From positions 1 to 46,990 of the forward strand of contig JASJBF010000057.1 in the NCBI GenBank assembly GCA_030066685.1: DNA of 46,990 bases, in the 5' to 3' direction. The translations under genes were made by a program, and so were the position numbers. The notes below the pieces were generated by a model, which was not told the DNA's origin, searched no databases, and saw only the letters and a list, made by a program, of their open reading frames with translations. Origin of the DNA: Kiloniellales bacterium. GTDB lineage: Bacteria; Pseudomonadota; Alphaproteobacteria; Kiloniellales; JAKSBE01. Shown one piece after another: positions 1-46,990 of the stretch; positions within the stretch are counted from its first letter, which is position 1, and every line of letters begins with the position of its first letter.

Positions 1-120
1 GGCTTCCCCGAGAACAAGGGCAACGGCGGCAGCCCCAAGGGCAAGCGCGGCCCCGGAAAGCCCCGCCGCCCGCGCAAGCCCGGAAAGCCAAAGACAAAGC
101 TCCCCGTCCTCGTCGAATAG
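1..120 (+). CDS. C-terminal tail of an unidentified protein (5' end outside window)
   Basis: An open frame enters from the left edge and ends at TAG 118-120. The 39 visible residues are a low-complexity basic tail rich in Lys, Arg, Pro and Gly (for example GKRGPGKPRRPRKPGKPK), ending KLPVLVE. Tails like this occur on RNA-binding proteins such as DEAD-box helicases or pseudouridine synthases, but no domain is visible, so no function is assigned. The 64 bases to the next start hold no recognisable signal. Confidence 0.55.
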   Translation, partial: GFPENKGNGGSPKGKRGPGKPRRPRKPGKPKTKLPVLVE

Positions 121-184
121 GACGAGACCGTGGCGCGCTTGCGCTGGCGAGGGGCGCAAGGCGATTTGAGCGGCCGGGCACAAG

Positions 185-1294
185 ATGACCTCCGATTGTC
201 TCGCCGGATATCGCGTCGTCGACCTCTCGCAGTACCTGCCGGGGCCCTTCGCCGGCCAGATCCTGGCCGACCTCGGCGCCGAGGTGGTTAAGGTCGAACC
301 GCCGGGCGGCGATCCCATGCGCGGCATCGGCCCGCCGGACCCGGACGGGGTCTCCGCCTACTACAAGCTGGTCAACGCCGGAAAGCGGGTGGTCCGGATC
401 GACCTCAAGGTCGCGGCCGGGCGGGCGGCCTTCGGCGACCTGATCACGGCGGCGGACGTGCTGCTGGAGTCCTATCGGCCCGGCATGCTGGCTCGCCTCG
501 GCTTCGACCGCACGGCCTTGGCGACCTTGAACCCGCGGCTGGTCCACTGCGCGCTCTCCGGCTACGGCCAGACCGGGCCCTATGCCGAAAAGGGCGGCCA
601 CGACCTGAACTACCTGGCCTGGAGCGGTGGCCTGGCGACCTCGGGCAGCGCAGCGCGGCCGACGATCGCCCATCCGCCGGTGGCCGACCACGCCGGCGCC
701 CTGCAGGCGGTGATCGCGATCCTGGCGGCCCTGCTGCGGCGCGAGCGGAGCGGGGAAGGGGCCTTCCTGGACGTCAGCCTGGCCGAGACGGTGCTGGCTT
801 GGCAGGGCGGCCAGCTCACGGCCGCCTTGCGCGGCCGGCCCATGACCCGGGGCCGGGACCTGCTGAACGGCGGCGCCGCCTGCTACGGGATCTACGCCAC
901 CGCCGACGGCCGCTTCGTCACCCTGGGCGCCCTGGAGCCGAAGTTCTGGGCCGCCTTCTGCGCGGCGGTCGAGCGGCCCGACTGGATCGCCCGGCAGGCC
1001 GAGGCCCTGCCCCAAGACGACCTGATTGCCGAGGTCGCCGCCCTTTTTGGAACTGAGAGCCTCGCCAAATGGCAGGCGCTGCTCGGGCCCGTCGATTGCT
1101 GCTGGCAGCCGGTCCTGGAGGCGGAGGAGCTGCTCGCCGACCCGCAAACCCGGGCCCGCGGCCTTTTGCAACGGACCGGGGACTTGGCCGAGGTCCTCTT
1201 CCCGGCCCTGATCGACGATGGGGTGCCCGCGCCGCGCCGGCCCTTGGAGGAGGTTTCGGCCGACGCCGTTCTGCGCGCCTGGGGGGCCGAATAG
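185..1294 (+). CDS. CaiB/BaiF family CoA-transferase, alpha-methylacyl-CoA racemase-like
   Basis: A 369-residue protein of the family III CoA-transferase fold, cytosolic. The N-terminus carries the family signature VVDLSQYLPGPFAGQ followed by LGAEVVKVE (CoA-binding Rossmann part). GYGQTGPYAEKGGHDLNYL places a histidine at residue 139, and VADHAG gives an aspartate at 168. These match the His/Asp pair of alpha-methylacyl-CoA racemases, where they swap the alpha proton of 2-methylacyl-CoA thioesters. The length is typical for racemase-type members (about 360) and shorter than formyl-CoA transferases (about 430). I infer racemase or a related acyl-CoA activity; the substrate cannot be read from sequence. 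It converges on the next gene with only 12 bases between stops. The ATG at 185 has a weak ribosome-binding site. Confidence 0.85.
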   Translation: MTSDCLAGYRVVDLSQYLPGPFAGQILADLGAEVVKVEPPGGDPMRGIGPPDPDGVSAYYKLVNAGKRVVRIDLKVAAGRAAFGDLITAADVLLESYRPGMLARLGFDRTALATLNPRLVHCALSGYGQTGPYAEKGGHDLNYLAWSGGLATSGSAARPTIAHPPVADHAGALQAVIAILAALLRRERSGEGAFLDVSLAETVLAWQGGQLTAALRGRPMTRGRDLLNGGAACYGIYATADGRFVTLGALEPKFWAAFCAAVERPDWIARQAEALPQDDLIAEVAALFGTESLAKWQALLGPVDCCWQPVLEAEELLADPQTRARGLLQRTGDLAEVLFPALIDDGVPAPRRPLEEVSADAVLRAWGAE

Positions 1295-1306
1295 CCGCGC
1301 CCGGCG

Positions 1307-2473
1307 TCAGCCGCAGCCGTCCTTGCGGTAGGGGCCTTCGCCGGCGAGGGCGCGGGCCTCGTGGGAGATCGCCCGGCCCTCGCGCTGGAGGAAGTCCTCG
1401 ACCGCCTGGCGGAAGCCGCCGTCGGCGATCCAGTGGGCGCTGTAGGTCTCGACCGGCAGGTAGCCGCGTTGGATCTTGTGCTCGCCCTGGGCGCCGGCTT
1501 CGACGTGCTGCAGGCCTTCACGGATCGCGTGGTCGATGGCCTGGTAATAGCAGAGCTCGAAGTGCAGGAACTTGAAGCGGCCCAGGCAGCCCCAGTTGCG
1601 GCCGTAGAGCGTGTCGGCGCCGCGCAGGTTAAGGGCGCCGGCGACCGGCCGGCCCTCGTCCTCGGCCAGGACCAGGACGACCTTCTCGCCCAGGGTCGCG
1701 CCGAGCCGGCGAAAGAAGTCCCGGGTCAGGTAGGGATGGCCCCATTTGCGCTCGCTCGTCGCGATGTAAAAGCGGTAGAAGGCGTCCCAGTGCCGGGGCC
1801 CGATGTCGTCGCCGCAGCGCCGCGTGATGGTCAGGCCGCAGGCCTCGGCCTCGCGGCGCTCCTTCCGGATCGCCTTTCGCTTGCGCGAGGCCAGGGCGGC
1901 GAGGAAGCCGTCGAAGTCCTCGTAGCCGCGGTTGTCCCATCGGTACTGCAGGCCGCGCCGCTGCAGCATCCCGAGGTCCCCGAGCAATGACCACTCCTTC
2001 AGGGTCGGGAAGGTGATGTGGGCCGAGGAAATCTTGAGCTGCCGCGCCAGCTCGGCCATGGCCCCGGCCAGGGTCCCGGCGGTCTGCCGCCAGTCCGCCT
2101 CGGGATGGACCAGCAGCCGCGGCCCGGTCACCGGCGTGAAGGGTACGCTGGACTGTAGCTTAGGGTAATAACGGCCGCCGGCCCGCTCGTAGGCGTCGGC
2201 CCAGGCCCAGTCGAAGACGTACTCGCCGTAGGAATGGCTCTTGAGGTAGAGCGGCAGGCAGCCGAGCAAGCGGCCGTCCTCGCCGTGATAGGCCAGGTGC
2301 TGCGGCAGCCAGCCGGCCTCCTGGCCGACCGAGCCGCTGTCCTCCAGGGCGGAGAGGAAGGCGTGGCTGACGAAGGGGTTTTCGGTTCCGGCGCAGGCGT
2401 CCCAGGCCGCCGCCGGCACCTCGTCGATCCCGGTCAGGACCTTGATCGCGGCGGGCTCGCGTCCGTCCGGCAT
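1307..2473 (-). CDS. DUF482 / FemAB-like GNAT N-acyltransferase
   Basis: A 388-residue protein resembling the DUF482 group (often named peptidogalycan biosynthesis protein), which adopts a double GNAT fold like FemA/FemB. Visible landmarks are NPFVSHAFLSALEDSGSV near the N-terminus, YVFDWAWADAYERAGG and YYPKLQSSVPFTPVTG around residues 85-120, a basic RKRKAIRKERREA segment near 185, and AHWIADGGFRQAVEDFL at the C-terminus. Family members are thought to transfer acyl or aminoacyl groups, but the substrate is unknown. The start ATG is supported by AGGAGGAG 11 bases upstream on the minus strand. The 150 bases between this start and the RidA stop contain nothing I can name. Confidence 0.85.
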   Translation of the reverse strand: MPDGREPAAIKVLTGIDEVPAAAWDACAGTENPFVSHAFLSALEDSGSVGQEAGWLPQHLAYHGEDGRLLGCLPLYLKSHSYGEYVFDWAWADAYERAGGRYYPKLQSSVPFTPVTGPRLLVHPEADWRQTAGTLAGAMAELARQLKISSAHITFPTLKEWSLLGDLGMLQRRGLQYRWDNRGYEDFDGFLAALASRKRKAIRKERREAEACGLTITRRCGDDIGPRHWDAFYRFYIATSERKWGHPYLTRDFFRRLGATLGEKVVLVLAEDEGRPVAGALNLRGADTLYGRNWGCLGRFKFLHFELCYYQAIDHAIREGLQHVEAGAQGEHKIQRGYLPVETYSAHWIADGGFRQAVEDFLQREGRAISHEARALAGEGPYRKDGCG

Positions 2474-2623
2474 GCCTTTGCGTGCTCCTCCTGCCCTTCG
2501 CCGCGGCGCGCCTGCCGCTACTCAGACCTACGCCGCGAAAGGAGAAGTGGATCTTAGCAGACTGCCGGCCGGGCTTCCCGCGCCGGGCGATGAACTTTTC
2601 GCCGGCACCTTCCCCTTCGCCGC

Positions 2624-3091
2624 TCAGTCGATCTCGAAGATCGCGTCGACTTCGACCGCGACGCCCCTGGGCAGGGAGGCCGCCGAGACCGCGGCCCGGG
2701 AGTGCTTGCCCTTGTCGCTGAAGACCTCGACCATCAGGTTGGAAGCGCCGTTGACGACTTCGGGCTGGTCGGTGAAATCGGCCGTCGAGTTGACAAAGCC
2801 GCCCAGGCGCAGGCAGCGCACCACCCGGTCCAGCTCGCCGCCGCAGGCCGCCTTGACCTGGGCGATGATGTTGAGGGCGCAGAGCCGCGCCGCCGCCTGG
2901 CCCTCCTCGACCCCGTAGTCGCGGCCCAGCTTGCCGACGTACTGGATCTCGCCGTTGTGGATGGTGATCTGCCCGGCCACGAAGACCTGCTTGCCGGAGA
3001 CCACGTAGGGCACGTAGTTGGCGGCCGGGGCGGCCGCCTCCGGCAGCTCGATCCCCAGTTCCTCAAGGCGCGCGTCGATCGCTCCGGCCAT
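2624..3091 (-). CDS. RidA family (YjgF/YER057c/UK114) reactive imine deaminase-like protein
   Basis: 155 residues in the chosen frame. RidA proteins are cytosolic trimers that hydrolyse reactive enamine/imine intermediates released by PLP enzymes such as threonine dehydratase. The C-terminal part HSRAAVSAASLPRGVAVEVD aligns with the family signature, including the arginine that binds the substrate carboxylate in E. coli RidA. GNVV-type core segments appear as VFVAGQITIHNG and RLGGFVNST. The frame stays open for another 45 codons upstream, but that stretch is Pro/Arg-rich and unlike the family. ATG 3091 has GGGAGG about ten bases upstream and gives a normal family length. It belongs to the longer (about 150-residue) RidA subgroup rather than the 128-residue archetype. 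Confidence 0.9.
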   Translation of the reverse strand: MAGAIDARLEELGIELPEAAAPAANYVPYVVSGKQVFVAGQITIHNGEIQYVGKLGRDYGVEEGQAAARLCALNIIAQVKAACGGELDRVVRCLRLGGFVNSTADFTDQPEVVNGASNLMVEVFSDKGKHSRAAVSAASLPRGVAVEVDAIFEID

Positions 3092-3189
3092 GTCGCTTCG
3101 TCCTCCCTGTCGGCAGCGTGTTCCCGAGACCGCGCCGAGCTTATCCGCAGGCCGGAAACCGGACAAGCGAGGCGAGGGGAGGGTGGCCC

Positions 3190-3218
3190 AAAAAGGGGGG
3201 CGGACCGCCGCCCGCCCC
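3190..3218 (-). terminator. Probable Rho-independent terminator after nrdJ
   Basis: Read on the minus strand, GGGCGG (3213-3208), loop CGGT, CCGCCC (3203-3198) is followed by CCC and five T residues (3194-3190). Extra flanking G residues upstream can pair with the trailing C residues and lengthen the stem. It lies 74 bases beyond the nrdJ stop and before the RidA start, in a 200-bp gap. A second GCGCGC hairpin at 3259-3276 lacks a T tract. Confidence 0.5.
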
Positions 3219-3291
3219 AAGGTCACAGGGAGAACTCAGACATGAGTCGTCGGATAGGGCGCGCTTGCCTGCGCGCGACTTCCACCGCTCC

Positions 3292-6200
3292 TCATGAGCA
3301 GCCGCTGGTGGCGCCGCAGGTCACGCACTTCATGCAGGTCCCGTTGCGCACCAGTGTGAAATTGCCGCAGCCTTCGCAAGGGTCACCTTCGTAACCCTTG
3401 AGGCGCGCTTCACGGACGCGCTCGAGCCGGATATCCACGGTCTCGGTGACTACGGTCTCGACGGCAAGGGCTTCGGCGGAGCCCCCTGCGCCGGCGAGCT
3501 CTGAGGTGGCGGCGCCCGACGCCTCGGCCTTGAGGGCCGTCGCGCCGTTGCCGCCGCCGTTCAAGACGATCAGCTGGTTGCGGACGTAGCCGTTGGAGGC
3601 GATGCGGCGCACGGTCTCCGCGACCGCCTCGCGCTCCGCCTCGGGCAGCTCGCCCTCCTCGTCCCCGCGGCCCACGCTGTCGGGCAGCAGGTCGTTGGGC
3701 TCGACGTGGGCCAGGTCGTTGCGGCCCAGGTAGGAGATCGCCAGCTCCCGGAAGATGTAGTCAATGATCGAGGTCGCCATCTTGATGGCGTCGTTGCCTT
3801 CGACCATGCCCGAGGGCTCGAAGCGGGTGAAGGTGAAGGCCTCGACGTACTCCTCCAGCGGCACGCCGTACTGCAGCCCGATCGAGATCGCGATGGCGAA
3901 GTTGTTCATCAGACTGCGGAAGGCGGCGCCTTCCTTGTGCATGTCGACGAAGATCTCGCCCAGGCGGCCGTCCTCGTACTCGCCGGTCCGGAGATAGACC
4001 TTGTGGCCGCCGACGATCGCCTTCTGGGTGTAGCCCTTGCGCCGTTCGGGCAGGCGGGCGCGCTCGGTGACCCGCTCGACGATGCGTTCGATGACCCGCT
4101 CGGCGACGATCTCGGCGCGGGCCGCGGCCGGCGCCTCGGCGATGGCCTCGGCCAAGTCCTCGGCCGCCTCGCCATCGTTCTCCAGCAGGGCCGCCGAGAG
4201 CGGCTGCGACAGCTTGGAGCCGTCGCGGTAGAGCGCGTTGGCCTTGAGGCCCAGCTTCCAGGACTGCCGGTAGGCGTCCTTGCAGTCCTCGACCGTCGCG
4301 TGGTTGGGCATGTTGATGGTCTTGGAGATCGCCCCGGAGATGAAGGGCTGGGCCGCCGCCATCATCTCGATGTGGCTGCCGACCGAGAGGTAGCGCTTGC
4401 CGATCCGCCCGCAAGGGTTGGCGCAGTCGAAGACCGGCAGGTGCTCCGCCTTGAGGTGCGGTGCGCCTTCCAGGGTCATGGCCCCGCAGCAGTAGGTGTT
4501 GGCGGCCTCGACCTGCTCCCTGGTGAAGCCCAGGGCGGCGAGCATGTCGAAGGCCATGTCGTCGAGCTGCTCGGCGCTGAAGCCCAGGTGCTTGGTGCAG
4601 AAGTCCTCGCCCAGGGTCCACTTGTTGAAGGCGAACTTGATGTCGAAGGCGCTGCCCAGGCTGGCCTCCACGGCGTCCAGGCTCGCCTGGGTGAAGCCCT
4701 TCTGGATCAGCGCCGCGTGGTTCACCCCCGGCGCGTCCTTCAGGGTGCCGTGGCCGACCGCGTAGCGGATGATCTCCTCGATCCGCGTCTCGTTGTAGCC
4801 CAGGGTCTTGAGCGCGACCGGGACCGTGCGGTTGATGATCTTGAAGTAGCCGCCGCCGGCCAGCTTCTTGAACTTGACCAGGGCGAAGTCGGGCTCGATG
4901 CCCGTGGTGTCGCAGTCCATGACCAGGCCGATGGTTCCGGTCGGCGCGATGACGCTGGTCTGGGCGTTGCGGTAGCCCTGCGCCGCGCCGAGGCGCAGGG
5001 CCTCGTCCCAGGCCTCGCAAGCGGCCGAGACCAGCGCCGGATCCGGGCAGGCCTCGCCGTCCAGGGCCACCGGGGCGATCGAAAGGCCCTCGTAGCCCTC
5101 CTCCTCGCCGTGCGCGGCACGGCGGTGGTTGCGGATCACCCGCAGCATGGCCTCGCGGTTCTCGGCATAGCCCGGGAAGGCGCCCAGCTCGCCGGCCATC
5201 TCGGCCGAGGCGGCATAGGCGTCGCCGGTCAGGATCGCGGTCAAGGCGGCGGCCATCGCCCGCCCGGCGTCGGAGTCGTAGCTCAGCCCGCCGGCCATCA
5301 AGAGGCCGCCCAGGTTGGCGTAGCCAAGGCCCAGGGTGCGGAACGCGTAGGACTTCTCGGCGATGGCCTTGGAGGGGAACTGGGCCATCAGGACCGAGAT
5401 CTCGAGAGTCAGGGTCCAGAGCCGGGTGGCGTGGCGGTAGGCCTCGATCTCGAAGCGGCCGTCCTTGCCCAGGAAGGTCATCAGGTTCAAAGACGCCAGG
5501 TTGCAGGCCGTGTCGTCCAGGAACATGTACTCCGAACAGGGATTGGAGGCGTTAATCCGGCCCGACTGCGGGCAGGTGTGCCACTCGTTGATCGTGGTGT
5601 CGAACTGGACGCCCGGGTCGGCGCAGGACCAGGCGGCCTCGGCGATCTGGTCCCAGAGCTGCTCGGCCGGCAGGCTGTCGGCGACCTTACCGTCGGTGCG
5701 GCGGACCAGGTTCCAGGTGCCCCCGCCCTCGACCGCCTCCAGAAACGCGTTGGTCAGGCGCACCGAGTTGTTGGAGTTCTGGCCCGAGACGGTCAGATAG
5801 GCTTCGGAATCCCAGTCCGTGTCGTAGGTCCGGAACTGGATCGAGGTGGCGCCCTGGCGCGCAAACTGGACGACCCGCTGGATGTAGTTGTCCGGCACCT
5901 TGGCCTTGCGCGCTTCGCGCACCGCCGCCTTGAGCTTCGGGTTCCGCTTGACGTCGAAGGCGGCCTCCGGCTCGCCGGCATCGGGTGCCGCGTGGCAGGC
6001 CTGGATCACCGCGTTCAGGTGCTTGCTGCAGAGCTTGGAGCCGGCGACCAGGGCCGCGACCTTCTGCTCCTCGACGGCCTTCCAGTTGATGTAGTCGAGG
6101 ATGTCGGGATGGTCGACGTCGACGGTCACCATCTTCGCGGCGCGGCGGGTCGTGCCGCCCGACTTGATCGCGCCGGCGGCCCGGTCGCCGATCTTCAGGA

Positions 6201-6966
6201 AGCTCATCAGGCCCGAGGAGCGGCCGCCGCCGCTCAGCGGCTCGCCCTCGCCGCGCAGGCGCGAGAAGTTGGTCCCGGTGCCCGAGCCGTACTTGAACAA
6301 CCGCGCCTCGCGGACCCAGAGGTCCATGATCCCGTTCTCGTTGACCAGGTCGTCGCCGACCGACTGGATGAAGCAGGCGTGCGGCTGCGGGTGCTCGTAG
6401 GCCGAGGCCGCCTTGGTCAGCTTGCCGCTCTGGAAGTCGACGTAGTAGTGGCCCTGGCTGGGGCCGTCGATGCCGTAGGCCCAGTTGAGGCCGGTGTTGA
6501 ACCACTGCGGCGAGTTGGGCGCGGCCATCTGGCGGGCCAGCATGAAGCGCATCTCGTCGTAGTAGGCGCGGGCGTCCTCCTCCTGGTCGAAGTAGCCGCC
6601 CTTCCAGCCCCAGTAGGCCCAGGTCCCGGCCAGGCGGTCGAAGACCTGCTTGGCCGAGGTCTCGCCACCCTCCGCCGGCTCCTTGGCCGCCTTGCCGCGC
6701 CTGGGGGCCGGCTCGGAGCGCCAGAGCCAGGTCGGGACGCCGTCCTCCTCGACACGCTTCAGCTTGGCCGGAATGCCGCGCTTGCGGAAGTACTTCTGGG
6801 CCAGGATGTCACAGGCGACTTGGCTCCAGTCTGTTGGCACCTCGATGTCCGACTGCTGGAACACCACCGAGCCGTCGGGGTTGCGGATCTCGCTCGACGT
6901 CTTGCGGAAAGGGATGGTCTCGTAGACATCCTTGCCGTCCTCGGTGAAGTGTCGCCTGATCCGCAT
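3292..6966 (-). CDS. nrdJ: Class II (adenosylcobalamin-dependent) ribonucleotide reductase
   Basis: 1224 residues. It converts ribonucleoside diphosphates to deoxy forms with a cobalamin-generated thiyl radical and, unlike class I, needs no oxygen and no beta subunit. Hallmarks visible: an N-terminal domain with [11 protein letters not shown]; the active-site block [20 protein letters not shown] with the N-x-C-x-E radical motif; APTGTIG substrate-binding loop; a C-terminal TSCPD-type domain beginning near [19 protein letters not shown]; and a cysteine-rich end (CEGCG...CMKCVTCG...GCS) that should act as zinc ribbon and redox-shuttle tail. No ATP cone is apparent. The frame is open 49 codons further upstream, but ATG 6966 (residues MRIRRHF) is preceded by AAGGGGG and the extension would run into the operator region. 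No class I reductase is seen here. Confidence 0.95.
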
Positions 6967-7106
6967 GTGACCCCCTTCTCGATGACTGCTGCCTGCGCGC
7001 GAGACCGGCCTCGCCAGGACTCCACCCCCAAGGGACTCGGGGCCATTGCGGCCCAGAATCTCGCCCGAACAGGGATCCAAGGCAGGTCTCGTGATGAGGA
7101 GGAAGC

Positions 7107-7147
7107 TAACCACAAAATCTAGATAGTGTCACCAGATTTTGTGGTTA
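7107..7147 (-). promoter_or_regulatory. 14-bp perfect inverted repeat upstream of nrdJ with NrdR-like half boxes
   Basis: TAACCACAAAATCT (7107-7120) and its exact reverse complement (7134-7147) flank a 13-base spacer. Each arm overlaps a sequence resembling the NrdR box consensus acaCwAtATaTwGtgt: CACAAAATCTAG at 7111-7122 matches 10 of the 12 core positions, and CACCAGATTTTG at 7130-7141 matches 9 of 12. Position (141 bases before the nrdJ start) and AT-richness fit an operator overlapping the nrdJ promoter. NrdR is known to repress ribonucleotide reductase genes when dATP is high; its action here is inferred. Confidence 0.5.
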
Positions 7148-7165
7148 ATGAAGCGGATATCGGGA

Positions 7166-8107
7166 TTAGTCCCTAGATGTAGTGGCGACTTTCCCTCGAG
7201 TCTCGGCCTGCGGCTGCCAGGCCAGCAGCACCAGGGCTGCGGTGACGATGAGGGCGCCCAGGAACTGCAGGGGGGCGAGAAGCTCGCCCAGGATCACCGC
7301 GGCGATGGCGATGGTCAGCAGGGGCTCGGCGTAGGAGACCAGGCCCAGCCGGCCCGGGCAGGACAGGCCCATGGCGGCGAACTGGACGACGATGGCGACG
7401 GCGTAGAAGGCGCTGGCGCCGACCAGCCCGGCCCAGCCGGTGAAGGCGTAGGGCAGGCTGAAGCCGCCTAGGAGCGTCAGCGCCGCGGCCAGCAGAAGGG
7501 CGCCGCCCAGGTTGACGTAGACGGTGATCGAGAAGACGTCGTGCAGCCCGGCCAGCCGTCGGCTGACCAGCACCGTCACGCTGGCGCCCGCCGCCGCCAG
7601 CAGGGCGAAAAGCAGGCCCTGGGGGTCGAGGTCGGCGTAGACCGTGGCCACGGCGAGCCCGAGCCCGATCAGGGCGAGAAGCGCCGCGCCGAGCCGCCGG
7701 CCGCCCAGGGCGCCGGCGCCGGACAGCGGCACCAGAAGGGCGGCGAGGAAGGGGAAGCAGTAGAGCAGCAGGCAGGCCAGACCGACCGGCAGGTAGAAAA
7801 CTGCCGCCAGGTAGCTGACGTTGGTGACGAACCAGGACAGGGTGACCAAGGCGGTAAGGGGCCAAGCCTTGCGCGGCAGCAGGATCGGGCGCCGGAACAT
7901 CAGGATCATCATGACCAGCGCCAGGCTGCCCATGAGGTAGCGCATGAAGGCCACGGTCAGGGGATCGCTGCCGCCGTCGTAGGCAAGCCGGGCCAAGGTC
8001 GGGATGCTGGCAAAGGAGACCGCCGCTGCCAGGGCGAGAAGCAGCCCAGCGATCCAGGGGTCGGCGCGGCCGATGCCGCGCTCCCGGGTCTGCCCGATCT
8101 CACTCAT
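7166..8107 (-). CDS. DMT superfamily permease, EamA family
   Basis: A 313-residue inner-membrane protein with about ten hydrophobic segments arranged as two EamA repeats, typical of drug/metabolite exporters (family length about 300). Examples of membrane segments are WIAGLLLALAAAVSFASIPT near the N-terminus, VLVSRRLAGL between the halves, and LTIAIAAVILGELLAPLQFL in the second repeat, which carries the usual GE-L-P/L motif. Substrate is unknown; relatives export amino acids, purines or other metabolites. It is co-directional with nrdJ, but the intervening region holds the putative nrdJ operator, so I treat them as separate units. The start ATG follows a 105-bp gap in which I see no clear promoter. 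Confidence 0.88.
   Translation of the reverse strand: MSEIGQTRERGIGRADPWIAGLLLALAAAVSFASIPTLARLAYDGGSDPLTVAFMRYLMGSLALVMMILMFRRPILLPRKAWPLTALVTLSWFVTNVSYLAAVFYLPVGLACLLLYCFPFLAALLVPLSGAGALGGRRLGAALLALIGLGLAVATVYADLDPQGLLFALLAAAGASVTVLVSRRLAGLHDVFSITVYVNLGGALLLAAALTLLGGFSLPYAFTGWAGLVGASAFYAVAIVVQFAAMGLSCPGRLGLVSYAEPLLTIAIAAVILGELLAPLQFLGALIVTAALVLLAWQPQAETRGKVATTSRD
7170..7185 (-). promoter_or_regulatory. Candidate NrdR box at the end of the upstream permease gene
   Basis: TCCCTAGATGTAGTGG agrees with the NrdR consensus at 11 of 16 positions, including C, A, AT, T, W and GTG of the core. Its core is 41 bp, about four helical turns, from the equivalent position of the box at 7130-7141, and NrdR boxes typically come in helically phased pairs. 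It lies inside the last codons of the minus-strand permease gene, so its conservation is partly constrained by coding. This is inference from pattern only. Confidence 0.45.
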
Positions 8108-8212
8108 GGTCTCTGATCTCGCATTAGGCCATAAGGTGTAGCCGCTCGGCCCTGCTTTTCCATTAAGGATAAGCTTGCCCTCGCGGCAAATTCGCCCGAA
8201 ATCCCGTGGGAA

Positions 8213-9247
8213 TCAGGCGGGTCTGGCAAGCGGCAGGTTGACCAGGAGATTCTGCGGCTTGAGCTTCAGCCGGCCGCTCTCCGACATGCAGAGCGCCAGA
8301 TAGACCGGGCGGCCGGCGAGCTCGGAGCGCATCGCGCCGGGGTCCTTGAAGTCGAGGCGGAACAGCGAGAGCAGGCGGGCCAGGCGGGCCTCGCCGACCT
8401 CGACCCCGTTGTAGAGGTCGTTGAGCAGGCGCGAGCCCTCGGCGTCGAGACCGAGGTGCCAGGCCCATTTCTCGTCGCGGATCTCCTGGACCGGCTGCAG
8501 GCTGACCTCGACCTCGTGGAAGCGCCGCACCCAGGCCTCGAGGACCCGGCAGAGCGCGTCGAGCCCGGCGCCGGCAAAGTTCAGGTTGAGGACCAGGTCG
8601 TGGCGTTGGTCGCGCGACCAGTAGAGCGCGGCGTTGGCCTCGTCGATGACCTCGAGGTCGACCCGGCGCAAGGGGGTCTGCGCCTCGACCACGAGGCGGC
8701 CCAGGTCGCCGAAGCCGCCGGTGGAGGCATACATCTCCACCGTCTCGGCGTCCGCGGCCATGATGTGACCGTCGTTGATGGTCACCTGCTGCTCGCGGAA
8801 CAGCAGTTCGGCAGCCCGCGCTCTCAGGCCGTCCTCGCAGCCCTCCAGCAAGGCTCGTGCGATGACGTGGGCGAGCTGGTCGAGGAACAGGGGCGGCACC
8901 GGGACCCCCTTCGGCATGCTGCCGCCCGACTCGGCGAAGATCCGGGCGTAGGCGGCCTCGATCGTGCCGGCCCGAACCAGGCGGTCGCGGAAGCCGAGCA
9001 CGACCTCGTAGTTCTCTCGGGCGTCCGGGTCGGCGAGCTCGGCCAAGCGGGCCTTGGAGACGGCCTCGCGCGGGTTGGCCAGGAGGCTACGGTGCAAAGC
9101 GATCTCGGCGGCACAGGACTCTTCGACCGGACGAATCTCCGGGCGCCGAAAATAGGCGGCCAGGAAGGCGTCGGTCACCGCCAGGCGGCCGGACTCGGCG
9201 TCCTGCCGCAACAAGTGATAGCCGGAATCTCGCCAGAAATCGGGCAT
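8213..9247 (-). CDS. Conserved protein of unknown function, probably DUF6352 family
   Basis: 344 residues, soluble, with no signal peptide or membrane segment. The start MPDFWRDSGYHLL and the internal MPKGVPVPPLFLDQLAHVIA and RHDLVLNLNFAGAGLDALC segments look like a conserved alphaproteobacterial family that I recall as DUF6352; the family name is from memory. No catalytic motif is recognisable. The frame continues 189 codons upstream of ATG 9247, but that part is antisense to the NDUFA12 gene and is rejected. The gene is divergent from NDUFA12 with 138 bases between starts, which should hold both promoters. C-terminal residues KPQNLLVNLPLARPA end the protein. Confidence 0.75.
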   Translation of the reverse strand: MPDFWRDSGYHLLRQDAESGRLAVTDAFLAAYFRRPEIRPVEESCAAEIALHRSLLANPREAVSKARLAELADPDARENYEVVLGFRDRLVRAGTIEAAYARIFAESGGSMPKGVPVPPLFLDQLAHVIARALLEGCEDGLRARAAELLFREQQVTINDGHIMAADAETVEMYASTGGFGDLGRLVVEAQTPLRRVDLEVIDEANAALYWSRDQRHDLVLNLNFAGAGLDALCRVLEAWVRRFHEVEVSLQPVQEIRDEKWAWHLGLDAEGSRLLNDLYNGVEVGEARLARLLSLFRLDFKDPGAMRSELAGRPVYLALCMSESGRLKLKPQNLLVNLPLARPA

Positions 9248-9385
9248 GGCGCCACTATCGGGCGCACTCCGGGCGCTGTCCAGTCCGCCGCCGGCGGGCC
9301 CAGTCCTCCCCGGACGCAGCGTCTGGACGGGCGGGAGCGGAGGTGCAATAGTCGCGCCGGCCAAAATCTGCTGGACCAAAGGGCT

Positions 9386-9766
9386 ATGGCACGGAATACG
9401 CTCGGTACGCTTCTCCACACCTGGCTGCGCGGCGAAGAGGTCGGCAAGGACGGGGAAGGGAACCGCTATTTCCGCGAGAAGGGCGGCGGCCGGGTCCATC
9501 CCGACAGCATCCGCAAGGAGCGGCGCTGGGTGCTCTACGACGGCGAGGCCGAGGCCAGCCGGGTGCCGCCGGAATGGCACGCCTGGCTGCATCACACCAC
9601 GGACGAGGTGCCGCCGGCCGGCGGGCCGGCGAAGCGGCCCTGGCAGAAGGACCACCAACCCAACCTGACCGGCACCGACCAGGCCTATCGCCCACCGGGC
9701 CACACGCTGAGCGGGGGCCGCCGGGACCGGGCCACCGGAGACTACGAGCCCTGGCGACCGGAGTGA
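9386..9766 (+). CDS. NDUFA12-family accessory subunit of complex I (B17.2-like)
   Basis: 126 residues. It resembles the mitochondrial complex I accessory subunit NDUFA12/B17.2, which alphaproteobacteria share with mitochondria and which packs on the peripheral arm of NADH:quinone oxidoreductase. Diagnostic stretches are LLHTWLRGEEVGKDGEGNRY, RRWVLYDGEAEASRVPPEW and HAWLHHTTDEVPP, ending in a disordered basic tail GGRRDRATGDYEPWRPE. The start at ATG 9386 fits the family N-terminus and has a modest AAAGGG upstream. The nuo operon itself is not in this window; placement beside mlaD and DUF2155 is a familiar alphaproteobacterial arrangement. Confidence 0.92.
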   Translation: MARNTLGTLLHTWLRGEEVGKDGEGNRYFREKGGGRVHPDSIRKERRWVLYDGEAEASRVPPEWHAWLHHTTDEVPPAGGPAKRPWQKDHQPNLTGTDQAYRPPGHTLSGGRRDRATGDYEPWRPE

Positions 9767-9837
9767 CCGTCGCAACCAGAGGCGTCCCTGCCGACCGGCG
9801 TTAGCCGGACCCACTGACTGGCATCCGGAGTAGAGTC

Positions 9838-10341
9838 ATGCAGAGGAACATCATCGAAACCGTGATGGGCGGCGTCGTGCTGATCGTGGCGGTGTTCTTC
9901 GTGGGTTTCGCCTTCACCAGCGCCGGGGTCAGTCCCGTGACCGGCTACGAGGTCTCGGCCCGCTTCGAGAACGCCTCGGGGCTCTCGCCCGGGACCGATG
10001 TCCGGATGAGCGGGGTCAAGATCGGCACGGTGACGCGCCAGTCGCTCGATCCCGAGACCTTCTCGGCCGTCGTAACCATGACCATCCAGGGCGACCTCGA
10101 GCTGCCGCTGGACACCTCGGCACGGATCATCCCTGACGGTCTGCTGGGCGGCAATTTCGTCGAGCTGGAGCCCGGCGGCGAAATCGAGAGCATCGCGCCC
10201 GGCGGCTCGATCGAGTACACCCAGGGCGCGATCAACATCATCGACCTCGCGACCAGGCTGTTCTTCAGCACGACAGACGGCGGCGAGTCCGGCGATGGCA
10301 GCGCGGCCGGCGGTGCCGGCGAAAGCGGCGGTCAGCAGTGA
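9838..10341 (+). CDS. mlaD: MlaD, substrate-binding component of the Mla phospholipid transport system
   Basis: 167 residues: one N-terminal membrane anchor (about residues 8-28, VMGGVVLIVAVFFVGFAFTS) and a periplasmic MCE domain. The MCE core is visible as YEVSARFENASGLSPGTDVR, MSGVKIGTV and IIPDGLLGGNFVELEPGG. In the Mla system a hexamer of MlaD sits over MlaE and passes phospholipids between MlaC and the inner membrane, keeping the outer membrane asymmetric. The C-terminus is a short Gly/Ser-rich tail. GGAG lies nine bases before ATG 9838. The mlaE, mlaF and mlaC partners are not in the window. The stop overlaps the next start (GTGA). Confidence 0.92.
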   Translation: MQRNIIETVMGGVVLIVAVFFVGFAFTSAGVSPVTGYEVSARFENASGLSPGTDVRMSGVKIGTVTRQSLDPETFSAVVTMTIQGDLELPLDTSARIIPDGLLGGNFVELEPGGEIESIAPGGSIEYTQGAINIIDLATRLFFSTTDGGESGDGSAAGGAGESGGQQ

Positions 10342-11153
10342 GCCCCGCGGCCGGCGATACCTCTTCCGGCCAGCGCTGGGATCCCGAGCGCTACGCCCGC
10401 AACGCGCGCTTCGTGGCCGACCTCGGCGCGCCCTTGGTCGAGCTGCTCGCGCCCCAGCCGGGCGAGGCGATCCTCGATCTCGGCTGCGGCGACGGCGCCC
10501 TGACCGAGGCCCTGATCGCCGCTGGCGCCGTGGTCGTCGGCGTCGACGGCAGTGCCGAGCAGGTCGCCGCGGCGCAGACGCGCGGCATCGACGCCCGTCA
10601 GGCCGACGGCGAAGCGCTGGATTTCGAAGCCGCCTTCGACGCGGTCTTTTCGAACGCGGCCCTGCACTGGATGCGCAGGGCGGATGCGGTCATCGACGGG
10701 GTCTGGCGGGCCCTCAAGCCCGGCGGGCGCTTCGTCGGGGAGATGGGCGGCGCCGGCAACGTCGCCGGGATCACGTCCGCGCTGCTGGTGGCGCTGGACC
10801 GCCGCGGCGTCGACGGCCGGGCGGTCAACCCCTGGTATTTTCCCACCCCCGAGGACTATCGCGGGCGCCTCGAAGCCCGCGGCTTCGAGGTCCGGAGCAT
10901 TGCGCTGATCGACCGGCCGACCCCGCTGCCGGGCCCCATGGCCGAATGGCTGGAGACCTTCGCCGAGACCTTTCTCAAGCTGGTGCCGGCCGCGGCGCGC
11001 GCAGAGCTGGCCGCGGAGGTTTGCGAGGCGCTGCGGCCGACCCTCTGCGACGCCGAAGGGCGCTGGACCGCGGACTACGTCCGCCTGCGCTTCTCGGCCC
11101 GCAAGCCGGTCTTAGCCTCCGGCGGGCTTGCAGATTCGGCGGCTTCTGCCTAA
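10338..11153 (+). CDS. Class I SAM-dependent methyltransferase
   Basis: 271 residues with GTG start overlapping the mlaD stop by four bases, so the two are translationally coupled. Motif I of the Rossmann methyltransferase fold is EAILDLGCGDGALTEAL (residues 44-60); VVVGVDGS supplies the acidic residue that binds the ribose of SAM; AVFSNAALHWM and ALKPGGRFVGEMGG are the post-I motifs. The overall look is that of trans-aconitate or malonyl-ACP (BioC-like) methyltransferases, with HWM typical of that group. Substrate is unknown. The tight coupling to mlaD is suggestive of an envelope or lipid link but proves nothing. Confidence 0.87.
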   Translation: MSPAAGDTSSGQRWDPERYARNARFVADLGAPLVELLAPQPGEAILDLGCGDGALTEALIAAGAVVVGVDGSAEQVAAAQTRGIDARQADGEALDFEAAFDAVFSNAALHWMRRADAVIDGVWRALKPGGRFVGEMGGAGNVAGITSALLVALDRRGVDGRAVNPWYFPTPEDYRGRLEARGFEVRSIALIDRPTPLPGPMAEWLETFAETFLKLVPAAARAELAAEVCEALRPTLCDAEGRWTADYVRLRFSARKPVLASGGLADSAASA

Positions 11154-11201
11154 GTCTCGGCTCAGGCCTCGGAATTCGGGATCAAAAGGAGGATCGCCCC
11201 C

Positions 11202-11468
11202 TTGGCGGCGGAGAAGGATCAAGACTTCGACTTCCCGACCTGGCTCCAGCCAGACGGCGTGCCGGTGTCCTGCATCGAGAAGATCAAGGTGCTGAACGAG
11301 AACCTCGAAGAGCTTCGAGAGATGGCCCAGGACGCCCTGGAGGACGGTATCTTGATCGGCTGCGACGAGGCGCAGATCCGCAACGTCCTCCACCTGCTGG
11401 TCGATTCCCTCGCCAATCCCTACCGCGACAAGGCGCCCGAGGACGACCGGGCCGGAGACGGTGCCTGA
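11202..11468 (+). CDS. Small conserved-looking protein of unknown function (TTG start)
   Basis: 88 residues from a TTG start that is backed by a very strong AAAAGGAGG nine bases upstream; no ATG or GTG in frame gives a comparable signal. The protein is acidic and mainly helical by inspection: FDFPTWLQPDGVPVSCIEKI, then an amphipathic helix IKVLNENLEELREMAQDALE, then GCDEAQIRNVLHLLVDSLAN. There is no signal peptide or membrane segment, and I do not recognise the family. Its stop is one base before the ATG of the DUF2155 gene, so the pair should be co-translated. Confidence 0.7.
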   Translation: MAAEKDQDFDFPTWLQPDGVPVSCIEKIKVLNENLEELREMAQDALEDGILIGCDEAQIRNVLHLLVDSLANPYRDKAPEDDRAGDGA

Positions 11469-11469
11469 G

Positions 11470-11862
11470 ATGCGTCTGGCGCGCCTGATGCTGCCGGTCC
11501 TGCTGGCCGGCCTGGCCGCGCCCGCGGCCGCGGCCGAGATCGCCGTGCTTCAGGGCCTGGACAAGATCACCGCCCGGATCTCGACCTTCGAGGCGCCGAT
11601 CGACCAGATCGTCCGCTTCGGTACCTTCGAGATCATTGCCCGGACCTGCCACAAGACGCCGCCTGAGGAGCCGCCGGAGCGCGCGGCCTTCCTGGAGATC
11701 ACCGAGGTCCGTCCGGATTCCCCCTCGGCGCCGATCTTCACGGGCTGGATGTTCGCCTCCTCGCCGGCGCTCTCGGCCGTCGAGCACCCGGTCTACGACG
11801 TCTGGGTGATCGACTGCAAGAGCACGTCCAGCTCGGCGGCATCGAGTACCACCGGGAACTGA
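11470..11862 (+). CDS. DUF2155 family secreted protein
   Basis: 130 residues with a clear signal peptide ([20 protein letters not shown], cleavage probably AAA-AE), so periplasmic. The mature part [40 protein letters not shown] and [27 protein letters not shown] matches the alphaproteobacterial DUF2155 family, whose role is not established. The Cys in ARTC and the Cys in VIDC could form a disulfide. A GTG three codons upstream is possible but sits too close to the GGAG; ATG 11470 is better placed. The last 70 bases overlap, on the opposite strand, the 3' end of aat, encoding a Ser/Thr-rich tail beyond the conserved core. Confidence 0.87.
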
Positions 11863-12440
11863 GCGGTGACCGAGAGCGCCTGAGCCAGGCGCATCTTGTA
11901 CTCCTCGCGGGGCAGCTCGACGGCCCCGAACTGCCGCAAGTGCGGCGTCGTGAACTGGGTGTCGAGCAGGCTGTAGCCGCCCTTGATCAGGCGCAGGACC
12001 AAGTGCACCAAGGCAACCTTGCTCGCTTCGGATTCCCGGCTGAACATGCTCTCCCCGAAGAAGGCCGCGCCCAAGGACACGCCGTAGAGCCCGCCGACCA
12101 GCTGGCCGTCCCGCCAGCATTCGATCGAATGGGCGAATCCCATGTGGTGCAGTTCGGTGTAGAGCCCCTCGATCGTCCGATTGATCCAGGTGTCCGGGCG
12201 GTTGAGCCCGGGCTCGGCGCAGCCCGCGATCACCTCGTCGAAGGCAGAGTTGCAGCGCACGTCGAAGTCCTGGCGCCGCACCCGGCGTTTCAGCCGCCGC
12301 GGGATGTGGAACTTCTCGAGAGGCAGGACGCCTCGGTTGTCGGGATCGATCCAGTGGACCACGGGGTCGTCGCGACTCTCCGCCATGGGGAAGATCCCGA
12401 TGGCGTAAGCCCGCAGCAGGAGCTCAGGATTGAGCTTCAT
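11793..12440 (-). CDS. aat: Leucyl/phenylalanyl-tRNA--protein transferase
   Basis: 215 residues. The enzyme adds Leu or Phe from aminoacyl-tRNA to proteins with N-terminal Arg or Lys, marking them for ClpS/ClpAP degradation (bacterial N-end rule). Family signatures: [15 protein letters not shown] near the start, [44 protein letters not shown] and FFGESMFS, then [18 protein letters not shown] 12440 is chosen because [12 protein letters not shown] is the usual N-terminus; an AAGGAGG lies upstream at a longish 14-base spacing. It is 20 bases downstream of accC on the same strand and convergent with DUF2155. Confidence 0.95.
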
Positions 12441-12460
12441 CCGCCGGTTACCATCCTCCT

Positions 12461-13810
12461 TCAGGCCTCGGGCGTCTGCTCGACGAACCTCTCTAGCCAA
12501 TGGATATCATAGTCGCCGTTGATGAAATCGTTAGCCCCGATCAATTCGTGGTGTAGAGCAATCGTGGTCTTGACCCCGTCGACGACGTATTCCTCCAGCG
12601 CCCGCCGCAGCCGCATCAGGCATTCGTTGCGGTTGCTTCCGTGCACGATCAGCTTGGCGATCAGACTATCGTAATAGGGCGGAATCCGGTAGCCGCCGTA
12701 CATCGCAGAGTCGACGCGCACGCCCAGGCCGCCGGGAACGTGGTGGCTGGTGATGGTCCCGGGGCTGGGCACGAAGGTCTTCGGATCCTCGGCGTTGATC
12801 CGGCATTCGATGGCGTGGCCCGAGAACACGACGTCCTCCTGGGTCAGGGCGAGGGGCGATCCGGCCGCGATCCGGATCTGCTCGCGTACAATGTCGATCC
12901 CGGTGATCGCCTCCGAGATCGGATGCTCGACCTGCAGGCGTGTGTTCATCTCGATGAAGAAGAACTCGCCGTTCTCGTAGAGGAACTCCAGGGTGCCGGC
13001 GCTGCGGTAGCCGAACTTCTTCATCGCGTCGGTGGCGACCTTGCCGATGCCCTCGCGCGCGCTTTCGTTGAGGGCCGGCGAGGGCGCCTCCTCCAGCAGC
13101 TTCTGGTGGCGCCGCTGCAGCGAGCAGTCGCGCTCGCCCAGGTGGATGGCGTTGCCTTGGCCGTCGGCCAGGATCTGGATCTCGATGTGCCGCGGCCCGC
13201 CCAGGTAGCGCTCGAGGTAGACGGCATCGTTGCCGAAGGCGGCCTTGGCCTCGCTGCGCGCCATGCCCAGGGCCTGGATCAGCCCGTCGCGGTCCTCGGC
13301 AACCTTCATGCCGCGCCCGCCGCCGCCGGCCGCCGCCTTGACCAGGATCGGGAAGCCGACGTCATCGGCCACCCGCAGCGCCTCCTCGTCCTCGGTGATC
13401 GCGCCGTCGGAGCCGGGAACGACCGGGATTCCGAGGGAAACCGCCGCTTCCTTGGCCGCGACCTTGTCGCCCATCAGCTGGATGTGCTCGGGCGAGGGGC
13501 CGATGAAGACGAAGCCGTGCTCCTCGACCATGGCCGCGAAGTCGGCGTTCTCGGAGAGGAAGCCGACCCCGGGATGAATCGCGTCGACCCCGGTGATGAT
13601 CGCGGCCGAGAGGATCGCCGGGATGTTCAGATAACTGTCCCGACCCGGCGGCGGCCCGATGCAGACGCTCTCGTCGGCCAGGCGGACGTGCATGGCGTCG
13701 GCGTCCGCGGTTGAGTGGACGGCGACGGTCTGGATGCCCATCTCGCGGCAGGCGCGATGGATCCTCAGCGCGATCTCGCCGCGGTTGGCGATCAGGACCT
13801 TTTCGAACAT
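12461..13810 (-). CDS. accC: Acetyl-CoA carboxylase, biotin carboxylase subunit
   Basis: 449 residues, the normal length for AccC. It carboxylates the biotin on AccB with ATP and bicarbonate, the first step of fatty-acid synthesis. Domains in order: biotin carboxylase N domain ([20 protein letters not shown]), ATP-grasp with glycine-rich lid [13 protein letters not shown] near residue 160, [19 protein letters not shown] near 285 with the catalytic Glu/Arg region, and the C-terminal cap [17 protein letters not shown]. It follows accB by 21 bases in one minus-strand operon with aroQ upstream and aat downstream. Confidence 0.97.
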
Positions 13811-13831
13811 CGCTCCGGCGGCCCCCGCGCG

Positions 13832-14284
13832 CTACTCGATGACCATCAGGGGCTCGCCGAACTCGACCGGCTGGCCATCCTGAACCAGGATCGCCTTGAC
13901 CGTGCCCGCGCGGGGACTGGGGATCTGGTTCATCACCTTCATGGCCTCGATGATCAACAGGGTCTGGCCCTCGCTGACCTGGTCGCCGACCTTGACGAAG
14001 GCGGGCTTTCCGGGCTCCTCGGCGACGTAAGCCGTGCCGACCATGGGCGAGGTGACCGCGCCCGCCGGGACCGCTTCCGCGGCGCCCTCGGCTGCCGGCG
14101 CCGCCGCGACGGCAGGCGCCGGCGCTGCGACCGCGCCGGGCGCGATCATCGCGGCCGCGCCGCCCTTGGCGATGCGTATTCGGCGGCCTTCGGCCTCGTA
14201 TTCGATCTCGGTCAGCCCGGTCTCGGTCAGGAGATCGGCCAGCTTGCGCACCAGCTTCTCGTCGATGGATAGCTTGTCAGCCAT
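13832..14284 (-). CDS. accB: Biotin carboxyl carrier protein of acetyl-CoA carboxylase
   Basis: 150 residues. An N-terminal helical domain ([20 protein letters not shown]) is joined by an Ala/Pro-rich linker (about residues 47-75) to the biotinyl domain. The biotin-accepting lysine is K116 in EAMKVMNQI; the family thumb-like segment and the final [14 protein letters not shown] are present. The AroQ stop and the AccB start share one base (TGATG), showing translational coupling, and accC follows. The protein hands carboxyl groups from AccC to AccAD. Confidence 0.96.
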
Positions 14285-14742
14285 CAAACCTCTTCCTCGG
14301 TTTTCAAGAGGCGGGCCATGGCGTCCAGGGCCAGCAGATAGCTCTGGGGGCCAAAGCCACAGATCGTGCCGGTCGCCGCCAGGGAGATGTAGGAGTGGTG
14401 GCGGAACGACTCGCGCCGATAGATGTTCGAAAGGTGGACCTCGATCGTCGGCAGAGCCACGGCCTGAAGGGCGTCCAGCAGCGCGATCGAGGTGTGGGTC
14501 AGGGCGCCGGCATTGAGGACGAGGCCCTGGTGGCTGCCGCGCGCCTCCTGCACCCAAGTCACCAGGTCGCCTTCCGCGTTGGACTGGCGGCAGTCCACGG
14601 CGAGCCCGCGTTCCCGGCCCCGTGCCAGACAGGCGGCCTCGATCTCCGCCAGGGTGATCCGGCCGTAGACCTCCGGTTCACGGGTTCCGAGCAAGTTGAG
14701 GTTGGGACCGTTAAGGACCAGAATTGCCGGGGCTTTTGCCAC
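14284..14742 (-). CDS. aroQ: Type II 3-dehydroquinate dehydratase
   Basis: 152 residues, normal for the type II dodecameric enzyme that dehydrates 3-dehydroquinate in the shikimate pathway. The N-terminus [20 protein letters not shown] contains the catalytic tyrosine (Y26) and flexible-loop arginine (R21); the general acid histidine is H103 in [20 protein letters not shown]. The gene heads the aroQ-accB-accC-aat set, a linkage frequent in proteobacteria. Its 83-bp upstream gap to the DsbA-like gene carries no obvious terminator. Confidence 0.96.
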
Positions 14743-14825
14743 CCCTTCCTCCGCGGGCGTGTGACGTCGGCCACAGCGTTATCATAGGCGCCCGAGCCGG
14801 TGCAATCTGCTCTTGGTGTCCGGTC

Positions 14826-15584
14826 TCAGCCGGTCTTGGCGCGTTCGCGCCGGACCAGCTCCATCAGCTGCCGCATGGGCACGGCGCCGGGGACGATTTC
14901 CTCGCCGACGACGAAGGCCGGGGTGCCGTTGATCTGGAGCGCCTGCCCCAATCTGTGGTTGTCCCGGATCTGCTGCTCGACGCCTTCAGAGACCATATCC
15001 TTGCGCAGTCGCTCGACGTCGAGGCCGAGATCGCTGGCAACGGCCAGGACCCTCGCTTCGTCCAGCTGGCCCGGCATGGTCATCAGCGCGAGGTGGAAGT
15101 CGCGGTAGCGGTCCTGCTCGGCAGCGGCCAGCGCCGCCCGCGCCGCCACCACGGACTCCGGCCCGAGGATGGGGAACTCCTTGAAGACCAGGCGGATGCT
15201 GCCGTCCTTCTCGACCGCGTCCATGAGGTCGGCGGTGACCTTGCGGCAGTAAGGGCAGCGATAGTCGAAGAACTCGACCAGGGTAATGTCGCCGTCAGGA
15301 TTGCCGAGGACGGGACTGTTCGGATCGCGCCCCAGGGTATCCAGGTTCGCTAAGATGGCATTGCGCTGGGCTTCGATCTTCGCGAGGCGCTGCTTCTCCT
15401 CCAGCCGCTGCATGCTCTCCAGCAGAATCTCGGGATGCTCGAGCAGGTAGTCGCGGACGATCTCCTCGATGGCCCGGGTCTCGGTTTCGCTGAAGCTGGC
15501 TTCGGGCGCGGCCGGCTCCTCGGCCGCGGCAGTGACGGCGCCGGCCAGAAGAGCCGCGGCCGTGATACTGACGAAAACCCTCAT
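14826..15584 (-). CDS. Periplasmic DsbA-family thiol:disulfide interchange protein
   Basis: 252 residues. A signal peptide (MRVFVSITAAALLAGAVTAA, then AE) is followed by a helical N-terminal extension (about residues 30-80, EIVRDYLLEHPEILLESMQR) and a thioredoxin fold. The active site is C110-P-Y-C113 in FFDYRCPYCRKV; the cis-Pro loop is NGTPAFVVG. The extension and CPYC resemble the Com1/BdbD/ScsC-like DsbA group, in which the extension can mediate oligomerisation. Whether it oxidises or isomerises disulfides cannot be decided here. ATG 15584 is preferred over open codons upstream because it begins the signal peptide. Confidence 0.9.
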   Translation of the reverse strand: MRVFVSITAAALLAGAVTAAAEEPAAPEASFSETETRAIEEIVRDYLLEHPEILLESMQRLEEKQRLAKIEAQRNAILANLDTLGRDPNSPVLGNPDGDITLVEFFDYRCPYCRKVTADLMDAVEKDGSIRLVFKEFPILGPESVVAARAALAAAEQDRYRDFHLALMTMPGQLDEARVLAVASDLGLDVERLRKDMVSEGVEQQIRDNHRLGQALQINGTPAFVVGEEIVPGAVPMRQLMELVRRERAKTG

Positions 15585-15667
15585 GGTCTGGCCCTCTGCT
15601 CGGTTGTCCCGGCGTCCTTGGCAGTCGTACATACAGGTCCGCGCCCGAAGCGGCAAACCCGGCTCCG

Positions 15668-17017
15668 TCAGCTGCGCTTGCGCAGGCGGTCGGCCAGTCC
15701 GTCGATGTCCTGCGCCCTGAGCCATCCGGGAGAATACTCCGGCAGGAGCTTCAAGGCGCGCTGGGCGAAACCCTTGGCCTCCCTGGGGTTATTCATTGCC
15801 AGGGCGGCCTCCGCCTTCGACAGGGTCGACATGCCCTGGTCGCCCATGCGGCCCTGGACGCTGGCCAGGAGGCGCCAGCCTGTCACGTTACGGGGCTCGC
15901 GCTGGGTAACGTACTGCAGGTGTCCCAGGGCTTCCTTGTTCAGGTTCGGCTGGTTGAGCTCGATCTGGACGTGCGCCAGGGCGCGACGGATCAGCGGCGC
16001 GTCGGGAAGGATCTGGACCGCCTTCTGGTATTCCGGCCTGGCGTCGGCAAGCCGGCCGCTGTGGAAGAAAATGTCGCCCTTGAGCTCGTGGAAATAGGGG
16101 TCGCCCGGGTAGTCCTCGATCAGGCTGTCCGCCTCCGCCAGCGCCTCTGGCATTTGGCCGCGCTCCAAATAAGCGATCGACCGGGCGTAGCGGGCCGGCA
16201 AGGAATCGTCGTTGTCGCTGAACCTCCTGAGCGCCTTAATCGGGGTCAGATAGCCGAGAAGCTTCGCGCGCATGCGCTCATGCATCGCGACCAGCTCCGG
16301 CGGCGCGGGCTCGTCGGCAAAGCGCGACTCTTGCACCGCCGCCCGCAGCGAGGCGATACGGTCCTGAGTCAGAGGGTGGGTGCGAAGATAGGGATCTTGC
16401 CGGCTCGACAGCAGGGCCTCCTGATCGCCGAGGATCTCGAAGAACTCCAAGAGGCCGCGCGGCGAGTATCCGGAGGACTCCAGCAGCTTGATCGCGGCTT
16501 GGTCGGCGGAGGCCTCCTGTCCCCGGGTGTAGGCCAGCAGGCTGGCGACCGCGGCGCCCTGGCCGCCGCTGATGATCGCCGCGCCGGCATCGCCGCGCCC
16601 GGTCGCGATCGCCGTGCCAATGCCCAGGACGTAGGACGCGATCAGGGCGGCCGTGGTCTTCTGGACCTCGTCGCCCCGCGTTACGATATGACCGCCCGTG
16701 ATGTGGCCCGTTTCGTGGGCGATCACCCCCATCACCTGAAGGGGCGTCTCGGCGCGCAAGAGCAGGCCGGTATGGAGGAACATATTCTGACCGCCGGCGA
16801 CGAAAGCGTTGAGCCTGGGGTCGTCTATCAGGTAAACGTCGACAGCCTGCGGGTTCAGCCCGGCAGCCAGGAAAATCGGGGTTGAATAGGCGCGGACGGT
16901 GTTCTCGATCTCCGTGTCCCGTATGAAGCGAAGACCCTTCGCCTCGACGACCGCAGGCGCCATGACGGCAGCCAGGACGAGAAGGACACAGAGTTTGGCA
17001 ATGGGTCGAATGATCAA
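15668..17017 (-). CDS. M48 family metalloprotease with TPR repeats (BepA-like)
   Basis: 449 residues from a TTG start. A signal peptide (LCVLLVLAAVMAPAVVEA, residues 9-26) exports the protein to the periplasm. The zinc site is HETGH at 101-105, with the third ligand Glu168 in TRGQEASADQ. The C-terminal half (about 265-440) is a series of TPR helices, including ALAEADSLIEDYPGDPYFHE and ALAHVQIELNQPNLNKEALG. This is the architecture of E. coli BepA, which degrades or assists misassembled outer-membrane proteins such as LptD. No ATG lies early enough to preserve the signal peptide. The start overlaps head-to-head the likely start of the GGT-like gene. Confidence 0.9.
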   Translation of the reverse strand: MIIRPIAKLCVLLVLAAVMAPAVVEAKGLRFIRDTEIENTVRAYSTPIFLAAGLNPQAVDVYLIDDPRLNAFVAGGQNMFLHTGLLLRAETPLQVMGVIAHETGHITGGHIVTRGDEVQKTTAALIASYVLGIGTAIATGRGDAGAAIISGGQGAAVASLLAYTRGQEASADQAAIKLLESSGYSPRGLLEFFEILGDQEALLSSRQDPYLRTHPLTQDRIASLRAAVQESRFADEPAPPELVAMHERMRAKLLGYLTPIKALRRFSDNDDSLPARYARSIAYLERGQMPEALAEADSLIEDYPGDPYFHELKGDIFFHSGRLADARPEYQKAVQILPDAPLIRRALAHVQIELNQPNLNKEALGHLQYVTQREPRNVTGWRLLASVQGRMGDQGMSTLSKAEAALAMNNPREAKGFAQRALKLLPEYSPGWLRAQDIDGLADRLRKRS

Positions 17018-18632
17018 GGATTGGGTTCCACTTCTCCGCAGTGAAGGTAAGCGGAAAACACAAGCAATTCAACGCGAATGCATCGCAATCCGCTGGGCGG
17101 CGCCGTCGGCGGCCGCCCTGGGACTGGCGGTCATGCTCACGGCCTGCGGCAGTAGCGGGCCGAGCGGCCAGGTGATCGAAGTCACCGGCTTCGCCGGCCT
17201 GGTGGCGGCTGACGAGCCCTTCGCCGCGACGGTGGGCCGGGACGTCCTGGGCAACGGCGGCGGCGCGGCGGACGCGGCGGTGGCGATGTACTTCACCATG
17301 GCCGTGACCCTGCCGTCGCGGGCCGGCCTGGCCGGCGGCGGCGTCTGCATCGCCTTCGACCGGCAGGAGGAAGCCGGCGAGGTCATCGACTTCCGGCCAA
17401 AGACGACGGCCGGCGGCGGTGTCGTGCCCGGGAACACCCGCGGCATGGCGGTTCTGCACGCGCGGCGCGGTAGCCAGAGATGGCAGTACCTCCTGCGCCG
17501 GGCGGAGAACGTCGGCCGATTCAATGCCACCTACAGCCGGGCCCTGGTCCGCGACATCCAGGCCAGTCAGGCCAAACTCCGTGGAGATCCCGAGGCCGCG
17601 CGCCTCCTCCTCGTTGCCGGCGGCACGCCGCCGCGCGAAGGGGACAAGCTGGACCAGGTCGAGCTGGTGACGGTGATCTCCGGTATCCGCAGGGAAGGCG
17701 CCGGCTATTTCTACGCCGGGCCCTTCGCCCAGCGTCTCGCCGAGGCCTCGACCTTGGCCGGTGCCGCCATGACGACCGACGACGTTCGCGGCTACACCCC
17801 GCAGGTCGCCGAGGCGGTGAAGGTCCCCGTCGGGCCGCACACCGCCTTCTTCGCACCTCAACCGGCTTATGGAGGCACGGCCGCGGCCCTGATCTGGAGC
17901 CTGCTGACGGAGCTCGAGGACTACGGCGGCGCCGGGGCCGAGGAGCGGGCGACCCTCCTGGCAGCGGCATCGCTCGCCGCCCTGGACGGCCCGGCGACCG
18001 GGGAGGGCCTCGCGAAGATCCGGAGCGTCTTCGATGAAGGCGATCTGCAGCGCCTGCAGGCCTCCTTTCGGCCCGAGCCGGCCGGTCTCGGCGGCCCGGC
18101 CCCTGACGCTGGCGAAGGCGCGAGCTTCGTCGTCGCCGATCAGTGGGGCTCCGCGGTCGCCTGCAGCTTCACCATGAACGGGCTCTTCGGCGCAGGCCGC
18201 GTGGCGCGCGGCACCGGCCTGATTCTGGCGGCCGCGGATCGGAGCAACCCCGGGCCGAGCTCTCCTGTCATCCTGGCCAACGAGAACACCGGCGAACTCT
18301 ACTTCGCCGCCGCAGCCGGCAGCGGCGCGAGCGCGGTCTCGGCCCTGTCCACCGTGATGCTGGAGGCCGTCGCCGCCGAGCGGCCCCTGCCGAACGCGGT
18401 GGCGCGCGGCCGGATCCAGGCGTCCCTGCCCAGCGGCACGGTTCTGGTCGAAAGCGGGCTTCCCGCCGGCGAACGCGCGGCCCTGGCCGCGCAAGGCCTG
18501 CAGACCGTGCCCGTCGATCGCCTGGGACGGGTCAACACGCTGCATTGCCCCCAGGGCCTGCGCCGCGATCCGGACGACTGCGAGGTGGTCACCGACCCGC
18601 GCGGCTGGGGCCTGGCGCGGCGGGCGCAATAG
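17010..18632 (+). CDS. Gamma-glutamyltransferase-like lipoprotein lacking the catalytic threonine
   Basis: About 540 residues. A lipobox-like VMLTAC at 42-47 (counted from ATG 17010) suggests a lipoprotein. The body follows the GGT fold: VLGNGGGAADAAVAMYFTMA and GLAGGGVCIAFD in the large-subunit half, VIDFRPKTT, VVPGNTRGMAVLHARRG, and DQWGSAVACSFTMNGLFGAG in the small-subunit half. In active enzymes the last block is preceded by the autocleavage nucleophile in a TTH triplet; here the aligned residues are G370-A371-S372, so self-processing and hydrolysis of glutathione look lost. The start is uncertain: ATG 17010 gives a long n-region, ATG 17001 is also in frame, and AAGG at 17044 has no standard start after it. 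It is followed by an aminotransferase after four bases. Confidence 0.8.
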   Translation: MIKDWVPLLRSEGKRKTQAIQRECIAIRWAAPSAAALGLAVMLTACGSSGPSGQVIEVTGFAGLVAADEPFAATVGRDVLGNGGGAADAAVAMYFTMAVTLPSRAGLAGGGVCIAFDRQEEAGEVIDFRPKTTAGGGVVPGNTRGMAVLHARRGSQRWQYLLRRAENVGRFNATYSRALVRDIQASQAKLRGDPEAARLLLVAGGTPPREGDKLDQVELVTVISGIRREGAGYFYAGPFAQRLAEASTLAGAAMTTDDVRGYTPQVAEAVKVPVGPHTAFFAPQPAYGGTAAALIWSLLTELEDYGGAGAEERATLLAAASLAALDGPATGEGLAKIRSVFDEGDLQRLQASFRPEPAGLGGPAPDAGEGASFVVADQWGSAVACSFTMNGLFGAGRVARGTGLILAAADRSNPGPSSPVILANENTGELYFAAAAGSGASAVSALSTVMLEAVAAERPLPNAVARGRIQASLPSGTVLVESGLPAGERAALAAQGLQTVPVDRLGRVNTLHCPQGLRRDPDDCEVVTDPRGWGLARRAQ

Positions 18633-18636
18633 CGGC

Positions 18637-19791
18637 ATGGCCCTCAAAGCCGCACAGCGAGGCAAGGTCCCGCCCTTCATCGTCATGGACGTCATGCGGG
18701 CGGCCGCGGCGCGGGAAGCGGCCGGTGGCGAGGTCCTGCACATGGAGGTCGGACAGCCGGGCACCGCCGCCCCGCCGGCGGTCCTGGAGGCCGTGCGACA
18801 GGCCCTGGACAGCGACCGCGTCGGCTACACCCTGGCGCAGGGGATCGAGCCGCTGCGCCGGCGGATCGCGCGCCATTACCAGGAGAGCTACGGGGTCGAG
18901 GTCGATCCCGAGCGGGTGATGGTAACCACCGGCTCCTCCGGCGGCTTCCTGCTGTCTTTCCTCTCGGCCTTCGAGGTCGGCGACCGCGTCGCCCTGGCGG
19001 CTCCGGGTTATCCCGCCTATCGGAACATCCTGGCGGCGCTCGGGGTGGAGCCGGTCCTGATCCCGACCGAAGCCGAGCATCGCTTCCAGCCGACGCCGGA
19101 CCTGCTTGACCGGGTGGCCGGGCCGCTCGACGGCCTGATCGTCGCCAGCCCTTCGAATCCGACCGGGACGATGCTCGACCACGCGCAGCTCGCCGCTTTG
19201 GTGGACTACTGCGCGGCGCGCGGGCTGCGCCTGATCTCGGACGAGATCTACCACGGCATCACCTACGAGGCGCCGGCGGTCACCGCACTCGGGCTGACCG
19301 AAGACGCTATCGTCATCAACAGCTTCTCGAAGTACTTCTCCATGACCGGATGGCGCCTGGGCTGGATGGTCCTGCCCGAAGACCTGCTGAGGCCAGTCGA
19401 ATGCCTGGCGCAGAACCTTTTCATCTCGCCACCGACCCTGTCGCAGATCGGTGGCCTCGCGGCCTTCGAAGCCCGCGAGGTACTGGAGGGCTATGTCGCC
19501 AACTATGCGCGGAACCGCGCGTTCCTGCTGCAGGCCTTGCCGGCAGCGGGCTTCGACCGGCTGGCGCCGGCAGACGGTGCCTTCTACCTCTACGCCGATG
19601 TCGGCCATCTCACCAACGACAGCGAGGCCTTCTGCCGGCGCATGCTGGCCGAGACCGGGGTTGCGACCACGCCCGGCCTCGACTTCGACCCCGAGCGGGG
19701 CCATCGCTTCGTCAGGTTCTCCTTCGCCGGCACGGAATCCGTGATGCGGACGGCCGCGAGCCGGCTCCAGGACTGGCTGAAGAGGGGTTAG
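18637..19791 (+). CDS. Class I/II PLP-dependent aminotransferase
   Basis: 384 residues, fold type I aminotransferase of the aspartate-aminotransferase superfamily. The PLP lysine is K232 in NSFSKYFSMTGWRLGW; SPSNPTGTML carries the cofactor-contacting Asn; ISDEIYHGITYE has the PLP-N1 aspartate and the tyrosine. RFSFAGTESVM near the C-terminus holds the arginine that binds the substrate carboxylate. The closest general type is AspC/AAT-like or MalY/PatA-like, but the amino donor cannot be named. It starts four bases after the GGT-like gene, so the two form an operon; a link between the two products is only inferred from this. Confidence 0.9.
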   Translation: MALKAAQRGKVPPFIVMDVMRAAAAREAAGGEVLHMEVGQPGTAAPPAVLEAVRQALDSDRVGYTLAQGIEPLRRRIARHYQESYGVEVDPERVMVTTGSSGGFLLSFLSAFEVGDRVALAAPGYPAYRNILAALGVEPVLIPTEAEHRFQPTPDLLDRVAGPLDGLIVASPSNPTGTMLDHAQLAALVDYCAARGLRLISDEIYHGITYEAPAVTALGLTEDAIVINSFSKYFSMTGWRLGWMVLPEDLLRPVECLAQNLFISPPTLSQIGGLAAFEAREVLEGYVANYARNRAFLLQALPAAGFDRLAPADGAFYLYADVGHLTNDSEAFCRRMLAETGVATTPGLDFDPERGHRFVRFSFAGTESVMRTAASRLQDWLKRG

Positions 19792-19798
19792 AGCAAGC

Positions 19799-19826
19799 CG
19801 CCCGCCGGCTCAAGACCCGGCGGGCG
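19799..19826. terminator. 10-bp perfect hairpin between convergent genes
   Basis: CGCCCGCCGG (19799-19808), an eight-base loop, and CCGGCGGGCG (19817-19826) lie midway between the aminotransferase stop and the rne stop. The position suggests a bidirectional transcription barrier, but neither strand has a following T tract, so intrinsic termination is not certain. Confidence 0.45.
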
Positions 19827-19864
19827 ATCCGGAAGCGTGGATTTCCTCAGGGGAGGCGGCGGCG

Positions 19865-22474
19865 TCAGCCGCCGAGGCGGTTCCACCAGCCCTTGCGCTT
19901 CGGTTTGTCGTCTTCCGCGTCCTGCGGCGGGGGCGGCGCCTCCTCGGCCGCGGCCAGACCCGTCGGCTCTGCCCCGTTCTCGACTCCCTCCTGGGGTCCA
20001 TCCTGGGGTTCGGCGTCTCCGTTCATCGCCGCCTTGGGCTCGGGCTCCGGCTCCGCAGGCGCCTCCGGGGCCGGTTCCGCCGCGGGCGCCGGCTCGGGCG
20101 CAGCGGCCGTTTCGGCTTCCGCCCCCGCGCTGACCGCCGGCTTCGCCTCGGCCGGGTCCTCGGCCTTCTTGCGGGTGCGCCGGCGGCGCTTCGGCTTCTC
20201 CGTCTTCTCCGGCTCGGCCTCAGCGGCGGCTTCGGCCTCCGCGACGGCCTCCGGCGCCTCGGCGCCGTCTTCGGCTGCCTTCTTGCGGCTGCGCCGGCGG
20301 CGCTTCGGCTTTTCGGGCGGGGCCTCGGCCTCGGCGGAAGCTTCCTCCGCCGCAGTCACGGCTTCGCTCGTCTCTTCCGCGGCGACCGGCTCGGGGCGCG
20401 GCTCCTCGTGGGTCTCCGGGGCCGTCTCGGGGGCCGGCGGCGCCGACGGCTGGGCTTCCCCCGAAGCGTCGTCGCCCTCGGCCTCGGCGGCCTCGATGCC
20501 GGTCTCGGCCTCGCCCTCCTGGCGCCGTCGCGAGCGCCGGCGGCCACCGCGCTTTCCGCGCCGGCGACGGCGCGGCTTGTCGCCGTCTTCCGAGGCCTCG
20601 GCCTCGGCTTCCGGCCCCTCTTCCTGCGGCTCGGCCTCGGCGCCGGCCTCCTCCGTCGTCTCCTCGGCGGCGCTGTCCTTGCCGCGCCGCGACCGGCGGC
20701 GCCGGCGCCGGCGATCGCCCTCGGCCGCCTCGGCCTCGTCGCGGATCGCGACGCTCTCGCCGGTCGCGCTGACGATCTCGAGGCGATGATCGGGCGGGAC
20801 CAGGGCCGCATCGGTCTTGATGCTGACCCGCAGCCCGTAGCGCTGCTCGATTGCGATCAGCCGGTCGCGCATCTGGTTGAAGAGATAGAGCGCGACGTCC
20901 GGATGAACGGTGACGGTCAAGGTGACCGCGCCGCGCTTGATGCCCTGCTCCTCGATCACCCGCAGGACCTGGAGCGCCGAGGAGTCGCTGGTCCGGATGT
21001 GACCGGTGCCTTGGCAGGTCTGGCAGACCACGGTCGAGGCCTCGATCAAGCTCGGACGCAGGCGTTGGCGCGACATTTCCAGCAGCCCGAAATGGCTGAT
21101 CCGGCCGAGCTGGATCCGGGCCCGGTCGTGGCGCATCGCCTCTTTCAGGCGGCGCTCCACCTCGCGGTTGTGCCGCGGCTCCTCCATGTCGATGAAGTCG
21201 ATGACGATCAGGCCGGCAAGATCGCGCAGGCGGAGCTGGCGGGCGATCTCCTCCGCCGCCTCCAGGTTGGTCTTGAGGGCGGTGGTCTCGATGTGCCGCT
21301 CCTTGGTGGCGCGGCCCGAGTTGATGTCGATCGAGACCAGGGCCTCGGTCGGCGAGATCACGATGTAGCCGCCCGAGGCCAGTTCGACCACCGGGTTGTG
21401 GATGGCTTCGACCTGGGATTCGACCTGATGGCGCTGCAGCAGCGGGATGGCCGGATCCTTGTAGAGCTTCACGTGGCGCGCGTGGCTCGGCATCAGAGTC
21501 TTCATGAAGGTCTTGGCCGCCTTGTAGCCGTCCTCACCCTCGATCAGGATCTCTTCCATCTCGCGGGAGTAGAGGTCGCGGATCGTGCGCTTGACCAGGT
21601 CGCCTTCCTCGTAGATCAGCGAGGGCGCGCTCGATTCCAGGGTATCGCGCCGGATCTCGTCCCACAGGCGCAGGAGATACTCGTAGTCGCGCTTGATCTC
21701 CGGCTTGCTGCGCTGGCTGCCGGCGGTCCGGACGATGACCGCCATGCCCTCCGGGATCTTCAGCTCCGAGATGATGCTCTTGAGCCGGCGCCGGTCGTTG
21801 GCGCTGCCGATCTTGCGGCTGATCCCGCCGCCGCGGGCGGTGTTGGGCATCAGGACGCAGTAGCGGCCGGCCAGGGACAGGTAGGTGGTCAGGGCCGCAC
21901 CCTTGTTGCCGCGCTCCTCCTTGGCGACCTGGACCAGGATCACCTGGCGGCGCTTGATGACCTCCTGGATTTTGTAGCGGCGCAGCAGCTTGGCCCGCTT
22001 GCGCCGGTCCTCCTCGACCTCGTCGCCGCCGACGGTGTCGACGCCGGTCTCGGTCTCGACCTCCTCGACTTCGTCCTTCGCGGCGCCGTTTGCCGCCTTG
22101 GCGTCGACCGCCTGCTCCTCGGCAGCCTCTTCGGCGCCGCTGGCCGCCTCGCCGTCGGAGTCCTCGTCCTCGCCGGAATCGCCCTTGAGGGCCGCCTCTT
22201 CGGCGATCAGAGCCTCCCGGTCGGCGATCGGGATCCGATAGTAATCGGGATGGATTTCGGTGAAGGGCAGGAAGCCGTGGCGGTTGCCGCCGTAGTCGAC
22301 GAAGGCCGCCTGCAGGGAGGGTTCGACCCTTGTGATCTTCGCCAGGTAGATGTTGCCTTTGAGCGGCTTCCTAGCCGTGGTTTCGTAGTCAAACTCTTCC
22401 AGGCGCTTGCCGTTGAGCACGGCCACCCGGGTCTCTTCCGGGTGGCTGGCATCGATGAGCATTCGTTTGGGCAT
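19865..22474 (-). CDS. rne: Ribonuclease E/G family endoribonuclease
   Basis: 869 residues. RNase E starts mRNA decay and processes rRNA and tRNA, and its tail usually scaffolds a degradosome. Order: start MPKRMLIDASHPEETRVAV; S1 domain (about 35-205) interrupted by an acidic insert at about 98-157; 5' sensor and DNase I-like catalytic part with Mg-binding D383 (VSIDINSG) and D426 (VIDFIDM), 43 apart as in E. coli D303/D346; zinc link C484-x2-C487 (VVCQTCQGTGH). From about 560 the protein is disordered, Ala/Glu-rich with four Arg-rich blocks such as PRRRRRGKRGGRRRSRRR and KPKRRRRTRKKA, suited to RNA binding. ATG 22474 has GGAG ten bases upstream. Confidence 0.95.
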   Translation of the reverse strand: MPKRMLIDASHPEETRVAVLNGKRLEEFDYETTARKPLKGNIYLAKITRVEPSLQAAFVDYGGNRHGFLPFTEIHPDYYRIPIADREALIAEEAALKGDSGEDEDSDGEAASGAEEAAEEQAVDAKAANGAAKDEVEEVETETGVDTVGGDEVEEDRRKRAKLLRRYKIQEVIKRRQVILVQVAKEERGNKGAALTTYLSLAGRYCVLMPNTARGGGISRKIGSANDRRRLKSIISELKIPEGMAVIVRTAGSQRSKPEIKRDYEYLLRLWDEIRRDTLESSAPSLIYEEGDLVKRTIRDLYSREMEEILIEGEDGYKAAKTFMKTLMPSHARHVKLYKDPAIPLLQRHQVESQVEAIHNPVVELASGGYIVISPTEALVSIDINSGRATKERHIETTALKTNLEAAEEIARQLRLRDLAGLIVIDFIDMEEPRHNREVERRLKEAMRHDRARIQLGRISHFGLLEMSRQRLRPSLIEASTVVCQTCQGTGHIRTSDSSALQVLRVIEEQGIKRGAVTLTVTVHPDVALYLFNQMRDRLIAIEQRYGLRVSIKTDAALVPPDHRLEIVSATGESVAIRDEAEAAEGDRRRRRRRSRRGKDSAAEETTEEAGAEAEPQEEGPEAEAEASEDGDKPRRRRRGKRGGRRRSRRRQEGEAETGIEAAEAEGDDASGEAQPSAPPAPETAPETHEEPRPEPVAAEETSEAVTAAEEASAEAEAPPEKPKRRRRSRKKAAEDGAEAPEAVAEAEAAAEAEPEKTEKPKRRRRTRKKAEDPAEAKPAVSAGAEAETAAAPEPAPAAEPAPEAPAEPEPEPKAAMNGDAEPQDGPQEGVENGAEPTGLAAAEEAPPPPQDAEDDKPKRKGWWNRLGG

Positions 22475-22811
22475 AAAAGTGGATCTCCGGGAAGCGCCCG
22501 GCAATGCCCGGCTCGGCGGGCAGCGGCGCTGATCTCGAGGTGAATGTGAGGCGAGGGCCCGGGCGAACCGTGAGAAGTCTTCGCGAGGAGTCGCAGCTCA
22601 TGGCCAATGGCCCGTTCCCAATTTGAATCCTGCGCCCGTCGGGGGCGGCAGGGTCACTTAACTGGATGCGGGGCCTTGAGCCCCGCAGCTTCGGCTTGTG
22701 CGCCAAATTTGCCCGGACCGCAAGATGGACCCTCAGAGGGCCTGGAGCGCTGGACCGCGCTGGTCCCTGGGCTGGCTCGTCATGCCAGGACGGCGCCGCT
22801 TTGGCGCGCAC
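22475..22811 (-). promoter_or_regulatory. Long hairpin-rich 5' leader of rne
   Basis: About 340 bases separate the rne start from its probable promoter, with no gene. Several perfect hairpins are visible: TGCGGGGC/GCCCCGCA with a five-base loop (22667-22687), CGCCC/GGGCG (22633-22647), CCCT/AGGG (around 22730-22740) and GCGCC/GGCGC (22793-22807). In E. coli the rne leader hairpins let RNase E control its own mRNA; a similar role here is an inference from layout, as no sequence similarity is claimed. Confidence 0.4.
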
Positions 22812-22841
22812 ACAATATGACGATATCGTCCTATCACTCAA
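22812..22841 (-). promoter_or_regulatory. Candidate rne promoter with palindrome in spacer
   Basis: On the minus strand TTGAGT (22841-22836) and TATTGT (22817-22812) are spaced 18 bases apart, a weak sigma-70 match. The spacer contains the perfect 12-bp palindrome GACGATATCGTC (22819-22830), which could be an operator. This is the most AT-rich patch in the rne/amidase intergenic region. Confidence 0.3.
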
Positions 22842-22883
22842 TGAATTAATGTCGTCTACCTGGCAATGCAACCGCCGATTTGC

Positions 22884-22915
22884 TTGTTGCCATCGATCCT
22901 TATCAAGTATATCTA
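22884..22915 (+). promoter_or_regulatory. Candidate promoter of the amidase gene
   Basis: TTGTTG (22884-22889) with TATATC (22908-22913) at 18 bases, or TTGCCA (22887-22892) with TATCTA (22910-22915) at 17 bases. If either is used, the transcript begins near 22920, just ahead of an AAGGAG at 22927-22932, which argues against any translation start before that point. Confidence 0.35.
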
Positions 22916-22954
22916 GCCTACCCTGTAAGGAGTCGGCGCTACATCTGGCAGGTC

Positions 22955-24151
22955 GTGCGGACACTCGGGACAGCTCTGATCTTCCTGGCCGGGATCGTGA
23001 TCGGTGCCAGCGGCGCCCTCGCCCAGCCGAAAGTGACCGCGGTGCGGATCGGCCCGCACCCGGACAAGACTCGCTTCGTCATGGAGCTGACGGAGGAGCC
23101 GGCCTACCGCGTCTTTGCGTTGCCCGACCCCTTCCGGGTGGTGCTCGATCTGCCCGAACTGGACTGGCAGCTGCCGGACGACGCCTGGCGCAAGGGCGGT
23201 GGCATGGTCAAGGCGCTGCGTTTCGGCCTCTTCGCCCCGGGCACCAGCCGCGTCGTGCTGGACGTCGAGGGGCCGGTGCGGATCAAGTCGGTCTTTACCA
23301 TCGGCCCGACCGGAGGCAAGCCTTACCGCCTGGTCGTCGACCTGGTTCCGGTCACCCGCCAGGCCTTCCTCGCCGAACCTGGCCGGGCGATCCATTCGGC
23401 CAAGGCCCTACCGGCGTTGCAGCCCAGCAAGCCGCGGATCGAAGGCAAGACCGACGACCGGATCACCGTGGTGGTCGACCCCGGCCACGGCGGCGTCGAC
23501 CCCGGCGCGATCGGCGTCTCCGGCGTACGCGAGAAGGATGTCGTCCTGCGGGTTGCGCAGGAGCTCAAGAGGCAGCTCGAGGCCAAGGGCCGCTACCGGG
23601 TCATCCTGACCCGGACGAAGGACATCTTTCTGACCCTGGCGCAGCGGCGCGAAGTCGCCCGCCAGGCCGGCGCCGACCTCTTCATCTCCCTGCACGCCGA
23701 CTCCCACAAGTCGCGCAAGGTGCGCGGCGCATCGGTCTACACCCTGTCCGAGACCGCCTCGGACGCGGTCGCCAGCGAGCTGGCGGAGCGCGAGAACAAG
23801 GCCGACCTGATCGCCGGTGTCGATCTCGAGGGCCAGACCGACGACGTCTCCAGCATCCTCCTAGACCTGACCCAGCGCGAGACCATGAACCTCTCGGCCC
23901 AGTTCGCCGCCATGACGGTCGAGGAGCTGTCCAAGCGGACCAAGGTGCTGGCCAACACCCATCGCTTCGCCGGCTTCGTTGTGCTCAAGTCCCACGACGT
24001 GCCCTCGGTCCTGATCGAGCTTGGATTTCTCTCGAACCGTGCCGACGACCGCTTGCTGACGGCGCCGAAGCAGCGCAAGCGCCTGGCAGAGGCGGTCCGG
24101 GCGGCGGTGAACCGCTATTTTTCCTGGCAGGCCTCGCTTAGGCGGTCATAA
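22955..24151 (+). CDS. amiC: N-acetylmuramoyl-L-alanine amidase (AmiC-like, Amidase_3)
   Basis: 398 residues from GTG 22955. A signal peptide (RTLGTALIFLAGIVIGASGA, then LAQ) sends it to the periplasm. An N-terminal AMIN domain (about 27-150, VTAVRIGPHPDKTRFVMELT) targets peptidoglycan or the divisome; the Amidase_3 domain follows from about 180. Zinc ligands are in VVVDPGHGGVDPGAIG (His), REKDVVL (Glu) and FISLHADSHK (His); the catalytic Glu is in SVLIELGFLSN. It cleaves the stem peptide from glycan during daughter-cell separation. The start is unsure: TTG 22880 extends the frame by 25 residues, but it lies inside a likely promoter. An AAGGAG at 22927 sits ten bases before an in-frame ATC. 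Confidence 0.92.
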   Translation: MRTLGTALIFLAGIVIGASGALAQPKVTAVRIGPHPDKTRFVMELTEEPAYRVFALPDPFRVVLDLPELDWQLPDDAWRKGGGMVKALRFGLFAPGTSRVVLDVEGPVRIKSVFTIGPTGGKPYRLVVDLVPVTRQAFLAEPGRAIHSAKALPALQPSKPRIEGKTDDRITVVVDPGHGGVDPGAIGVSGVREKDVVLRVAQELKRQLEAKGRYRVILTRTKDIFLTLAQRREVARQAGADLFISLHADSHKSRKVRGASVYTLSETASDAVASELAERENKADLIAGVDLEGQTDDVSSILLDLTQRETMNLSAQFAAMTVEELSKRTKVLANTHRFAGFVVLKSHDVPSVLIELGFLSNRADDRLLTAPKQRKRLAEAVRAAVNRYFSWQASLRRS

Positions 24152-24273
24152 CCGCGCCACATTTGCCGTCTAGCTGATAGGTGACCGGGCGAGCCTTTGG
24201 TTTGCCAAAATAAACTCAGTGGCGACAACGGCTTAGTGTATACTCCGGTACGTGAACCGGTCGGGAACCTGAC

Positions 24274-26718
24274 ATGCTGAAGATCTTGGGAGCCCTCTTC
24301 TCGGTGCTGTGCGTGATCGTCCTAGTCGCGGGCGTCGGGCTGTTGTACGGCTACTACCACTATGCCCGGGATCTGCCCGACTACCGGCAGCTGGCCAAGT
24401 ACGACCCGCCGACCGTGACCCGGGTCCATGCCGGCGACGGCCGGCTCCTGGCCGAGTTCTCCTTGGAGAAGCGGGTCTACGTGCCGATCCAGGCGATTCC
24501 GCCGCGCGTGATCAGCGCCTTCCTGGCGGCCGAGGACAAGAACTTTTACAGCCATCCCGGCGTCGATTTCCGCTCTGTGGCCCGGGCCGTCGTCACCAAC
24601 ATCATCAACATCGGCCGCGGCCGGCGGCCGGTCGGCGCCTCGACCATCACCCAGCAGGTCGCCAAGAACTTCCTGCTGACCAACGAGGTCTCGGTCGAGC
24701 GCAAGATCAAGGAAGCGATCCTGGCCTTCCGGATCGAGCAGGCCTTCTCCAAGCACCGGATCCTCGAGCTCTACCTGAACGAGATCTTCCTCGGCTTCCG
24801 CTCCTACGGCGTCGCCGCTGCGGCCCTCAACTACTTCAACAAGTCGCTCGACAGCCTGACCATCGCCGAGGCCGCCTACCTCGCCGCGCTGCCCAAGGGG
24901 CCCAACAACTACCACCCGGTCCGCAAGCGCGACGCCGCCGTGATCCGGCGCAACTGGGTGGTCGGGCGGATGCTCAAGGAGGGCTACATCACCACCGAGG
25001 AGGCCCAGGCGGCGACGGCGGAGCCGCTCCAGGTCGTCGAGCGCGACCCGACCGAGGTCGCCGAGGCCGACTACTTCGCCGAGGAGGTCCGGCGCGAGCT
25101 GGTCCGGCTCTACGGCGAGGAGAAGCTCTATCAGGGCGGCCTCTCGGTCCGCACGACCCTTGATCCCCGGCTGCAGACCGCCGCCGACACCACGCTGCGC
25201 CAGGGGCTGATCGCCTACGACCGCCGCCACGGCTGGCGCGGCCCGGTGGCCAAGCTCAAGCTCGAGGCGGCCGACTGGAGCAGCCAGCTGGCAGAAGTGC
25301 CGGCGCCCAAGGGCGCCCTCGCGCCCTGGCGCCTGGCCGTGGTGCTCGACCTCAAGGCGGAGGGCGCCGGGATCGGTCTGGCCGACGGCAACCTGGGCGT
25401 CCTGCCGATGACCGAGCTGACCTGGGCCCGGCCGCCCCTGGAGGGGCAGAAGGTCGGTCCGGCGCCGAACTCGCCAAGCCAGGTGCTCGAGGTCGGCGAC
25501 GTGGTCATGGTCGAGCCGGTGGCCAAGGGGCCCAAGGGCCAGGACTATCCGGCGGGCAGCTACGGCCTGCGTCAGATACCCGAGATCAACGGCGCAATCG
25601 TTGCCATCGACCCGCACACCGGCCGGGTGCTGGCCATGACCGGCGGCTTCTCCTTCCGGGCCAGCGTCTTCAATCGGGCGACCCAGGCTGCCCGCCAGCC
25701 GGGCTCGGCTTTCAAGCCCCTGGTCTACCTGGCGGCTCTGGAGCAGGGCCTGACCCCCTCGAGCATCGTCCTGGACGCGCCCTTCGTCGCCGACCAGGGC
25801 GCCGGCCGCGGCAAATGGAAGCCGGGCAACTACACCAAGAAGTTCTACGGGCCGACGCCGATGCGAGTCGGCATCGAGAAATCCCGCAACCTGATGACCA
25901 TTCGCCTGGCCCAGACCATCGGCATGGAGATGGTCGCCGAGACGGCCGAGCGTATGGAGGTCGTGGACTATCTGCCGCGGGTGCTGTCGATGTCGCTGGG
26001 CGCCGGCGAGACCACCCTGCTGCGCCTGACCACGGCCTACGCGATGCTGGTCAATGGCGGCCACCGGATCACCCCGACCTTCATCGACCGGGTCCAGGAC
26101 GGCCAGGGACGTTCGGTGTTCCGCCACGACCAGCGCGACTGCCCGACCTGCCGGGCCGACCTCTGGCTGGACCAGCCGGTGCCCGAGCTGCCCGACGAGC
26201 GCGAGCAGGTCGCCGACCCGGCCAGTGCCTACCAGATCGTGTCCATGCTCCAGGGCGTGGTCGAACGCGGAACCGGCGTGCGGATCAAGGCGGTCGGCAA
26301 GCCGCTGGCCGGCAAGACCGGGACCACCAACGACAGCCTGGATACCTGGTTCGTCGGCTTCTCGCCCGACCTTGCCGTCGGGGTCTTCGTCGGCTTCGAC
26401 GAGCCGCGGACCCTGGGCCCCAAGGAGACCGGCTCCAGCGTTGCGGCGCCGATCTTCCGCGATTTCATGGCCGCCGCCCTGAAGGAGCAGCCGGCGATTC
26501 CCTTCCGGATCCCGGCCGGAATCCGTCTGGTCCGGGTCAACCAGGACACCGGGCGCCTGGCCAAGCCGGGCGACAGGAAGGTGGTGCTTGAGGCCTTCAA
26601 GCCGGGCAGCGAGCCCTCCGGCGCCCAGGTGGTGATCGACGGCGGCTACAATCCCTGGACCGGCAACAGCGGCTCCGAAGGCGGTCCGGCCTTGACCGGC
26701 GATTCCGGTCTGTATTAA
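24274..26718 (+). CDS. mrcA: Penicillin-binding protein 1A, bifunctional glycosyltransferase/transpeptidase
   Basis: 814 residues, inner-membrane anchored by residues 5-27 (LGALFSVLCVIVLVAGVGLL). The GT51 glycosyltransferase domain shows FLAAEDKNFYSHPGVD with the catalytic Glu, GASTITQQVAKNFLL and KIKEAILAFRIEQAFSK. The transpeptidase domain carries the SxxK motif at S478 (QPGSAFKP), SRN in the second motif, and K681-T-G (AGKTGTTND). A spacer region before it corresponds to the PBP1A-type OB-like insertion. It polymerises and crosslinks peptidoglycan, a natural partner for the amidase 122 bases upstream. That gap includes a TATACT (24239-24244) that could be a -10 element, with no good -35 match. 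Confidence 0.95.
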   Translation: MLKILGALFSVLCVIVLVAGVGLLYGYYHYARDLPDYRQLAKYDPPTVTRVHAGDGRLLAEFSLEKRVYVPIQAIPPRVISAFLAAEDKNFYSHPGVDFRSVARAVVTNIINIGRGRRPVGASTITQQVAKNFLLTNEVSVERKIKEAILAFRIEQAFSKHRILELYLNEIFLGFRSYGVAAAALNYFNKSLDSLTIAEAAYLAALPKGPNNYHPVRKRDAAVIRRNWVVGRMLKEGYITTEEAQAATAEPLQVVERDPTEVAEADYFAEEVRRELVRLYGEEKLYQGGLSVRTTLDPRLQTAADTTLRQGLIAYDRRHGWRGPVAKLKLEAADWSSQLAEVPAPKGALAPWRLAVVLDLKAEGAGIGLADGNLGVLPMTELTWARPPLEGQKVGPAPNSPSQVLEVGDVVMVEPVAKGPKGQDYPAGSYGLRQIPEINGAIVAIDPHTGRVLAMTGGFSFRASVFNRATQAARQPGSAFKPLVYLAALEQGLTPSSIVLDAPFVADQGAGRGKWKPGNYTKKFYGPTPMRVGIEKSRNLMTIRLAQTIGMEMVAETAERMEVVDYLPRVLSMSLGAGETTLLRLTTAYAMLVNGGHRITPTFIDRVQDGQGRSVFRHDQRDCPTCRADLWLDQPVPELPDEREQVADPASAYQIVSMLQGVVERGTGVRIKAVGKPLAGKTGTTNDSLDTWFVGFSPDLAVGVFVGFDEPRTLGPKETGSSVAAPIFRDFMAAALKEQPAIPFRIPAGIRLVRVNQDTGRLAKPGDRKVVLEAFKPGSEPSGAQVVIDGGYNPWTGNSGSEGGPALTGDSGLY

Positions 26719-26777
26719 GCCGCTCCGAGACAGTGAACAGCGCGTCGCCCCGGAGGCGGCGCAGATCGGGAGTGCCC

Positions 26778-27909
26778 ATGCGCGCCGAGATCGAGGCGGT
26801 CGTCAACGACATCCAGGAGTCGCTGGCCCTGCTGAGGAGGCATCTTTGACCTCGAGGCCACGACAGCCCGGCTCGAGGAGCTGAACCACAAGGCCGAGGA
26901 CCCCGGCCTCTGGGAGGATCCGGAAGCGGCCCAAAAGGTCATGCGCGAGCGCCAGCGCCTGGACCGTGCCATCGGCGGGTTCCGCGAGCTCGAGAACGGC
27001 CTCGAGGATGCCCTGACCCTGATCGAGCTGGGCGAGGCTGAAGAGGACCAGGCCAGCGTGCGCGAGGCCGAGCAGCAGCTCGAGGCGCTCAAGGCCGTCT
27101 GCGAAAAGCGGCAGCTCGAAAGCCTGCTCTCCGGCGAGGCCGACGCCAACGACTGCTATCTGGAGATCCATGCCGGCGCCGGCGGCACCGAGGCTCAGGA
27201 CTGGGCCCAGATGCTGACCCGGATGTACCTGCGCTGGGCGGAAGCCCAGGGCTACAAGACCTCGCTTCTGGAAGAGAGCCCCGGCGAAGAGGCCGGGATC
27301 AAGTCGACCACGCTTCAGATCGAGGGCGACAACGCCTACGGCTGGCTGAAGACCGAGTCCGGCGTGCATCGCCTTGTGCGGATCTCGCCCTTCGATTCCC
27401 AGGCGCGGCGCCACACCTCCTTCGCCAGCGTCTGGGTCTATCCCGTCGTGGACGACAACATCGAGATCGAGATCGAGGAAAAGGACCTGCGCGTCGATAC
27501 CTACCGCGCGTCCGGTGCCGGCGGGCAGCACGTCAACAAGACCGACTCCGCGATCCGTATCACCCACCTGCCGACCAACATCGTCGTCCAGTGCCAGAAC
27601 GACCGCTCGCAGCACCGCAACCGCGCCCAGGCCTACGCCATGCTGAAGGCGCGGCTCTACGAGCACGAGCTGCAGAAGCGGGAGGAGGAGGCCCAGGCCG
27701 AGGCGGAAGCCAAGACCGATATCGGCTGGGGCCATCAGATCCGCTCCTACGTCCTGCAGCCCTACCAGATGGTCAAGGACCTGCGGACCGGGGTCGAGAA
27801 GGGCAACGCCCAGGGGGTGCTGGACGGCGGCATCGGCGAGTTCCTCGAGGCCGCCCTGGCGGCCCGGATCGAAGGCGGCCTCTCGGCCGCCGAAGTGCCG
27901 GATGACTAG
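26778..27909 (+). CDS. prfB: Peptide chain release factor 2 (programmed +1 frameshift)
   Basis: 376 residues after a frameshift joining ATG 26778-26846 to 26848-27909. RF2 reads UGA and UAA stop codons. The first 23 codons end in CTT followed by in-frame TGA at 26847; slipping forward one base reads GAC CTC and restores the long frame. The stop-codon recognition motif SPF appears in [14 protein letters not shown], and the peptidyl-hydrolysis motif GGQ in [35 protein letters not shown] is the conserved C-terminal helix. The length is close to the E. coli protein (365). Automatic calls may wrongly start at ATG 26941, losing the N-terminal domain. Confidence 0.96.
26835..26850 (+). promoter_or_regulatory. 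RF2 autoregulatory +1 frameshift site
   Basis: AGGAGG (26835-26840), CAT, CTT (26844-26846), TGA (26847-26849), C. The internal Shine-Dalgarno-like AGGAGG is three bases before the CTT slip codon, the same geometry as E. coli AGGGGG UAU CUU UGA C. Low RF2 slows termination at UGA, favours the shift and so raises RF2 synthesis. Confidence 0.95.
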
Positions 27910-27940
27910 GGAAGGCGCCGCGGACGAAGGCCAGGTCAAA

Positions 27941-28158
27941 CTGCGCTCAACTGGAATCAACTGAGCGCAGATAACTTGATCTATTCCATATAGATAGAGC
28001 AGCTTATCTGCGTTCGAATGAACGCAGGCCGCTCTAGCGCACTTCCCGATCAGACGCGTTCGCGTCTGGCCGGGAGTAGTGCGCTAATGCCTTGAATTCA
28101 GGGCATTACATCCGGCCAGATGGATCGCGAAGCGATTCCATCTGATCGGATAATGCCC
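27941..28158. repeat. Mosaic of nested intergenic palindromes (REP/RIME-like)
   Basis: Between prfB and a small membrane-protein gene, 218 bases are built from six successive inverted repeats: 27941-27949/27962-27970 (CTGCGCTCA arms); 27968-27974/28004-28010 with inner ATCTAT/ATAGAT; 28008-28015/28020-28027 (CTGCGTTC, loop GAAT); 28036-28043/28078-28085 with inner CAGACGC/GCGTCTG; a 24-bp near-perfect palindrome at 28085-28108; and 28101-28108/28151-28158 enclosing CAGATGGA/TCCATCTG and TCGC-GAA-GCGA. The last two share the GGGCATTA arm, so they are alternative folds. Base composition is more AT-rich than the neighbours. It resembles alphaproteobacterial REP/RIME-type elements, but copy number cannot be judged from one window. 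The remaining bases 27910-27940 hold nothing identifiable. Confidence 0.8.
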
Positions 28159-28442
28159 TAGTCGTCGTCCCTGCGGTAGTAGTCGAGCAGGCGCCGTCGT
28201 TCCCGGTGGGCGAAAAACAGGGCGCTGAAGAAGGCGAAGGCCGTGAGGCCGCCGGGGATCAGGTAGAGCCAGAACTCGGCCCGGCTCTTGGCGACGTTGA
28301 ACCCGAGGGTCATGGCGAAGAAGGTAATCCAGCCGGCGAAAAAGCCGAAAAAGGCGAACAGGACGGTGGCGATCAGGACCTTGCGGACGTCCCAGAAAAG
28401 CTCCGGCGGTCCGGAGGGTTGATTGTCGAAGTCCAGATCCAT
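28158..28442 (-). CDS. Small putative inner-membrane protein of unknown function
   Basis: 94 residues. A short acidic N-terminus (MDLDFDNQPSGPPELFWDVR) precedes two strongly hydrophobic segments, about residues 21-47 (VLIATVLFAFFGFFAGWITF and following) and 57-77 (FWLYLIPGGLTAFAFFSALF), then a basic-to-acidic tail ERRRLLDYYRRDDD that should lie in the cytoplasm. I do not recognise the family. The stop codon abuts the last arm of the palindrome mosaic. It is followed upstream by a 140-bp gap to DUF455 on the same strand in which I see no promoter. Confidence 0.65.
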   Translation of the reverse strand: MDLDFDNQPSGPPELFWDVRKVLIATVLFAFFGFFAGWITFFAMTLGFNVAKSRAEFWLYLIPGGLTAFAFFSALFFAHRERRRLLDYYRRDDD

Positions 28443-28582
28443 GCCCTGCGGTTCCGTTTCGCCTGGCCTCGATCAAGCGCGGCTCGGGTCGGCTCGATCC
28501 GAGGCGAGAATCTTGATCTGTCTTAACACCATGGAGGCCGTTCTGCGTCCGATGCGGTACGCGGTCAGACTTCCGTCCAACA

Positions 28583-29407
28583 TCAAGACCCGAGTCCGGT
28601 AAAGTATCCGTAAACGTCGGGTGACATCCCGGCGGCCCGCCTCGCCTCGTCGTTGAAGGGGGGCTTGAGCACCCCCTTGAAATGCTGCCGGACGAGGGCC
28701 TTCCAGGTCGGCCCGGGATCGCGGCCCAGGCGCCGACAGAGAAAGGCGAACCAGCGCTCGCCGGCGGCGACGTGGGAGACTTCCTCGCGATATATCAACT
28801 CCAGAACGGCGGCGCTGACCGTGTCGCCGGCCCGGCGGAGCTTGTCGATCATGCCCGGCGTGACGTCGAGGCCCCGGGCCTCGAGCACCAGGGGCACCAC
28901 CGCCAGCCGGGCCGCAAGGTCGCCCGCGGTCGCCCCGGCCGCCTCCCATAGACCGTCGTGCGCCGGCAGGTCGCCGTAGGCCGCGCCCAGGTCGCCGAGC
29001 CTGGCGCTCAAAAGGCCGAAGTGGCGGGCCTCGTCGGCGGCGACCCGGCACCAGTCGTCGAAAAAGGCGCGGGGCAGGCCGGCCCCGGCGGCGCCGGCGC
29101 CGAAGCGTGCGATCAGATCCCAGGCCAGGTCGACCGCATTGAGCTCGATATGGGCAAGGGCGTGCAGCAGCGCGATCCGGCCGCCGGGCTCGCGGCCGAT
29201 GCGCCGCCGCGGGACCTCGCGCGGCGGCACCAGGGCCGGCCGGTCGGGGCGCGCGGGCCGCTCAGGCGGCCTGGCGGCCCCGATCGCGGTGATCCGGCCC
29301 GCCGCCCAGGCGGCGGTCGCCGCCCTGGTCAGGCGCAGCTTTTCCTGCGGTTCGGCGGCGGCCAGGACCGAGACGGCGGCCTCGGCCAAGCCCCGCGCCG
29401 CCGCCAC
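28583..29407 (-). CDS. DUF455 family ferritin-like protein
   Basis: 274 residues with a GTG start three bases after the bcp stop, so it is co-transcribed and probably co-translated with bcp. DUF455 proteins have a ferritin-like four-helix bundle; likely metal ligands lie in LLHALAHIELNAVDLAWDLI (Glu, His), RVAADEARHFGLLSARL (Glu..His, an ExxH pair) and LIYREEVSHVAAGERWF (second ExxH-type pair). The C-terminal HFKGVLKPPFNDEARRAAGM is a family hallmark. Function is not established; relatives are compared with MiaE-like tRNA hydroxylases. Linkage to a peroxiredoxin hints at a redox or iron role, but that is inference. Confidence 0.88.
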   Translation of the reverse strand: MAAARGLAEAAVSVLAAAEPQEKLRLTRAATAAWAAGRITAIGAARPPERPARPDRPALVPPREVPRRRIGREPGGRIALLHALAHIELNAVDLAWDLIARFGAGAAGAGLPRAFFDDWCRVAADEARHFGLLSARLGDLGAAYGDLPAHDGLWEAAGATAGDLAARLAVVPLVLEARGLDVTPGMIDKLRRAGDTVSAAVLELIYREEVSHVAAGERWFAFLCRRLGRDPGPTWKALVRQHFKGVLKPPFNDEARRAAGMSPDVYGYFTGLGS

Positions 29408-29410
29408 GGG

Positions 29411-29875
29411 CTAGAGGTCCTGTGCGGCCTTCAGGACCTCTTCGACGTGGCCGGGCACCTTGACCTTGCGCCAGGCCCCCTGGACGACGCCGTTCTCGTC
29501 GATCAGGAAGGTCGAGCGTTCGATTCCCATGTACTTCTTGCCGTACATCGACTTCTCGACCCAGACGCCGTAGCTCTCGCAAATGCTGCCATCCTCGTCG
29601 CTGACCAGGGCGAAGGGCAGGTCGTACTTGGCCTTGAACTTGTCGTGGCTCTTCACGCTGTCCTTCGATACGCCGAGGATCTCGGCATCGACCTTCGTGA
29701 AGTCCGGCAGGGCGTCCCGGAAGCCGCAGGCCTCCTTGGTGCAGCCCGAGGTGTCGTCCTTCGGATAGAAGTACAGCACCACCTTGCGGCCCTTCAGCGA
29801 CGACAGGTCCACCTGTCCGTCACTGTCGGTGGGGGCGGCGAAGGTCGGGGCGGCGTCTCCGATCGAAACGGTCAT
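29411..29875 (-). CDS. bcp: Thioredoxin-dependent peroxiredoxin (BCP/PrxQ)
   Basis: 154 residues, normal for PrxQ/BCP. The peroxidatic cysteine is C45 and the resolving cysteine C50 within DDTSGCTKEACGFRD, the atypical two-Cys arrangement. It reduces H2O2 and organic hydroperoxides in the cytoplasm using thioredoxin. Supporting stretches are VVLYFYPKDDTSG, LGVSKDSVKSHDKF and ERSTFLIDENGVV. It lies 27 bases downstream of glnE on the same strand and directly ahead of DUF455. Confidence 0.95.
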   Translation of the reverse strand: MTVSIGDAAPTFAAPTDSDGQVDLSSLKGRKVVLYFYPKDDTSGCTKEACGFRDALPDFTKVDAEILGVSKDSVKSHDKFKAKYDLPFALVSDEDGSICESYGVWVEKSMYGKKYMGIERSTFLIDENGVVQGAWRKVKVPGHVEEVLKAAQDL

Positions 29876-29902
29876 GTCCTCTCTTGTCTCCTCTGTCTTG
29901 CG

Positions 29903-32884
29903 TCAGGCCTCGCCGGCCGGGTCCTTTTTGTCTACGCGGCCGCCGGGGTCTTCGATGACCTCGCGGAACACGCGCCGAACACAGGACGTGGCGGCATCCA
30001 TGCGGTCTTTCAAGGCTGCGAAGCCGGCGCAGTTCCCGGCCGCGGCCAGCCGCACCTTCAAGCCCTCCGGGGCCTGGGCTTCGTCGAAATCCTGACCCAC
30101 CGTCAGGCGCAGGACGGCCTGCAGATGCCGCAGCAGACGGGCTGCGTCGTCCAGGGCCGCCGCCCTGTCCGCGTCCAGGACCCCGGTCTCTGCCAGCTTG
30201 TGCAGGGCCGTCGAGGTGACCGGGTCCAGCACCTCCGGGTGGGCATGGCCGTGGCGTAGCTGCCAGTACTGGACCAGGAACTCCAGGTCGACCAGGCCGC
30301 CCGGCCTCTGCTTGACGTCCCAGAGGCCGCCGGCCCGATGCTCGCGGGCGACCCGCGCCCGCATGTCGGCGATATCCCGGACCAGCTTCTCCGGATCCCG
30401 CTCGCCGGCCAGCAGCTCGGAGATCGCGGCCTGGACCCGGCCGGCGAAGTCCGGGACGCCGATGATCGTCCGCGCCCGGGTCAGGGCCATGTGCTCCCAG
30501 GTCCAGGCCTGGTCGCGCTGGTACTTCACGAAGCCGGGCAGGGTCGTGGCGATCGGCCCGGCGTTGCCCGAGGGCCGCAGGCGCATGTCGATCTCGTAGA
30601 GCCGGCCCTCGCCGGTCGGCGCCGAGAGGGCGTTGATGAAGCGCTGCGCCAGCCGCGCGTAGTAGACGCTGGGCGGCAGCGGCTTGGCCCCATCCGACGA
30701 GGCCGAGTCGCCAGGCGCGTCGTAGAGGAAAACCAGGTCCAGGTCCGAGGTCACGGTCATCTCGCGGCCGCCGAGCTTGCCGAGCGCGATCACCGCCAGC
30801 CCGTCGCCCGGCAGGGACCCGTGGGCCGCCTCGAACTCGGCGCGCACCGCCGGGAAAAGGCCCTTCATCGTGGTCTCGGCGATGGCCGTCAACGCGGCGG
30901 CGCAGTCGTCGGCGTCGCTGATCCGGTCGAGGAGGTGGACTCCGACCTGGAACTTGCGGTCGTTGGCCCAGCGGCGCGACAGCTCGAGAACGTCCTGGAA
31001 ATCCCGCGCGTCGCGCAGGGCGAGCTCGAGCTGCGGTTCCAGGACCTCGGCGCCGGGCAGGGGCTCCCGGAAGTCCGGGGACAGCACCGCGTCCAGGAGC
31101 CCGGGCCGGCGGCTCAGCTGCTCGGCCAGGGCCGGCGCGCTCCCCATGATCCCTGCCAGCAGCCGCAGCAGGCCGGGGTTGGCGTGCAGCATCGAGAAGA
31201 GCTGCACGCCCGCAGGCAGGCCCTGTAGAAAGGTATCGAAGCGGCGCAGGGCCTGGTCCGGCTGGGCGGTCGCCGCCAGGGAATCGAGCAGGGTGGGCAT
31301 GATCTCGGTCAGGATCTCGCGGCTGCGCTTGCTGCGGGTCGCGCGGTAGCGGCCGTGGTGCCAGCCGCTGACCAGGTGGATGACCTGATCGCCCTCCGAG
31401 AAGCCCATGCTTTCCAGGGTTGCGACCGTGTCCGGATCGGGCTCGTTACCCGTGAACACCAGGTTTCCGGGCCCGGACAGCGCCGGCGCCTCCTCGAAGA
31501 GCGCCGCGTAATGCTCCTCGACGCGGCGCAGGTGGGCCAGCAGCTCCCGCCGGAAGGCCTCCGGCTCGTCGTAGCCCAGGAAGGCGGCCAGGGCGTCGAA
31601 CTGGCGCGGATCCGAGGGCAGCTGATGGGTTTGCTGGTCGGCGACCATCTGCAGGCGGTGTTCCACCCGGCGCAGGTAGCGATAGGCCGCGGAAAGCTGC
31701 TTGGCGGTCTCCTCCTCCAGGCGGCCGGCCGCGACCAGGGCGGCCAGGGCGTCGACCGTGCGTGGCTGGCGCAGGGCCGGAGCGCGGCCGCCGTAGATCA
31801 GCTGCTGGGTCTGGGCGAAGAACTCGATCTCGCGGATGCCGCCCCGCCCCAGCTTGACGTTGTGGCCCAGGATCGCGACCTCGCCGCCGCCGCGCTGAGC
31901 GTTGATCTGGCGCTTGATCGAGTGGATGTCCTGGATCGCCCAGAAGTCCAGGTTCCGGCGCCAGACGAAGGGCCGCAGGATCGCCATGACCTCGCGCCCC
32001 AGGGCCGGGTCGCCGGCGATCGGCCGCGCCTTGATCATGGCCGCCCGTTCCCAGTTCTGGCCCAGGCTCTCGTAGTAGGTCTCGGCCGCGTTGATCGAGA
32101 TCGCCAGCGGCATGGCCGCCGGATCCGGGCGCAGCCGGAGGTCGGTGCGGAAGACGTAGCCCTGGGCGGTGCGTTCGCTCAGCAGCCGGACCAGATCCCG
32201 CGTCAGCCGGACGAAGAAGTCCTGGCAGCCTCGGCTGCCTGTATAGGGCGCCCGCTCGGCATCGAAGATCGCGATCAGGTCGACGTCGGAGGAGTAGTTC
32301 AGCTCTCCGGCACCCAGCTTGCCCAGGGCCAGGACGCAGTAGCCACAGCCCTCCGCGGGCGCCTCGAGGTCCGGCAAGGCCAGCTCCTCGCGGCCCGCGG
32401 CCCGGCGCAGCAGGAAGGCCAGAGCATGGCCGATCGCCTGGTCGGCAAAGCGGCTCAGGGATCCGGTCACCTCGTCGACCGACCAAGCGCCGGCCAGGTC
32501 GGCCAGAGCGACGATCAGCGCAACCTTCTGCTTCGCCCGGCGAAGCGCCGTCTCGACCGACGAGGCCTCCCTCTGTCCGCGCACGTCCGCGTCCAGCCCT
32601 TCAAGCGTTTCCTCCAGGAGTTTTTTCGGTCCGCGCCTTAAAACCGCCTCGAAAAGTTCAATATCATGGATCAGGCAGCGGCTCAGGAAGGGGCTGTAGG
32701 CGAAGACCGCTCCCATGAGCTGCCTCACCTTGGGGTCCTCAGACGGCTCGCCGAGCTTTCCAGCGCCTCCGGACTCTGCCATTTTGCTCAGTCGGCTGGT
32801 CCAGTCCTGCCATCCGGCTTCGGCCCGCTCGGGATGGGCAAGTACGGGAAGTAGGGCCTTGGATGTAAAGAGAGGCAAACGCAT
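29903..32884 (-). CDS. glnE: Bifunctional glutamine synthetase adenylyltransferase/deadenylylase
   Basis: 993 residues, within the 950-1000 range of GlnE. Two nucleotidyltransferase domains are visible: the N-terminal deadenylylase (ALGKLGAGELNYSSDVDLI, about residue 190) and the C-terminal adenylylase (ALGKLGGREMTVTSDLDLVF, about residue 705), each with the paired aspartates of the fold. Between them are the PII-binding and linker helices. The enzyme modifies GlnA on a tyrosine in response to PII and glutamine, tuning nitrogen assimilation. It is divergent from the DUF3971 gene across a 98-bp gap; glnB and glnA are not in this window. Confidence 0.95.
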   Translation of the reverse strand: MRLPLFTSKALLPVLAHPERAEAGWQDWTSRLSKMAESGGAGKLGEPSEDPKVRQLMGAVFAYSPFLSRCLIHDIELFEAVLRRGPKKLLEETLEGLDADVRGQREASSVETALRRAKQKVALIVALADLAGAWSVDEVTGSLSRFADQAIGHALAFLLRRAAGREELALPDLEAPAEGCGYCVLALGKLGAGELNYSSDVDLIAIFDAERAPYTGSRGCQDFFVRLTRDLVRLLSERTAQGYVFRTDLRLRPDPAAMPLAISINAAETYYESLGQNWERAAMIKARPIAGDPALGREVMAILRPFVWRRNLDFWAIQDIHSIKRQINAQRGGGEVAILGHNVKLGRGGIREIEFFAQTQQLIYGGRAPALRQPRTVDALAALVAAGRLEEETAKQLSAAYRYLRRVEHRLQMVADQQTHQLPSDPRQFDALAAFLGYDEPEAFRRELLAHLRRVEEHYAALFEEAPALSGPGNLVFTGNEPDPDTVATLESMGFSEGDQVIHLVSGWHHGRYRATRSKRSREILTEIMPTLLDSLAATAQPDQALRRFDTFLQGLPAGVQLFSMLHANPGLLRLLAGIMGSAPALAEQLSRRPGLLDAVLSPDFREPLPGAEVLEPQLELALRDARDFQDVLELSRRWANDRKFQVGVHLLDRISDADDCAAALTAIAETTMKGLFPAVRAEFEAAHGSLPGDGLAVIALGKLGGREMTVTSDLDLVFLYDAPGDSASSDGAKPLPPSVYYARLAQRFINALSAPTGEGRLYEIDMRLRPSGNAGPIATTLPGFVKYQRDQAWTWEHMALTRARTIIGVPDFAGRVQAAISELLAGERDPEKLVRDIADMRARVAREHRAGGLWDVKQRPGGLVDLEFLVQYWQLRHGHAHPEVLDPVTSTALHKLAETGVLDADRAAALDDAARLLRHLQAVLRLTVGQDFDEAQAPEGLKVRLAAAGNCAGFAALKDRMDAATSCVRRVFREVIEDPGGRVDKKDPAGEA

Positions 32885-32982
32885 AACCCTGCGACCTGGT
32901 TTCGGGCAACACTGCGTGCCGCCCCGGTGGCGGTCAAGGACCGGTCTGGATCGGTCCGCAAACGGATGGGGCGAGCCGGTAC

Positions 32983-35900
32983 TTGATAAAGCGAAGCGCT
33001 AAGATCTGCCTTGAAGTCTTGCTGGGTGCGGTTGCGACCGTGGCGGTGATTGTCGGGCTCCTGATCTGGCGCCTGTCCAGCGGCCCGGTGACCCTCGACT
33101 TCGTCACGCCCTATCTCGAGTCAGCGCTTTCCGACGGCGATGCCGGGGTCAACGTCCGGGTCACGAACACCGTGCTGACCTGGGACCGGGCGGAAGGCGA
33201 CCTCGACCTGCGCGCCCTCGACGTGACCGTGCGCGATCAGCAAGGCCGACCGATCCTGTCCCTGCCGACCGTCGAGGTCGGCGTCAGTCTGACCGCACTC
33301 CTTTTCGGCACCGTTGCGCCGACCCGCATTGCCGTCGTTGGCGCCCGAATCACCCTGCTCAGAAGCGCCGACGGAAGTTTCCACTTCGGCGACGGCGACG
33401 CGGCCGAACCGGCGGAAGAGGCTATTCCGGAGGAAGTGCCGGAACTCGCCGGCTTTATCCCGGATCTGCTCGAAGACCTGCAGGCGCAGCGCGATCCAGG
33501 CAGAGCCATGTCCTTCCTGCGCCAGCTGGACATCGTCGACGGCCAGTTGCTCATCCGCGACGAGCAGGCCGGGGTCGACTGGTGGGCCAAGTCGGCCAAC
33601 ATTGCCGTGCGCAGCGGTTCGGTGGGATTGTCGGGCGAGCTCTCCCTCGACATCGCCGAACCGAAGGAGATTTCAGGAGTCCGGGGCGCCTTCTCCTACC
33701 ATCGCGAAACCAAGCGTCTGGACCTCGTGGTCGAGGTCGACGAGGTGCTGCTCTCCGACCTCGCACTGCTTTCGCCGGACTTCGAAAAGCTCGGCGGCGT
33801 GGACGTGGCCCTCAAGGGTTCCTTGATCTCCGCCTTCAACGGCGAGGGCCAGGTCACCAACCTCGGCTTCGACGTTTCGGGCGGACCCGGGAAGATTGCC
33901 ATCGCGGACCTCTGGCCCGCGCCTGTGCCGGTACGATCCTTCAAGGCCCGCGGGATCTTCGACGGTGCCGCGGGCAAGATGCGCGTCGAGGACGCGACCC
34001 TCACCCTCGGCAGCGAGGCCGATCCGGGCCCGCAGGTCGGCCTTGTCGGCAGTGCCGAGCTTCAAAGCGAGGGTGTCGTGATCAAGGCCCGGGCTGTCGG
34101 CCAGTCGATCGCGCTGGACGACCTGGCGAGCTACTGGCCGCTGGGGCTCAACAACAATGCCAGGACATGGGTCACGGAGAACATCCGTGACGGACTGGCC
34201 GACACCGCGGAGATCAACCTCGACATCCTGCTGCCCGAAGGCGCGAAGCAGGAGGTGCGGGCCCGCGAGGTCTTCGGTCGGCTGACCTACAGCGACCTTT
34301 CGGTGCATTACTTGCGGCCCCTGCCGCCGGTCACCGGGATCAGCGGCGAGGCGACCTTCAACGCCGAGGAATTCGTTCTCCATCCCAGGGGCGGGAAGCT
34401 CGGGAACATCTCAGTGCCCAAGGGCGAGGTTACGATCGACGGTCTCAACGTCAGGGATCAGACGATCGACATCGATCTGGAGGTGGCGGGTCCCATCCGA
34501 GAGAAGCTGGAGCTGCTCGATCACGAGCGCCTCGATCTCGTCAGCGGCATGGGTATCGAACCGGCCCGGGCCTCCGGCAGGTCCGCCGGCCGGCTGCGGT
34601 TCAAGTTCCCGCTGGAATCCGATCTCACCGTGGATGAGATCGAGGTCGCCACGGAGGCGACCCTGACCGACGTCGGGGTCAATGGGATACTGCTGGACAA
34701 GGACTTGGGCGCCAATCGGTTGCAGCTCGTTCTCGACACCAAGGGTATGCAGATCAGCGGTCCGATCCGGCTCGACGGTCTCGGCATGACCCTCGATTGG
34801 CAGGAATTCTTCGGCGCTGAGAACCCCATGAGGACGCGAATCACGGCACGGGTGCCGCGTGTCGAGGTCGCGGATTGGGCGGCCTACGGCATCGACGTTG
34901 TCCCATACATCGCGGGGCCATCGGTGACCCAGATCACGGCCACCATCGACCGCGCCGGGGTCACGACCGTGGAGGGCAAGGCCAACCTCCGCCTGGCCAA
35001 GCTCAGCTTCCCGATCCTCGGCTGGAGCAAGCAGCCGGGCGCCGATGCGAGCGCCACGGCGACCGTGGTCTTCGCCGAGGGCGTCCTGGACCGGGTCGAG
35101 GCCTTCCGGGTCGACGCCGGCGATCTGCAGGCCGACGGCGGCGTGACCTTCGACCCCGGGAACCGCAACATTATTACGCTCAAGCTCAAGAACCTGGCGG
35201 TCGGCCGGACCCGTCTCAGTGACGTGACCGTCCGGGAGGGCGGAGAAATGCTTCAGGTCGAACTGGGCACCGGAACGATCGATCTGAGCCCTCGCCTGAG
35301 CGACGACGCTGCGGCTTCGGAAGAGCAAGAGACTGCTCCCGCGGAAACACGCGCGGAGAGCGCCGAAGGCGGGCCTTCGGAGACCGTACAACCCTTCGAC
35401 TTGCGGGCAAAGTGGCTCGATCGGGTCTACTTCGGTCCGAACGAATACCTGGAGAACGTCCGGCTGTGGCTGGTGCGTGCCGAGGGCGGCTGGGATCGTA
35501 TGGAGATAGACGGCCAGGTTCCCTGGGAACTGGCCCGTCATCCGAAGGCCAGGCCCGACTCCGAGCGGCGCGCGCCGCCCGCCGGGTTTGGCAGAAGGTT
35601 CGGCGAGGCGCCCGATCCGACCGAGGCCAAGTCCGAGGCGATTGACGAGGGCCCGGTAACGCTCAATCTGCGTCTGGCTCCGATCGAGGACGGCACGCGG
35701 CGCCTGGCCGTGCGATCCCGCGACCTCGGCGCGATCCTTCGCGCTCTGGCCATCGAGCCGAGCATCGATGGCGGCAAGCTGGAGGTCACCGGCGAGACCG
35801 ATGACCCGGATCCGGCCAGCCCGATCCGGGGCCGGATCGAGGCCGACGGATTCCGGGTCTACGACGCGCCGATCCTGGCCAAGGTGCTGACCGTGGCCTC

Positions 35901-36351
35901 GCTCACCGGAATCGTCGAATCCCTCGGCGGCGAGGGTCTGGTCTTCGACCGGGTGACCGGCGACTTCGTCTACGAAAGCGATCGCCTGTCGACGGAGTTG
36001 CTGCGGGTCTACGGAACCTCGCTCGGCATCACCACCCAGGGCGAGGTCGATCTCGCGCGCGGCTGGATCGACGTCGAGGGCACGGTCGTGCCGGCCTACT
36101 TCCTGAACCGGATCCTCGGCGCCATCCCGATCATCGGCAACATCCTGATCGGCGGCGAGGGCGAAGGCCTGATTGCCTTCACCTACGAGGTGGAGGGACC
36201 GAGCGACAATCCCGACGTCAGCGTCAACCCGCTGTCGGCCCTGACGCCGGGCTTCCTGCGCGGCATCTTCGACATCTTCGACAGCGACGGTGAAGGTCCC
36301 CGGTCCGGAGAGGACATGACCGCACTGCCCTCCGGACGCGGCGACCGGTAA
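32983..36351 (+). CDS. DUF3971/AsmA-like domain envelope protein (YhdP/TamB-type)
   Basis: 1122 residues from a TTG start with a poor ribosome-binding site; no better start exists. One N-terminal membrane anchor (about 9-31, LEVLLGAVATVAVIVGLLIW) is followed by a long beta-rich periplasmic body: a DUF3971 segment near 220-480 and an AsmA-like C-terminal domain near 930-1090 (VLTVASLTGIVESLGGEGLV, AYFLNRILGAIPIIGNILIG). Such proteins form hydrophobic-groove bridges that carry phospholipid from inner to outer membrane (TamB, YhdP, YdbH in E. coli). Low-complexity Ala/Glu stretches appear at about 140-150 and 775-800. The C-terminal YEVEGPSDNPDVSVNPLSAL is typical of the family. Confidence 0.88.
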   Translation: MIKRSAKICLEVLLGAVATVAVIVGLLIWRLSSGPVTLDFVTPYLESALSDGDAGVNVRVTNTVLTWDRAEGDLDLRALDVTVRDQQGRPILSLPTVEVGVSLTALLFGTVAPTRIAVVGARITLLRSADGSFHFGDGDAAEPAEEAIPEEVPELAGFIPDLLEDLQAQRDPGRAMSFLRQLDIVDGQLLIRDEQAGVDWWAKSANIAVRSGSVGLSGELSLDIAEPKEISGVRGAFSYHRETKRLDLVVEVDEVLLSDLALLSPDFEKLGGVDVALKGSLISAFNGEGQVTNLGFDVSGGPGKIAIADLWPAPVPVRSFKARGIFDGAAGKMRVEDATLTLGSEADPGPQVGLVGSAELQSEGVVIKARAVGQSIALDDLASYWPLGLNNNARTWVTENIRDGLADTAEINLDILLPEGAKQEVRAREVFGRLTYSDLSVHYLRPLPPVTGISGEATFNAEEFVLHPRGGKLGNISVPKGEVTIDGLNVRDQTIDIDLEVAGPIREKLELLDHERLDLVSGMGIEPARASGRSAGRLRFKFPLESDLTVDEIEVATEATLTDVGVNGILLDKDLGANRLQLVLDTKGMQISGPIRLDGLGMTLDWQEFFGAENPMRTRITARVPRVEVADWAAYGIDVVPYIAGPSVTQITATIDRAGVTTVEGKANLRLAKLSFPILGWSKQPGADASATATVVFAEGVLDRVEAFRVDAGDLQADGGVTFDPGNRNIITLKLKNLAVGRTRLSDVTVREGGEMLQVELGTGTIDLSPRLSDDAAASEEQETAPAETRAESAEGGPSETVQPFDLRAKWLDRVYFGPNEYLENVRLWLVRAEGGWDRMEIDGQVPWELARHPKARPDSERRAPPAGFGRRFGEAPDPTEAKSEAIDEGPVTLNLRLAPIEDGTRRLAVRSRDLGAILRALAIEPSIDGGKLEVTGETDDPDPASPIRGRIEADGFRVYDAPILAKVLTVASLTGIVESLGGEGLVFDRVTGDFVYESDRLSTELLRVYGTSLGITTQGEVDLARGWIDVEGTVVPAYFLNRILGAIPIIGNILIGGEGEGLIAFTYEVEGPSDNPDVSVNPLSALTPGFLRGIFDIFDSDGEGPRSGEDMTALPSGRGDR

Positions 36352-36381
36352 CCGGGCCGGAGCGAGCGGTCTACGGACGGA

Positions 36382-37635
36382 TCAGGCGACCCGGACCAGG
36401 GCGTGGCGCTTCTTGCCGGCGGAAAGCTTGATCACACCTTCGGGATTGCGGTCGGCCAAGGTCACCGTTCGGGCCTCGTCGTCGATCTTCTGATCATTGA
36501 TCCTGGCGCCGCCGCCCTTGATCAGCCGCCTGGCCTCGCCGTTGCTGCTGGTCAGGCCACTGCGGCTGAACAGCTCGTAGGCCGGGAGGCCCGCTGCCAG
36601 GTCGGCTTCCGGCAGCGCTAGGCTCGGCAGGTCCTCGCCCAGGCCGCCCTGCTCGAAAGTCTTGAGGGCGGTCTCCGCCGCCGCCGCCGCCGCGGCATCG
36701 CCGCGGCAGAGCCGGGTCGCCTCCAGGGCAAGGACCTTCTTGGCCTCGTTGATCTCGGCCCCCTCCAGGGCTTCCAGACGCGCGATCTCGGCCTCCGGCA
36801 GCTCGGTGAAGAGGCGCAGGAAGCGGCCGACGTCGGGGTCCTCGGTGTTGCGCCAGAACTGATAGTAGTCGTAGGCCGAGAGCCGGTCCTCGTTGATCCA
36901 GACCGCGCCCTCGGCGGTCTTGCCCATCTTGGTGCCCGAGGCGGTGGTGATCAGCGGCGTGGTCAGGCCGAAGAGCGTGGTCTGCTCGACCCGCCGGCCC
37001 AGTTCGACGCCGTTGACGATGTTGCCCCACTGGTCCGAGCCGCCCATCTGCAGGCGGCAGCCGTAGCGCCGCGACAGCTCGACGAAGTCGTAGGCCTGCA
37101 GCACCATGTAGTTGAATTCCAGGAAAGACAGCGGCTGCTCACGCTCCAGGCGCAGGCGGACGGAATCCATGGTCAGCATGCGGTTGACCGAGAAGTGACG
37201 GCCGTAGTCGCGCAGGAAGGCGATGTAGTTGAGCTCGTCCAGCCACTCGGCGTTGTCGACCATCAGCGCGTCCGTGGGGCCTTCGCCGAAGGTGAGGAAC
37301 TGGGCGAAGATCCGCCGGATGCTCTCGTTGTTGCGCGCGATGCCCTCGAGGTCGAGGAGCTGGCGCACCTCGTCCCGGCCCGAGGGATCCCCAACCTTGG
37401 TCGTGCCGCCGCCCATCAGGACGATCGGCTTGTGCCCCGTCTTCTGCAGCCAGCGCAGCAGCATGATCTGCACCAGGCTGCCGACATGCAGGCTGGTCGC
37501 GGTCAGGTCGTAGCCGATGTAGGCCACGATGCGCCCTTGGCTCGCCTCCTGGTCGAGGCTCTCCAGGTCCGTGCACTGATGGATGAAGCCGCGCTGGTCA
37601 AGGGTGCGCAGGAGATCGGATCGCAGCTTGCTCAT
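36382..37635 (-). CDS. tyrS: Tyrosyl-tRNA synthetase
   Basis: 417 residues from ATG 37635 (MSKLRSD). Class I synthetase charging tRNA-Tyr. The HIGH-like element is in [16 protein letters not shown], the KMSKS-like loop is [10 protein letters not shown], and GGSDQWGNI is the tyrosine-binding motif. The C-terminal S4 RNA-binding domain (about 350-417) shows [20 protein letters not shown]. An in-frame TTG three codons upstream is only four bases from AGGAG and is less likely. It is convergent with the DUF3971 gene, 30 bases between stops, with no terminator I can see. The 149-bp gap upstream of its start holds nothing I can name. Confidence 0.96.
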
Positions 37636-37784
37636 GGCGGACAAAGGGCTCCTGATGGACGTCCGGCGGCCGGCCGGGGCGGCGCTGGAATATCACAACG
37701 GGGCCAGGGCCTCAAACGCGGGCGGTCGGCCGGACGGAGCCGGTCCGCGTGCCGCGGCCGGTCCCATCGCTGGAGGTGCGAGCG

Positions 37785-38444
37785 TCAACGCGCGGCGGCG
37801 ACGGCCCCGTCTTCGGCCTTGGCCAGGTAGTCCTCGACGTGGCCGGTAAGCTCGTCCATCTGTTCGGTGAAGAAGTGGTTGGCGCCGGGGATGACCCGGT
37901 AGTCGATGGTGATGCCGCGCTGCTGCGAAAGCTTGTCGACCAGCTTGGCGACGGCGGCTTCGGGCACGATCTCGTCCCGGCTGCCCTGGATCACCAGGCC
38001 CGAGGAGGGGCAGGGCGCCAGGAAGCTGAAGTCGTACTGGTTGGCCGGCGGCGCGACCGAGACGAAGCCGGCGATCTCCGGCCGGCGCATCAAGAGCTGC
38101 ATGCCGATCCAGGCCCCGAAGGAGAAGCCGGCGATCCAGCAGGCCGTCGCGTTCTCGTTGATCGACTGCAGCCAGTCCAAGGCCGAGGCCGCGTCCGACA
38201 GCTCGCCCTCGCCGCGGTCGTAGATTCCTTGAGAACGCCCGACCCCGCGGAAGTTGAAGCGCAGCACCGAGAAGCCTTGGCGGGCGAAGGCATGGTAAAG
38301 ATTGTAGATGACCTTGTTGTTCATCGTGCCGCCGTGCTGCGGGTGCGGATGCAGCATCAATGCAATCGGGGCGGTCGGCACCTTGCTGTGCTGGTAGCGT
38401 CCCTCCAGGCGACCTTCAGGTCCATTGAAGATCACGTCAGGCAT
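37785..38444 (-). CDS. Alpha/beta hydrolase (COG2945-like, dienelactone hydrolase type)
   Basis: 219 residues, cytosolic. A small single-domain alpha/beta hydrolase: HPHPQHGGTMNNKVIYNLY near the N-terminus is the family hallmark, followed by VLRFNFRGVGRSQG. The catalytic triad appears as S108 in AGFSFGAW, D157 in GSRDEIV and H190 in PGANHFF. The natural substrate of this widespread group is not known. It is 149 bases upstream of tyrS on the same strand and divergent from cysE across 209 bases, where a TTGAGA at 38543 could be part of the cysE promoter. Confidence 0.88.
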   Translation of the reverse strand: MPDVIFNGPEGRLEGRYQHSKVPTAPIALMLHPHPQHGGTMNNKVIYNLYHAFARQGFSVLRFNFRGVGRSQGIYDRGEGELSDAASALDWLQSINENATACWIAGFSFGAWIGMQLLMRRPEIAGFVSVAPPANQYDFSFLAPCPSSGLVIQGSRDEIVPEAAVAKLVDKLSQQRGITIDYRVIPGANHFFTEQMDELTGHVEDYLAKAEDGAVAAAR

Positions 38445-38653
38445 CGGCGGTATCCATGAGCTTGCTTCACGTCAGAATCGAGGAAATCTCAATCTAGATA
38501 TCGGGTCTCGCGGCTGGCGTTACCAGGGCGCGAGGGGTAAACTTGAGAAGATTACTCGGACAAACCATATCCCACCCGATAGGGTGTCGAAGGCCGGGGG
38601 CGAGCTCTCCGGGAGGTCTAGCGGGCGCGGATCATAGCACGACGGGCAAGGCG

Positions 38654-39418
38654 ATGTTCAAGTTCCTGGTGGAAGAGATCGACTCGATCATGCGCCGCGA
38701 CCCTGCGGCCCGATCCCGCTTCGAAGTGGCCCTCTGTAACCCGGGCTTCCAAGCGATCCTGTTCTATCGCCTGGCAAACGGCGCCTGGGGGCAGGGCTGG
38801 CATCTGACCGGCCGCTTCCTGTCGCAGGCTGCGCGCTGGTTCACCGGAATTGAGATCCACCCCGGCGCCAGCATCGGCCGCCGGCTCTTCATCGACCACG
38901 GGATGGGCGTGGTGATCGGCGAGACCAGCCATATCGGCGACGATGTCACGCTTTACCATGACGTGACCCTGGGCGGTGTAGCGCCCAGCGTCGACAGCGA
39001 CAGCCAGCGCAACCAGAAGCGCCATCCGACCCTCGAGGACGGCGTGATCGTCGGCTCCGGGGCCCAGATCCTTGGGCCGATCACGGTCGGTAGCAATGCC
39101 AGGGTCGGCGCCAACGCGGTGGTGACCAAGGACGTGCCGGCCTGCGCCACCGTGGTCGGCATTCCCGGCAGGGTCGTTCAGCCCGCGGCCAAGCGCGAAG
39201 AGCAGCCGGCCTTCGTTGCCTACGGCACCCCGACGGGCGACCTGCCCGATCCGGTGGCGCGGGCCATCGAAGGCTTGATGGACGAGGTCTCGCGCCTGCG
39301 CGCCCGGGTCACCGAACTGGAGGCGCGGAGCGAGGCCGGCGGCGATGTCGACGGCCTGGGGGTCGAGCCGGCGGCGACAGAGGACGGCGGCACCGATCTG
39401 CCCCAGGGCAAATGCTAA
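38654..39418 (+). CDS. cysE: Serine O-acetyltransferase
   Basis: 254 residues. The enzyme acetylates serine with acetyl-CoA to O-acetylserine, the committed step of cysteine synthesis. A helical N-terminus ([20 protein letters not shown]) leads into the left-handed beta-helix of hexapeptide repeats ([40 protein letters not shown]), with catalytic residues around [15 protein letters not shown]. The tail after about 205 is a coiled coil ([17 protein letters not shown]) and a disordered end. Codons upstream of ATG 38654 are open but unlike the family. It heads a run of same-strand sulfur and Fe-S genes, iscR following after 36 bases. Confidence 0.94.
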
Positions 39419-39454
39419 TGGTGAGCGCATGAGCGTGCAGTTGGAGGATTGGCG

Positions 39455-39925
39455 GTGAAGCTCAGCACGAAGGGTCGCTATGCGGTGATGGCGATGGTCG
39501 ATCTGGCGGCCCAGAGTAACGGCAAGCCGATTGCCTTGTCCGACATCGCCGACCGGCAGGAGATCTCGCTTTCCTACCTGGAGCAGCTCTTCGCCAAGCT
39601 GCGCCGCGGTGGCCTGGTCCGAAGCGTCCGCGGTCCCGGCGGCGGCTATCTGCCGTCCCGGCCGGCCGAGGAGATCCGGGTCTCGGACATCATCCTGGCG
39701 GTCGACGAGCCGATCCGGACGACCCGCTGCACGCCGGGCCAGCCGCTGGGCTGCCGCAGCAACAAGAGCCGCTGCGCGACCCACGATCTCTGGGAGGAAC
39801 TGGGCAACCAGATCTACCTCTACCTGAGCTCGGTCACCGTGGCCGACGTCGTCGACCGGCGGGTGCTCGGGACCAGCAGCCTGCTGTCCCGCGACGGCTC
39901 CGGCCCGGTTGCGGCCGCGGAGTAG
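39455..39925 (+). CDS. iscR: IscR, Rrf2-family [2Fe-2S] transcription regulator
   Basis: 156 residues from GTG 39455, seven bases after GGAGG; a TTG two codons earlier is too close. The winged helix-turn-helix begins [18 protein letters not shown] and includes [19 protein letters not shown] and [11 protein letters not shown]. The cluster-binding region has C92, C100 and C107 with H110 (CATHDLW), matching the three Cys and one His of E. coli IscR but with wider Cys spacing (x7 and x6 instead of x5 and x5). IscR senses Fe-S supply and represses its own operon when holo. It sits at the head of two desulfurase genes and a ferredoxin, so autoregulation is expected. Confidence 0.93.
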
Positions 39926-39951
39926 CGCCCCCCGCCGGCCCCGCGCTGCCC

Positions 39952-41064
39952 ATGTCCCAATCGGTCTATCTGGACTACAACGCGACCGCGCCGCTGCGTC
40001 CGGAAGCTGCGGCCGCCCTGGAGGCGGCCCTGCGCGAGACGGGCAATCCGTCCTCCGTGCACCGCTTTGGGCGCCGCGCCCGGCGGCGGGTCGAGGACGC
40101 GCGCGAGGCCGTGGCGGCCCTGGTCGGCGCCCGCCCCGCAGGGGTGATCTTCACCGGCAGCGGCAGCGAGGCCAACAACCTGGCCCTCTCCGGCCTGCCT
40201 GCCGGCCGGGTCCTGGTCTCCGCGGTCGAGCACGATTCGGTGCTGCAGGCGGCCCCCGGGGCGCAGCGGCTGCCGGTCGATGCCGAGGGCCGGGTCGAGC
40301 TGGAGGCCCTGCGCGAGGCCCTGGCCGAAGGCGGCGGTGGGTCGGGGCCGACCTTGGTGTCGGTGATGCTGGCCAACAACGAGACCGGGGTGATCCAGCC
40401 GATCGGCGAGATCGCGGCCCTGGCCCGGGCGTCGGGCGCCCTGGTGCACTGCGACGCGGTGCAGGCCGCCGGCCGGCTGGATCTCGACCTCGAAGCCCTG
40501 GGCGTTGCCGCCCTCAGCCTCTCGGCCCACAAGCTGGGCGGGCCGCAGGGCGCAGGCGCCCTGATCCTGGCCGAGGGCGTGACGGTGGCGCCCCAGATCC
40601 GCGGCGGCGGCCAGGAGCGCCGGCGTCGGGCCGGGACCGAGAACGTGCCGGCCATCGCCGGCTTCGGGGCGGCGGCCGTGGCGGTCCTGGCCGCCCCCAA
40701 GCCGGATCCGGACCTTGCGCGCCTGCGCGACGGCCTGGAGGCCCGGCTCCGGGCCCTGGCGCCGGAGCTCATGGTCTTCGGGGCGGCGGGGCCGCGCCTG
40801 GCCAACACGAGCTGCTTCGCGCTGCCAGGCCTTTCGGCCGAGACCCAGTTGCTGGCGCTCGACCTCGCCGGCATCGCGGTCAGCTCGGGTGCCGCCTGCT
40901 CCTCGGGCAAGGTCGAGCCCTCCCATGTTCTGCGGGCCATGGGCGCCGACGCCGAGACCGCCGCCGCGGCGATCCGGGTCAGCCTGGGCTGGGCGACGAC
41001 CGCGGGCGACCTGGAGCGTTTCGTCGAGGCCTGGGAGGGGCTATACAGACGGCGGGCGGCCTAA
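39952..41064 (+). CDS. Cysteine desulfurase, NifS-like (first copy)
   Basis: 370 residues, PLP-dependent enzyme that removes sulfur from cysteine to give alanine and an enzyme persulfide. PLP lysine K194 is in [13 protein letters not shown]; the persulfide-carrying C316 is in [17 protein letters not shown]. The opening [20 protein letters not shown] and [13 protein letters not shown] are family motifs. It is Ala/Arg-rich and shorter than the adjacent copy, with which it shares only the general fold motifs. Such a shorter NifS-like copy next to IscS is known in alphaproteobacterial suf/isc operons; its separate job is not clear. The gap to the next gene is 56 bases. Confidence 0.92.
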
Positions 41065-41120
41065 TCCCGGCACGTCTTCGGACCTTGCCGAACCGCCGCC
41101 CGGAGCAAAGGAGGACGCGG

Positions 41121-42323
41121 GTGCAGGAGCGCTCCGAAGAGACCCCGATCTATCTGGATAACCAAGCGACCACGCCCCTGGACCCGCGGGTCCTGGAGGC
41201 GATGATGCCCTATCTGACCGCGCACTTCGGCAATCCGCACTCGGTCCATCACGCCTACGGTTGGAAGGCCGTCGCCGGCGTCGAGGCGGCCCGCGCCGAG
41301 GTTGCCGAGCTGCTCGGCGCCGAAGCGCGCGAGATCGTCTTCACCTCCGGGGCGACGGAGTCCAATAACCTGGCGATCAAGGGCGCTGCCCGCTTCCTGC
41401 GCCGCAAGGGTAAGAACCACGTCGTCACCCTGGCGACCGAGCACAAGTGCGCGCTGGAGAGCTGCCGCCGGCTGGAGAGCGAAGGCTTCCGCCTCACCGT
41501 CCTGCCGGTCGAGCCGAGCGGCCTGGTCAATCTGCAGCGCCTCAACGAGGCGATCTGCGAGGACACCGCCCTGGTCTCGGTCATGGCGGTCAACAACGAG
41601 ATCGGCGTGATCCAGCCCCTGGCCGAGATCGGCGCGCTCTGCCGGGAGACCGGAGTCGTCTTCCACTGCGACGCGGCCCAGGGGGTCGGCAAGATCCCGA
41701 TCGACGTCGAGGCCATGAAGATCGATCTGCTGAGCATCTCCGGCCACAAGATCTACGGGCCCATGGGCATCGGCGCGCTCTACGTGCGGCGCCGGCCGCG
41801 GGTCCGGCTGGAGCCGCTGTTCGACGGCGGTGGGCAGGAGCGGGGCCTGCGCTCCGGCACCCTGGCACCGGCGCTCTGCGTCGGGCTCGGCAAGGCCTGC
41901 GTCCTGGCCGGGCGCGAGATGGCCGAGGAGTCGGCGCGCCTCCTGGCTCTGCGCAGGCGGCTCCTGGACGGGATCCTGGCCGCCCTGGAGGGTGTGAGCC
42001 TCAACGGCGATCCCGATCAGCGGGTCGCCGGGAACCTCAATCTCGCGTTCGAGGGCATCGACGGCGAGGCCCTGATGAACGCCATGCCGAAGCTCGCCGT
42101 CTCCTCCGGCTCGGCCTGCTCCTCGGCTGCGGTCGAGCCCTCCTACGTGCTGCGCGCCCTCGGCTTGAGCGACGCGGCCGCTCACTCCAGCATCCGAATC
42201 GGCCTGGGCCGCTTCACGACCGAGGCCGAGATCGACACGGCGATCGAGGACGTCACCGCCGCCGTCACCGCCCTGCGCCAAAGCGAGGCCGCCGAGGGGC
42301 CGGCGGTCGGGGCCGCCGAATAG
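41121..42323 (+). CDS. iscS: Cysteine desulfurase, IscS-like (second copy)
   Basis: 400 residues from GTG 41121, which follows AAAGGAGG by seven bases, a strong signal; the frame stays open far upstream but only as a shadow of the first copy. PLP lysine K210 is in [14 protein letters not shown] and the catalytic C333 in [17 protein letters not shown], with the family start [20 protein letters not shown]. The Cys loop matches IscS/NifS group I enzymes that feed IscU, MnmA and others. With mnmA only 3 kb downstream, supply of sulfur for tRNA thiolation is likely (inference). Confidence 0.93.
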
Positions 42324-42369
42324 CCGTCACCGCGCTGCTTCGGTCGAATCGAGGCTGGATTTCGCCGGC

Positions 42370-42392
42370 GCCGGGCATTACCTAATGCCGGC
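42370..42392. repeat. Short palindrome before the ferredoxin gene
   Basis: GCCGGGCATTA (42370-42380) and TAATGCCGGC (42383-42392) form an inverted repeat with one bulged G, in the 95-bp gap between iscS and the ferredoxin gene. The core GGGCATTA/TAATGCC matches the arms of the mosaic at 28085-28158, so this may be a degenerate copy of the same element or a small hairpin that modulates read-through within the operon. Confidence 0.5.
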
Positions 42393-42418
42393 TGAAATGA
42401 TGCCTGGAGCTTGAGCAG

Positions 42419-42751
42419 ATGCCGAAGATGGTGTTCCTCGAACCGGACGGGACCCGCAAGGAGGTCGACGCGCCGCTGGGGCTCTCCGTCATGGAGATCG
42501 CCCACCTCCACGGCATCGACATCGAGGGCGCCTGCGAGGGCTCGCTGGCCTGCTCGACCTGCCATGTGATCGTCGAGCCCGCCTGGTTCGGCCGGCTGGA
42601 GACCGCTTCGGAGGACGAGGAGGACATGTTGGACCTGGCCTTCGGCCTGGAGGAGACCTCACGGCTCGGCTGCCAGATCGTCATGACCGAGGAGCTGGAC
42701 GGCCTGACCGTGAAGCTGCCGGCCGAGACTCGCAACATGCTCTTCGATTGA
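42419..42751 (+). CDS. fdx: [2Fe-2S] ferredoxin, adrenodoxin/ISC type
   Basis: 110 residues. The four cluster ligands are C39, C45, C48 and C85 (C-x5-C-x2-C-x36-C) in GACEGSLACSTCHVI and RLGCQIV, the pattern of bacterial Fdx and mitochondrial adrenodoxin-type ferredoxins. The acidic stretch EDEEDMLDLAFGLEE is the typical docking helix. ISC ferredoxin supplies electrons to reduce sulfur during cluster assembly with IscS and IscU. It closes the desulfurase series and is seven bases ahead of tenA, so probably in one transcript. Confidence 0.93.
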   Translation: MPKMVFLEPDGTRKEVDAPLGLSVMEIAHLHGIDIEGACEGSLACSTCHVIVEPAWFGRLETASEDEEDMLDLAFGLEETSRLGCQIVMTEELDGLTVKLPAETRNMLFD

Positions 42752-42758
42752 GGCGGCA

Positions 42759-43466
42759 ATGGACCAGCCGGAGGGAGTCTTCGAGCGTCTGAAGCAGTCC
42801 TGTGCGGAGGACTGGTCGGCCTACACCGGGCACGCCTTCGTCCGCGGCCTGGGCGACGGCAGCCTGGCCGAGCCCTGCTTCCGCTGGTACCTGGCGCAGG
42901 ACTACCTCTTCCTGATCCACTTCGCCCGGGCCTACGCCCTGGCCGCCTTCAAGAGCGACAACCTGGACGACCTGCGCCAGGCGAGCGCGACCCTGGACGC
43001 CCTGATCAACGGCGAGATGCAGCTGCACCTGAAGTACTGCGCCGGCTGGGGCCTGACCGAGCGCGACATGGCGGCCCTGCCCGAGGCCGAGCAGAACCTC
43101 GCCTACACCCGCTACGTGCTGGAGCGGGGCCTGTCCGGGGACCTGCTCGACCTGCTGGTCGCCCTGGCGCCCTGCGTGCTGGGCTACGGCGAGATCGGCC
43201 GGGCCCTGCTGGCCGACCCGGCGACCCGGCTGGGCGACAACCCCTACCTCGACTGGATCGAGGTCTACGGCGGCAACGAATACCAGGAGGTCGCGGCCGC
43301 CGCCCGGGCGCAGCTCGAAAGGGTCGCCCGGGCCCGGCTCGGCGCCGATCCCGCCGCCTCGCCGCGCTGGCCGGCCCTGGCCGCCACCTTCCGCAGCGCG
43401 ACCCGCCTGGAGGTCGGCTTCTGGGACATGGGCCTGGCGCCGCCGGCCGCCTTCGGCGGCGCCTGA
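42759..43466 (+). CDS. tenA: TenA/thiaminase II family protein
   Basis: 235 residues, all-helical heme-oxygenase-like fold. Thiaminase II regenerates hydroxymethylpyrimidine from degraded thiamine (aminopyrimidine salvage). Catalytic candidates are C139 in LAPCVLGYGEIG (equivalent to Cys135 of B. subtilis TenA) and E218 in RLEVGFWDMGL (equivalent to Glu205); FRWYLAQDYLFLIHFARAY and LDWIEVYGGNEYQEV are family stretches. No thiamine genes or THI-box riboswitch are near; instead it follows the ferredoxin by seven bases. TenA homologues sometimes act on other substrates, so the thiamine role is probable rather than shown. Convergent with DUF302. Confidence 0.9.
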   Translation: MDQPEGVFERLKQSCAEDWSAYTGHAFVRGLGDGSLAEPCFRWYLAQDYLFLIHFARAYALAAFKSDNLDDLRQASATLDALINGEMQLHLKYCAGWGLTERDMAALPEAEQNLAYTRYVLERGLSGDLLDLLVALAPCVLGYGEIGRALLADPATRLGDNPYLDWIEVYGGNEYQEVAAAARAQLERVARARLGADPAASPRWPALAATFRSATRLEVGFWDMGLAPPAAFGGA

Positions 43467-43488
43467 AGCCTGCGTGCGACCGCCCTCG

Positions 43489-43977
43489 CTACTGCGCCGC
43501 CGTGGCCTGCTTGGCGATGCTGGCAAAGACCTCGTCCAGGTCCTTCGCCAGCGTCTTGAGCTTCTCGCCGCCGTCCTCGTAGGGCGCGAAGATCACCGTC
43601 GGCTTGCGGTAGGTGAGGGAGGCCGTGCCGTCGTCGTTCTCGGTGACGTAGAAGCGGATCGGGGCCTCGATCCCGGCCGGGATGCTCGCCTCGAGCATGG
43701 GCACGGCGAAGCGCGGGTGGTAGACGCCGACCACCATGTTGCCGGGGATCACTTTGTCGAAGGCCGCCTTGGCACCGACCGTCGCGCTGGCACGGGTGAC
43801 CAGGCCCATCTTGTGCGCCTTGACCGCCGTGTTCAGGCGCTCGATCAGGGTCTTGTAGCTGTGCGGCGTCTTGGTGGTCACCAGGCCCTCCGGCGCGGCC
43901 GGGGCCGGCCCGGAGATGAAGGCGGCGGCCAAGAGGGCGGCTGCGGGCAACAGACAGGCAAGCGGGCGGTGCGTCAT
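43489..43977 (-). CDS. DUF302 periplasmic protein
   Basis: 162 residues. A signal peptide (PLACLLPAAALLAAAFISGP, then APA-AP) precedes a single DUF302 domain with TKTPHSYKTLIERLNTAVKA, GKAA-type FDKVIPGNMVVGVYHPR and EAPIRFYVTENDDGTASLTY. DUF302 proteins are small alpha-beta proteins in many bacteria; no reaction is established. The gene is convergent with tenA (21 bases between stops) and divergent from the next hydrolase over 77 bases, which are GC-rich without a clear promoter. Confidence 0.88.
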   Translation of the reverse strand: MTHRPLACLLPAAALLAAAFISGPAPAAPEGLVTTKTPHSYKTLIERLNTAVKAHKMGLVTRASATVGAKAAFDKVIPGNMVVGVYHPRFAVPMLEASIPAGIEAPIRFYVTENDDGTASLTYRKPTVIFAPYEDGGEKLKTLAKDLDEVFASIAKQATAAQ

Positions 43978-44054
43978 GGCGGGTTCTCCTACCTCGATCC
44001 GGTGGCACGGATTGGGGCGCCCACTTTAGCCCACTGCCTGCCCACGGCAACTCC

Positions 44055-45431
44055 ATGACCCCCGGCAGCCGAGGGCCCTTGACGGTCCCGGCCTGGCGCG
44101 TCCTGGCCGCCCGGGGCATGCTCTGGCCCTGGATGGACAGCGTGACCTTGCGCCTGATCGTGCGCTGGTACCTGCCGCTGTCCCGGGCCTGGGCATCGGC
44201 CCTGGCTTCCGAAGGTAGCCCGGCAGCCTTCTGGGAAGGCGTCGGGCTGGCCGAGCCGAAGAACGGCCCGGAGCGCGCTCGGGCGGAGGCCGCGATCGCC
44301 GCGGTCCTGCGCCGGGCGGCGGCCTATCGCGAAGCGGAGGCGGCCTGGCGGATTGCCTTCTTTGGTCCGCACGGGATCGCGCCTGGGCACTTGGCCGCAT
44401 TTCAGGACGACCGGATCGCCGCCGCGGAGACCTTGATGCTGACCCGCGGGCGGTTCCTCGGCCTGCACGCGCGTCGCCGCCTGCCGCCGCTGCGCTGGGA
44501 GATTGCGGCGCCGGAGGCGGCCGAGGCGCGCCACGGCCCGCGCCTGTCCGAACCGGAGGCCGCCTTTCCGGCTCTGGAGGAAGCCGAGGTGGCCCAGTCC
44601 CAGGCGTCCGAACGGCGCCACGGTGCGCTGTCCTGGCTCCGCTTCCCGGCGCCCTTGGGTGACACCGCCTGGGCCCGGGTGACGACGCCCGGGGGCATCG
44701 CCGACCCGCCGACCCTGATCTTCCTGCACGGCATCACCATCGAGACCGAGATGTGGCGGGACAGCTTCGATCCGGTGGCGCCACTGGCCCGGGAAGGCAT
44801 CCGGGTGATCCGGCCGGAAGGGCCCTGGCACGGCCGCCGCTGCCTGCCCGGCTTCTACGGCGGCGAGCCTGTGCTCGGGCGGGGGCCGCTCGGCCTGCTG
44901 GAGCTGTTCGGAAACTGGGTCGCCGAGACCTCGGCCTGGATCGCCTGGGCGCGCCGGACCAGCCGCGGCCCGGTTGCGATCGGCGGGATCAGCCTCGGCG
45001 CCCTGACCAGCCAGCTTGTTCTGATCGCCGCCCGGAACTGGCCCGAGGCGCAGCGTCCGGATGCCGCGCTGCTGATGGCCGGCAGCGGTGATCTGCTGGC
45101 CACGGGCTACGAGGGCGCGCTGCCCAGGGCCCTCGACATGCGGCCGCACCTGGCGGAGGCCGGCTGGGAGGAGGCCCAGGTCGCGCGCTGGCTGCCCCTT
45201 CTGGAGCCCCAGGGCCGGCCGCTGCTGGCGCCGGAGCGCATCCTCATGCTGATCGGCCAGGCCGACGAGGTGGCGCCGGCCGAGACCGCGCTGGCCCTGG
45301 CCCGGCGCTGGGCGCTCCCGGAGGCCAACGTCCTGCTGCGCCGGCACCAGGGGCATTTCACCCTCGACCTCGGCGTGACCACCGATCCCGAGCCTCTCCT
45401 GGCCCTGGCACGGCTCCTGAAGCGCCTGTGA
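44055..45431 (+). CDS. Alpha/beta hydrolase, large form with helical N-terminal region
   Basis: 458 residues. The first 200 residues are helical and Ala/Arg-rich with no named domain; the hydrolase domain runs from about 215. [14 protein letters not shown] provides the oxyanion-hole HG, S313 is the nucleophile in [13 protein letters not shown], the acid is likely the Asp in IGQADEVAP and the base the His in RHQGHFTLD. It resembles ABHD18/DUF2048-like hydrolases in arrangement, but this is a weak recollection. No signal peptide is convincing; a hydrophobic stretch [17 protein letters not shown] near residue 37 may be a membrane-associated helix. The start ATG lacks a good ribosome-binding site; ATG 44118 is an alternative. 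Confidence 0.8.
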
Positions 45432-45486
45432 ACACGGTGGTTTTGCGACGGTTGCAAGCCGGCCGCCAAACCCTATAGTCCCGGCC

Positions 45487-46611
45487 ATGAACGACCTGGG
45501 GATCGATAAGGCGCCCGCCGAGACGCGGGTCGTGGTGGCCATGTCGGGCGGCGTGGACAGCTCGGTAACGGCGGCGCTGCTGGCCGAGCGGGGCTACGAC
45601 GTCCTCGGCATCACTCTCCAGCTCTACGACCACGGCCAGGCCCTGAACCGCAAGGGCGCCTGCTGCGCCGGGCAGGACATCTACGACGCCCGCCGGGTCG
45701 CCGACCAGCTCGAAATGCCGCACTACGTCCTGGACTACGAGAGCCGTTTTCGGAACAGCGTGATCGAGGACTTCGCCGACAGCTACCTGCGCGGCGAGAC
45801 GCCGATCCCCTGCGTGCGCTGCAACCAGACCGTCAAGTTCCGCGACCTTCTGGCGACCGCCCGCGAGCTCGAGGCCGATGCCCTGGCGACCGGGCACTAC
45901 GTGCGCCGGGTCGGCGGCCCCGCCGGGCCGGAGCTGCACCGCGCCGCCGAGGTCGAGCGCGACCAGAGCTACTTTCTCTTCGCCACCACCCGGGCGCAGC
46001 TCGACTTCCTGCGCTTCCCGCTCGGCGGCCTGCCCAAGGCCGAGACCCGGCGGATCGCCCAGCGCCTGGGCCTCAAGGTGGCCGAGAAGCCGGACAGCCA
46101 GGACATCTGCTTCGTGCCCACGGGCTCCTACGCCCGGGTGGTCGAGCGGCTGCGCCCCGGGGCCGCCGAGCCGGGCGAGATCGTCGACCTCGACGGCCGG
46201 GTCCTGGGCCGCCACGAGGGCATCATCAACTTCACCGTCGGCCAGCGCCGGGGCATCGGCATCGGCGGCACCGCCGAGCCGCTCTTCGTCGTCCGGCTGG
46301 AGCCCGAGGCCCGCCGCGTCGTGGTCGGGCCCAGGTCCGCGCTCGGCCGCGACCTCGTGCGCCTGACCGAGGTCAACTGGCTCGACGCCGAGCCTTTGCC
46401 GGCCGAGGGGCGGGCGGTCGCGGTCAAGCTGCGCTCGGCCAGCGCGCCGGCGCCGGCCCGGGTTGTCCCGGCAAGCGAGGGCGGTGCCGAGCTGCGGCTG
46501 GAGGCGCCCCAGTACGGGGTCTCGCCCGGCCAGGCGGCGGTCTTCTACGAGGGGCCGCGGGTCCTGGGCGGCGGCTGGATCACCGGCGCCGAGCGGTGCG
46601 CGGCGGCCTGA
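45487..46611 (+). CDS. mnmA: tRNA-specific 2-thiouridylase MnmA
   Basis: 374 residues. It inserts sulfur at C2 of the wobble uridine U34 of tRNA-Lys, -Glu and -Gln, using ATP and persulfide sulfur from IscS. The N-terminal PP-loop SGGVDSSV binds ATP; catalytic cysteines are C109 ([12 protein letters not shown]) and C208 ([11 protein letters not shown]), equivalent to E. coli C102 and C199. HxxGQRRG-type [13 protein letters not shown] and the C-terminal beta-barrel domain follow. The start lies 55 bases after the alpha/beta hydrolase stop. It is close to iscS, the usual sulfur donor. Confidence 0.96.
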
Positions 46612-46672
46612 CGGCAACAGCGCCATTCCGAGACATCAGAGGCCGGGGCAGGAAAGCAGTGGAGCAAGACAT

Positions 46673-46978
46673 ATGAGCCTGGACAGCCTGACCGAAGCGA
46701 TCCGCAGCCAAGCGGCCCTCAACCCGCCGCTCGGCTACAAGGTCAAGTTCGACCTCGGCGACTTGGGGATCATCTTCTGGGACGGCACGGGGGCGACCCC
46801 GGAGATCTCCAACGACGATCTCGGCGCCGCCGACACCACCATGGCCATGGGCGAGGCGGACCTCCAGAGCCTGGTCAACGGCACCCTGGACCCGCAGCTG
46901 GCCTTCATGACCGGCAAGCTCAAGGTGGAGGGCTCGCTCGGCGTGGCGCTCAAGCTAGCCGGGATGATGGGCGACTGA
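46673..46978 (+). CDS. SCP2 sterol-carrier domain protein
   Basis: 101 residues from ATG 46673, with GGAG nine bases upstream. It is a stand-alone SCP2 domain, a small alpha-beta fold with a hydrophobic tunnel that binds lipids or fatty acyl-CoA. Recognisable stretches are YKVKFDLGDLGIIFWDGTG, ADTTMAMGEADLQSLVNGTL, LAFMTGKLKVEGSLGVALKL, the last being the classic SCP2 core. It is cytosolic by sequence. Function in bacteria is generally unproven. It lies 61 bases after mnmA. The last 12 bases of the window are non-coding. Confidence 0.92.
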   Translation: MSLDSLTEAIRSQAALNPPLGYKVKFDLGDLGIIFWDGTGATPEISNDDLGAADTTMAMGEADLQSLVNGTLDPQLAFMTGKLKVEGSLGVALKLAGMMGD

Positions 46979-46990
46979 CCCGGTCGCGGC

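Follow-up and report, generated by a model that had tools for sequence, protein, structure and literature searches.

A conserved alphaproteobacterial family of probable pseudoenzyme lipoproteins with the gamma-glutamyltransferase fold

The window analysed here (the whole stretch of DNA, 46,990 nt) carries a gene whose product resembles gamma-glutamyltransferases (GGTs) and has a glycine at the position of the threonine used by these enzymes for autocleavage and as nucleophile. We consider it likely that the protein performs no GGT chemistry and belongs to a conserved alphaproteobacterial pseudoenzyme family, being a lipoprotein with the GGT fold in a single, uncleaved chain. Because the nucleophile Thr, the segment containing Asp433 and, in most members, the equivalent of Arg114 are gone, the protein most likely neither processes itself nor transfers or hydrolyzes gamma-glutamyl groups; from the sequence, catalytic activity is probably absent. 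A preliminary description of this DNA had already proposed that the Thr was lost while the fold was kept in a lipoprotein serving another job. Alignment, structure modelling, phylogeny, purifying selection and gene order support this proposal; the job itself is one that we infer.

Results

The gene and its reading frame

The features of the region are listed in Table 1. Read from the ATG at 17010, the frame is open and specifies 540 amino acids. The product gives a full-length match to PF01019 (gamma-glutamyltransferase; E = 1.7e-45, 156.3 bits against a gathering cut-off of 27) and a score of 138.4 bits with TIGR00066, the NCBIfam GGT equivalog, which is below the cut-off of 357.85. PF01019 is matched by all 65 members of the family alignment A2 at E ≤ 0.001. 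Translation may in fact begin elsewhere than at ATG 17010, which is changed to ATA in a locus of the same genus (L003), whereas an in-frame ATG at 17001 is kept in 3/3 loci aligned. Inspection of the segment between 16990 and 17070 showed that both candidate GGT-like starts (ATG 17001 and ATG 17010) overlap the beginning of the divergent M48 frame, a TTG at 17017. This overlap leaves no space for two promoters unless one of the starts lies further in. The closest two relatives are Kiloniellales bacterium MAGs (named records, best 80 of 254 confirmed).

Table 1. Coordinates of the features in the window.
Feature	Position	Strand	Basis or remark
DsbA/ScsC-like thioredoxin-fold protein, adjoining M48	14826..15725	-	profile match
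M48-TPR metalloprotease, BepA-like, divergent	15668..17017	-	profile matches
Putative pseudo-GGT lipoprotein gene, PF01019 fold	17010..18632	+	start uncertain: 17001 or later start also possible
Lipobox L43-T44-A45-C46, +2 Gly	17136..17147	+	read by eye from sequence; start codon unsure
Cys113, near-invariant; Met99 of E. coli GGT by profile alignment	17346..17348	+	137/138 C, 1 gap
Arg129, column of E. coli Arg114	17394..17396	+	profile alignment to 2e0w
Gly370-Ala371-Ser372, where GGT has the autocleavage/nucleophile triplet Thr-Thr-His	18117..18125	+	alignments
Cys385, invariant; Val406 of E. coli GGT by profile alignment	18162..18164	+	138/138 C
Shortened loop, where ordinary GGTs carry N-N-x-x-D-D-F with Asp433	18222..18260	+	13 residues here
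Cys513 and Cys524, either side of C-terminal loop	18546..18581	+	137/138 C each, 1 gap each
PLP aminotransferase, class I/II	18637..19791	+	next gene; starts 4 bases past stop codon

Sequence sets

Genomes of the order and of the class were collected by profile-based searches; the 20 class loci examined further were hand-picked from the class match list and are not a random sample. Another 79 named loci came from searches with a peptide pattern that includes Cys385 and a second one that includes PSR; this set therefore overstates the conservation of the Cys385 and PSR columns. The control set of 35 comprises those PF01019 matches that scored best and were opened, and is not the full set of matches. 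Altogether, 168 proteins were extracted, and 45 sharing their last 300 residues with another were dropped; loci repeating the window or L031 (L001, L038, L046 and L146) had been skipped before. Rows corresponding to ordinary GGTs (L031, L032, L033, L035, L036 and L045) stand outside the family counts. The tree was built by a quick method from 83 of the 138 family rows and 14 of the 35 control rows.

The nucleophile threonine is missing from most of the family

The preliminary description read the TTH nucleophile triplet as Gly370-Ala371-Ser372, and two registers agree with this reading. The best GGT of the same genome (L031) is of the E. coli type, carries TTH and scores 668 bits to 2e0w; when the window protein is aligned to it, Gly370 falls in the column of the nucleophile Thr, Ala371 in that of the second Thr and Ser372 in that of the His. 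The PDB small chains, where the Thr is residue 1, have their residue 4 paired with residue 373 of the window protein, which is the same register. The triplet is directly followed by F-V-V-A-D377-Q-W-G-S-A-V.

Among the 138 aligned family members, the nucleophile column contains Ser in 55, Gly in 35, Ala in 30, Thr in 11, Gln in 2, and Phe, Asp, Glu, Arg or Asn in one each. Alphaproteobacterial orthologues do share the change, as had been surmised, with 127 of 138 lacking Thr. For the 36 orthologues of the order, the figures are G14, A11, S10 and T1. Alignment with ordinary homologues, proposed at the outset as a check, found Thr at this column in 35/35 PF01019 controls from the window's genome and order, against Gly in the window. 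As the two residues that follow the control Thr vary (T-T-H, T-S-H, T-V-Y and others), the first Thr constitutes a fair test of a GGT enzyme, one that the family fails. Of the 439 columns of the family, it comes 205th by conservation. The earlier suggestion that Ser372 might be a displaced nucleophile finds no support: its column is mostly Gly (G81, S45, T7, A4, V1; n = 138).

The same genome (G000) encodes, on contigs C2, C23, C32 and C34, six more PF01019 proteins (L031-L037), one of which is near E. coli GGT. All six have Thr at the nucleophile column, and their triplets vary (TTH, TVW, TCH, TTQ).

Passages of a review (PMC8062742) describe the processing-site Thr as invariably conserved among bacterial GGTs. 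They report that GGT from E. coli, H. pylori or B. licheniformis shows neither processing nor detectable activity once this Thr is replaced by Ala, that processing is impaired by T392A and by H393G, and that the T353A variant of the G. thermodenitrificans enzyme is unprocessed yet shows some activity.

Other catalytic columns and the substrate loop

The loop that carries Asp433 in ordinary GGTs is 12-18 residues long in 138/138 family members, compared to 29-39 residues in 35/35 controls, and N-N occurs within it in 1/138 family members versus 29/35 controls. Arg is found at the Arg114 column in 4/138 members, the window included; as a family feature, Arg129 was thus rejected as a sign of a kept donor site. 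At the oxyanion pair (Gly483-Gly484) the window has S438-G439, and the two columns contain Gly in 105 and 87 of 118 sequences, with the register being less sure there. Some data go against the pseudoenzyme reading. The Thr-dyad and Asn411 columns are mostly retained (T99 and S34, and N105, respectively, of 138), the window keeps Arg at the Arg114 column, and the nucleophile column has Ser or Thr in 66/138 members. According to parts of PMC8062742, no activity is detected for E. coli R114L, but B. licheniformis R109S retains 85% activity (R109L, 5% hydrolysis) and B. subtilis D445A retains 40% hydrolysis. Because of these exceptions among mutants, the main weight falls on the loss of the nucleophile, with the remaining losses as supporting arguments.

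The hydroxyl residues deserve further consideration. Three Magnetovibrio sequences (L093, L098, L099) keep T-T at the old processing site, in the form T-T-S/T, and many Acetobacteraceae have S-T-x; the hydroxyl retained in some lineages may be a relic, may still function or may be there by chance. The three Magnetovibrio sequences lack both the His and the Asp433 segment. If the residue were at work, the family would consist of Ntn-type hydrolases of altered specificity, in which the Ser or Thr of the nucleophile column (S55 and T11) acts in many lineages, the Gly and Ala forms being secondary losses. The slow self-processing still seen in Thr-to-Ser GGT mutants (in passages of PMC8062742) and the different chemistry of LmbA-type GGT homologues (in parts of PMC6085390 and PMC6085292) are compatible with such a scenario. 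Yet the window carries Gly, the loop is short throughout the family, and five rows bearing Thr or Ser (L093, L098, L099, L120, L133) have T, V, T, L and L at the Arg114 column. Furthermore, the tree requires at least 6 changes between Thr and other residues and at least 17 between hydroxyl and no hydroxyl, as for a loosely constrained small residue. We therefore regard a working hydrolase as unlikely.

Fold

A structure model had been proposed as a further check of the pseudoenzyme reading. For the AF2 model, made with 65 sequences (pLDDT 86.1, pTM 0.86), the best PDB match is 2e0w_A, which is E. coli GGT as its uncleaved T391A precursor (Z 46.1, 445 residues, 2.6 A); B. licheniformis GGT as its T399A precursor (Z 43.8) is also among the best matches. 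That precursor mutants top the ranking is partly due to their being full-length single chains. As judged from the model, the GGT fold is retained. The lipoprotein would stay as one uncleaved chain with this fold.

Lipobox and conserved cysteines

The lipobox reported in the preliminary description is present, with its Cys46 column being Cys in 135/138 members (2 gaps, 1 Ala). Under the E. coli +2 rule, Gly at position +2 leads to the outer membrane, which is thus the location expected of the protein by this rule. Four additional Cys residues, at positions 113, 385, 513 and 524, distinguish the family: the corresponding columns contain 0, 1, 0 and 1 Cys in the 35 controls (L222 and L036) and none in 16 further ordinary GGTs from a phylum-wide search. 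Together with the lipobox Cys, the four columns are all within the eleven most conserved of the family. In the AF2 model, Cys513 and Cys524 flank a turn between two predicted strands (508-512 and 525-528), which makes a disulfide between them likely. Cys113 and Cys385 each sit on a strand of the model and perhaps form a second disulfide, linking the would-be large and small subunits. The four residues, probably engaged in two disulfides, may stabilize the uncleaved chain.

Gene neighbourhood

The aminotransferase gene mentioned in the preliminary description comes next in the same direction. On the other side lie the divergent M48 gene and the DsbA-like gene. Of 18 loci examined from the order, all contain M48, 17 have the DsbA gene and 15 have the aminotransferase gene. 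Counts elsewhere were made in two ways: by scoring a gene wherever it occurred in the locus, which is less strict, and under tight distance limits, which failed on overlapping stop-to-stop frames. By the former, the 79 named loci (best 80 of 254) include M48 in 63, dsbA in 71, the aminotransferase in 75 and rne in 39; for the 20 further class loci the numbers are 19, 16, 17 and 11. By the latter, M48, dsbA, aminotransferase and rne score 51/73, 48/68, 55/70 and 37/64 in the named loci, and 17/19, 15/17, 14/19 and 11/18 in the class loci.

No M48 gene was seen in 16/79 named loci, ten of them titled with genera of the Acetobacteraceae, and this weakens the case for M48 as an obligate partner. 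In five of the 16 (L108, L115, L119, L122 and L132), less than 2.2 kb is available upstream of the frame, so M48 may lie beyond the contig. Elsewhere in the Acetobacteraceae, M48 is present, as in L120. Where M48 was not seen, 14 of the 16 loci have a DsbA-like frame directly upstream of the GGT-like gene. We also observed that, among L115-L142 (mostly Acetobacteraceae), many loci of this type have Ser at the nucleophile column.

The frequency of the DsbA-like gene in named loci, including those without M48, could also be taken to indicate that Cys113 and Cys385 (137/138 and 138/138) form a new catalytic or redox site, with the DsbA-like protein as partner. Against this, conservation is much the same at all four Cys, in keeping with two structural disulfides, and long stretches of sequence separate them, so that no CxxC is formed. 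We find this explanation less likely still than a working hydrolase.

Considering the conserved DsbA-like, M48 and aminotransferase neighbours, an envelope role tied to oxidative folding is the most economical guess. The BepA homologue is the divergent neighbour and not the GGT-like protein; BepA is a periplasmic M48-TPR protease of E. coli, and the neighbour matches its model (NF052400, 1.7e-48) with 165.6 bits, below the equivalog cut-off of 570. BepA acts in LptD maturation and degradation, according to parts of PMC8423444 and PMC7950410.

Extent of the family, phylogeny and selection

Orthologues were identified in 36 of the 38 genomes searched in the order, the window's genome counted. 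The remaining two yielded an ordinary GGT (L045, from G025) and a weak match only (G032, 69% complete). At the level of the class, the family profile has a match with E ≤ 1e-40 in 151/385 genomes; this figure is rough, as some of the matches are ordinary GGTs and divergent members may have escaped. In a phylum-wide search, 14 of the 30 loci opened encode the four Cys and no Thr nucleophile, and all 14 come from the own genome, order or class; the other 16 have T-T-H and none of the four Cys. No family member from outside the class appeared among these 30 loci (≤3 candidates scored per genome). In the tree, the family and the ordinary GGTs are split at one branch (SH-aLRT 100, quick tree). These proteins are a conserved alphaproteobacterial family, set apart from ordinary GGTs by one branch, and the change at the processing site is a family trait.

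Comparison with L002 (NG86) gave dN 0.107 and dS 0.434 (dN/dS about 0.25), and YN00 gave 0.084/1.50 and 0.058/0.73 for two gene pairs. Within its genus, the gene is under purifying selection. A lineage-specific accident can be rejected, since the change is common to the family, which forms a separate branch and is under such selection; with no point found in its favour, the idea of a decaying pseudogene, a sequencing error or a misalignment has a negligible chance of being right, given the dN/dS value, the absence of internal stops from the top match in each of the 36 orthologue-bearing genomes, the unambiguous DNA at 18117-18125 and the lack of the T-T-H triplet in orthologues too.

Discussion

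The proteins described here resemble GGT (E. coli Ggt, 2dbu/2e0w) by homology and fold across residues 61-539, and they mostly keep the Thr-dyad and Asn411 columns. They differ from GGT in that most members lack the nucleophile Thr, no N-N-x-x-D-D-F is recognisable, a lipobox and four near-invariant Cys are present, and the score is under the TIGR00066 cut-off. With LmbA/Ant6-type homologues they share the GGT fold (Z 34.0 to 6j3i) and, presumably, the fact that their function is not gamma-glutamyl transfer. LmbA, in contrast, is catalytic, cleaving a C-C bond according to parts of PMC6085390 and PMC6085292. One of the LmbA structure entries has T421A in its title, which suggests that LmbA uses a Thr nucleophile. 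By its fold, the capsule transpeptidase CapD is another PF01019 relative (Z 24.5 to the large chain of 3g9k). It is processed and active, unlike the window protein, which is without the nucleophile Thr. Among the titles and abstract openings listed from the open-licence literature, we found no report of a bacterial GGT pseudoenzyme or of the present family.

What the uncleaved protein might do can be approached through its neighbours. More speculatively, the adjoining DsbA/M48 (BepA-like) envelope quality-control module might include it as a subunit that is anchored in the membrane and serves for binding or as a scaffold. In its fullest form, the proposal is that a pseudo-GGT lipoprotein widespread in alphaproteobacteria, disulfide-locked and uncleaved, is anchored in the membrane and binds the clients of a DsbA/M48 (BepA-like) module for outer-membrane assembly and quality control, as one of its subunits. 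We put this forward tentatively and think it more doubtful than not, as the adaptor role is suggested by gene order alone.

The findings delineate a whole branch of PF01019 in which the processing-site Thr, called invariable in parts of PMC8062742, is not conserved. Because their matches far exceed the cut-off, PF01019 alone would name these proteins gamma-glutamyltransferases and wrongly predict glutathione metabolism. A simple signature sets the family apart: a lipobox, four Cys, no nucleophile Thr and a short loop. The family is a testable candidate envelope factor of alphaproteobacteria.
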